NCBI GenBank assembly: GCA_021801605.1
Contig: JAJYXU010000129.1
Span: 1 to 39,749, forward strand
DNA length: 39,749 nucleotides
Reading direction: 5' to 3'
Origin: Bacteroidota bacterium
Lineage (GTDB): Bacteria; Bacteroidota; Ignavibacteria; Ignavibacteriales; Melioribacteraceae
In this document: positions 1-39,749 of the stretch, one piece after another
Layout: every line of letters begins with the position of its first letter
Numbering within the stretch: the first letter of the stretch is position 1
Program-made: the position numbers and the translations under genes
The notes under the pieces: generated by a model
Told to the model about the DNA's origin: nothing
Seen by the model: only the letters and a program-made list of their open reading frames with translations
Database searches by the model: none

Positions 1-101
1 TGAGACTTTCAGAATAATGATGAACATTTCCACTATTTATAAAATACGTTTAGTTTTTTTTGACTGTGCTATTCCTAAAAATTTCAACTGGAATTTACAA
101 A

Positions 102-2420
102 TTATGACTCATGCGTAACTTCAGTAACTGATCTAATGGTTCTGGAAATTTTTTCAATAATTAATTCTTGGAATTCTGGGTTCTTTCCAAAGATCTCGAT
201 TAAAAGGTTATAAATGTTTTCTTGATATTCATTGATTTCTTTTCTCGTTTTAGGTTGATAATCTTTAAGAGGACTCCCGCTTCCTTGTTTTTCGGCTCCA
301 CTCATTCTATGGAAACCATGAGTTTCTAATCCTCTGCCAAGTGCTTGAATTGCAATGCGAGTATAATCTTGATCTTGTTTTGCTAAACCGTATTTAATTA
401 CTTCAAGCCGTTGATCAAAATTAACCTCAGTTCCAGGTAAAAATATTTGAAAGAGCTGAACAAACTGACCGGTTGCATTATTACCCCATGTTTCATTTTC
501 GGAAACAGCAAATGCGTAAAGTAATTTAGCAGCAAGATCAAAAGTTTCCTTTCTAAAACATAACTTCTCTAATGCCCAAACTAAATTGCGTCTGCCTTTA
601 TCTATTTTGAGCAAATCTTCTTTTGTCATGTTTAGAAATGCTGATGCAATACTTTGAATTAATGATTCAGGGTTCACTTCAACAACTGAGCGGAAGAGTC
701 GTGAACCCAACTCTGTGTTAAGCACTTCCGCCGTTCCGAAAGGGCTTTTTGGCCCCCAGGAATCATTAACAAACTGTCTTGCTTCACTAAGCTGATCTAA
801 ATATTTGAGACGTTCAACAAGTGGTTCTGCTAATCCATGTTTCTCCAATAACGGGAATAGAACTTTCAATTCATCAACTTCTTTATACTTCCACCACTCA
901 AGAGCAAGTTTAATGGCTAATGGAGTCGGTCGAACATTTAAGTAGCGTCCTCTTTTTTCGAAAATTTGTTTCCTAATAAAATAGTTGCAGCTTTCTTTGA
1001 ATAGCGGTCTCGTTGCTGGAGGACTACAAACATTATTAAAAATTATTTTATTCTGTTCCGAAAAATATTTTCTTTCTTGTTCGCTAAGAACTTTAAGATC
1101 ATCATTTACTGAAGTACCAAAATGTGAAAAAGTAGAACAAGCTTTAGCAATATTAAATCGATTATCAAATTTATCTGTTTCTGCATAGTCACGACCGAAC
1201 AATAATTTTTTAATTAACCGATCGTCGAGCATGTCGGTAAATGAATTAATTTTTTTATTCTGCATTGCGTCAGCAAATAATACAGCCATTTTGGGATAAC
1301 CTTCGGAATATTTGCTGATATAATCCAACTCTGATGCATTAAAACGAGTACTAAAGAGAATTTTTAGCAATGCAGGTATAATATCTAAGTAATTTTCACT
1401 TTTAAGAAAAATATAGTTTGTATTACTGGTGGTCTTACTTTTATCGTACTCTTCTTCAACTGAATAATCAATAGTAATAAGATTCATTCTACTAGAAGTG
1501 CGTGTAATTTCTTGTGCAAGAATTTGGTGAGTATCATAACTGCAATTATCAACTACAAGAGTACCATTCAATGATGAACAGTGGCTTCTAACAAAATCAA
1601 CAATCGATTGAACGTTATCTATAATATCGTAATAAACCGCATTTGTTTTTAAACTAGAATCTGATCTAAGAGATTCATGTACAAGGCGACTTTTACCTAA
1701 ACCGGAATGACCTATTATTCTGCTAAATGATTTTTCTTTTCTAGCTTCTGTTTTAAGTGAATTTATATAACCATCGATTGTATAATTGCCAACGAATTGT
1801 ACCCGTCTAATGTCTTCAAATTCTCCCCACTGTTCTATAGTTTTCAATCCATCTGGTCTAGTAATACCGCGATAATACTGAACTGTCAAAACTATGTTGA
1901 TATATTCGTTAACCCAATCTTTAATAAGATTTGCATCTAAAATGCGAACTTGCTCTTTCTTGTATTTAGTTTTATGGACGCGATTACAGTATGTTAATGT
2001 TTTTCTTGCTTTAGACAAACGAGAATCTAATGTTTTCTTAACGTATGACTTGTTAATAAAAAATACATATTGGCCGTTAGCATCTAATACTTCCTTAATT
2101 TTGTCTTTCAATTGTTTTTTTGATTGAGTAGGATTACTAAAAAATTCTTCGAAAACCTTTTGCGGTTTTAGATCCATGGCTTTGCACTGAAAGATAGAAA
2201 ATCTATTTTGGATCCATTTAGAACCATTAGTATTATCACATTCAAGTCTACCATCCTCGCCGGCGTCAGCAATATTGATTTTCAGTGGGACAAGAATATC
2301 CTTTACATTGGTAAAATGATATTTCTCGTATTCAAATTTTAGTAAGCGAAGTAGTATATCTGAAAGTTTAACATCGGTAAGTTGTTCAATTTCCTTGATT
2401 GTAATTTCATTAAGTAACAT
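102..2420 (-). CDS. PD-(D/E)XK nuclease-STAND NTPase fusion, Avs/Mrr-like candidate defence protein
   Basis: This 772-residue protein appears to combine a DNA-cleaving domain with a signalling NTPase. Near the N-terminus, D56 with G57 and E60 are followed by Q78-C79-K80, the D...(E/Q)xK arrangement of Mrr-like PD-(D/E)XK nucleases. A P-loop GHSGLGKS lies at about 237-244 and a Walker B-like TLVVDNC at about 287-293. The C-terminal 350 residues are helical and could be a repeat-type sensor. Such nuclease plus STAND NTPase plus sensor architectures are known from Avs antiphage proteins, although many of those are longer. The ATG start is preceded by GAGG. It lies upstream of no partner gene and sits beside higBA in an integrase-marked island. 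Defence is inferred from architecture and location; assignment to a particular Avs class is not possible by eye. Confidence 0.7.
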   Translation of the reverse strand: MLLNEITIKEIEQLTDVKLSDILLRLLKFEYEKYHFTNVKDILVPLKINIADAGEDGRLECDNTNGSKWIQNRFSIFQCKAMDLKPQKVFEEFFSNPTQSKKQLKDKIKEVLDANGQYVFFINKSYVKKTLDSRLSKARKTLTYCNRVHKTKYKKEQVRILDANLIKDWVNEYINIVLTVQYYRGITRPDGLKTIEQWGEFEDIRRVQFVGNYTIDGYINSLKTEARKEKSFSRIIGHSGLGKSRLVHESLRSDSSLKTNAVYYDIIDNVQSIVDFVRSHCSSLNGTLVVDNCSYDTHQILAQEITRTSSRMNLITIDYSVEEEYDKSKTTSNTNYIFLKSENYLDIIPALLKILFSTRFNASELDYISKYSEGYPKMAVLFADAMQNKKINSFTDMLDDRLIKKLLFGRDYAETDKFDNRFNIAKACSTFSHFGTSVNDDLKVLSEQERKYFSEQNKIIFNNVCSPPATRPLFKESCNYFIRKQIFEKRGRYLNVRPTPLAIKLALEWWKYKEVDELKVLFPLLEKHGLAEPLVERLKYLDQLSEARQFVNDSWGPKSPFGTAEVLNTELGSRLFRSVVEVNPESLIQSIASAFLNMTKEDLLKIDKGRRNLVWALEKLCFRKETFDLAAKLLYAFAVSENETWGNNATGQFVQLFQIFLPGTEVNFDQRLEVIKYGLAKQDQDYTRIAIQALGRGLETHGFHRMSGAEKQGSGSPLKDYQPKTRKEINEYQENIYNLLIEIFGKNPEFQELIIEKISRTIRSVTEVTHES

Positions 2421-2549
2421 AGAACCTCAAATAATTTAATACTTAATACGGAATTAATTGAGAAGGCTATTAAAACAGATTGGTAAATGCTAGAACAGAA
2501 ACCTATATAAATGTTGGAAAGGAAATTTGTGCAAGTCCCCATTATAAGC

Positions 2550-3647
2550 CTAATTGAAAAGATCAATATGAATTTTTATGTCATTCAATCTGGAATGCGG
2601 AATGATATCATCATGCTGTAACCTACCAACAACAATTGCAGGGTGGATGCGCTGTTTATTTGCAAAATCCAGTATAGAAGTTTCGCTGTAAGGTTTATGT
2701 TGAAGTAACTGTTGGTATTGATTATCAGGGATAAGAAACTTACTTGCAAACCTATCTGCTTCAGCTTCTTTTTCTTTATCAATCTTATGCCCGGTAACTT
2801 CTTCTAAGAAAACATCTTTTTTACCATGCAGCAGAATGTGACCAGCTTCATGAAAAAAAGTAAACCAAAAATGATCATTTGTTTTATATCTTCCGGACAA
2901 CTGAATTAGAGGAATAGTTGTGTTAAAAATCCATCTTGTTGCACCGCTAATTGTTGCCTTGGGAATATTTGGTGTATAGACAACAGCAACACCGGTTTCG
3001 GAACATAGTTTTTGAAGTTGATCTTTGAAGTCAGCAGGATGATGAAATGAAAGTTCTTTGATTTTATCAAGACTCTTTCTGAATAAATCTTTATTGAACT
3101 CTTTCAATTGTAGTTTCTTAGCATCAATTTCACCTTTTCTTAACCAAACTGAAATAGCTTCTGGTTCACTAGTATGCACCAAGGAAATTTTGAAAGCAAC
3201 CTTAGCAGCTTTACTAATATAAAGTGTGTTCCATTGCTGGGGAGAAGCAATACCGAAATAGTTTAACATAGATTTTGAAAGCTCGATAGGATTCCTTGTT
3301 TCAGGAATCCAACCAAGTTTCATCATATTTGCTGTGGGAAAATGTTTGGTCCAATCTTTACAATCTTCAAGGTATTCATCAAATTCAATTTCAGCAAGCT
3401 CCTTTTGATATTGTCTATCACGTTCAATCCAAAAGTCTGCGGGTATTCCTAAAACTTTTTCCAGGGCGATAGCTGTTGAAGTTGTGATTGGTTCCTTGCC
3501 TTTGATAATCTGATTAACATTTTTAATGTTCTTGCCAAGACGCTCGGCAAGCTCATACTGATTCATACCAATTACATCAATAGTTTCTTGAATTGTATCA
3601 CCAGGAGGTGAGAGCAATTCTTTTTTAAGTTTATATTCACTAGTCAT
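2550..3647 (-). CDS. higA: HigA-family antitoxin: XRE HTH fused to ImmA/IrrE-like metallopeptidase
   Basis: This antitoxin and autorepressor would bind its own promoter and neutralise the HigB toxin encoded just upstream. Residues about 18-66 form an XRE-type helix-turn-helix of the HigA/VapI kind (QYELAERLG, then IIKGKEPIT). Residues about 210-330 form an ImmA/IrrE zinc peptidase-like domain with HEAGH at about 266-270 and a downstream acidic segment (EAEADRFASKF) supplying the third ligand. A longer reading from TTG at 3659 is possible, but the ATG at 3647 has GAGGT six bases upstream, so 365 residues is preferred. It follows higB by 17 bases in the same operon. HigA proteins with this extra domain are known; whether the peptidase is active, for example in self-cleavage under stress, is not shown here. 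Confidence 0.85.
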   Translation of the reverse strand: MTSEYKLKKELLSPPGDTIQETIDVIGMNQYELAERLGKNIKNVNQIIKGKEPITTSTAIALEKVLGIPADFWIERDRQYQKELAEIEFDEYLEDCKDWTKHFPTANMMKLGWIPETRNPIELSKSMLNYFGIASPQQWNTLYISKAAKVAFKISLVHTSEPEAISVWLRKGEIDAKKLQLKEFNKDLFRKSLDKIKELSFHHPADFKDQLQKLCSETGVAVVYTPNIPKATISGATRWIFNTTIPLIQLSGRYKTNDHFWFTFFHEAGHILLHGKKDVFLEEVTGHKIDKEKEAEADRFASKFLIPDNQYQQLLQHKPYSETSILDFANKQRIHPAIVVGRLQHDDIIPHSRLNDIKIHIDLFN

Positions 3648-3664
3648 GTTATACCTCAAAATAT

Positions 3665-3988
3665 TTAATGATAATCTTCTACTTCCAGAATTTTAATCTG
3701 AGTAACAGCATCCCAATCAAGACCGCCGTCAGATTTAGCTGGAACTGGATCGTGGTCGGGTTCGAAAATAATTCTCCAGTTACCAGATATTTCAACTGAT
3801 ATGTTGCCACCGTGCAGCTCGTGACAGTAAGCAGCAGGGAGTTTTCTCATGACTGACAAAGCAGAAGCGGCACTTAATTCCTTCATTCTTTGGCTTACTT
3901 TTTTTGCCATAACACCATAGGTTTTAGAGATTTCCTTTGGATCCGTTAAGCTCTTTTCCAGTCTTCTTGATTTGAATGTAATCTTCAT
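3665..3988 (-). CDS. higB: HigB/RelE-family toxin, ribosome-dependent mRNA interferase
   Basis: This small basic protein of about 107 residues matches the HigB/RelE plasmid-maintenance toxin family, with conserved segments around RRLEKSLTDP, KLPAAYCHELHG and ISGNWRIIFEP, and a C-terminal ILEVEDYH. Family members cleave mRNA on the ribosome. Toxin first and antitoxin second is the characteristic higBA order. The ATG at 3988 gives the usual N-terminus MKITFKSRRL; a TTG two codons earlier is also open. No clear ribosome binding site precedes the ATG. An AT-rich -10-like stretch lies only about 5-15 bases upstream, so a leaderless or nearly leaderless transcript is possible. A 17-base dyad just upstream is the likely HigA operator. 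Confidence 0.85.
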   Translation of the reverse strand: MKITFKSRRLEKSLTDPKEISKTYGVMAKKVSQRMKELSAASALSVMRKLPAAYCHELHGGNISVEISGNWRIIFEPDHDPVPAKSDGGLDWDAVTQIKILEVEDYH

Positions 3989-4005
3989 ATGCAATATAAT
4001 AATTG

Positions 4006-4022
4006 TTTACAAATATTGTAAA
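4006..4022. promoter_or_regulatory. Candidate HigA operator in the higBA promoter
   Basis: TTTACAA and TTGTAAA form a perfect 7-base dyad around a 3-base centre, 17 bases upstream of higB. It abuts an AT-rich -10-like stretch at about 3992-4003. HigA-type antitoxins repress their own operon through such dyads, so autoregulation is a reasonable inference; binding is not shown. Confidence 0.55.
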
Positions 4023-4139
4023 TGTTTTTTAAATTATTTTTAACGTTAGTGTATCAAGAATCTTATAAAAATATTGACTTTTAACTACTGCAATTATAGT
4101 TTTGAGTTATCTTATTGACCAAGTGTTAATGTAGTTACG

Positions 4140-4166
4140 GAGCCGTTCAATAAATTTGGGCGGCTC
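4140..4166. terminator. Hairpin between higB and the SNF2 helicase gene
   Basis: GAGCCG (4140-4145) pairs with CGGCTC (4161-4166) over a 15-base loop and is followed on the plus strand by TTGTTTT. It lies just past the stop of the minus-strand helicase gene. The T-rich tail is on the plus strand, so it may be an imperfect terminator or a relic. Apart from this hairpin and the higBA promoter dyad, 3,989-4,184 holds nothing recognisable. Confidence 0.35.
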
Positions 4167-4184
4167 TTGTTTTAAATATTCTTA

Positions 4185-7052
4185 TTAAACCGGTGATGAA
4201 ATCAAAGTCCATCTAATTGTAAATAGTTCTTTTGTTTCTATTTTCTGCTTCAACCTAGCTTCGATATCTTCAATTATTTTTTCTTTTCGTTTATCAACTT
4301 CATCTTGAGCTAAAAAGAGATTCCGGCGAAGCTCGCTTCTCTTTTTTTCCATATCCTTAATTTCTCTTTGTGCAGAAACTTTTTCTTCAAGGTTAAGAAT
4401 CTTTCTCGCTTCGGATTTCTTAACACCAATTTCACGATCTAATTCTTTAAGTTCAAGTTCCAAACTACCTTTAAGATCATCAGCCCAACATTCGAGCTTG
4501 TTAATTTCTTCATCAAAGTATTTGGAGTTTCTTTCTTTATTGTGACCGAGAATGATTTCTTTTTCTTTATCCAAATTATCATTCAGCATCGTTACAGCAT
4601 CAAGAGTGATAGCTTGCTGATTAGGTATCATTTCTCCTTCGAGCAAAAATAATTTGCTGCATTGTTCAAGATCCAAAACAATTCCATCATCCGTGAGAGC
4701 GGAAAGTATTACATAGTCTTCTTGTTCGAATGATGAGATTGAATAGTATTGAGCAATCAGCCACCCGGACTTACTTATGAATGGTTCAATGATAGAAATG
4801 ATTTTGTCTTTATAGGTAAAGATTACATCGTAGTTGCCGATAGTGCATGATTTACATTCTTCGATGATTTTTTGCGCTAAAGGATGACCAATTCTATAAA
4901 TGTTTGCATCATCTCCACTCTTAGTAATTTTATAAGGACCAGGATGAATATATTCTTGCGGGAAAGGATTTGTATGAAGGTAGAAAGAATGTTCTAATGA
5001 ATCGAAATTAGCATAATCAGTTAAAAAGTGTTTCGTTAGATTCCAGAGCCATTCTTCATAACGATTTAAGTAATCTTTGCTTTGTTCGAAGTTGATTCTC
5101 AATTTATCTATTACATCTTGATCAAAGTTTTCGAGAAGTTTTTGTCTGGTGATATTAATCGTTTCGTCAATCTGAGGTTCGAATGATTTTTGTAATTCAT
5201 CGAAAGCAAGATTTATTTCTTCGGATGTTCTGCACTTCTGATAAATTTCTACAATTCTTTTTTCAAAATCTATTCCGGATTCTATGGTTCCAAGGACTTC
5301 ATCGCTTGCACCAAAAACACCGCTGAACAATTGAAATTTTTCATCCAACAATTGATAAACTCTTTGATCTGCGGCGTTCTTTTTATTTAAGAAATTTACG
5401 ACAACAACATCAAACGCTTGACCATAACGATGACACCTACCAATGCGTTGTTCAATTCTTTGAGGATTCCAGGGGAGATCGTAATTAACGACCAATGAAC
5501 AAAATTGAAGATTAACGCCTTCAGCAGCTGCTTCCGTTGCAATCATTATTTCAGCTTCGTCTTTGAAATATTCTATAATAGCTGCTCGTTTATCAGCAGT
5601 CTTGGAACCGGAAACTTTATCAGTCCCTTGATGTTTCTTAAGCCACTTATGATAAATTTCGTTGGATAGATGATCGTTATTTGAGCCGTTGAATAAAACT
5701 ATTTTATTTTGAAACGCAGTTCTGTTCAATAAGTCGAAAAGATATTGTTGTGTTCTCGTTGATTCTGTAAAAATGATTGCTTTTCGATTTGCGCCAAGAC
5801 GTTCAATTTCTGTGATACCTCTATTAAGTGCTAAAAGTAGAACCTCGCCTTTGGAATTAATTTGAATAGCCCGTGCGAGTTCAAAAAAGTCTTTCAGTTT
5901 TTGCGATTCTTTCTTTATTTCTTCGATCTGCTCTATGGAATATGTATCTGATTCATCGTTTCCATCATCTTCCCATTCGTCTTTAATTTCTTCGTATTCC
6001 TCATAATTAGTTTGCAGTTCATTTTCGAGCGGAGCTTCTTGAACTTGATTTGATTCGATAATTACATCAAGCTTTTGAGAAAGAGCTTGGAGAGTTCCGG
6101 ATATTGCATAAGTAGATGAAGCTAGGAGTTTTCTTAGAATAAGAGTCATCAATTGTCTTTGACTTGGAGGAAGTGCAAATAATTTTTCAGATTGTAAATA
6201 GTCTGAAACCAAATCATAGAGTTGCTGTTCTTCATCAGTCGGGAAGAATTCTTGTGTGATAGGAATTCTTTTTGTGTAACGAATGTATTCCAGAACTTGT
6301 CTTCTGAGAGTGCGAATACAGACCGGGGCAAGACGCGCTTTTAATTCATTAAAAATATTCTCATCAGCTAGGCGTGAATATTGAATGCGAAAACTCTTCA
6401 AGTCTCCAAAAGCATATTCATCGACAAAACTTACAAGACCAAAAAGTTCTAATAAAGAATTCTGCAATGGTGTTGCAGTAAGTAATATTTTAGGTGCATT
6501 CGCAATAGAATTTTTTATAGAGTTAGCAATTTTATTATTTGGTTTGTAAACGTTACGTAAACGATGAGCCTCATCAATTACAACCAAATCCCAATTTATT
6601 AGACAGATGTATGGTTCTTGTTTACGTGCAAACTGATATGAACAAATAATAATTTCTTTTTGATCGAAAGGATTTAGAATACCTTTTTTTATTTCATCAT
6701 TGAAAGATTTTGTCTCAAGAAGGATAGAGTTTAGAAAAAACTTATCGAGTAGTTCTTGATTCCACTGTTTACGGAGATTAGAGGGAACGATTATTAAAAT
6801 CTTTCTTTTCCTTTCTGCCCACTTTTGAGAAATAACCAACCCGGCTTCTATTGTTTTGCCTAGACCGACTTCATCAGCGAGTATTGCTCCGGTAGATAGT
6901 GGGGAGCGAAAAGCAAAAAGTGCAGCTTCAACTTGATGCGGATTAAGATCAACTTGAGCATCCATCAAAGAGGCAACTAGTTTTTGAATACTGTCTGAAG
7001 GACTATTTTTGGTTAATTCGTAAGCATAATATTTTGCGTGAAAAGGAGTCAA
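4185..7052 (-). CDS. SNF2/RapA-like superfamily 2 helicase, orphan defence-island type
   Basis: This 955-residue ATP-dependent DNA translocase or helicase carries the full SF2/SNF2 motif set: motif I DEVGLGKT (60-67), motif II DEAH (160-163), motif III LTATP (191-195), then in the second lobe TEAAAEGVNLQ and QRIGRCHRYGQ. An acidic insert separates the lobes and the C-terminus has a long charged coiled coil (about residues 830-935). The start codon is TTG directly after an in-frame stop; the early segment HAKYYAYELT followed by DLNPHQ looks like the conserved N-terminus of the family, which supports this start. From memory, relatives occur beside DNA methyltransferases and restriction subunits, but neither is present here, so the partner genes may be lost or outside the window. 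Its specific function is unknown. Confidence 0.8.
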   Translation of the reverse strand: MTPFHAKYYAYELTKNSPSDSIQKLVASLMDAQVDLNPHQVEAALFAFRSPLSTGAILADEVGLGKTIEAGLVISQKWAERKRKILIIVPSNLRKQWNQELLDKFFLNSILLETKSFNDEIKKGILNPFDQKEIIICSYQFARKQEPYICLINWDLVVIDEAHRLRNVYKPNNKIANSIKNSIANAPKILLTATPLQNSLLELFGLVSFVDEYAFGDLKSFRIQYSRLADENIFNELKARLAPVCIRTLRRQVLEYIRYTKRIPITQEFFPTDEEQQLYDLVSDYLQSEKLFALPPSQRQLMTLILRKLLASSTYAISGTLQALSQKLDVIIESNQVQEAPLENELQTNYEEYEEIKDEWEDDGNDESDTYSIEQIEEIKKESQKLKDFFELARAIQINSKGEVLLLALNRGITEIERLGANRKAIIFTESTRTQQYLFDLLNRTAFQNKIVLFNGSNNDHLSNEIYHKWLKKHQGTDKVSGSKTADKRAAIIEYFKDEAEIMIATEAAAEGVNLQFCSLVVNYDLPWNPQRIEQRIGRCHRYGQAFDVVVVNFLNKKNAADQRVYQLLDEKFQLFSGVFGASDEVLGTIESGIDFEKRIVEIYQKCRTSEEINLAFDELQKSFEPQIDETINITRQKLLENFDQDVIDKLRINFEQSKDYLNRYEEWLWNLTKHFLTDYANFDSLEHSFYLHTNPFPQEYIHPGPYKITKSGDDANIYRIGHPLAQKIIEECKSCTIGNYDVIFTYKDKIISIIEPFISKSGWLIAQYYSISSFEQEDYVILSALTDDGIVLDLEQCSKLFLLEGEMIPNQQAITLDAVTMLNDNLDKEKEIILGHNKERNSKYFDEEINKLECWADDLKGSLELELKELDREIGVKKSEARKILNLEEKVSAQREIKDMEKKRSELRRNLFLAQDEVDKRKEKIIEDIEARLKQKIETKELFTIRWTLISSPV

Positions 7053-7372
7053 TTATTGCCCATTAAGATTCAAAAGTATTGTATAAAATAAATATAAATA
7101 ACACTAAATACCGCTTGCAAAAGGATGATACATGCGAAAATATTAGTTACTTGATTCCGAGATATTTGTGAACAAAAATTGTGATGAAATTTAAAAAGGA
7201 AATTATTATATACTTAGTGTAGTTGAAACAATTTTTATCTTTATAGGGAAATTAACTTAGCAAACCTTTCTACCGCTTAAATCCCATGGACATAGTCGGG
7301 ATTCAAATTTTAAGGACCGCCGACGAAAATAATTGTGTGTATTAATTATCTCTCTATTCACAAGGGGGAAAT
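7053..7372. other. Intergenic region between divergent genes
   Basis: These 320 AT-rich bases lie between the minus-strand helicase and the plus-strand mobile module, so promoters for both directions should be here. The only structure seen is a modest dyad, AATCCC (7280-7285) with GGGATT (7298-7303). The AAGGGGGAAAT ribosome binding site of the next gene is at the right end. This is also a possible left boundary of the nested module, but no repeated att core could be recognised. Confidence 0.4.
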
Positions 7373-8260
7373 ATGCCCATTGAAAGGTTTTCATTTACTG
7401 AACTTGAAAAACGATTAGAGGAAATCGAACTTGATATTGATAAAATCGAGTTCATTTCGAAAGAAATTGTAAGGTGCAGGAATGCGATTCAAGATGTTAA
7501 GTGTGAAGCAAAGAATATAGAACCGACCGAAATAAAACTTTCCGCAAAAACAGTTAATCAAGAGACTTCCCTAGTTGAACTTGTCAATTCTGATAAGAAA
7601 ATTAAACGAACAATCACAAAGAAGATTGTAAAGATTTGTGCAAAGAATCTTTGTCAAGAGTATTATGATTTTTTAGAACGATCGGAAAATCAGCTGGCTT
7701 TTTACAAAACCAAATTGGAAGCAAGGGCAACTTGGAATGAATGTTTTAATAATGAGAATGAAATCATTAAGATTAACGATTCCACAACCAGGATAGTTTG
7801 GAAATTGGGCGATGTTCAACTTGTAGCATTATTTGATTGCCTTCATAGAAATGTGTGTGTTCCGAAGTGTATAAAAGAAGAAATACTAGCTCATTTTACA
7901 GATGAAAATCAGATTCCTTTTAGTCATATGAGAATACATTTCAGAAAAATTACTTGGCTAAAAAGCGATAGCAGCTTTTCTATTTTTGTTGATGAACTGG
8001 CACAGAGAAAAGCAATCGACGAAGAGAATAAATACAAAATGTTTGAAAAACATTTTTGTAATAGAAACGGTAAACCGTTCAAATATTTAGCACAGAAAAA
8101 GAATAATACAATTAACTACACCGAAACAGTCAAATGGATTAGAAAGATTCTTGATTCAGTCGAAATAGTATTCATGTTTTTTGTTTCACAAAGCAATTTT
8201 TGGTTTGATAACACTTTACGCGAATATTTAAAAAGTATATCAGACTATATCATAACTTGA
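7373..8260 (+). CDS. Unrecognised protein of the mobile module
   Basis: I cannot assign this 295-residue protein to a family with confidence. It is charged and helical at the N-terminus (about 1-130, coiled-coil like). It then has a globular part with WKLGDVQLVALFDCLHRN at about 142-159 and HFCNRNGKPFKYLAQ at about 226-240. Those two segments recall C-terminal regions of RteC-like or hypothetical proteins common in Bacteroidota mobile elements, but this is a weak resemblance. The start is well supported by AAGGGGG eight bases upstream. The gene precedes the excisionase-like and integrase genes on the same strand, and its last codons run into the GATATACTT repeat cluster, so a regulatory or replication role in the element is plausible but unproven. 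Confidence 0.55.
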   Translation: MPIERFSFTELEKRLEEIELDIDKIEFISKEIVRCRNAIQDVKCEAKNIEPTEIKLSAKTVNQETSLVELVNSDKKIKRTITKKIVKICAKNLCQEYYDFLERSENQLAFYKTKLEARATWNECFNNENEIIKINDSTTRIVWKLGDVQLVALFDCLHRNVCVPKCIKEEILAHFTDENQIPFSHMRIHFRKITWLKSDSSFSIFVDELAQRKAIDEENKYKMFEKHFCNRNGKPFKYLAQKKNNTINYTETVKWIRKILDSVEIVFMFFVSQSNFWFDNTLREYLKSISDYIIT

Positions 8261-8340
8261 TAGCCTTCGATATACTTTTGGGGGTAGTGGTAAAAAAGTA
8301 TATCATACTTTATCGATTTGCGATATACTTCGATATACTG
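8233..8340. repeat. Iteron-like cluster of GATATACTT / AAGTATATC
   Basis: The 9-mer occurs perfectly four times in 108 bases: AAGTATATC at 8233-8241 and 8296-8304, and the inverse GATATACTT at 8269-8277 and 8322-8330. A fifth copy at 8332-8340 has one mismatch, and a weaker match lies at 8243-8251. The first copy lies inside the end of the preceding gene. The cluster is upstream of the HTH and integrase genes, so it could be an operator for the HTH protein, integrase arm sites, or part of an origin. Confidence 0.75.
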
Positions 8341-8407
8341 TGATAAATACTTTTTCTTGTTTTTCTATTTCATATTTCTCATGTAATTAATCAATATGAG
8401 GTATGAG

Positions 8408-8848
8408 ATGAAAAAACAGGATTCTTCCCCACATAAAGCGGGATCAGAACAAGCTTCGCTTGACCAAACCATCCTACAAAAACTTTCCACGCTAGAAGAT
8501 TTACTAAAGAAGAAAGATGATAAACCACTAACCTTCAAAGAAGCATGCGCTTATCTCGGGTATGCACCAAGTTATCTTTACAAATTAACCTATCGAAAAG
8601 TCATTCCACATTACAAACCAACCGGCAAGATGATTTTCTTTTCAAAGAATGAGATTGATGAGTGGGTCTATAAGAGCAATGTAAAATTGAGAACTGAGAA
8701 TGCGGAATTGCATGATGAAAATAATGTTGAAAAGGATCCGAATCAGTTTGAGATGGGTTTTGATGAAAAGAAGGATAAAAGGAATGAAGAAAAAAATGAA
8801 ACCGAAATACTGATTGAGTTTCCACTGAAAAGCAGAAGAAAACAATAG
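8408..8848 (+). CDS. Excisionase-like helix-turn-helix DNA-binding protein
   Basis: This 146-residue protein has a central winged HTH of the MerR/excisionase type. The segment LTFKEACAYLGYAPSYLYKL and then IPHYKPTGKMIFFSKNEIDEWV (about residues 40-86) has the pattern seen in Xis-like and helix_turn_helix_17 proteins of Bacteroidota mobile elements. A charged, low-complexity C-terminal tail follows. The ATG at 8408 has GAGG six bases upstream and is preferred to the in-frame ATG at 8396. It ends 15 bases before the integrase gene, as expected for an integrase/excisionase pair. The repeat cluster at 8233-8340 lies just upstream and may be its binding array. A role in excision or in regulating the module is inferred. 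Confidence 0.75.
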   Translation: MKKQDSSPHKAGSEQASLDQTILQKLSTLEDLLKKKDDKPLTFKEACAYLGYAPSYLYKLTYRKVIPHYKPTGKMIFFSKNEIDEWVYKSNVKLRTENAELHDENNVEKDPNQFEMGFDEKKDKRNEEKNETEILIEFPLKSRRKQ

Positions 8849-8863
8849 CACGCAGATTGAGAA

Positions 8864-9967
8864 ATGAATAAGATATTAAAAAATATTTCTGTTGATGATC
8901 TTGAAAAGTTACGAATGCTGCTTTCGATTATTCCAGGGAATGAACAAAAGAACACTGTTACGCTTCGTGTTTTTACAAATGAATACAGTAATATGATAAA
9001 ACAAAATAGATCGAAGGCATATTCCGTTTCTGTTTGCAGTTCTTTCAAGCATTTAACTGAATTCTTTGGAAGTGGGAAATCTATTCAATCAATCGGATTG
9101 AAAGATGTGGAAAAGTTTGTGCTTTTTCTTCAACGAAAAGTTAAAAAGGGTTACCGAGTTTATGTTAGAACAATAAAAGCCGCTTTCAATAAAGCAAAAG
9201 ATTGGGGTTATGTAAAAGAAAACTATTTTCAAAAAGTAAAGCTGCCGAAAAAACAGCAAGTGAACCCGGTATTTTTGAATAGTGATCAATTATTAGTGAT
9301 TTGTGATCACTTAAAGAATGAGACTATTAAAGACATTGTTGTATTCGCGTTTTATACTGGAATGCGTTTAGACGAAATTGTGAATTTGAGATTGAAGAAT
9401 GTTGATCTACAGAATAAAGTAATTACGGTTGGTGATGATAGTTTTACGACTAAAGGAAGAAATCAAAGGTTCGTACCTATTAGTGAGGAAGCGGAAAAAG
9501 CAATTGAGAATTTAGAATTGAGAATTCAGAATGAAAAGAAAAAGATCATTTCGATTAAGTCTCTCAGCTACAATCGAAATTTTGTTTTCTGTAAGAGTAG
9601 CGGAGAGCAATTTACCGGGGATTATATTTCTAAAAGATTTAAGCTTGCTTGTAAAACTGCTGGAGTAAATCAATCTATTCATTTCCATTCTCTAAGACAT
9701 TCATTTGCTTCTAATCTTGTTCAGAAAGGTGTTCCACTTTATACGATAAAAGAACTACTCGGGCATTCATCGATTTCAACAACCGAGATTTATTCGCATT
9801 TGAATATGGATTCATTGAGAGAGGCTGTTAAAAAGCTAGACACTTCGGCTCCGCTCAGTGCAGGTGCAAGTAGTGAGATATTAGAAACAAGACAAATGCA
9901 AAAACTAAATCTTGAAGAGAATACACGATTACAAATATTTAGTATTAATTCCGGAGAAAAGAGATGA
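8864..9967 (+). CDS. Tyrosine recombinase / integrase of the mobile module
   Basis: This 367-residue phage-type integrase has a SAM-like core-binding domain (about 30-130) and a catalytic domain (about 135-325). All key residues are visible: Arg168 in TGMRLDEI, His275 and Arg278 in HFHSLRHSF, His301 in LLGHSSISTTE, and the nucleophile Tyr310 in EIYSHL. Such enzymes carry out site-specific DNA strand exchange for integration and excision. A C-terminal tail of about 40 residues follows the catalytic domain. The stop overlaps the start of the primase gene by four bases (ATGA), so the two are translationally coupled. This is unusual for an integrase lying at an element end and suggests one integration-replication transcript. 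It differs from the second integrase at 12,850-13,893, although both share the family motifs. Confidence 0.92.
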   Translation: MNKILKNISVDDLEKLRMLLSIIPGNEQKNTVTLRVFTNEYSNMIKQNRSKAYSVSVCSSFKHLTEFFGSGKSIQSIGLKDVEKFVLFLQRKVKKGYRVYVRTIKAAFNKAKDWGYVKENYFQKVKLPKKQQVNPVFLNSDQLLVICDHLKNETIKDIVVFAFYTGMRLDEIVNLRLKNVDLQNKVITVGDDSFTTKGRNQRFVPISEEAEKAIENLELRIQNEKKKIISIKSLSYNRNFVFCKSSGEQFTGDYISKRFKLACKTAGVNQSIHFHSLRHSFASNLVQKGVPLYTIKELLGHSSISTTEIYSHLNMDSLREAVKKLDTSAPLSAGASSEILETRQMQKLNLEENTRLQIFSINSGEKR

Positions 9968-12294
9968 TACAATTTCTGGAAATGGCAAAGATTTATAAGA
10001 ACGTTTTCGGATTTAATGTTCTACCTATCCAGGGGAAACAACCAACTATTCCTTGGGAGAATTGGCAATTGATTGAACAGACTGAACAGGATGTAATTGA
10101 AATGAGCTGGAATGCAGGTGTAACCGGTATCGGCGGAATTTGTGGAGTGAATGATTTACGGAATATCGATTTCGATAAAGTAATTGATTTTAGCATAGTT
10201 GAAATGATTTGTAAAAGATTAGGACTTGGTGAAAAATATAAGTGGGCGGTGAAAAGTGGAAGCGGTGTTGGTTATCATATTTGGATTAAAGCTAGTGAAA
10301 GTGAGCAATTGCATAAAAGATTGAACGGATCCAAAAGTGTTTATCGGCTGTATTTGAAAGATGAGGGATTGTGTGATCATATTGAATTGAGATGGAACCA
10401 ATCCCAAACAGTTCTTCCCTATTCTAAACATGAAAGCGGAAATAGATATTTGTTTTTATACGATGAACCAAAAGAACCACCAACAGAAATTGACGCGGAT
10501 ATTTTACTAGACTGTTTGGAAGAGTTTTGCGACTTAAAGAAAGAGAGAGAAGTTCTTGAAGTTGGTAAGCGAACTTTTGAACCAACTAGTTTTGATAAAG
10601 AGAAATTAGAAAGTGCAATTGAATTTCTTGAAATGAATCTACCGAATAATTGTTATGATGATTGGTATAGAATCGGTTTTGGTTTGGTAACAATTGGAGA
10701 AGAAGGTAGAAAATATTTTTTGAAGATGAGTTTAGGAAATCAACATTATCATGATTCGGAGTTTGCGATAAATAAAAAGTTTGACGAACTGATGAAGAAA
10801 TCTGATGGAAGAATAACACTTGGAACTGTTTATCATATAGCCGAAAAGTTTGGATGGCAGAAACCTTTTGTAAGATTCTGGTATATCGAGAATGATAAGA
10901 CTCATATTTCAAAACAGAATTTTAAGAGATTTCTTGAAGAGAATGGATTTTGTAAGCTGCAATTAGAACGCGGTTATATTCTGCTGAAGGTTAGCAAGAA
11001 TATTGTTCGTGAAGTGGAGATTTTCAATATCAAGGATTTTGTAATCGATTATCTGAAGCGATTGGATGTTGAGCATTTCAAAGAGACACCACGTATAAAA
11101 GTAATTGATGCTGTTATCAAAGGCGCACCGCAACATTTTGTCCAGACATTTCTTGAATTCTTGGAAACGAGAGAATTAGAATTTTTGCGCGATACAAAAG
11201 ATAAAGGATTTCTCTTTTTCTCAAATTGTTTTGTTGAGATTGCATCGAATAAGATTAATGTTAAAAGATATGAAGAACTGGACGGTTTCATCTGGGATAA
11301 ACAGGTAATAAACAAAAGATTGAATCTTGACATGAGAGAATCTGAGTTTGAAATCTTTATTAAGAACATTTGCAAAAATGATGAGCAAAGAATTTCATCA
11401 TTAAGAAGTGCGATCGGATATTTACTGCATAATTATAAAGATTCAACGAATGCAAAAGCTGTGATTTTTCTTGATGAAAAATTAAGTGACGGCGCTTATG
11501 GAAGAAGCGGAAAGGGTTTGGTTGCTCAAGCAATTGGAAAGCTTAGGAAAACCATTCGTTTGGATGGTAGGAATTTTAATTTCTCGAAGAGTTTTAGTTT
11601 TCAATCTGTTACTCTAGATACAGCAATTATAGAATTCAATGATGTAACAAAGAAATTCAATTTCGACAAATTGTTTTCAATCATAACTGATGATATTACT
11701 GTCGAAAAGAAAAACCAAAATGAAATAATTATCCCATTTCATCAATCGCCAAAGATTATAATTTCCACAAACTACACGATTGAAGGATCCGATGATTCTA
11801 CAATGGACCGTCAATTTGTTATTGAGTTTTCTGATCACTACAATAAAATCCACAGACCGATTGATGAGTTCGGACATAGATTTTATGATGAATGGAGTAA
11901 TGAGGAATGGAATTGCTTTCTCAATTACATGATTAGCTGTCTTCAGTTGTATTTGAATAAAGGATTAATTCACTGCAATCACGTAAATCTGGAAAAGAAA
12001 AAACTTATTGATTCAACATGTGAAGAGTTTGCCGAATACTTTGAATCATTGGGATTAAATGTTGAGCATAATAAAAAAGAATTGCTGGAAGATTTTAAGA
12101 AAAATTATGATGAATTCAGCGAACTGAAATTAACCAAATTTACCAGGTGGATGAAGGAAGCGGCAAGGATAAAAGGATTGGGTGTTAGTGAAAGAAAATC
12201 CGGAGTTGATCGGTTGATCAAATTCAGGAATGGAAAAACAACCGATTCTAACGCCGATAATGAACAGACAGAGTTAGAACCAACATTATTTTAA
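9964..12294 (+). CDS. Prim-pol / PriCT / SF3-like primase-helicase replication protein
   Basis: This 776-residue replication initiator is typical of phage satellites and integrative plasmids. Residues about 1-190 form a bifunctional primase-polymerase domain, with acidic RNIDFD at 66-71 and the SGSGVGYHIW segment at 98-107. Residues about 211-300 match a primase C-terminal (PriCT) domain, from CYDDWYRIGFGL to ITLGTVYHIAEKFGW. Residues about 470-680 form a D5/DUF5906-like helicase, with P-loop GRSGKG at 513-518 and Walker B-like AIIEFND at 554-560, followed by IIISTNY. It is translated from an ATGA overlap with the integrase gene. The TTGGAC cluster begins six bases after its stop, giving a self-contained initiator plus candidate origin. 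Primer synthesis and unwinding are inferred from domains. Confidence 0.87.
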   Translation: MIQFLEMAKIYKNVFGFNVLPIQGKQPTIPWENWQLIEQTEQDVIEMSWNAGVTGIGGICGVNDLRNIDFDKVIDFSIVEMICKRLGLGEKYKWAVKSGSGVGYHIWIKASESEQLHKRLNGSKSVYRLYLKDEGLCDHIELRWNQSQTVLPYSKHESGNRYLFLYDEPKEPPTEIDADILLDCLEEFCDLKKEREVLEVGKRTFEPTSFDKEKLESAIEFLEMNLPNNCYDDWYRIGFGLVTIGEEGRKYFLKMSLGNQHYHDSEFAINKKFDELMKKSDGRITLGTVYHIAEKFGWQKPFVRFWYIENDKTHISKQNFKRFLEENGFCKLQLERGYILLKVSKNIVREVEIFNIKDFVIDYLKRLDVEHFKETPRIKVIDAVIKGAPQHFVQTFLEFLETRELEFLRDTKDKGFLFFSNCFVEIASNKINVKRYEELDGFIWDKQVINKRLNLDMRESEFEIFIKNICKNDEQRISSLRSAIGYLLHNYKDSTNAKAVIFLDEKLSDGAYGRSGKGLVAQAIGKLRKTIRLDGRNFNFSKSFSFQSVTLDTAIIEFNDVTKKFNFDKLFSIITDDITVEKKNQNEIIIPFHQSPKIIISTNYTIEGSDDSTMDRQFVIEFSDHYNKIHRPIDEFGHRFYDEWSNEEWNCFLNYMISCLQLYLNKGLIHCNHVNLEKKKLIDSTCEEFAEYFESLGLNVEHNKKELLEDFKKNYDEFSELKLTKFTRWMKEAARIKGLGVSERKSGVDRLIKFRNGKTTDSNADNEQTELEPTLF

Positions 12295-12299
12295 TGAGG

Positions 12300-12488
12300 T
12301 TGGACGTTTGGACACTTTGATTTCTATATCGGGCAAGAATTCCTATTTCAAAACGTCCAAGTGTCCAAATTTTAGAATACAGATTGTTTTTAACGATTTC
12401 TTGGACAGATTGGTGGGCGTTTTGGATAAAAACTGTGAAGGAAAATGATTTTTGGACGTTTTACTACTTGGAAAGTGTCCATTTGGAC
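12300..12488. repeat. TTGGAC iteron cluster, candidate replication origin
   Basis: Seven perfect TTGGAC hexamers occur in 189 bases. Plus-strand copies are at 12300, 12308, 12401, 12452 and 12483; minus-strand copies are at 12355-12360 and 12363-12368. Near matches lie at 12422 (TTGGAT), 12468 (TTGGAA) and 12477-12482 (GTCCAT). Several sit in tandem head-to-head pairs, with extended forms such as TTTGGACACTT and AAGTGTCCAAA. They lie in the non-coding gap after the primase-helicase gene, the arrangement of an initiator and its iterons. Confidence 0.75.
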
Positions 12489-12540
12489 AGTTTGAAATTG
12501 TCGGGAAAACCAGATTTGAATAAATATATTGGAGATGAAA

Positions 12541-12753
12541 ATGAAACTAACACCTCTGAAGGCAATTAAAAAACATTGTTTGGAGTGTTCCGGGTACGAA
12601 AAGAAAGAAGTCCGGGAATGTAATATTACAGATTGTGTATTATTCGCCTACCGGCTCGGCTCTAATCCAAACCGGAAAGGATGCACTGTAAAGAAAAATG
12701 CCGCTTCAACAACAGGTTTTGAAAATGTCGATGGTTATGTATCTGCTTCATAG
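12541..12753 (+). CDS. Small Cys-rich mobile-element protein, probable zinc-binding
   Basis: This 70-residue protein carries CLECSG near the N-terminus, then VRECNITDC and VLFAYRLGSNPNRKGC. The CxxC ... C-x5-C spacing followed by YRxGxNP is a pattern I recall from small proteins of prophages and integrative elements, where the cysteines are presumed to bind zinc. The ATG at 12541 is chosen because GGAG lies six bases upstream; an earlier in-frame ATG and TTG overlap that site. It follows the TTGGAC cluster, and the convergent integrase gene lies beyond a strong hairpin. The function is unknown; a DNA-binding or accessory replication role would fit the location but is only a guess. Confidence 0.65.
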   Translation: MKLTPLKAIKKHCLECSGYEKKEVRECNITDCVLFAYRLGSNPNRKGCTVKKNAASTTGFENVDGYVSAS

Positions 12754-12808
12754 ATTCATCTGGAAAATGAACGTTGAAGCTGAAGAAATTTCTAGAGAAA
12801 TGAAAATT

Positions 12809-12841
12809 AAGCATACTCACGGAATCGCCGTGAGTATGCTT
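12809..12841. terminator. Bidirectional intrinsic terminator between convergent genes
   Basis: A perfect 14-base inverted repeat, AAGCATACTCACGG with CCGTGAGTATGCTT, flanks a 5-base loop. It lies between the end of the Cys-rich gene (plus) and the stop of the second integrase (minus). Short T-rich tracts follow on the plus strand (TTTCAATT) and minus strand (TTAATTTT). Confidence 0.75.
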
Positions 12842-12849
12842 TCAATTGG

Positions 12850-13893
12850 TTACAACAAATTTACCGCATCTCTCAAATTCTTCTGCTGCAGGTGACTATA
12901 TATTTGGGTTGTTGCCAAATCCTCATGGCCTAATAATTCTTTTACAACATAAAGAGAAACACCACGCTGAACCAACAGCGAAGCGAAAGAATGCCGGAGA
13001 GAATGGAAATGTACTTTATCACTCAGATTAGATTTACGGATAATTTTTTTGAATTGCTTACTTATCGCATCTTGATATAAAATCTTTCCTTCGATTCGAT
13101 AGAAAACAACATTCTCATGTTGGTGTGATGAATTGTTAAAGCGATTGAATAAAATTGTTCTGACCTTTTCATTCATAGGAACAATCCTTTCTTTTTTGTT
13201 CTTAGTTAGAAATTGATCTGAGCATTTAACAGTAATTTGATTCTGAAAGAAGTCGATCCAATTCCATTGCATATTGACCAATTCACCGAGACGTAAACCG
13301 GAATAAAAACCTACAGTGAAAATATCTTTAAGATGCTGATATGGAGTATTTGATAAAACAATTAAGAATTCGTCTTCTTGAATGAATGTTGGAAAAGCTT
13401 TTGGAATTTTTGGGAACTTTACCTTTGTGAATGGATTCGATGAAATGTAATTCCATTCAACAGCTTTGTTAAATGCTGCCTTTAATGTACGATAATATTG
13501 ATGAGCACCTCTCTGTGTACGATGGAATGTTGAGTAAATAAATTTATCTATTGTTTTTAAGTTAATTTCTTCTAGAGAAATATCCCCACAAAATGAAACA
13601 AGTTGCTTGAATGCAAAGGCAATTGAATCGATATATCTTTTCGATTTAACCGGGCGAGCATAATCCAGATATTCGTCTTTGAATTTTGAGAGAGTAAGCT
13701 TATTTTGAGTACAAGTTTTTTGAAGTACTGAAGAAACAGCACCCAAAGGATTTACCAAAGTTTTTTTGAATTCTTGGAGATATTGTAAAGCTCCTTTTTC
13801 GTTAGTCTTTTTTGTTGAATAAGTAGTTCTCTTACCTTCAACAAAATAAACGATTTGGTAATACTTTGATCTTTTGATTTTTGCTACATACAT
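12850..13893 (-). CDS. Tyrosine recombinase / integrase at the island border
   Basis: This 347-residue site-specific recombinase has a small N-terminal arm-binding domain (about 1-48), a core-binding domain (about 65-160) and a catalytic domain (about 165-345). The catalytic residues are Arg201 (SGLRLGEL), His297 and Arg300 (HFHSLRHSF), His323 (LLGHEDLATTQ) and Tyr332 (QIYSHL). The ATG is preceded by AGGAG, so the start is secure. Its 5' end lies about 90 bases from the tRNA-Arg fragment at 13,985-14,026. That is the expected geometry for the enzyme that inserted the island into a tRNA-Arg gene. The intervening bases contain three GTATG direct repeats and a GCACTT/AAGTGC dyad that might be arm-type sites. 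It is only distantly similar to the integrase at 8,864. Confidence 0.93.
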   Translation of the reverse strand: MYVAKIKRSKYYQIVYFVEGKRTTYSTKKTNEKGALQYLQEFKKTLVNPLGAVSSVLQKTCTQNKLTLSKFKDEYLDYARPVKSKRYIDSIAFAFKQLVSFCGDISLEEINLKTIDKFIYSTFHRTQRGAHQYYRTLKAAFNKAVEWNYISSNPFTKVKFPKIPKAFPTFIQEDEFLIVLSNTPYQHLKDIFTVGFYSGLRLGELVNMQWNWIDFFQNQITVKCSDQFLTKNKKERIVPMNEKVRTILFNRFNNSSHQHENVVFYRIEGKILYQDAISKQFKKIIRKSNLSDKVHFHSLRHSFASLLVQRGVSLYVVKELLGHEDLATTQIYSHLQQKNLRDAVNLL

Positions 13894-13984
13894 GGTTTTT
13901 CTCCTCGTATGTAGTGTATGTATTTTGTATGCACTTGTACTTAAAAAGTGCTAATACAACATCAAAAAGAAAGATTCTGTATGC

Positions 13985-14026
13985 CTACGGATCAGAAGGT
14001 TTGGGGTTCGAATCCCTACGGGTGTA
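13985..14026 (+). pseudogene. 3' fragment of tRNA-Arg(ACG), probable att site
   Basis: The sequence from CTACGGA (anticodon loop with ACG) through the 3' anticodon stem strand, variable loop, T-arm (TGGGG-TTCGAAT-CCCTA) and 3' acceptor strand CGGGTGT plus A reads as a tRNA-Arg from the anticodon onwards. The upstream bases do not supply the matching 5' anticodon, D-arm or acceptor strands. Such a 3' half beside an integrase gene is the usual footprint of integration into a tRNA gene. It differs from the intact tRNA-Arg(TCG) nearby, so it is not a local duplication of that gene. Confidence 0.75.
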
Positions 14027-14041
14027 CTACTATGAATGCAG

Positions 14042-14221
14042 AATTAAGAGTGTAGAACGTAGAGTAATAACTGACTTACTTTGCAGAATTTTTAATTTCA
14101 CTTTTAATTAAAAATCAATATAAAAAGTTGTTGCCACTCCATCTCAAAATTTTAGTTTGAAACACATTGTTAGAATCGATTCGTTATGTTAATTTGGTAT
14201 TGAATAAAAATTAAGAGTGTA
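14042..14221. repeat. 13-base direct repeats in an AT-rich spacer
   Basis: AATTAAGAGTGTA occurs at 14042-14054 and again at 14209-14221. The rest of 14,027-14,294 holds no gene. It includes a low-complexity stretch built on TTTACATTCT-like words at about 14258-14292, just before the intact tRNA. Confidence 0.5.
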
Positions 14222-14294
14222 ACTAACTGCCTGATGTAATGATGGGAATTTTAATCCATTCTACATTCGTCACTTTACATTTTACATTCTTTAT

Positions 14295-14368
14295 GCGCCC
14301 GTAGCTCAACTGGATAGAGCATCAGACTTCGGATCTGAGGGTTGAGGGTTCGAATCCTTCCGGGCGTA
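14295..14368 (+). tRNA. tRNA-Arg(TCG)
   Basis: A complete 74-base cloverleaf can be drawn. Acceptor GCGCCCG pairs with CGGGCGT (one G-T), the D stem is GCTC/GAGC, and the anticodon stem is TCAGA/TCTGA around loop CTTCGGA (anticodon TCG). The variable region is GGGTT and the T arm is GAGGG-TTCGAAT-CCTTC, followed by discriminator A. The CCA end is not encoded. It reads CGA-type arginine codons. Confidence 0.95.
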
Positions 14369-14506
14369 CAAGAAAATTGATAATGAAGAATTGGGAATTA
14401 AATTATCTTAGATTGGAATTCAAATTTAATGCTTCCTTGATTTTCAATTTCAATTATAAAAAACAAATTCAAAGAATTATCAATTCGCAATTTTCAACTA
14501 ATAATT

Positions 14507-14977
14507 ATGATTTTCCCAGAACATGTTTACAAGAATATGTTTGCCGCACTTCTGGAAGCTGAAAAGGCATTTGAACTAAACGAAGTTCCAATTGGTGCAA
14601 TTGTAGTTTATCAAAATAAAATAATTGGACGCGGCTTTAATCAAACTGAAATGTTGAACGATGCAACCGCACATGCAGAGATGCTTGCTATAACCGCCGC
14701 ATCCAATCATCTCGGCTCAAAACTGCTTGATGAATGCGACTTATATGTAACCGTTGAACCATGTGTTATGTGCAGCGGCGCCATCCTCCTTTCACGAATG
14801 AAAAATCTTTACTTTGGAACATTAGAACCTAAATTCGGGGCTTGCGGCTCGCTTTTCAATATAATTGAAAGTAAAAAATATAATCACAAACCAAATGTTT
14901 TTTCCGGCATTTATTCAGATGAATCACAATATCTTCTGGAAAAATTCTTTCAGCAAAAAAGAATTTCACCTAATTAA
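14507..14977 (+). CDS. tadA: tRNA-specific adenosine deaminase TadA
   Basis: This enzyme deaminates adenosine 34 of tRNA-Arg(ACG) to inosine so that one tRNA can read CGU, CGC and CGA. The 156-residue protein has the cytidine/deoxycytidylate deaminase fold motifs: H56-A57-E58, where His binds zinc and Glu is the proton shuttle, and P85-C86-V87-M88-C89 with the two Cys zinc ligands. NEVPIGAIVV at 25-34 and the C-terminal LLEKFFQQKR are typical of TadA. Length matches the family. No strong ribosome binding site precedes the ATG. It is notable that its known substrate type, tRNA-Arg(ACG), is present just upstream only as a broken 3' fragment; an intact copy is expected elsewhere. Confidence 0.95.
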   Translation: MIFPEHVYKNMFAALLEAEKAFELNEVPIGAIVVYQNKIIGRGFNQTEMLNDATAHAEMLAITAASNHLGSKLLDECDLYVTVEPCVMCSGAILLSRMKNLYFGTLEPKFGACGSLFNIIESKKYNHKPNVFSGIYSDESQYLLEKFFQQKRISPN

Positions 14978-15061
14978 AACTTCATTGGCATCTTTTGACA
15001 ATTCTCTTTAATTTTCTTTTAAAAATAATTCACAATCATTCCCACATAAAACTCAATTACT

Positions 15062-15709
15062 ATGCAAATCATCATTTTTGGTTCACCAGGTGTTGGTAAA
15101 GGAACACAAGCAAAAATTTTAGCTTCAAAATTAGGAATTGCTCACATCTCTACCGGCGATATACTTCGCGAAGCAATTAAAAAAGAAACTGAGCTTGGTA
15201 AAAAAGCTAAAGAAATTGTGGAAAAAGGTGAGCTTGTTCCGGATGAGATTATGGCAGGAATTATTAGAGATGCTTTGAAAGATAGCCGGTGTAATAATGG
15301 TTTTATTCTCGACGGCTTTCCGCGGACTATTGATCAAGCTAAACTTTTAGATAGTATTTTCAACGACCTTAAGATTGGTGAACCATTCCTTGTTAAACTG
15401 GACGCAGATGATGATGTTATTGTTGCCCGCTTATCAAATAGATTAGTTTGTTCTAAATGTGGAAATATAATTCAGAAGAATGAATACAAAAACGATTTCG
15501 TTTGCCCTGTTTGTAAATCGAATGACAGTTATTATAAACGGAAAGATGACGACGAAGAAGTTATCAAAAGAAGACTAAAAGTTTATCATGATACAACATC
15601 GCAAGTTTTCAGTTACTATACTGACAGATTGCGTGTAATAGAGATTGATGGGACACAGACAATTGAAATTGTCACCGAAGGAATCTTGTCGCAGATCAGA
15701 ATGAATTAA
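15062..15709 (+). CDS. adk: Adenylate kinase
   Basis: This cytoplasmic enzyme converts ATP plus AMP to two ADP. The 215-residue protein has P-loop GSPGVGKGT (7-15), the AMP-binding stretch STGDILREA (30-38), GFPRTIDQA (85-93) and a long LID domain. The LID carries four cysteines, C130, C133, C148 and C151, in the zinc-binding CxxC...CxxC form common outside the Proteobacteria. Length is as expected for the long type. It runs on the plus strand and its stop overlaps the 3' end of the convergent ftsE gene by four bases. Confidence 0.97.
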   Translation: MQIIIFGSPGVGKGTQAKILASKLGIAHISTGDILREAIKKETELGKKAKEIVEKGELVPDEIMAGIIRDALKDSRCNNGFILDGFPRTIDQAKLLDSIFNDLKIGEPFLVKLDADDDVIVARLSNRLVCSKCGNIIQKNEYKNDFVCPVCKSNDSYYKRKDDDEEVIKRRLKVYHDTTSQVFSYYTDRLRVIEIDGTQTIEIVTEGILSQIRMN

Positions 15710-16386
15710 TCGCCTTCCCCTTTCTTTTTAATTAATACCTTGACGGCTTTGCCGCCTTCTAACTTTATAATTTTAGCTTCAAATTTTCTGACCAATTCAT
15801 AATTGTGAGTTGCAAATATTACCGATGTTCCCCTAGAATTAATTTTTTTTAGGATTGCTAATATTTCTTCCGAAGTTTCAGGATCAAGATTGCCAGTCGG
15901 TTCATCCGCAAGAATTAAGAAAGGGTCGTTAATCATTGCTCTTGCAATTGCAACACGCTGCTTTTCTCCGCCAGAAAGCTGGTGCGGCATATTTTTTTGT
16001 TTATGCGCCAAACCAACCTCAGTTAATGCGTTCATTACTTTTTTCTTAATTACTTTTCTCGGGCTGCCTGTTACTTGAAGAACAAAAGCTAAGTTATCAT
16101 AAATATTTCTATCTGATAAAAGTTGAAAATCTTGAAATATCATTCCGACTTTACGGCGAAGATATGGCAGATCATTTTCTTTTATTGTTTCTGATGAATA
16201 TTCTCCAACTTCAACATAACCGGATTCAGGAAATAGGTCCATAAAAATCATCCGGAGTAAAGTTGTTTTCCCTACTCCGCTTTTGCCAATCATGAATACA
16301 AACTCGCCCTGATCAACTTGAAGATTAAGATCAGAGAACACCGGCTGATTTTTGTAATTGAAATCAACGCTATTGAATGTCAGCAT
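15706..16386 (-). CDS. ftsE: FtsE-like ABC transporter ATPase
   Basis: FtsE with the membrane protein FtsX controls cell-wall hydrolases at the division site. This 226-residue ATPase has Walker A GKSGVGKT (34-41), Q-loop IFQDFQLL (83-90), signature LSGGEKQR (137-144), Walker B LILADE (158-162) and D-loop [15 protein letters not shown] after the Q-loop is typical of FtsE. It is read from an ATG that overlaps the methyltransferase gene by seven bases, and is the last gene of that minus-strand run. No ftsX gene is adjacent on either side, so the partner must be elsewhere. A LolD/MacB-like ATPase is the alternative, but no permease gene is nearby for that either. Confidence 0.8.
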
Positions 16387-17108
16387 ACATTTTTCTTCTT
16401 TAATATGAATTGTGCACGTTCTGTTTCTGCATCGGCATTCTTAAAAGTAAATGCTTTATAACATTTATGTACATAAAAATCAGATCTATCAATAAAATCA
16501 AAATATTCTTCGAAGCGGTAGATTTTCTGTTTGTGAATTTCTTCAACCTTTTGACCATTGGCAAGTGTTAATTCAAAATGATTGTAATGAATTCTTGTAG
16601 CCGGATTATATAAACTCCTCTGCCGGAATGTAATCCCATTTACCTTTCCTCTCCGGTTCAAATACTTTTCAAATTTTTTGCTGTTGTTCTCAAGACTTAC
16701 ATCGAAAACAAGCAGACCTTCATCGGTAATACAACGGCTAACATTTTCTAAATACCGCAAAAATTTTTCTTTTGTATTCAGATAGTTAACGCTATCAAAT
16801 GTAGAAAAGATAAAATCATATTTATTTTTGAAAGGAAGGTTAGTCATATCGCAGCAAACTTTTGGGTAAGACTTATCGCCGTCTTCTTTCAGCATGTTAA
16901 ATGAAATATCGGTAGAAACAACATTCATTTTTTTATGAAGCAATTTTGCAATTGCGCCTGTACCACCTGCAAGTTCCAGTGCAAATATTTTTTTCTTCTT
17001 TACTTCTTTACTAATCTGAAGTATATAATCTGCCCACTCCTTATAATCAATTGAACGCATCATGTGAGGGTAAATCTCAGCTATGGCAGAATAAGTCTTA
17101 ACTGGCAC
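16380..17108 (-). CDS. Class I SAM-dependent methyltransferase
   Basis: This 242-residue protein has the Rossmann methyltransferase signature: LELAGGTGAIAKLL (about 44-57) as the SAM-binding motif I, VVSTDISFNMLK with the acidic motif II, and KYDFIFSTFDSVNYL as motif IV-like. The substrate cannot be read from sequence. The start is GTG, with GGAGG ten bases upstream, and overlaps the end of pdxA by 11 bases, so the two are translationally coupled. The final codons overlap ftsE by seven bases. It may simply be carried in the operon; no functional tie to pyridoxine synthesis or cell division can be shown. Confidence 0.8.
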   Translation of the reverse strand: MPVKTYSAIAEIYPHMMRSIDYKEWADYILQISKEVKKKKIFALELAGGTGAIAKLLHKKMNVVSTDISFNMLKEDGDKSYPKVCCDMTNLPFKNKYDFIFSTFDSVNYLNTKEKFLRYLENVSRCITDEGLLVFDVSLENNSKKFEKYLNRRGKVNGITFRQRSLYNPATRIHYNHFELTLANGQKVEEIHKQKIYRFEEYFDFIDRSDFYVHKCYKAFTFKNADAETERAQFILKKKNVC

Positions 17109-18093
17109 TATTTAATTTCCTCCGGTTAGAAATAATTCTTTCAGCCCAATTAACCGCTTCAAGCATGCTATTAGGTTCTGCAATTCCTCTTCCGGCAATA
17201 TCGTAAGCTGTGCCATGATCTGGAGATGTACGTATAATTGGAAGTCCAGCCGTGAAGTTTACTCCATTAGTGGAGTTCATCATCTTAAAGGGAATCAAGA
17301 CCTGATCGTGATACATGCCAAGAACAGCATCGTAAACTTTGTATAATTGATTTGCAAAAAAAGCATCAGAAACAAACGGTCCCTCTATAAAACTATTTTT
17401 AAAAGACTTAATAGCCGGCTTGATAGAATCTATCTCTTCTCTTCCTATCTTTCCATTTTCGCCGGCATGAGGATTTAAACCAAGAACAGCAATTTTTGGA
17501 TTTTGAATTCCTAAATCATGTATCAATGTTTGTTGTAAAACTTTTAATGATGATCTGACAAGCTGCGTTGTCAAGAGTTTGCTTACTTTTTTTATCGGTT
17601 CATGTATCGTTGCAAGTCCGCAAATAAATTGATCCGAAAGAAACATCATTAAATATTTTTTTGAGTGTGACAATTCTGCGAGTAATTCTGTCTGGCCTGG
17701 ATACTTGATCTTAGCTAATTTGAATGCTGTCTTAGAAACCGGCGCTGTTATAATAGCATCAGCACCCTCTGATGCCACTATATCAAAAGCATTTTTTATT
17801 GAAAGAAGAGATACTCTACCGGAATCTTGAGTTGGTCTGCCAATATTCTGCTTGAATTTACCAATATTAACAATAGTAACAGATTCCGAATTATTATTGG
17901 AAGGATCGTACTCATTCACAATCTGGTAATTAAATGATACGGGTGAAACATGTGAAGCATTTTCAAAAACATTTGCCGGGCAGAATAAAACAATTTTTCT
18001 TTCAGTAGGTTGATAGATATTGTTAATTGCTTTGATACAAATTTCCGGACCAATTCCGTTTATATCACCGCATGTGAAGGCGAGAGTTCTCAT
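17098..18093 (-). CDS. pdxA: 4-hydroxythreonine-4-phosphate dehydrogenase PdxA
   Basis: PdxA oxidises 4-phosphohydroxy-L-threonine in the DXP-dependent pyridoxal 5'-phosphate pathway. This 331-residue protein has the N-terminal GDINGIGPEI (9-18), the ITAPVSK segment (115-121) and three metal-ligand His: H164 in TIHEP, H209 in NPHAGENG and H262 in MYHDQ. The C-terminal RTSPDHGTAYDIAG is also characteristic. One oddity is YPGQTE at 131-136, where many PdxA proteins have GHTE with a substrate-binding His; here it is Gln. The gene sits between rho (upstream, 21-base gap) and the methyltransferase. Identity is secure; the exact substrate could differ slightly given the Gln. Confidence 0.94.
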   Translation of the reverse strand: MRTLAFTCGDINGIGPEICIKAINNIYQPTERKIVLFCPANVFENASHVSPVSFNYQIVNEYDPSNNNSESVTIVNIGKFKQNIGRPTQDSGRVSLLSIKNAFDIVASEGADAIITAPVSKTAFKLAKIKYPGQTELLAELSHSKKYLMMFLSDQFICGLATIHEPIKKVSKLLTTQLVRSSLKVLQQTLIHDLGIQNPKIAVLGLNPHAGENGKIGREEIDSIKPAIKSFKNSFIEGPFVSDAFFANQLYKVYDAVLGMYHDQVLIPFKMMNSTNGVNFTAGLPIIRTSPDHGTAYDIAGRGIAEPNSMLEAVNWAERIISNRRKLNSAS

Positions 18094-18114
18094 TTCAGAA
18101 AGAGATTCATTTCG

Positions 18115-19368
18115 TTAACTGTTCATACTCATCATAAACTCCTTGTTATTCTTTGTCCCCTTCATTTTATCAAGTAAAAATTCCATGGCTTCGGCAGAAT
18201 CAAAGTCTGCAATTATTTTTCTTAATATCCATACTTTGTTCAATTCATCTTCTTTAAAAAGAAGTTCTTCTTTTCTAGTAGAAGATTTATTAACATCAAT
18301 TGCAGGAAATATTCTTTTATCGGATAAACTTCTATCCAGAACTAATTCCATATTGCCGGTACCCTTGAACTCTTCAAAAATAACTTCATCCATTCTGCTG
18401 CCGGTATCAACAAGCGCGGTTGCAATAATTGTTAAACTTCCGCCGTCTTCAGTATTTCTGGCAGCGCCGAAAAATCTTTTTGGTTTGTGAAGTGCGTTAG
18501 CGTCAACACCACCGGAAAGAATTCTTCCGCTATGAGGTATAACGGTATTATGTGCGCGGGCAAGACGTGTGATTGAATCCAAAAGAATCACAACATCATC
18601 GCCTGCCTCAACCATTCGTTTTGCTTTTTCAATAACCATGTTTGCAACTTGAACGTGACGATCTGCCGGCTCATCAAATGTAGAACTGATTACTTCAGCT
18701 TGAACGGAGCGCTGCATATCTGTTACTTCTTCCGGACGTTCATCAATCAATAGCATAATTATTTTTACTTCGGGATGATTACGTGAAATCGAATTTGCCA
18801 TCTTCTGCAAAATGATTGTCTTACCGGCTTTCGGCGGAGATACAATCAATCCTCTCTGCCCTTTACCAATCGGAGAAAGCATATCAATAATACGCATCGA
18901 GTATTCGCCCGGAGCGGATTCTAATTTCAGTCTTTTAGTGGGATATAATGGAGTTAAGTTATCAAATAAAGTACGTTCGCGTATTGCTTCAGGATCTTTT
19001 CCATTAACCGCTTCTACACGAAGCAGCGCAAAGAACCGTTCGCCTTCTTTAGGCGGTCTAACCTGCCCGCTAACAAAATCTCCAGTTCTTAAACTGAATC
19101 TCTTGATCTGCGATGGAGAGACATAGATGTCATCCGGTGATGGTAAATAATTATAATCCGCAGAACGCAAGAAGCCATAACCATCCGCTAAGACTTCCAA
19201 CACGCCTTTAGAGAATGTTAATCCGTCTTTTTGAGATTGTGCTTCGAGGATTTTAAAGATGAGTTCTTGTTTGCGGAGATCGCTATAACCGGCGATTGTA
19301 AAATCTTTAGCGATCTTGTAGAGATCTACAATCTTTTTCGATTGCAGTTCTGAAATATCCATTGGCAT
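18115..19368 (-). CDS. rho: Transcription termination factor Rho
   Basis: Rho is a hexameric RNA-dependent ATPase that releases transcripts. The 417-residue protein has an N-terminal Rho-N helical domain (about 5-47), a cold-shock RNA-binding domain (about 53-120, with GYGFLRS) and a RecA-like ATPase domain. Walker A is SPPKAGKT (177-184), Walker B is [14 protein letters not shown], and the Q/R-loop region [21 protein letters not shown] follows. It has the compact length of E. coli Rho, without the large N-terminal insert common in Bacteroidia. The ATG has AGGA seven bases upstream. It probably starts a minus-strand transcription unit, as a 148-base gap with no recognised signal separates it from folC. 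Confidence 0.97.
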
Positions 19369-19516
19369 GAGTGAATCCTATTACTTGTGAGAAATATTCT
19401 TGATTTTCAATTATGGCAAATAATCTTGAGGAATTTATGATAATTATTAAAAGTGAATTATAATTGTTGAAGACTATTGAGGCACGGCTGAAAATTAGTC
19501 TCCCTTTACCACTTTG

Positions 19517-20779
19517 TCAAGCATTTTTATTAAACTTTTTCGATTTTATTTCCCCAAGCAAATACATACTCCCAAGTACAACAAGGCACGATTTATTGCC
19601 CTCTTTTTGAAAATTATCTACAAATATGCTTGGGTCCGGCAATGCACTAACTTTAACCCCGGAAGTTGAGGCAATAGTTTGTAGCTCTTCAATCGAAGCC
19701 GAACGGTCTATATTTACTTTCGTAACATAAATTTTAGTGAAATACGGATTTAAAGCAAGAAGCATCTCTTTTATTGATTTATCTTTCATAGCTCCAAAAA
19801 TTAAGATGCGTTCTTTATAAGATTGATATTCCTTTGAAAACTCTTTTATAAAAGAATCTATACCTTCCGGATTGTGGGCAGAATCGAAAATAATTTTTGG
19901 TTGGTTGTTAACAATCTCGTACCGACCTTGTATACCGGTATTTTCCACTACATTTTTAATCCCCTTTGATAAAACAATTCCATCTTTGATTCCACAACAT
20001 TCATTTACCGTTTTTATTGCCAAAGCAGAATTATAAAGCTGATGCTCGCCTTGCAGCGGAGTTGCATACAAAGAAAATGATTTCTCTTTCAACTTTACAA
20101 TAACTCTGTCGTTCTCGTAGTGAGTGTAATCTTCTACCGGAAGATAGGTACTATTGCTTTGTACAGCTTTTACCCGAAAAACATTTTCTGCTGGTTGAGG
20201 CATTCTTCCTGTGAAGACAGATGAATGCTGTTTTATAATTCCAGCTTTTTCCGATGCAATCTTTTCGATAGTATTGCCAAGATGCTCTGTGTGTTCTAAA
20301 CTAATAGAAGTAATTACAGAAGCAATTGGATCAATTACATTAGTTGCATCCAATCTTCCGCCAAGTCCGGTCTCAATTACGGCGTAATCAACCTTCTGAT
20401 CATCGAAATATTTGAATGCTAGAGCAGTTGTAATTTCAAAAAAAGTTGGATTCTGCTTTTCGATGTAATCTTCCAGACCATTTACAAATTTTGCAACATA
20501 TTCATCGTCAATCATAATTCCATTTATTCGTATTCGCTCGTTGTATTTTACAAAATGCGGAGAGGTATAAATACCAACTTTGTAGCCGGCTTCCATTAAA
20601 ATACTTGCAATGAAAGAAGCTGTACTTCCCTTTCCGTTAGATCCCGCAACGTGAACTGTTTTTAGATTTTTATGAGGATTGCCAATTTGTTCGAGCAAAT
20701 TGAGAATGTTTTCGAGACCAAGCTTCATCCCAAATTGATGAAGCGAAAAAAGTTTATCAATTGCAGCTTGTATATTCAT
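19517..20779 (-). CDS. folC: Bifunctional folylpolyglutamate / dihydrofolate synthase
   Basis: FolC adds glutamate to dihydropteroate and to folates. It belongs to the Mur ligase superfamily. The P-loop GSNGKGST is at about 46-53 and the next conserved block, GIYTSPHFVKYNERI, gives the omega-loop region. ETGLGGRLDATNV and SLEHTEHLGNTIEKIASEKAGI are hallmark motifs, and FDSAHNPEGI marks the C-terminal domain. The ATG at 20779 gives 420 residues and follows the pyrD stop by two bases. The open frame extends 20 residues further into pyrD, but that extension does not resemble the family. It is therefore cotranscribed with pyrD and pyrK. Confidence 0.94.
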   Translation of the reverse strand: MNIQAAIDKLFSLHQFGMKLGLENILNLLEQIGNPHKNLKTVHVAGSNGKGSTASFIASILMEAGYKVGIYTSPHFVKYNERIRINGIMIDDEYVAKFVNGLEDYIEKQNPTFFEITTALAFKYFDDQKVDYAVIETGLGGRLDATNVIDPIASVITSISLEHTEHLGNTIEKIASEKAGIIKQHSSVFTGRMPQPAENVFRVKAVQSNSTYLPVEDYTHYENDRVIVKLKEKSFSLYATPLQGEHQLYNSALAIKTVNECCGIKDGIVLSKGIKNVVENTGIQGRYEIVNNQPKIIFDSAHNPEGIDSFIKEFSKEYQSYKERILIFGAMKDKSIKEMLLALNPYFTKIYVTKVNIDRSASIEELQTIASTSGVKVSALPDPSIFVDNFQKEGNKSCLVVLGSMYLLGEIKSKKFNKNA

Positions 20780-20781
20780 AC

Positions 20782-21699
20782 TTAGATCTGATATGAACCG
20801 GTTATATCCGAAATGTTTTTGATTGAGTTTTCCATGCAAAAGGAATTTAATCCGTTAAGAATTTCAACACCGGCATTTGGATTTATAAAGTTTACCGTAC
20901 CAATTTGAAAAGCCGATGCACCAACAATCATCATCTCAACAGCATCTTTCCAATTCATTATTCCGCCAATACCAATAATTGGAATATCTATATTTCTTTT
21001 TATCTCAAGAACTTTTGCTAATGCTACCGGTTTAATAGCTGGACCGGATAAACCGCCGGTTACATTTTTTATTCTTGGTTTACGTGTGTAAATATCAAAT
21101 GAAGTTCCAACGAGAGTATTGATTGCAGAGACCGCATTGCCGCCATTTTCTTTTACAACTCTAGCAAAGTCAGATATACGCGAAACATTCGGCGAAAGTT
21201 TAATAATTATCGGTTTCTTTGTAACGTTTCTAACTTTTTCTGTAATTCTGCCGACAGCATTAAGATCATTTCCAAATTCGAGACCGCCTTCTTTTACATT
21301 CGGACAAGAAACATTTATCTCAAATGCTTTGATTGTCTCTTCATCGTTCAAAATGTGGACACATTCAACATATTCTTCAACCGAACTTGCTGCGATATTA
21401 CAAATTAAAGTTGTATCTATTTTTTTTAAGAATGGTATTTTTTCTTTAATGAATGTTTCAACACCAACGTTAGCAAGACCAATTGCATTTAACATACCTG
21501 ACGGAGTTTCAACAATTCTTTGCGGAGGATTCCCTTTACGGGGCTTTAATGATAATGATTTAGTAACTATTCCGCCCAATTTGTTTAAGTCAGTAAATTC
21601 TGCAATTTCGTTTCCATAACCCACAGTACCGGAAGCAAGAAGAACAGGATTCTTCAATTTCAACCCGCCGATATTTACTGAGAGGTCAACCTTATTCAT
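20782..21699 (-). CDS. pyrD: Dihydroorotate dehydrogenase 1B, catalytic subunit
   Basis: PyrD oxidises dihydroorotate to orotate in pyrimidine synthesis using FMN. The 305-residue sequence has the class 1 features LASGTVGYGNE (21-31), KSLSLKPRKGNPPQR, the catalytic Cys132 in INVSCPN, and the FMN-phosphate site at IGIGGIMNWKDAVEMMIVGA. Absence of an N-terminal membrane segment and the adjacent pyrK gene identify the NAD-dependent 1B heterotetramer. Its ATG overlaps the pyrK stop by four bases, indicating translational coupling and equal subunit supply. The enzyme is cytoplasmic. Confidence 0.96.
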   Translation of the reverse strand: MNKVDLSVNIGGLKLKNPVLLASGTVGYGNEIAEFTDLNKLGGIVTKSLSLKPRKGNPPQRIVETPSGMLNAIGLANVGVETFIKEKIPFLKKIDTTLICNIAASSVEEYVECVHILNDEETIKAFEINVSCPNVKEGGLEFGNDLNAVGRITEKVRNVTKKPIIIKLSPNVSRISDFARVVKENGGNAVSAINTLVGTSFDIYTRKPRIKNVTGGLSGPAIKPVALAKVLEIKRNIDIPIIGIGGIMNWKDAVEMMIVGASAFQIGTVNFINPNAGVEILNGLNSFCMENSIKNISDITGSYQI

Positions 21700-22454
21700 A
21701 GTTTCACTTCGTTGGCATTAAATACAGGTCCATCTTTACAGACGAGCAAATATGATTCGCCATTAGCAGAATCAACCGGGCAGCCCTGACAAATTCCAAA
21801 ACCGCAAGCCATTGCACACTCAACTGATATTTGACAATCAAAATTATTTTCTATGCTATATTTTTGAAGCTCTTTTAACATTGCATTAGGACCGCAAGCA
21901 AATATTCTAAATTTTTTCTTAGATATGTTTTTGACCTCTTCTTTCAGCAGATCAATTACAGTACCTTTGAATCCTTCCGAACCATTGTCAGTCGCAATTG
22001 CAATATTTTTCAAACCATACGTAATGATTTGTTTTTTAGATCTTCCGCCAACGAGACAAATTATATTTTTCTCATCAGAAATATTTTTGATTAAGAATGG
22101 AAACGGTGCGGTTCCCAATCCGCCGGCGACAATTACAGCAGTTTCATAATCATCATCGTAAATAAAACCCTTACCAAGCGGACCTAGTAACTCAACTGTA
22201 TCTCCGTTTTTCTTCAAGGATAATATTTTTGTCCCTTCTCCGTGAATATCGAACAAAAAGAAAGCATAATCACCTTCAACATTACATATACTAAAAGGTC
22301 TCCGCAGAAGCGGGAAATCGTTTTCAGAAACTTTGATATTGCAGAACTGACCCGGCTTTGCTATGCAAGCAATAGCCGGTGAGAATACTTTCATCAGATA
22401 AGTTTCTTCATCTAATCTTTCGACTGATTCTACAAATGCTTTTTCAATATACAA
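21696..22454 (-). CDS. pyrK: Dihydroorotate dehydrogenase electron-transfer subunit
   Basis: PyrK passes electrons from PyrD to NAD+ through FAD and a [2Fe-2S] cluster. The protein has the FAD-binding LRRPFSIC motif, the nucleotide-binding GGLGTAPFPFLI, and C-terminal cluster ligands C217, C222, C225 and C239 (counted from the chosen start) in the CxxxxCxxC...C pattern. The open frame runs up to a TTG at 22538 inside the preceding gene. The segment before 22454 (rich in F, I, L and Y) does not look like PyrK, so the TTG at 22454 is preferred, giving 252 residues close to the family length. Neither start has a strong ribosome binding site, so the exact N-terminus is uncertain. Confidence 0.9.
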   Translation of the reverse strand: MYIEKAFVESVERLDEETYLMKVFSPAIACIAKPGQFCNIKVSENDFPLLRRPFSICNVEGDYAFFLFDIHGEGTKILSLKKNGDTVELLGPLGKGFIYDDDYETAVIVAGGLGTAPFPFLIKNISDEKNIICLVGGRSKKQIITYGLKNIAIATDNGSEGFKGTVIDLLKEEVKNISKKKFRIFACGPNAMLKELQKYSIENNFDCQISVECAMACGFGICQGCPVDSANGESYLLVCKDGPVFNANEVKL

Positions 22455-22512
22455 TAGTGATACTCTGTTTGTGGGATGAAATAAATAAATGATTAGTGTT
22501 ATAAATCTTTCT

Positions 22513-23145
22513 CTACTTTTTTGAAAACTTCTCTTCAATTGCTTTTATTTTATCCAGCCGCTTTTGATGACGGTCTCCCAGAAATTTTGACGATAACCAG
22601 ACATCTGCGATAGATTTTATTGTTTCTTCCCCCAAAGCACGTGCGCCGGCAACTAATACATTTGCGTCATTGTGTTCTCTCGAACTTTTTGCAGAGAATT
22701 CATTATAACAAGTTGCCGCTCGAATTCCCGGAATTTTATTAGCGGTAATTGCAGATGGAATTCCGGTAGCATCCAATATAATTCCAAATTTAACTTCTCC
22801 GACTGCAACCCGGTTAGCCACATTAAATGCTATGTCCGGATAATCAACAGAATCTTCCGTAAAAGTGCCGACATCAAACAGATCGAAACCCTTCTTCTTC
22901 AAATAATCGTATAAGATTTTTTTCATTTTTACGCCGGTATGATCTGAACCAATGGCAATTTTTATTTGTGTATTTGATACTGAACATGTAGCAGACGAAG
23001 CGTTCTCAACAACTTTTAAACCGGAATGAAGAATTCTATCTTTAGCCAACGGAGTTAAAACAGCCCCTGCTTCAACGATAATTTCTTTATCACCGTTCTT
23101 AAGAACTTTTTTTACATCATCTTCAGTAAATAATCTTTTGACCAT
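22513..23145 (-). CDS. RpiB/LacAB-family sugar-phosphate isomerase homologue with N-terminal extension
   Basis: Residues about 61-207 are clearly homologous to ribose-5-phosphate isomerase B: IKIAIGSDHTGVKMK, DYPDIA, ANKIPGIRAATCYNEFSAKSSREHND and the C-terminal DRHQKRLDKI. Two features are atypical. Where E. coli RpiB has its catalytic Cys in ICGTGVG, this protein reads LDATGIP, placing Asp125 at that position. It also has about 55 extra N-terminal residues, with FTEDDVKKVLKNG and AVLTPLAKD resembling the short EutQ/EutT-like motif. His158 in REHND is kept. It may isomerise a different sugar phosphate or have lost activity. It lies just upstream of pyrK and 23 bases downstream of manC, so it is probably cotranscribed with sugar-nucleotide genes. 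Confidence 0.75.
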   Translation of the reverse strand: MVKRLFTEDDVKKVLKNGDKEIIVEAGAVLTPLAKDRILHSGLKVVENASSATCSVSNTQIKIAIGSDHTGVKMKKILYDYLKKKGFDLFDVGTFTEDSVDYPDIAFNVANRVAVGEVKFGIILDATGIPSAITANKIPGIRAATCYNEFSAKSSREHNDANVLVAGARALGEETIKSIADVWLSSKFLGDRHQKRLDKIKAIEEKFSKK

Positions 23146-23168
23146 AAGAAAAATCTCTTTAGAAAATC

Positions 23169-24236
23169 TTATACAAGTTCATTTCGTTTATTCATCTTAA
23201 GGTGCTCTACAACCAGACGAACATCTTGCGCATTGTTTCTATGACAAACCAACAATGATTCGTTCGTGTTGATAATTATAAGATTCTCCACACCAATTAC
23301 AGCGGCAAATTTTCTTGGAGAAAATAGATACGAGTTGTATGCTTTCTCGGTATAGACATCACCAACAATAGCATTACCGTCTTCATTCTTATCCGAAATT
23401 TCATAAACTGCTTCCCAATTTCCAACATCATTCCAATAAAAATCCGCCTTGGTAAGAAAAACTTTATCAGATTTTTCCATTACGCCATAGTCAATTGAAA
23501 TACTTTTTAACTGACCATAAACACGAACCACTTCCCTCTCAAAATCAGAAGTTCCAACCGACTCCTCGATCTTTTCCAGCCCATCGAAAAGGTCGGGTAA
23601 ATATTTCTGCATCTCTCCAAGAATTGTATCAACGCGCCAGATAAATATTCCGGAATTCCATAAAAAATCGCCTGCTTGAAGAAATCGTTGTGCGGTTTCA
23701 ATATTAGGTTTCTCAGCAAACGTGAGAACTTTATGAATATTTTGATCAACTTCAGTTTCATCAAACTGAATATATCCATAACCGGTTTCGGGACGGGTTG
23801 GTTTTATACCGATTGTAACCAGTCCTTTTGATTTATCAGCGAATTCCGAAGCAGTTAATAAACATTTTCTAAACTCTTCATCGTCTTGAATTAAGTGATC
23901 TGCCGGAAGTGTAATCATCACAGCATTTTCATTTTTACTTTTTATAACCACAGAAGCCAAACCGATACAAGCGGCAGTATTTTTGCCGAACGGTTCGTCA
24001 ATAATATTTTGCTCGGGAATCTGTGGAAGTTGTTCTTTTACTCTCAACTTCTGAATTTTATTTGTAACAATATAGATATGGTCGTTTGCAATTAGTCCAT
24101 CTAACCGTTTGACAGTATCCTGAATCATCGTATTCTCGCCGAAGATTCGAATCAACTGTTTCGGTTTTTTTTCTTTGCTTCGAGGCCAGAATCTTGAACC
24201 AACTCCGCCTGCCATTATAACTGCATATAACTCCAT
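23169..24236 (-). CDS. manC: Mannose-1-phosphate guanylyltransferase
   Basis: This enzyme makes GDP-mannose from mannose-1-phosphate and GTP for surface polysaccharides and glycoconjugates. The 355-residue nucleotidyltransferase has the N-terminal MAGGVGSRFWPRSKEKKPKQL signature, EPFGKNTAACIGLA, LPADHLI, ETGYGYI, FAEKPN, NSGIFIW and DYGVMEK followed by FYWNDVGNWEA. It is the short form without a phosphomannose isomerase domain. AAGGAAAG precedes the ATG, and the upstream gene's stop directly abuts it (TAAATG), so the two are translationally coupled. Confidence 0.94.
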   Translation of the reverse strand: MELYAVIMAGGVGSRFWPRSKEKKPKQLIRIFGENTMIQDTVKRLDGLIANDHIYIVTNKIQKLRVKEQLPQIPEQNIIDEPFGKNTAACIGLASVVIKSKNENAVMITLPADHLIQDDEEFRKCLLTASEFADKSKGLVTIGIKPTRPETGYGYIQFDETEVDQNIHKVLTFAEKPNIETAQRFLQAGDFLWNSGIFIWRVDTILGEMQKYLPDLFDGLEKIEESVGTSDFEREVVRVYGQLKSISIDYGVMEKSDKVFLTKADFYWNDVGNWEAVYEISDKNEDGNAIVGDVYTEKAYNSYLFSPRKFAAVIGVENLIIINTNESLLVCHRNNAQDVRLVVEHLKMNKRNELV

Positions 24237-25118
24237 TTATCTTTCCTTTTGATTTGAGATAATAGTTCTACCAAAACTTTCTGCTCTATTCAAATAACCG
24301 GTTATATCCACCTCTTTACCGCGCACAACAGCAACAATTACAATTAAACATGCTCTCAGAGATTCAACCACATTTGGACTTGCTGCAATTTTCTTTTTAT
24401 CAATCAGTTCTAAACCGCGCGCAAAGACAGAATGCATGTTCGAAAGAATTTCGAATCCAATTTTTTTAGAATACTCGGCATTCTCATTCATTATTCTGAT
24501 ATGATTCTTAATTTCATTTTCAGTAAACTCATATTTCATAACGCGGTTAAGAAATGAATCGAGTTCTTTTACCGGGCGCAATACTTTCTCTTCATAATTC
24601 TCAAAATTTAGCTCGCTGCCCTTATTCAGTTCTTCAAATATTATTGCTTCGCGTAATTCATCTGCTCGTGATCGTCTTGGCAATTCAATCTCCGGTGTAA
24701 TCTTAATTGTTTTAGTCATCGTATCGTTATTAGATTTTACTTCGTGCTTGGATAAATCTACATTGAGAAAATTTTCGTCCATTTTCAAAAAAACTGTTCT
24801 GGCTGCCTGAGGAGTTAACACATCAAGCACACCATTCATTTCGCTGACTAAACCATAATAATGTTCTTTGAATTTATCTGAGAATTTCATGAAGTCAATT
24901 TTGCCTGCATCAATAAAATTCTGAATTTCGTTGAGCTTGATTCCAAGTTTAGAGAGTTCGGTTATCTTCTTAAATTTTTTGATTTCTTCGGATAGATTTT
25001 CGGCAGAGTTCAACCGTTCACGTATTAGAGCAACAGTTTCAATCTTCTCCGAGCTTAATCTGAGATTATTGGCTGCTGCGATTATACATTGTATTATATA
25101 TTGCTTTGCGAGGTCCAC
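24237..25118 (-). CDS. Unrecognised helical protein coupled to manC
   Basis: I do not recognise this 293-residue protein. It is predicted to be mostly alpha-helical and charged, without a signal peptide. The only clearly hydrophobic stretch is near the C-terminus (SLRACLIVIVAVV, about 252-264), followed by a short KEVDITGYLNRAESFG segment. There is no obvious catalytic motif. The start is GTG, with GGAAGA just upstream. Its stop abuts the manC start, so the two are made together, which hints at a link to sugar-nucleotide or envelope metabolism but does not show one. Upstream lies a 137-base gap with a terminator for the transporter gene. Confidence 0.6.
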   Translation of the reverse strand: MDLAKQYIIQCIIAAANNLRLSSEKIETVALIRERLNSAENLSEEIKKFKKITELSKLGIKLNEIQNFIDAGKIDFMKFSDKFKEHYYGLVSEMNGVLDVLTPQAARTVFLKMDENFLNVDLSKHEVKSNNDTMTKTIKITPEIELPRRSRADELREAIIFEELNKGSELNFENYEEKVLRPVKELDSFLNRVMKYEFTENEIKNHIRIMNENAEYSKKIGFEILSNMHSVFARGLELIDKKKIAASPNVVESLRACLIVIVAVVRGKEVDITGYLNRAESFGRTIISNQKER

Positions 25119-25194
25119 TCTTCCAAGAGAATAATTACAAATGAAATTTAATGAATTTTAGCGACTAATTGCAGAGTGTTCAATCGAAGAGATA

Positions 25195-25222
25195 AAAAGG
25201 TGAAGAACTATCTCCACCTTTT
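25195..25222 (-). terminator. Terminator of the transporter gene
   Basis: AAAAGGTG and CACCTTTT pair perfectly over a 12-base loop. On the minus strand they are followed by a short T-run, downstream of the POT-like transporter stop at 25256 and before the GTG of the next minus-strand gene. This would separate the transporter from the manC group. Confidence 0.5.
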
Positions 25223-25255
25223 CATGTATAGAATGTTTTTTACCCTCTGCCTGCT

Positions 25256-26656
25256 CTACTCACCATGCTTGGATTTGAATCCCTTCATCATCCAACCGCG
25301 TGCTAAAAATAGTCCAATTGGAGTTAGTATGGCTATGAATCCGTAGATCAACCACATTAATTGCGTATTCATTGGCACGGATGGTATTTGATCAGGTGCC
25401 GGACAATAATGCATCAAGAACCAGCCGGAGTAAAGACTTGTAACAACTTTTGTTAAAAACCACGGGAACTGTCCAATACCCATATAGATGCCGGTCATAT
25501 TCTTAGGTGCAATTTCTGCAACCCATTGTAAAAATCTCGGCTGCCACATTGCTTCACCGACTGTCATTATAAATAGATATGCTAACAGATTCGGCATTGT
25601 TGGTCCAAGCGCCAATATGAATGTCGGTACCGCCATAACAAAAGTTCCAATGATCATCATTGAATATGTATTTTTCTTTACGGTAAGAGCCGCCACCATA
25701 GGAGTCAAAATAAAAATCAAGATAGGATTAAGATTCACAAAGAATTCAAAATTAGATTGAACGAATCCGTTGAATGCTCTGCTTGTATAAAGCGGAATTG
25801 TTAACCAGTTATGAGCGAACAATGTTTGAACAGGTATCAGAATAAAAATAAAATATAGGAACCGGCGATCTTTCAGTGGAAAGTTTTTTATGTAAAATTT
25901 CAATTTCTCTTTTGATGTCATTTTTGAGAGTTCATCATCGTCCTCTTTCTCGCTTTCATTTCTTTCTTTGCTGGCATCTGCCAGCGCTTTTTCAACAGCT
26001 TTCTTTGTCATTATAAAATAAACTGTTGCAATTCCAAGAACTGTTAAAGCTACATAAACCCAAAATACACCAAGAATGCTTGTTGCTTTTCTAACGGGTG
26101 GCGAAATTAAACCGGGGAGAAATCCGCCAAGGTTCATCAATGCGTATAACATTGCATAACCCATAGCAGCGGTTTTTTCTGTTGTGAGTTTTTTAACGCC
26201 TGCATAACATGCCGGTTGATAAATTCCGTAACCAAGAATTATTCCTAATATTCCCACCATAGCTAATATGTGAGAGGAACTCCATAAACCGGTAGTTCCA
26301 AGGTTTGGAGCGATAGTTAGTAAAATTCTACCAACAAGCATGAAAGAAAGAGCATATAACATTGCTTTTCGAACACCAATCCAATCAACAGTGGCACCTA
26401 AGAATAGCATGCTCAATGTTATTCCGGCTGTAAGAACACCAACCATATTACCGGCTTTTATATCATCAAGTTTGATATAATTGTTAAAATAGATTGCCAA
26501 AAGACCAACAACACCAAAATATGTTAACCCCTCAAGAACATATGATAAGTTAAGCCCAAATAGTGCACGCGAAGTGTGCATCAGATCATTGAACGGTTGT
26601 GTAATTTCTTGTAAAGTTTTCTTAAATAGGTTCCCTTCTTCAATAGGTTCAGACAT
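25256..26656 (-). CDS. POT-like MFS transporter, probable peptide or nucleoside uptake
   Basis: This 466-residue inner-membrane protein has about 12 or more hydrophobic segments. The early region ...SYVLEGLTYFGVVGLLAIYF resembles the ExxERxxYYG/FYG start of proton-dependent oligopeptide transporters, here with E43 and FG in place of the longer motif. DWIGVRKAMLYA at the first cytoplasmic loop matches the MFS loop 2-3 pattern. A charged loop around residues 222-245 splits the two halves. The substrate cannot be deduced; the family covers peptides and related compounds. It has its own GAGG ribosome binding site and a terminator, so it is probably monocistronic. Confidence 0.75.
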   Translation of the reverse strand: MSEPIEEGNLFKKTLQEITQPFNDLMHTSRALFGLNLSYVLEGLTYFGVVGLLAIYFNNYIKLDDIKAGNMVGVLTAGITLSMLFLGATVDWIGVRKAMLYALSFMLVGRILLTIAPNLGTTGLWSSSHILAMVGILGIILGYGIYQPACYAGVKKLTTEKTAAMGYAMLYALMNLGGFLPGLISPPVRKATSILGVFWVYVALTVLGIATVYFIMTKKAVEKALADASKERNESEKEDDDELSKMTSKEKLKFYIKNFPLKDRRFLYFIFILIPVQTLFAHNWLTIPLYTSRAFNGFVQSNFEFFVNLNPILIFILTPMVAALTVKKNTYSMMIIGTFVMAVPTFILALGPTMPNLLAYLFIMTVGEAMWQPRFLQWVAEIAPKNMTGIYMGIGQFPWFLTKVVTSLYSGWFLMHYCPAPDQIPSVPMNTQLMWLIYGFIAILTPIGLFLARGWMMKGFKSKHGE

Positions 26657-26715
26657 GTTTACCTCGTAAGATGTTTAATGAATGACTCATGTTACGCAGA
26701 CCTCAAACAAACTTT

Positions 26716-26811
26716 GCCACGAAGGCACTAAGGCACCAAGAATATTTGGTTTTGAACTGTTTTTTCACACATAATCCTTTATGATTCTTTGAGTCTTGGT
26801 AACTTTGTGGC
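26716..26811. repeat. Imperfect inverted repeat with 8-base internal period
   Basis: A left arm at 26716-26743 and an inverted right arm at 26784-26811 match at about 21 of 28 positions when folded, around a 40-base centre. Each arm is three tandem octamers of the form nCACnAAG (left arm CCACGAAG, GCACTAAG, GCACCAAG). The unit sits alone in the gap between the transporter and murB. A related sequence occurs at 37,350-37,457. Confidence 0.7.
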
Positions 26812-26845
26812 TAAAAATCCATCGCTGTGTAAAATGAGTGAATGA

Positions 26846-27862
26846 TTAGTAAATATTTACTTCGGGAGTTAAGTTTATATTAAATTTATTCTCTACAGCT
26901 TTCTGAATATTTTCCGAAAATCTTTTAATCTCATCCCCCGTTGCCCCGCCGAGATTAATAATTACTAACGCTTGCTTTTTATATGTGCCAACTTTGCCGA
27001 TGTTTTTTCCTCTAAATCCGCATTTCTCAATTAACCATCCTGCTGATATTTTATATTTATCCTCTTCTACTTTGAAATGGACAAGGTCTATAAATCTTTC
27101 ATGTAGTTCATTAATTTTTTTTAGGTCAACTTCCGGATTTTTGAAAAAGCTTCCGGCGTTGCCGTATTTCTGAGGATTCGGGAGCTTATCGCGTCTTATC
27201 CTTTTCACAAGTTCGCTCATTTCTCTAAGAGTTAATTTATTTTGCTCACCCGGTTTAAGATATGATTGAAATGCCCGGTAGTTCAGATTAAAATTCTTTT
27301 CTTTTTTCAAACGAAAAATAACTTTAGTGATCAGAAAGTTGTTTTTATATTTTTTTTTGAAGATACTATCGCGGTAGTCGAATTGACATTCACTTTTACT
27401 GAACGATTTTTTTTCGCCGGAATTTATCATAATTCCGTCAAGGGATTCAAAAACATCTTTCAGTTCCGCGCCGTAAGCGCCAATATTTTGGATTGGAGCA
27501 GCTCCTACAGTTCCGGGTATCAATGATAAATTTTCAACTCCAAAAAAATTCTTTTCGATACAGTATGTTACAAAATCATTCCACTTTTCACCGGCAGATG
27601 ATTCTACTAAAACTTCTTTTTCATTCTCTTCAACTACTCTATTTCCCCTTGTAGAAATTTTTGCAACAAGTCCATCATAATCTTTGGTGAATAGAATGTT
27701 GCTACCCCCGCCGAGAAATAATTTTTTGTCTTTATTGAATTCTTGATTGGCTATTGCCTCTTGCAGATCATCTTCAGTTTTGATTTCTACGAAATACCGG
27801 GCATGAACATCCACACCGAATGTATTATATCTTTTAAGTGAAACGTTTTCTTCTATTTGCAT
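26846..27862 (-). CDS. murB: UDP-N-acetylenolpyruvoylglucosamine reductase MurB
   Basis: MurB reduces UDP-GlcNAc-enolpyruvate to UDP-MurNAc in peptidoglycan synthesis, using NADPH and FAD. The 338-residue protein begins with NTFGVDVHARYFVEI and has the FAD-binding GGGSNILFTKDYDG, SLIPGTVGAAPIQNIGAYG, and the catalytic Ser in NAGSFFKNP. The C-terminal TPEVNIY supplies the conserved Glu. A YRDSIFKK segment places it with type I MurB proteins. It follows comEC by 17 bases and is probably cotranscribed with it. The ATG has GAGAGA nearby. Confidence 0.96.
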   Translation of the reverse strand: MQIEENVSLKRYNTFGVDVHARYFVEIKTEDDLQEAIANQEFNKDKKLFLGGGSNILFTKDYDGLVAKISTRGNRVVEENEKEVLVESSAGEKWNDFVTYCIEKNFFGVENLSLIPGTVGAAPIQNIGAYGAELKDVFESLDGIMINSGEKKSFSKSECQFDYRDSIFKKKYKNNFLITKVIFRLKKEKNFNLNYRAFQSYLKPGEQNKLTLREMSELVKRIRRDKLPNPQKYGNAGSFFKNPEVDLKKINELHERFIDLVHFKVEEDKYKISAGWLIEKCGFRGKNIGKVGTYKKQALVIINLGGATGDEIKRFSENIQKAVENKFNINLTPEVNIY

Positions 27863-27879
27863 TCTCTCTCTGAACTGGA

Positions 27880-30294
27880 TTAAAAATTAAAACCCGATTT
27901 CATCTGCTTCCAGTTGATTGGGTTGATCGTCCTACCATCAGATTGAAGCAGTATTGCACCATTCTTATCTGTGCGAAAAATCTGTACATCATTTTCAGTC
28001 AACTTTTCTAAAATCATTTTATTAGGATGACGGAATTTGTTAGCAATTCCGGCATTGATAATTGCAATTTCCGGTTTCACACTTTTTAAGAACTTATCAC
28101 TTGTGCTTGATTTACTTCCATGATGGCTTACTTTCAAAACATTTGACCGCAGGAATGATTTATATGTAACAACATATTTAGCTTCGGCAGTTACGCTTGC
28201 ATCGCCCGTGAAAAGAAATGAAGTACGCCCGGCTACCAATTTTAGCATTCCGCTTCTATCATTAGAATTTTGAGACTCAAAATAATTGTTTATTGTATCA
28301 TTCAAAACATAAATACGAGAATTTCCAATCGAAAGAATCTCTTTTGAATAGTAGTGCGGCTGATAATTCCGGGAGTGTAATAATCTTTCAAATTCCAAAT
28401 CGTTTGCAGATGAAGAATCTGTCTTTGGTTTATAGACCGATTTTACTCTGTGTTCTCTTAATATTGCTTCCATTCCTTTATAATGATCGGAATCTACATG
28501 CGAGATAAATGCATAATCAAGCGTATCAATTTCAAGTTTATCAAGAAGAGGTAGAATTACACGCCCGCCATTGTCAAAATATTCTGTTTTGTCGCCGGCA
28601 TCAATCAATGCTGTCTTCATATTGGGGAATTTTATAAGAAATGCATCTCCTTGACCTACATCTATAGCCATAACAGAGAGAGTATTCCCGGGCATAAAAT
28701 TATAATTATCAAAACGCATTAGTAATGCCATTAAAATAATCGAAGATATAACTGCAATAATCTTTGCAGAAGAAGTGACAAATTTTTTGAGTATGTAAAA
28801 TATTTGAGCTAAGATTAAATAAAAGATTACAGCATCATAAACCGAAAATTGATTTATAGCTACATACGAATATTCTTTCTTCCCTAATAATTGCACAAAC
28901 CAATAGATAAAGTATGTCATCAGCTCGTTTGCAGAAGCAACTACAGAACCAATCCAAAGAGATATTGAACCAATAACAATTGATAAAATACCGAGAGCAA
29001 CAATTGCACCCGAAACGGGAATGACAATGAAGTTGGCAAGAAGTGCTGAAACTGAAAGCCGGTGAAAATATGTAAGCGTGAATGGAAGCGTTCCAAGCTG
29101 AGCAGCAATTGAAGTCATGCAAAAAATTATAATCCAATTAAGTGCTTTTGGTTTGATATGAAGATTATCAATAAACCGTTTAAGCGGCGGATAAATTAAA
29201 ATAAGCGATAAGATTGCCGAAAACGATAACTGGAAACTTGGATTAAATAATTCCTTTGGACTTATCAACAAAATAATTAGAGCTGAAAATGAGAGAGAGT
29301 TTAAGCTGTTATATTCTCTCCCGGTTAATGGCGCCGCTAATAATACTAATGCCATCACTGTTGACCTAAACACAGGCGCATCGGCACCCGTTAGAATTAG
29401 ATAGAACAACAGCCCAATAAATGTTAAGAAGTAACGCGTGTAAATATTAAAACGATTAAAGAGTACCAAAAAGATCAGAACTATATAACCGACATGCAAA
29501 CCGGAGACAGAAAGAACATGTACAACGCCGGCATTTATAAAATAATCATTGATCTGATAATCTATTAAACTTCTATCGGCAAGAATTAATCCTCTTAAAA
29601 GTGCGCTGGTAGTTTTGTTATGAAGTGAACTAATTTGTGCGTCAATTTTTTCCCTAATCTGAAATATCAAATTCTTTATGACAGATACTTCTTTAGAAAT
29701 AACCTTTACACTATCAGTATTATAAACATTTACAATAGCGGCAATCCCTTTGCTGTTAAGATATTTTTCATAATCAAACTCACCCGGATTTCTTTCGTTC
29801 CTTGGCTGTTGTACAGTTCCTTTAATACTTATTATGTTTCCAACTGAGAGCTTATTAAATAGTTTTTCTGATTTTTTATTGTCATCATAGATGGCACAGA
29901 AAAGATTATATTTTTCGTTATAGGATTCCTCTTTTATCTTAACAGAGTCACTGATTAAATATAGATTGATCCTCCCATCCCGTTTTAATTCCAATCTGTT
30001 GATGGTTCCATCAATTTTTACATTTGAATACTTTGGTTCCGGGAAAGGATAGCGAACTTCAGTTTGATTGAATAAGCCAAGATAGACCGCGCCGAATAAC
30101 AGAATTGCTAAATAAAGAAAAATGTTCTTGACGAATTCCAGTTTATCTTTTTTGAAAAAGAGCAGAGCAATTGTGAAGATGAGTAGAAGAGTAAAAAGAA
30201 TAATTATTGCAGATATGTGTACGTGTAAAATTGATTGAGCTATAATTCCAACTATAAAGATTATCACAAACCTTATGAGCGGATAGTTATTCAA
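27880..30294 (-). CDS. comEC: ComEC/Rec2 DNA uptake channel
   Basis: ComEC forms the inner-membrane channel through which single-stranded DNA enters during natural transformation. The 804-residue protein is full length: N-terminal membrane segments, an OB-like domain (about 90-200), the competence domain beginning around LSVSGLHVGYIVLIF (261-275) with many helices, and a C-terminal metallo-beta-lactamase domain from about 540. There HVDSDH (about 597) and later SHHGSK are the metal-binding motifs. It starts at TTG overlapping the stop of the upstream gene by four bases. It is therefore coupled to the phosphatase-superfamily gene and dtd. No other competence genes are in the window; competence itself is inferred. 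Confidence 0.92.
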   Translation of the reverse strand: MNNYPLIRFVIIFIVGIIAQSILHVHISAIIILFTLLLIFTIALLFFKKDKLEFVKNIFLYLAILLFGAVYLGLFNQTEVRYPFPEPKYSNVKIDGTINRLELKRDGRINLYLISDSVKIKEESYNEKYNLFCAIYDDNKKSEKLFNKLSVGNIISIKGTVQQPRNERNPGEFDYEKYLNSKGIAAIVNVYNTDSVKVISKEVSVIKNLIFQIREKIDAQISSLHNKTTSALLRGLILADRSLIDYQINDYFINAGVVHVLSVSGLHVGYIVLIFLVLFNRFNIYTRYFLTFIGLLFYLILTGADAPVFRSTVMALVLLAAPLTGREYNSLNSLSFSALIILLISPKELFNPSFQLSFSAILSLILIYPPLKRFIDNLHIKPKALNWIIIFCMTSIAAQLGTLPFTLTYFHRLSVSALLANFIVIPVSGAIVALGILSIVIGSISLWIGSVVASANELMTYFIYWFVQLLGKKEYSYVAINQFSVYDAVIFYLILAQIFYILKKFVTSSAKIIAVISSIILMALLMRFDNYNFMPGNTLSVMAIDVGQGDAFLIKFPNMKTALIDAGDKTEYFDNGGRVILPLLDKLEIDTLDYAFISHVDSDHYKGMEAILREHRVKSVYKPKTDSSSANDLEFERLLHSRNYQPHYYSKEILSIGNSRIYVLNDTINNYFESQNSNDRSGMLKLVAGRTSFLFTGDASVTAEAKYVVTYKSFLRSNVLKVSHHGSKSSTSDKFLKSVKPEIAIINAGIANKFRHPNKMILEKLTENDVQIFRTDKNGAILLQSDGRTINPINWKQMKSGFNF

Positions 30295-31193
30295 TCATAC
30301 ATCTCCATTATAGCCGGTTTGATATCGTACAATTTTTTAATTTTTTTAGAAAGGTATTCCGAGTTTTTTCCGGCTGAAATTCCTATTGCAGGATTAAGCG
30401 TATGCATTTTAATTGAAAGGTCTTCAAAGTTTCCGTGATCTGAACAGACAACAAGCGTCATATCTTTTGTCAGATTAGTAATTAAGTGATAAAGAAAGCG
30501 ATCCAGTACACCGGTTGTGTATTCCAGCCATTCAATATTTCTGCCGTGTCCTAAATGATCTGTGTGAAATATCTCAAATAGCGTAAAATGATTTTTAGAA
30601 CCGATCCGTAAAAGTCTATTTGCTGCTATCTCCGCTTTAATAATCGGCAGCTTATAATTCATCCGTTCAACAAGACGATGATTGTCTATCTCTGCGCTGA
30701 GCGCATTACCTTTATGAATATCTGATATTTTATTCAACCTCATTCCATTCATAATACAGCTCAAAGTTGTCACGCTTAATCTTCTTCTACCTGAATTAAC
30801 ATAATCGAAAAATACTTTAGGATAAGCATTTGCAAATGCGACTTTCTTTTTCCTTTTCATGAATTCAAGAAAGATATTTTTCTCTTTGATCACCGGGACC
30901 AGTGTTGAATACGGGTAAGGTCCAAAATGTTTTCCGATCATCTTTGATGCATTGACGCCGCAAAATATTGATGTTTGACCGGTGCCGCTTAAAGGTATAT
31001 CAGCAACGCCCATAAGAGGATCTACCGGGAAGAAAAATGCATTTTCTTCTTTTAATTTCTGTCTGCCGAGATGAGGTATCGCACCGAATATTTCAGAGAA
31101 CGTTTTGAATCCGTATTTGAAAAAAGGATTATTCTGATAATCTTCTTTTCCGATTCCAACACCATCTATGAAAACCATGATTGTTGAGTGCAA
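30291..31193 (-). CDS. Alkaline-phosphatase-superfamily metalloenzyme
   Basis: This protein of about 300 residues belongs to the phosphoglyceromutase/phosphopentomutase/nucleotide pyrophosphatase superfamily. It has MVFIDGVGIG for the first metal Asp, LSGTGQTSIFCGVNA with the likely Thr nucleophile, FHTDHLGHG and CSDHGNFED for the second metal set, followed by a conserved His in MHTLNP. Its substrate is not known. The TTG at 31193 is chosen because GAGGGAG lies four bases upstream and it starts one base after dtd; an ATG at 31178 is the alternative but lacks a ribosome binding site. It overlaps comEC by four bases. Confidence 0.75.
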   Translation of the reverse strand: MHSTIMVFIDGVGIGKEDYQNNPFFKYGFKTFSEIFGAIPHLGRQKLKEENAFFFPVDPLMGVADIPLSGTGQTSIFCGVNASKMIGKHFGPYPYSTLVPVIKEKNIFLEFMKRKKKVAFANAYPKVFFDYVNSGRRRLSVTTLSCIMNGMRLNKISDIHKGNALSAEIDNHRLVERMNYKLPIIKAEIAANRLLRIGSKNHFTLFEIFHTDHLGHGRNIEWLEYTTGVLDRFLYHLITNLTKDMTLVVCSDHGNFEDLSIKMHTLNPAIGISAGKNSEYLSKKIKKLYDIKPAIMEMYD

Positions 31194-31194
31194 T

Positions 31195-31659
31195 CTACTC
31201 CCTCTTCTCACCTTTTGATTCAATAATGATCGTGACAGGACCATCATTAAATATTTTTACAAGCATCATCGAACCGAATATTCCGTGTTTCACTTTTTCA
31301 TTGTCGAGATTACTCTTCATCCGCTGAATAAATTTATTGTACATCTCTTCGGCAATTTCCGGGCGTGCGGCTTCTATAAAACTAGGACGGTTTCCTTTCC
31401 TTGCATCTCCGTAAAGTGTGAATTGTGATATAACTAAAACTTCTCCGTCAATATCTTTCAAAGAAAAATTCATCTTCTCATTTTCATCTTCAAAAATTCT
31501 TAGGTTCGAACATTTATCAGCCACAAAAGAAAGGTCCTCATCTGTGTCGCCATCTTTAACGCCGAGAAGAATTACCATTCCTTTTTTTATTTCAGAGACA
31601 TATGCCGGTTCATTAATAGTTACCGATGCTTCAGAAACTCTTTGAACCAACGCTCTCAT
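31195..31659 (-). CDS. dtd: D-aminoacyl-tRNA deacylase Dtd
   Basis: Dtd hydrolyses D-amino acids and glycine mischarged on tRNA, recycling the tRNA. The 154-residue protein has the family start MRALVQRVSEASV, the catalytic SQFTLYGDARKGNRPSF block and the cross-subunit Gly-cisPro motif in NDGPVT. Length agrees with bacterial Dtd. Its ATG overlaps the prmC stop by four bases, so the two translation-quality genes are coupled. The next gene begins one base after its stop. Confidence 0.96.
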   Translation of the reverse strand: MRALVQRVSEASVTINEPAYVSEIKKGMVILLGVKDGDTDEDLSFVADKCSNLRIFEDENEKMNFSLKDIDGEVLVISQFTLYGDARKGNRPSFIEAARPEIAEEMYNKFIQRMKSNLDNEKVKHGIFGSMMLVKIFNDGPVTIIIESKGEKRE

Positions 31660-32507
31660 TTCAATTCTCCGGATATTACCCGTTCAATTTGCTGATAATC
31701 TTTTATGATCTCAATATTATGGAAATCATTTTTTGAAAGTATTTTCTCAACATCTTCAAACTGTCCTTTTCCAATTTCGAGAAAGAGTTTGCCCTCTTTT
31801 TTCAAAAATGATTTTGATCTTTCTGCAATTGCTCTATAAAAATCCAAACCGTCATTTGAATCAGTTAATGCAATAGACGGTTCATAATCTATAATTTCTT
31901 TTTGAAGGGTGGGATATTCTTCTGCACTAATGTACGGAGGGTTCGATATCACAATATCAAACAAACCGGTTTCGATCTTTAAGTGATTAACATCAGAAAG
32001 AATAAACTTAACTCCCGATTCAACACCGTTCAGAAGAGCATTTTCTTTTGCAATCTCAAGTGCTTTTGCGGAGACATCAACCGTTGTAATCTCAACATTG
32101 GTTAAATTCTTTGCAAGTGCAATCGGGATATTTCCGCTTCCGGTTCCGATATCTAGTATTTTCAATCCGGATTTACTTTTACAGAAATTGATAACTTCTT
32201 CAACCAAGATTTCTGTTTCAGAGCGCGGTATTAGAACATCGCGAGTAACTTTGAATTGCAAACCAAAAAACTCAACCTTACCAATAATATATTGGAGTGG
32301 TTCAAATTTTCCCCGGCGTGAAATCCATTCTCTATATCTATCAACTTCATTTTCTTTGAGCGGCTGATCGAACTTCAAGTATAAGTCCAGGCGTTTGCAA
32401 TTTAGAATCTCAGCTAGAAGAAGTTCGGCATTTAATCGCGGTGATTCTATTCCTTTCTTCTCAAGAAAATTTGTAGAAAGTTGTAATGATTCTAGGACAT
32501 TCAACAT
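31656..32507 (-). CDS. prmC: Release factor glutamine methyltransferase PrmC
   Basis: PrmC methylates the Gln of the GGQ motif in release factors RF1 and RF2. The 283-residue protein has an N-terminal helical domain (about 1-90), then PRSETEILVE, SAM motif DIGTGSGNI (119-127), and the NPPY active-site tetrapeptide at 189-192 in ISNPPYIS. Together these distinguish it from other class I methyltransferases. The release factor gene itself is not in the window. It is the first gene of the prmC-dtd-phosphatase-comEC-murB run. Confidence 0.95.
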   Translation of the reverse strand: MLNVLESLQLSTNFLEKKGIESPRLNAELLLAEILNCKRLDLYLKFDQPLKENEVDRYREWISRRGKFEPLQYIIGKVEFFGLQFKVTRDVLIPRSETEILVEEVINFCKSKSGLKILDIGTGSGNIPIALAKNLTNVEITTVDVSAKALEIAKENALLNGVESGVKFILSDVNHLKIETGLFDIVISNPPYISAEEYPTLQKEIIDYEPSIALTDSNDGLDFYRAIAERSKSFLKKEGKLFLEIGKGQFEDVEKILSKNDFHNIEIIKDYQQIERVISGELK

Positions 32508-32606
32508 TAGTTTCCATGATTGAGATTATCTGATAGCCGGCTGCTGAAAGCAGAAAGCTTAGCCAAAGATAAAAAAGTTTAATGTTGATTACACTTTTTA
32601 GAAGCT

Positions 32607-32729
32607 TTTATAAGGAAGAATATTTCTGCTGATAATTTTGCAAAGTTGTATCAGTATCTTCTGCCGGGCAATCCGTCTGCACCAGCGCCAAATGCCGAAT
32701 ACTTTATTGAAATGGGAATAAGTTTGTAA
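32607..32729 (+). pseudogene. Possible C-terminal remnant of a lost gene
   Basis: This plus-strand frame of about 40 codons has no start and ends with a stop at 32727-32729. It reads as protein-like (AKLYQYLLPGNPSAPAP, then a tail EYFIEMGISL) and is more GC-rich than its surroundings. Upstream the frame is closed. I cannot name the parent protein. The remainder of 32,508-32,763 shows nothing else. Confidence 0.25.
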
Positions 32730-32763
32730 AGAGGAAGAATTAGAAAACAGTGGAGGGCATAAG

Positions 32764-33175
32764 CTAGACGGAAGACGAATACTTTTCTTTTATGGAAGAA
32801 GAGATTCTCATAATAAATTTTTCAGCATTCTCTATCTGCTTTTCAGCTTGATCTTTTGAAGCAACAAAAAGATCATCATAGTCACTTTCCGTACGGATAC
32901 GTTCTGCCGACATTATATAGACAGAATATTCTTTTTCGATGAAACCTGTTTTAATATAATGCTCATTAAAGTAAGCTATGATGCCTGAATGTTTTTTAGA
33001 GTCAAATCTATCAAAAGCCAACATTGCACGAACAGCATGAAAGATTGAATAATAAGAACGGTTTACCGATTGAGTGTATAAATTACTTTGAATGAAAAAG
33101 AATTTTTGCTGCTTCTAAGTCAGACCTCGATTTTGAAAGACGATATTCTGAAAGTGACTTTATTGTGTTATCCAT
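32764..33175 (-). pseudogene. HEPN-domain toxin gene broken by a one-base frameshift
   Basis: The reading begins at ATG 33175, overlapping the end of the MNT gene by eight bases, and runs MDNTIKSLSEYRLSKSRSDL to a stop at about 33085. Skipping one base there continues in frame as NLYTQSVNRSYYSIFH, then AVRAMLAFDRFD, to the end at 32764. The rejoined product of about 136 residues is a typical HEPN protein, with the Rx6H-like RSYYSIFH motif of HEPN RNases. The total of 412 bases is one more than a multiple of three. The toxin is therefore likely inactive, unless the shift is a sequence error or is programmed. Confidence 0.8.
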
Positions 33176-33515
33176 AAACAGTTACTCCATGAGTAACTAT
33201 ATTATTATAGAAAGGAAGAATATCAGAAAACTCATCAAACTGTTTAGAATTTTTAATTATAACAGATATTACCACCCCATATTTTAGAGATAGATCAACA
33301 CACAAAATATTTATTTGTTCGTTTAAATCTATTTGTTCCGATTCATTATCTTTTGTAAGAACAATAATATCAATATCGGAGTCATGCGAATAATCTAGAT
33401 TTGCGTAGGAGCCAAAAAGCATTATTCTAACAAGGTTATCACCAAATAAAGGTGCAAGAGCGTTTCTTAATTCAGTGACGATCTTTTCTGCAATATGTGG
33501 ATTTTTTTTACTCAC
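33168..33515 (-). CDS. mntA: MNT-type minimal nucleotidyltransferase antitoxin
   Basis: This 115-residue protein is a minimal nucleotidyltransferase of the DNA polymerase beta fold: MLFGSYANL (about 32-40) followed by DSDIDIIV (45-52), the GSx10DxD active site. In HEPN/MNT (HepT/MntA) systems the MNT protein neutralises the HEPN toxin, in studied cases by adding AMP to it. The GTG start precedes a lysine-rich N-terminus. The downstream HEPN gene overlaps by eight bases but is frameshifted, so this may be an antitoxin left without an active toxin. A dedicated ribosome binding site is not obvious. Confidence 0.88.
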   Translation of the reverse strand: MSKKNPHIAEKIVTELRNALAPLFGDNLVRIMLFGSYANLDYSHDSDIDIIVLTKDNESEQIDLNEQINILCVDLSLKYGVVISVIIKNSKQFDEFSDILPFYNNIVTHGVTVYG

Positions 33516-33592
33516 AATTAAATATAATCAAATGACAAGTAAGGTAAAATAATTTTTATAGTATATCGGAAGATATAGGGGACAAATAGAAC

Positions 33593-36500
33593 TTATAACT
33601 CAATTGGTAATGTAAAAATAATTCTAGTTCCGATGCCGGGGTCACTCTCAACGTGGATTTTCCCTCTATTTTTTTCAACAAATTCCTTACATAAAATTAG
33701 ACCTAATCCTGTACCGGTTTCATTTTTTGTCCCTTGAGTTGAAATTGATTGATCAATTCTAAAAAGCTTACTTAAACTTTCTGCCGGTATTCCTATTCCA
33801 TTATCAGTTACAGTTACTTCTACATTGTCATCATTAATCTTTGATTCTATCTCAACACTACCGTTTTCTCTAGTAAATTTAATTGCGTTGGTAACTAAAT
33901 TCCTAATTACAGTATTCAGCATATTTCTATCAGCAATGACGTAAATACCGCGATCAATTTTATTTGTTAAAGTAATATTCTTTAGTAAGGCACTATTTTT
34001 CAAAAGCTCTATGGTAACAATGATTTCTTCGAATAATTCAATTCTTTCCGGATTAAAATCCATTTTTCCCATTTGATGCCTGGACCATATCAATAAATTT
34101 TCTAACAACGAATAAGCTTTTGTGGATGTATTTAGAATCCCATATAAAAAATTATTTCTTTCTTCTTCGGTGAGAGCTTCGTCTTCGCTCAACATTAGTT
34201 TAAGAGCGCTATTAATAGATTGAAACGGATTCTTTAAATCGTGTGATATGATGGTGAAGAATTTATCTTTTGTCTGGTTAAGCTGACGCAGTTCATCTGA
34301 GATTTTTTTGATTTCGTCAGAGCTTCTTTTTCTTTCAATAACCTGCTCAACTTGTTCGGCTATATAGGTTAAAAGCTGCATTGCTTTTTCATCGTAAGCA
34401 TTTTCATTTTCGTAATCTTGAACCACAATAACGCCAATTGTTTTTCCATTAACATTAAGCGGAACACCGAGCCAGATAGCTTGAGGTGAGCCGATGAGTT
34501 CAACTTCCCCCGCTTCTCTCAATTGCATATCTAATTTTGAATCAACCAACATTGCTTTACCATTTCTCAGAACATATTCGGTAAGCCCTTTACCAATTTT
34601 TTTAGGCGGCTGAGGCAGGTCATATTCATCAACAAAATAGGGAAAAGAAATTTGATTCAACTTTTCATCATAGATTGCTATATAAAAATTCCTGGCTGTA
34701 ATTAGAGTGGAGATAACTTCATGAATTCTTTTGTAAAGAGCATCCATATCTGTTGCAACAAATGTCGCTTCAGAAATTTCATAAAGCGCTTCGCGCAACC
34801 GCTCTGACTTTTTCCGCTCGGTAATATCCCTCCAAACAGTATGAAGAATTTTATTCTCACCATTAATATCAATAGCAGTCAGCAGCACCTCCACTAAAAA
34901 AACTTCACCATCAGCTTTTTTATGGTTCCATTCAAAGCGGTTGCTCCCTTTTTCTAAAGCAATACTCATCATTTCATTTGCCTTTTCAAATGATGTTTTT
35001 CCATCAGGCTGCATTTCCGGTGATAATTCTGAAGGGTGGGTATCTAAAAGTTCTTTCTTGTTATTGTAGCGAAGCATCTTTACGGTTGCCTCATTACAAT
35101 CAACAAATCTTCCATTAATAATAATTAAGTTCGCGTCTTCCGATTTCTCAAATAAATCTTTGTATTTTTTTTCACTTTCTTCAAGTACTTTTTTTATACG
35201 TTTATGTTCTGTAATATCGCGGAAATTCCACACTCTGCCGATAATTTCGTTTTCTAATCTCTGAGGAATTGATAACCGTTCAAAAGTACGTCCGTCTTTG
35301 AATTCAAAAGTGTCATAGCTTTGTAATTCTGGATTTGCGTATAATTTTTCTACTTTCTTGATAAATGCATCCGGATCCTTGATTTGATCTAAAGTGTAAG
35401 TTATTAAATTGTTATTATCTCCTGAATCAATAAGTGATGCCGGTATATTCAAGAGATCTGCAAACTTCTTATTAGTTTTTGAAATTTTACCATTTCTATC
35501 AACTACAAGAATTCCATCTGCCGTTGATTCAATTGTAGCTTCGAGAAGTGAGTGATTGTAAATACTCTCTTCATAAATTCGTTTACGCGCGGTTATATCG
35601 CGGTTAATAGAGAGTACCGCCTTTTTTCCCTTATAATCTATGATAGAAGAATTTATAAGTAAATGAATAACAGTTCCATCTTTTCTGAATTGTTCGGTTT
35701 CAAATTCTTCATTGGTTCCCTGCATGAGTAACTTTTGTAACTGTTTTTCTCCGGCTTGAATATTTTTAGAAATGGATTTAAGACTCATGCCTATGAATTC
35801 GGATTTTGAGAATCCATAAGTAGTGCATGCTCTACGATTAGCTTCCAAAATAATTTCCTCTTCCGGCTCGAAAATTATAATTGCATCATTGGCATGTTCG
35901 AAGAGTGTTTTATACTGTAGTTCTGATTGTTTTAATTCTTCCTCTATTCTCTTTCGCTTTGTAATATCATGTGCCACACCATGAAGTCCGACAACTTCAT
36001 TATTTCTAATCACCGGATGTTCATATACTTCCAACAAAATATCGCTTCCATCGGCATGTCTAACTTCAACAAAGGTAGCTCCAGATTCGTCTTTACCTGC
36101 AAGGTGTAAGTGAGTTTTTGCTTTAGCCAAAGCGTTAATATTAGAATTGGTTGCAAACCAGTGCTTTTGTCCAATCCAATCTTCAACATTATAACCGGTT
36201 ATCCCCTTAACAGAAGGTGAAATGTATGTTACATTACCTTCGGTATCCTGTGTGTAAAAGAAAAAGTAAGGAGTTCCTTCAACAAGAACACGCATCTTTT
36301 CTTCACTTTCGTGTAACGAATCTTCGAAATGTTTGCGTTTTGTAACATCTCGATGAATACCAAGGAAGCCAATAATTTCACCTGATTGGTCTAAGATCGG
36401 ATTATTTGATCCTTCGATTGTAATTAAGCGTCCATTTTTGGTTTTATTTTGGATCACTCCATTAACCGAATTTTTAGACAATAATGTGGACCAAAAATTT

Positions 36501-37195
36501 TCGTAGACTACCGGAGGTAATAAATTTGATTTGATGATGCGAGGTGTCTTACCAATTATTTCTTCAGGGCTGAAACCATAGATTGTTTCAAATGCATGAT
36601 TGGTAAATTCAATTTTTCCATCTTTATCGGTAATGAAAATTGCATCTTCAGAACAATCAATGCCTATCTGTAATTTTAGTAATCTCTCCTCAATCTGCTT
36701 TAGATTCATATGTCCATGCAGTTCCCCGTTTCTTGCTTTCGATATAAATTCAGCTCTTCTTAATCTTGCCTGATTTTCGCTCAAAGCTTTTTCTTTAGAT
36801 TTCAATTCCTTATTAGCATCACAAAGTTTGAACGCCATTTTAATTGAGGCAAGTAGTACAACATCATTGGAGTTTTTTACAACATATCCGTAAGAAGAAA
36901 TTTGTTCTGTTTTTTCAACGATTTCATGTTCGGTGTGAGAAGAGAGAAATAATAACGGTATATCGTGATCTCTTAGTATTTCCTGAGCTGCTTGAGTTCC
37001 GTCAATTCCGCTTCCAAGATTTATATCCATCAGAATCAGATCAATTTGATCTTTACATTCTTGGACAATCTCGACTGCTTTTTCACCGTTAATTACGTGT
37101 ATTACTTTATAACCCGCCTTATTGAGCCAGCGGATTTCAGTCATTGCTAAAAGCTCGTCATCCTCCACTAAAAGTAATGTTTTTTGATCTTTCAC
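33593..37195 (-). CDS. Receiver-multi-PAS-GAF hybrid sensor histidine kinase
   Basis: This 1200-residue signalling protein has an N-terminal receiver (about 5-120) with acidic E11-D12-D13, phospho-acceptor D57, S85 and K107. Five PAS units follow, centred at about 170-285, 295-415, 425-537, 545-665 and 675-795, most ending in the (R/H)DITxRK-type PAC tail. A GAF domain lies at about 805-955, then HisKA with phospho-His985 in ISHDLKNPF, and HATPase with N-box NLVTNAIKFT (1099-1108), DNGIG (1131-1135) and GTGLG (1161-1165). No transmembrane segment is seen, so it is probably cytoplasmic and senses soluble ligands, redox or light cofactors. The GTG start has AGGA nearby. There is no adjacent output regulator, so its target is unknown. 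Confidence 0.92.
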   Translation of the reverse strand: MKDQKTLLLVEDDELLAMTEIRWLNKAGYKVIHVINGEKAVEIVQECKDQIDLILMDINLGSGIDGTQAAQEILRDHDIPLLFLSSHTEHEIVEKTEQISSYGYVVKNSNDVVLLASIKMAFKLCDANKELKSKEKALSENQARLRRAEFISKARNGELHGHMNLKQIEERLLKLQIGIDCSEDAIFITDKDGKIEFTNHAFETIYGFSPEEIIGKTPRIIKSNLLPPVVYENFWSTLLSKNSVNGVIQNKTKNGRLITIEGSNNPILDQSGEIIGFLGIHRDVTKRKHFEDSLHESEEKMRVLVEGTPYFFFYTQDTEGNVTYISPSVKGITGYNVEDWIGQKHWFATNSNINALAKAKTHLHLAGKDESGATFVEVRHADGSDILLEVYEHPVIRNNEVVGLHGVAHDITKRKRIEEELKQSELQYKTLFEHANDAIIIFEPEEEIILEANRRACTTYGFSKSEFIGMSLKSISKNIQAGEKQLQKLLMQGTNEEFETEQFRKDGTVIHLLINSSIIDYKGKKAVLSINRDITARKRIYEESIYNHSLLEATIESTADGILVVDRNGKISKTNKKFADLLNIPASLIDSGDNNNLITYTLDQIKDPDAFIKKVEKLYANPELQSYDTFEFKDGRTFERLSIPQRLENEIIGRVWNFRDITEHKRIKKVLEESEKKYKDLFEKSEDANLIIINGRFVDCNEATVKMLRYNNKKELLDTHPSELSPEMQPDGKTSFEKANEMMSIALEKGSNRFEWNHKKADGEVFLVEVLLTAIDINGENKILHTVWRDITERKKSERLREALYEISEATFVATDMDALYKRIHEVISTLITARNFYIAIYDEKLNQISFPYFVDEYDLPQPPKKIGKGLTEYVLRNGKAMLVDSKLDMQLREAGEVELIGSPQAIWLGVPLNVNGKTIGVIVVQDYENENAYDEKAMQLLTYIAEQVEQVIERKRSSDEIKKISDELRQLNQTKDKFFTIISHDLKNPFQSINSALKLMLSEDEALTEEERNNFLYGILNTSTKAYSLLENLLIWSRHQMGKMDFNPERIELFEEIIVTIELLKNSALLKNITLTNKIDRGIYVIADRNMLNTVIRNLVTNAIKFTRENGSVEIESKINDDNVEVTVTDNGIGIPAESLSKLFRIDQSISTQGTKNETGTGLGLILCKEFVEKNRGKIHVESDPGIGTRIIFTLPIEL

Positions 37196-37260
37196 AAATC
37201 CTACCGAAGAATAGAAACGTCAATATATTGTCGAAGTGAAAATAAATTAATTTAGTAAGC

Positions 37261-37535
37261 CAAGTTGACCGTTTGAATCTTGGAGATTTAAAAACCGTTG
37301 AAACGGTTAATATTTCAATGTTTGTTTGAGGTTGTCGAAAGTAATTTTTCTTAGTGTTTTTTAGAGTCTTGGTGACTTAGTGGCGAAAAAAATGTGGTAA
37401 TAATTGAAAAATTTCACATATTGCCACAAAGACTCAAAGACATAAAGATACACAAAGGACTTTTTGGACAGCCTTGAGAAAAAAGTTTATTTTCTGAACC
37501 GTTTTAACGGTTTACCAAACCAAGCGGCCAACTTG
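37261..37535. repeat. 275-base nested palindromic element
   Basis: The outer arms CAAGTTGACCG (37261-37271) and CGGCCAACTTG (37525-37535) pair at 10 of 11 positions. Inside these lie two symmetrically placed hairpins, AACCGTT-GA-AACGGTT (37293-37308) and AACCGTT-TT-AACGGTT (37497-37512). The centre has octamer-period arms facing each other, GAGTCTTGGTG...GTGGC near 37364-37384 and GCCACAAAGACTC near 37423-37435. There is no coding capacity. It occupies most of the gap at 37,196-37,629 and resembles a non-autonomous MITE or REP-like unit. Confidence 0.7.
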
Positions 37536-37629
37536 AGTTAGTAGTTAATGGAAATTATTTATGGTGATATTCTGTTAATAGATTAGGTGATAAGTCATTC
37601 CACATCAAATTTTAAAGGAGAAATAATAA

Positions 37630-38088
37630 ATGAGACACAAATTAATATTACGAGTTACTATTTTATTTATGCTGGCTTTTACATTGTCCAAATTTATTTT
37701 TGCCTCAACTATTAAAAATAATTCAGATAACATGATCAATGTTTTTAATCAAGGCGGTAGAACTGAATGGAAAGCTCCTCCATTTGCCGATAAAATGAAG
37801 AATCCTTTGGCATCAGATCTTAAAGTGACAAAAGATGCAAAAATTGTATTTACAACAAATTGTTCAAGCTGTCATGGTGATAAAGGAGAAGGCAATGGAC
37901 CGGCTGCAGCTGCATTGAATCCAAAACCAAAAAATCTAACATCGGAAAAAGTACAGGAACAATCCGATGGTGCCATCTTCTGGAAAATAACAACTGGCAA
38001 CCCACCAATGGTTTCTTGGAAAGACGCTCTTACTGAAAAACAACGCTGGGGATTAGTTAACTATATCCGTCAGCTCAAGAAAAAATAA
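37630..38088 (+). CDS. Periplasmic monoheme cytochrome c
   Basis: This 152-residue exported cytochrome has an N-terminal signal peptide (about 1-25) and one heme-binding motif CSSCH near residue 78, followed by GDKGEGNGPAAAALNPKPKNLTS and an axial Met in GNPPMVSW. That is the layout of small class I cytochromes with an extended loop. A strong AAAGGAG ribosome binding site precedes the ATG. The Cyc2-like cytochrome-porin gene begins 19 bases after its stop, so the two are one operon. It probably carries electrons in the periplasm between the outer-membrane protein and the respiratory chain; this partnership is inferred from gene order. Confidence 0.88.
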   Translation: MRHKLILRVTILFMLAFTLSKFIFASTIKNNSDNMINVFNQGGRTEWKAPPFADKMKNPLASDLKVTKDAKIVFTTNCSSCHGDKGEGNGPAAAALNPKPKNLTSEKVQEQSDGAIFWKITTGNPPMVSWKDALTEKQRWGLVNYIRQLKKK

Positions 38089-38107
38089 TCAACCGCGGGA
38101 GAACAGT

Positions 38108-39448
38108 ATGAGAAATAAATATAGATGGGTTTCACAAAACGCAATCTTTATCTTACTCTTTCTCGTAATACTGAATAATAATATATATTCTATTCCCAGT
38201 TTTGCACGGCAGACGAACATGTCATGCAACACTTGTCATACAATATTTCCAGAGCTTAATGCTTTTGGAAAACTATTCAAACTAAACGGATACACTTTGG
38301 TTGCTTCCGAAACTATTCAAGCAATGTCTGATAGTGAAACCGTAGCATTAAGAATAACTAAATCTTCACCTCTTTCTGCAATGATGATTGCATCCTATAC
38401 TTACAAGAGTAAAGAACAGCCATCTACTCAAAACGGAAATTTTTCTCTTCCTCAGCAATTTAGTTTATTCTATGGAGGTGCCATCACTCCAAAAATTGGA
38501 AGTTTTATCCAGGTTACGTACAGCGATCAATCCGGCACCATCGGTTTAGACAATTCAGAAATACGATTTGCCGATCAAACAGAATTAGCTGATGAAAGTT
38601 TTACATATGGTCTCACTTTAAATAATAATCCTTCAATGCAGGATATTTGGAACAGCACACCAAGCTGGAGATTCCCTTATACTTCATCTTCTGTCTCACC
38701 AAACCCAATGGCAGCCACACTAATCGAAGGTGGATTAGCTCAGAGTGTTGCCGGTCTCGGTGTTTACAGTTTATGGAATAATTTAATCTATACTGAAATT
38801 ACTCTTTATAGATCTGCTCAACAAGGAGCCCAAAATCCTCCAGATACAAGCTCTACCAGCGTTCTAAAATCAGTTGCACCTTATTGGCGTCTTGCTCTAC
38901 AAAAACAATGGGAAACTTTTTATTTAGAACTTGGAACATACGGGTTATCCGCTAATCTTTATCCCACCGGCATTGCAGGATTAACAAATCAATATACTGA
39001 TGTTGGCTTTGATCTGAATATTGAAAAAGTAATTGCAGATAATATGTTCACTGCACATGGTTCATGGATTCATGAATCACGAACTTTGGATGCAGCTTTT
39101 ACAACCGGGAGTGCAGTAAATCAATCGGGAAGTTTAGACTCATTTAGACTTGTAGGTAATTACTATTTGCATAGTCAAATTGGATTCTCTTTGGGTTATT
39201 TTTCAATAACTGGTGATGGTGATGCACTATTATATGCGCCAGAAAGTGTTAATGGAAGTATAAATGGAACTCCCAACAGTAGCGGTTTCATATTTGAATT
39301 TGATTACTTGCCATGGTACAACACTAAATTAGCAGTTCAATATGTTGCTTACAGTAAGTTTAACGGTAACAGCGACAATTACGATGGGCAAGGCCGTGCT
39401 GCATCTGACAACAATAATTTATATTTATCTTGTTGGATAGCTTTTTAA
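38108..39448 (+). CDS. Cyc2-like fused monoheme cytochrome and outer-membrane porin
   Basis: This 446-residue protein has a signal peptide (about 1-28), then IPSFARQTNMSCNTCHTIFP (29-48) with heme motif CNTCH at 40-44, and LNAFGKLFKLNGYTL. The rest is an alternating, aromatic-rich beta-barrel ending in terminal Phe (CWIAF), as outer-membrane proteins do. A heme domain with the FARQT...CxxCH pattern joined to a porin of about 400 residues matches the Cyc2 architecture known from iron-oxidising bacteria. GGGAG lies upstream of the ATG. Being cotranscribed with a periplasmic cytochrome supports electron transfer across the outer membrane. Whether the electron donor is Fe(II) cannot be told, since related barrel cytochromes occur in organisms not known to oxidise iron. 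Confidence 0.78.
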   Translation: MRNKYRWVSQNAIFILLFLVILNNNIYSIPSFARQTNMSCNTCHTIFPELNAFGKLFKLNGYTLVASETIQAMSDSETVALRITKSSPLSAMMIASYTYKSKEQPSTQNGNFSLPQQFSLFYGGAITPKIGSFIQVTYSDQSGTIGLDNSEIRFADQTELADESFTYGLTLNNNPSMQDIWNSTPSWRFPYTSSSVSPNPMAATLIEGGLAQSVAGLGVYSLWNNLIYTEITLYRSAQQGAQNPPDTSSTSVLKSVAPYWRLALQKQWETFYLELGTYGLSANLYPTGIAGLTNQYTDVGFDLNIEKVIADNMFTAHGSWIHESRTLDAAFTTGSAVNQSGSLDSFRLVGNYYLHSQIGFSLGYFSITGDGDALLYAPESVNGSINGTPNSSGFIFEFDYLPWYNTKLAVQYVAYSKFNGNSDNYDGQGRAASDNNNLYLSCWIAF

Positions 39449-39457
39449 CTATTACTT

Positions 39458-39477
39458 AAAGCCCCGTTGGGGGCTTT
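39458..39477 (+). terminator. Intrinsic terminator of the cytochrome operon
   Basis: AAAGCCCC (39458-39465) pairs with GGGGCTTT (39470-39477) across a four-base loop and continues into a run of T. It lies ten bases after the stop of the Cyc2-like gene. It may also serve the convergent minus-strand cytochrome gene, since A-rich bases precede it. Confidence 0.88.
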
Positions 39478-39504
39478 TTTTCATATCGGCAATATTAGAT
39501 TATT

Positions 39505-39749
39505 TTATTTCTCCTTTTTGTACGTTTTCAAAAGATAATCAGCTACAGCTTCTGCTTCTTTCGGTTTCAATCCTTGATTTGGCATAGCAGGATAATCAGG
39601 ATTTACTTTGACAGGATTAAGAATAAATTTTACAAGAAGATCTTTCTTCCCTTCATATTTAGGCATAGTAGAATTGTACGGCGGTCCCACAACTTTCTTA
39701 TCGAAATTATGACACGCAATACATCTTCCGTTATATATATCAAGCCCGC
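39505..39749 (-). CDS. Cytochrome c, 5' part beyond the window
   Basis: Only the C-terminal 81 residues are visible; the gene enters from the right edge, so a start at 39690 would be wrong. The frame reads GLDIYNGRCIACHNFDKKVVGPP, with heme motif CIACH, a possible axial Met in AMPNQGLKP, and the terminal helix ending YLLKTYKKEK, all typical of class I cytochromes c. It converges on the Cyc2-like operon across the terminator. A third electron carrier beside the cytochrome-porin pair strengthens the view that this area serves respiration. Confidence 0.85.
   Translation of the reverse strand, partial: GLDIYNGRCIACHNFDKKVVGPPYNSTMPKYEGKKDLLVKFILNPVKVNPDYPAMPNQGLKPKEAEAVADYLLKTYKKEK

Follow-up and report, generated by a model that had tools for sequence, protein, structure and literature searches.

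Gene content of the locus

The window, by which the whole analysed stretch of 39,749 nucleotides is meant, carries a module composed of an ORF, a helix-turn-helix (HTH) protein, a tyrosine recombinase (Int1), a replication initiator, an iteron array, a small ORF, a second tyrosine recombinase (Int2) and the 3' half of a tRNA-Arg gene, in this order. The first ORF (7373-8260) has no confident family assignment. The HTH protein (8396-8848, plus strand) is of the excisionase type (HTH_17, 8.5e-11; TIGR01764 excise, 3.5e-9) and precedes Int1 (8864-9967, plus strand; Pfam PF00589, 2e-38), whose gene overlaps that of the initiator (9964-12294, plus strand) by four bases. Relatives of Int1 are also found upstream of many homologous initiators. 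Beyond the iterons lies a small conserved cysteine-containing ORF (12541-12753, plus strand), which has no family match in Pfam, PHROGs or NCBIfam; counting the window, 18 of 68 loci have a relative of this ORF behind the initiator. Int2 (12850-13893, minus strand; PF00589, 2e-34) adjoins the attachment site and is probably the integrase of the element.

The attachment-site copy (13985-14032, plus strand) corresponds to the 3' half of tRNA-Arg(ACG) and has about 48 bp in common with an intact tRNA-Arg(ACG) gene with the same end on contig C181 of the genome (29 bp exact by search, the full stretch read by eye). Since the two lie on different contigs and the window holds no second copy of at least a 14-mer, the left border of the element being outside the window, we infer rather than observe that the tRNA half and the intact copy belong to one element. 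The mobile character of the module, part of the original prediction, holds on the strength of this tRNA half, its intact counterpart and the neighbouring integrase gene. According to PMC5862659, bacterial primases of related families are mostly encoded by mobile elements integrated in the genome, many of which occupy tRNA genes. Pfam and PHROGs identified no packaging or phage interference genes (terS, capsid remodelling) among the six proteins of the module, the search covering 7373-14032 and the left end of the element lying outside the window. No raised copy number is visible in the coverage given in the assembly titles (18.0, 19.9 and 18.3 for three WY2.bin67 contigs, the long contigs being mostly chromosome), and no terminal overlaps of the kind that mark circular contigs were found in L033, L037, L035 and L040.

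The window has further features. A PD-Lambda-4_A-like protein (102-2420), an HTH and peptidase M78 protein (2550-3659), a HigB-like toxin (3665-3994) and a DrmD-like SNF2 helicase that scores below the NCBIfam cut-off (4185-7052) form a defence-like and toxin-antitoxin-like set at 102-7052 that may be cargo of the element. Between the ORF at 7373-8260 and the HTH gene, a second, palindromic repeat cluster (8230-8355) contains AAGTATATC and GATATACTT words in two similar halves 63 bp apart. Among 12 related loci only L042 has a comparable cluster, and the one in the window is probably an operator of the HTH-Int1-initiator operon.

The initiator protein

The initiator had been predicted to be prim-pol/SF3-like, and this description is borne out by Pfam, by an AlphaFold2 model (mean pLDDT 83.3, pTM 0.60, 46-row alignment) and by structure matches. 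Pfam identifies the Prim-Pol (residues ~1-195; 1.4e-10) and PriCT_2 (221-293; 9.6e-10) domains, while the D5/SF3-type AAA+ helicase of the SaPI kind (~302-690) and the winged helix (701-756) are assigned by predicted structure; the C-terminal tail (758-776) is modelled with low confidence. The first Foldseek match of the model is the PrimPol of African swine fever virus (AsfvPrimPol), with the SaPI5 primase-helicase at rank 47. With a second structure aligner, the top match is the SaPI5 primase-helicase (7ola, Z 21.7 across 334 residues; 7om0, Z 21.3 across 302-750), and the pRN1 Prim-Pol aligns with the N-terminal domain (3m1m, Z 14.7 over 1-194; 1rni, Z 14.5). By sequence, phmmer found no relative of solved structure, and a profile search for solved structures returned weak primase matches only (E 0.15 or worse).

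In the model, the winged helix, encoded at 12064-12231 (plus strand), has a beta-hairpin wing with strands 739-746 and 749-756 and the motif ERKSG (residues 743-747) near the wing turn. This domain is proposed as the reader of the iterons. The same genome encodes a second relative of the initiator (L002, G000:C183:8911-11208), 49% identical and with GGAC-type sites of its own past the gene, and a partial third on contig C96.

The repeat array

The array consists of seven exact copies of TTGGAC within 189 bp (12300-12488), located on the plus strand at 12300, 12308, 12401, 12452 and 12483 and on the minus strand at 12355 and 12363. The stop codon of the initiator ends at 12294, so that the first copy begins six bases past it, as originally reported; the several one-mismatch copies mentioned at the same time were located at 12422 and 12468 (plus strand), 12477 (minus strand) and 12529. 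A recount also upholds the contrast between seven copies and the roughly 0.1 first expected, as about 0.08 are expected per 189 bp and, when the window was dinucleotide-shuffled 1000 times, no 189-bp segment contained more than three (a number reached in 33 shuffles). With 19 copies in the whole window against 17.0 expected, TTGGAC is not rare overall, but clustered, and between 7060 and 14032 it is confined to the array. Among hexamers with at least three different letters, none clusters as strongly anywhere in the window as TTGGAC does in the array (Poisson tail 9e-12; best of 100 shuffles 1.5e-7), and within 350 nt past the stop of the initiator a top hexamer count of seven was reached in none of 300 shuffles. 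Across the 3.24-Mb genome there are three TTGGAC tandem pairs with a gap of 0-4 bases, two of them in the array, compared with one for the backwards control.

The copies form two sets. In the first, a head-to-head unit (12300-12368), the tandem pair 12300/12308 on the plus strand faces the tandem pair 12355/12363 on the minus strand. The second, looser set (12401-12488) comprises the exact copies at 12401, 12452 and 12483 and the one-mismatch copies at 12422, 12468 and 12477. The stretch between them (12369-12400) is richer in A+T (78% versus 65% for the window), a level that 8.6% of 32-nt windows equal or exceed; no marked A+T-rich melting site is seen, and this stretch is a weak candidate for one. 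As to the non-coding nature of the 189 bases, a mechanically called 61-aa ORF with a TTG start (12384-12569) overlaps the second set; as it bears no sign of being a gene, the claim stands as probable and falls short of proven.

Conservation of the arrays among relatives

The relatives of the initiator came from 49 of 196 relatives' genomes, 21 genome-contig loci, 43 of 164 genomes of the order, 26 of 395 genomes of the phylum, at least 80 viral-contig loci and phage and plasmid records, the named records including Melioribacter, Stygiobacter, Ignavibacteriales and other Bacteroidetes-labelled MAGs. An earlier, simple test of the top hexamer in 350 nt past the stop gave shuffle p values of 0.003 or less in six of 38 loci (L001, L033, L048, L040 and the Salinibacter plasmids pSR14 and pSR31). 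As A-rich words dominate this test, the strongest repeated 7-mer was scored instead, corrected for composition, in 400 nt around the gene stop against all other 400-nt windows of the same locus. This was done for 123 of 125 non-redundant loci, two being left out because of short flanks or an insufficient number of control windows.

The stop window was strictly the most repeat-rich in 23 of 56 bacterial and plasmid loci (2.8 expected), a set that includes the window itself (L057), and was not the best repeat window in the other 33; among the matches listed, it was best in one of 67 viral-contig loci (2.1 expected), a set that holds two near relatives (L054 and L139), and in neither set are the loci independent, near relatives being included. 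This difference assigns the array to the integrative and plasmid branch of the family, not to the phage branch. Conservation of repeats beside homologous primase-helicases, on which the original prediction had staked itself, is thus observed, circular plasmids included.

The sequence of the repeats differs among these loci. Words of the TTGGAC type rank highest in the relatives of the window and in the distant L061, while the top words elsewhere are TGGACCA (pSR14), TGTCACA (pSR31), CCGGACC (L120), CGGACAA (L121), AATCACT (L119), AGTGTTG (L122), GTGACAC (L137), AGTGACG (L136) and CCCCGCA (L129). The additional loci L221, L223, L226 and L229 carry pairs of the AGTGATAA, AGTGCATA and AGTGAAAA types in the same arrangement. 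Of the 25 units in which tandem pairs of the GGAC type face each other, 18 have an offset of 52-54 bp, the class to which the 12300-12368 unit belongs, whereas six of seven AGTG-type units have offsets of 111-127 bp. Of the 25 GGAC units, 14 have a first arm that starts ahead of the stop codon, within the final codons of the initiator gene, and several close relatives have one head-to-head unit only (for example L012/L047/L054, L041 and L035/L009). The iteron sequence therefore varies between lineages while its placement and the head-to-head tandem pairs persist, and TTGGAC is only one of several iteron sequences in the protein family of the initiator.

The bare pair pattern was rejected as a marker of the family, being present in 74 of the 196 relatives' genomes, compared with 49 for the protein, and its backwards control being frequent as well. 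Facing TTGGAC-type pairs with a 63-bp offset occur in L234 (G034:C41) and L235 (G020:C4), where the 5 kb examined contain no relative of the helicase. As read by eye, L003, L050, L042/L004, L045 and L044 each have, past the initiator stop, a similar A+T-rich stretch of some 200 nt that contains an inverted repeat and separates the gene from the repeats or ORFs that follow; it is perhaps a small mobile repeat.

Wing residues and iteron class

The Salinibacter plasmids pSR14 (14,894 bp) and pSR31 (31,647 bp), both complete circular records, encode proteins (L090, 2433-4754, and L091, 74-2398, respectively) that join the same helicase/winged-helix module to a different N-terminal half, which may resemble a zinc/TOPRIM primase. 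In the gene tables of both plasmids, which are incomplete, the module gene is the sole recognisable replication initiator, annotated as "hypothetical" in pSR31. It is followed by gaps of 380 and 420 nt, respectively, with many iterons on both strands. When aligned, the gaps show a common scaffold in which the iterons have switched from the GGTCCA to the GTCACA type at matching places, in concert. The two initiators are 94% identical, and their 43 differences are densest in the last 30 residues (9 of 43, p 1.3e-5), with six in residues 301-742 and the rest mainly in the first 300. At the wing, pSR14 has KDG together with the GGAC type and pSR31 has KNG together with the AGTG type, the same direction as the trend across the family.

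This trend concerns the residue that follows the wing Ser/Thr, and is to be read with the GGAC and AGTG classes having been defined after the flanks were inspected. Where this residue is Gly or Asp (41 of 68 loci), 36 loci have GGAC pairs, five have none (the SG-wing loci L003, L018, L019, L021 and L050) and zero have AGTG pairs; where it is Asn (13 of 68), 11 have AGTG pairs, two have none and zero have GGAC pairs. Neither wing type is present at the aligned column in 14 of the 68 loci, the off-type wings being DG with GGAC (L090 and L121), NG with AGTG (L091), NG with GGAC (L120), EK with AGTG (L225) and nine without pairs. Of these, L120 (RNG with GGAC) contradicts the trend. CGGAC outnumbers TGGAC in the Asp loci L016, L022 and L218 (3, 4 and 3 versus 0, 0 and 1), while in the SG loci L018, L019 and L224 both are equal in number and in L021 CGGAC is the more numerous. 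On a tree of the helicase core (44 rows), the iteron class changes three times, giving two to three independent pairs and a sign-test p of 0.5, with four of the wing labels set by hand. With so few independent changes, the covariation of wing and iteron is a lead and is not statistically established.

It may tentatively be suggested, as a possibility that we regard as rather less than even, that in mobile elements of the Bacteroidota group a few wing residues re-target one helicase/winged-helix module to new origins. The residue after the Ser/Thr would set the iteron class (Gly for TGGAC, Asp for CGGAC, Asn for AGTG), the whole array would switch in concert and the origins would become mutually exclusive. 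If true, pSR14 and pSR31 would represent the natural states before and after a wing-set origin switch. The relation makes the long-standing question of a joint change of specificity in initiators and origins directly testable on two near-identical plasmid initiators of a harmless halophile.

Function of the array and alternative explanations

Taken together, the sequence, the modelled initiator and the analogy with known systems make it highly probable that 12300-12488 is the replication origin, or the core of the origin, of a mobile element integrated in tRNA-Arg, bound by the initiator of the element itself. The origin had been proposed from the array of the window, and the repeat clusters 3' of homologous genes support that proposal. 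In the putative mechanism, the winged helix would bind the tandem iterons, with the wing reading part of their sequence, and the facing pairs would bring two helicase rings onto the DNA in head-to-head orientation, a scheme already put forward for SaPI Rep and Cch2. The helicase would then melt the intervening DNA, and the Prim-Pol domain would prime synthesis. Host polymerases extend primed DNA, and the element could in this way replicate after excision by Int and Xis.

Three other functions can be considered for the array. It could be an operator or copy-control site, at which the initiator or the HTH protein represses or handcuffs, or a determinant of incompatibility like the crr of P4, with initiation taking place elsewhere. 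Its location where the initiator operon ends and a small ORF follows would suit this role, the single short unit of some relatives is small for an origin, and iterons often serve in both origin and copy control. However, the array lies 3' of the gene and not over a visible promoter of the operon, the palindromic cluster at 8230-8355 ahead of the HTH-Int1-initiator operon is a better operator candidate and, even as an operator, the array would remain a site for the initiator, all of which renders this explanation unlikely. A role in recombination, as arm-type or core sites of Int1 or Int2, deserves hardly any credence. Two tyrosine recombinase genes flank the initiator and the arm sites of integrases may take the form of short direct repeats, but the array is about 1.5 kb away from the attachment-site copy at 13985-14032, and arrays also accompany initiator genes beside which no relative of Int1 or Int2 is found (for example L090, L091, L119-L122, L136 and L221, with flanks of mostly about 1.5 kb). 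In addition, no integrase is among the 21 features of the pSR14 table, and the one in the pSR31 table is about 19 kb off.

The initiator could also recognise a DNA hairpin formed by 12300-12368, as in a stem-loop origin of the pRN1 type, rather than double-stranded repeats. The single-stranded DNA fold of 12294-12374 is relatively stable (z -2.47, with 3 of 200 shuffles as good), and the pRN1 initiator, for which a 3' stem-loop is described as needed for replication in the corresponding part of PMC4234260, has the same domain order. Against this, the arms keep the TTGGAC cores while the dinucleotides between cores are not complementary (the fold pairs them as G-T wobbles), the second set (12401-12488) does not form a single hairpin, and pSR14, pSR31 and others have many tandem iteron copies, so that recognition of a hairpin is very improbable.

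The support across lineages for the array as an origin bound by its own initiator means that such origins may be found by looking directly past the primase-helicase gene, also in Ignavibacteria and their relatives. As one module carries several iteron types, the case is more instructive than the original prediction had recognised, and since relatives keep the layout while the repeat sequence changes, the family is a good test bed for the recognition of origins by initiators. If the initiator and the array constitute a working mini-replicon, they would be a possible replication tool for poorly tractable bacteria.

Comparison with known replication systems

The arrangement is already known in kind from SaPI/PICI, SCCmec and pRN1 and is in this sense not new; literature searches returned no description of such origins in Ignavibacteria and relatives. 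In SCCmec, Cch2 is described, in the part of PMC7581432 that treats it, as a self-loading helicase that binds direct repeats in the intergenic region 3' of its own gene, a putative origin. As in SCCmec, the repeats of the window come after the helicase gene and next to a recombinase gene; SCCmec, however, encodes its primase and its helicase as two proteins and uses a Ccr-type recombinase, whereas tyrosine recombinases and a tRNA site are found here. The alpha protein of the satellite phage P4 is a primase-helicase-origin-binding protein with short iterons (ori/crr), and on this general description alone it resembles the system of the window, a primase-helicase initiator with short iterons. 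Alpha and its cognate site are also mentioned in the section of PMC6092414 dealing with P4.

The origins of PICIs and SaPIs are located immediately 3' of rep and contain an A+T-rich region between two iteron sets, and the rep-ori of an E. coli PICI was tested in a plasmid (relevant passages of PMC6092414); in SaPIs, the C-terminal domain recognises the iterons (relevant passage of PMC7581432). Likewise, the primase-helicase gene of the window stands directly before an array of short iterons and its helicase has the SaPI5 fold (Z 21.7), and there are two iteron sets, although without a clear A+T-rich middle (78% versus 65% A+T). The differences are a primase formed by a pRN1-like Prim-Pol with PriCT_2, other iteron sequences, hosts among Ignavibacteria and other bacteria of the Bacteroidota group, and no phage-packaging gene seen in 7373-14032.

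Like ORF904 of pRN1, the initiator combines within a single protein, and in the same order, a Prim-Pol, an SF3-type helicase and a winged helix at the C-terminus; further points in common are the Prim-Pol matches to 3m1m and 1rni and the location of the putative origin 3' of the gene. The pRN1 origin is a non-coding stretch 3' of orf904 described as a 100-nt stem-loop, and stem-loops were proposed by its authors for this type of protein (origin section of PMC4234260). Here, iteron arrays that differ between lineages fit better than a stem-loop.
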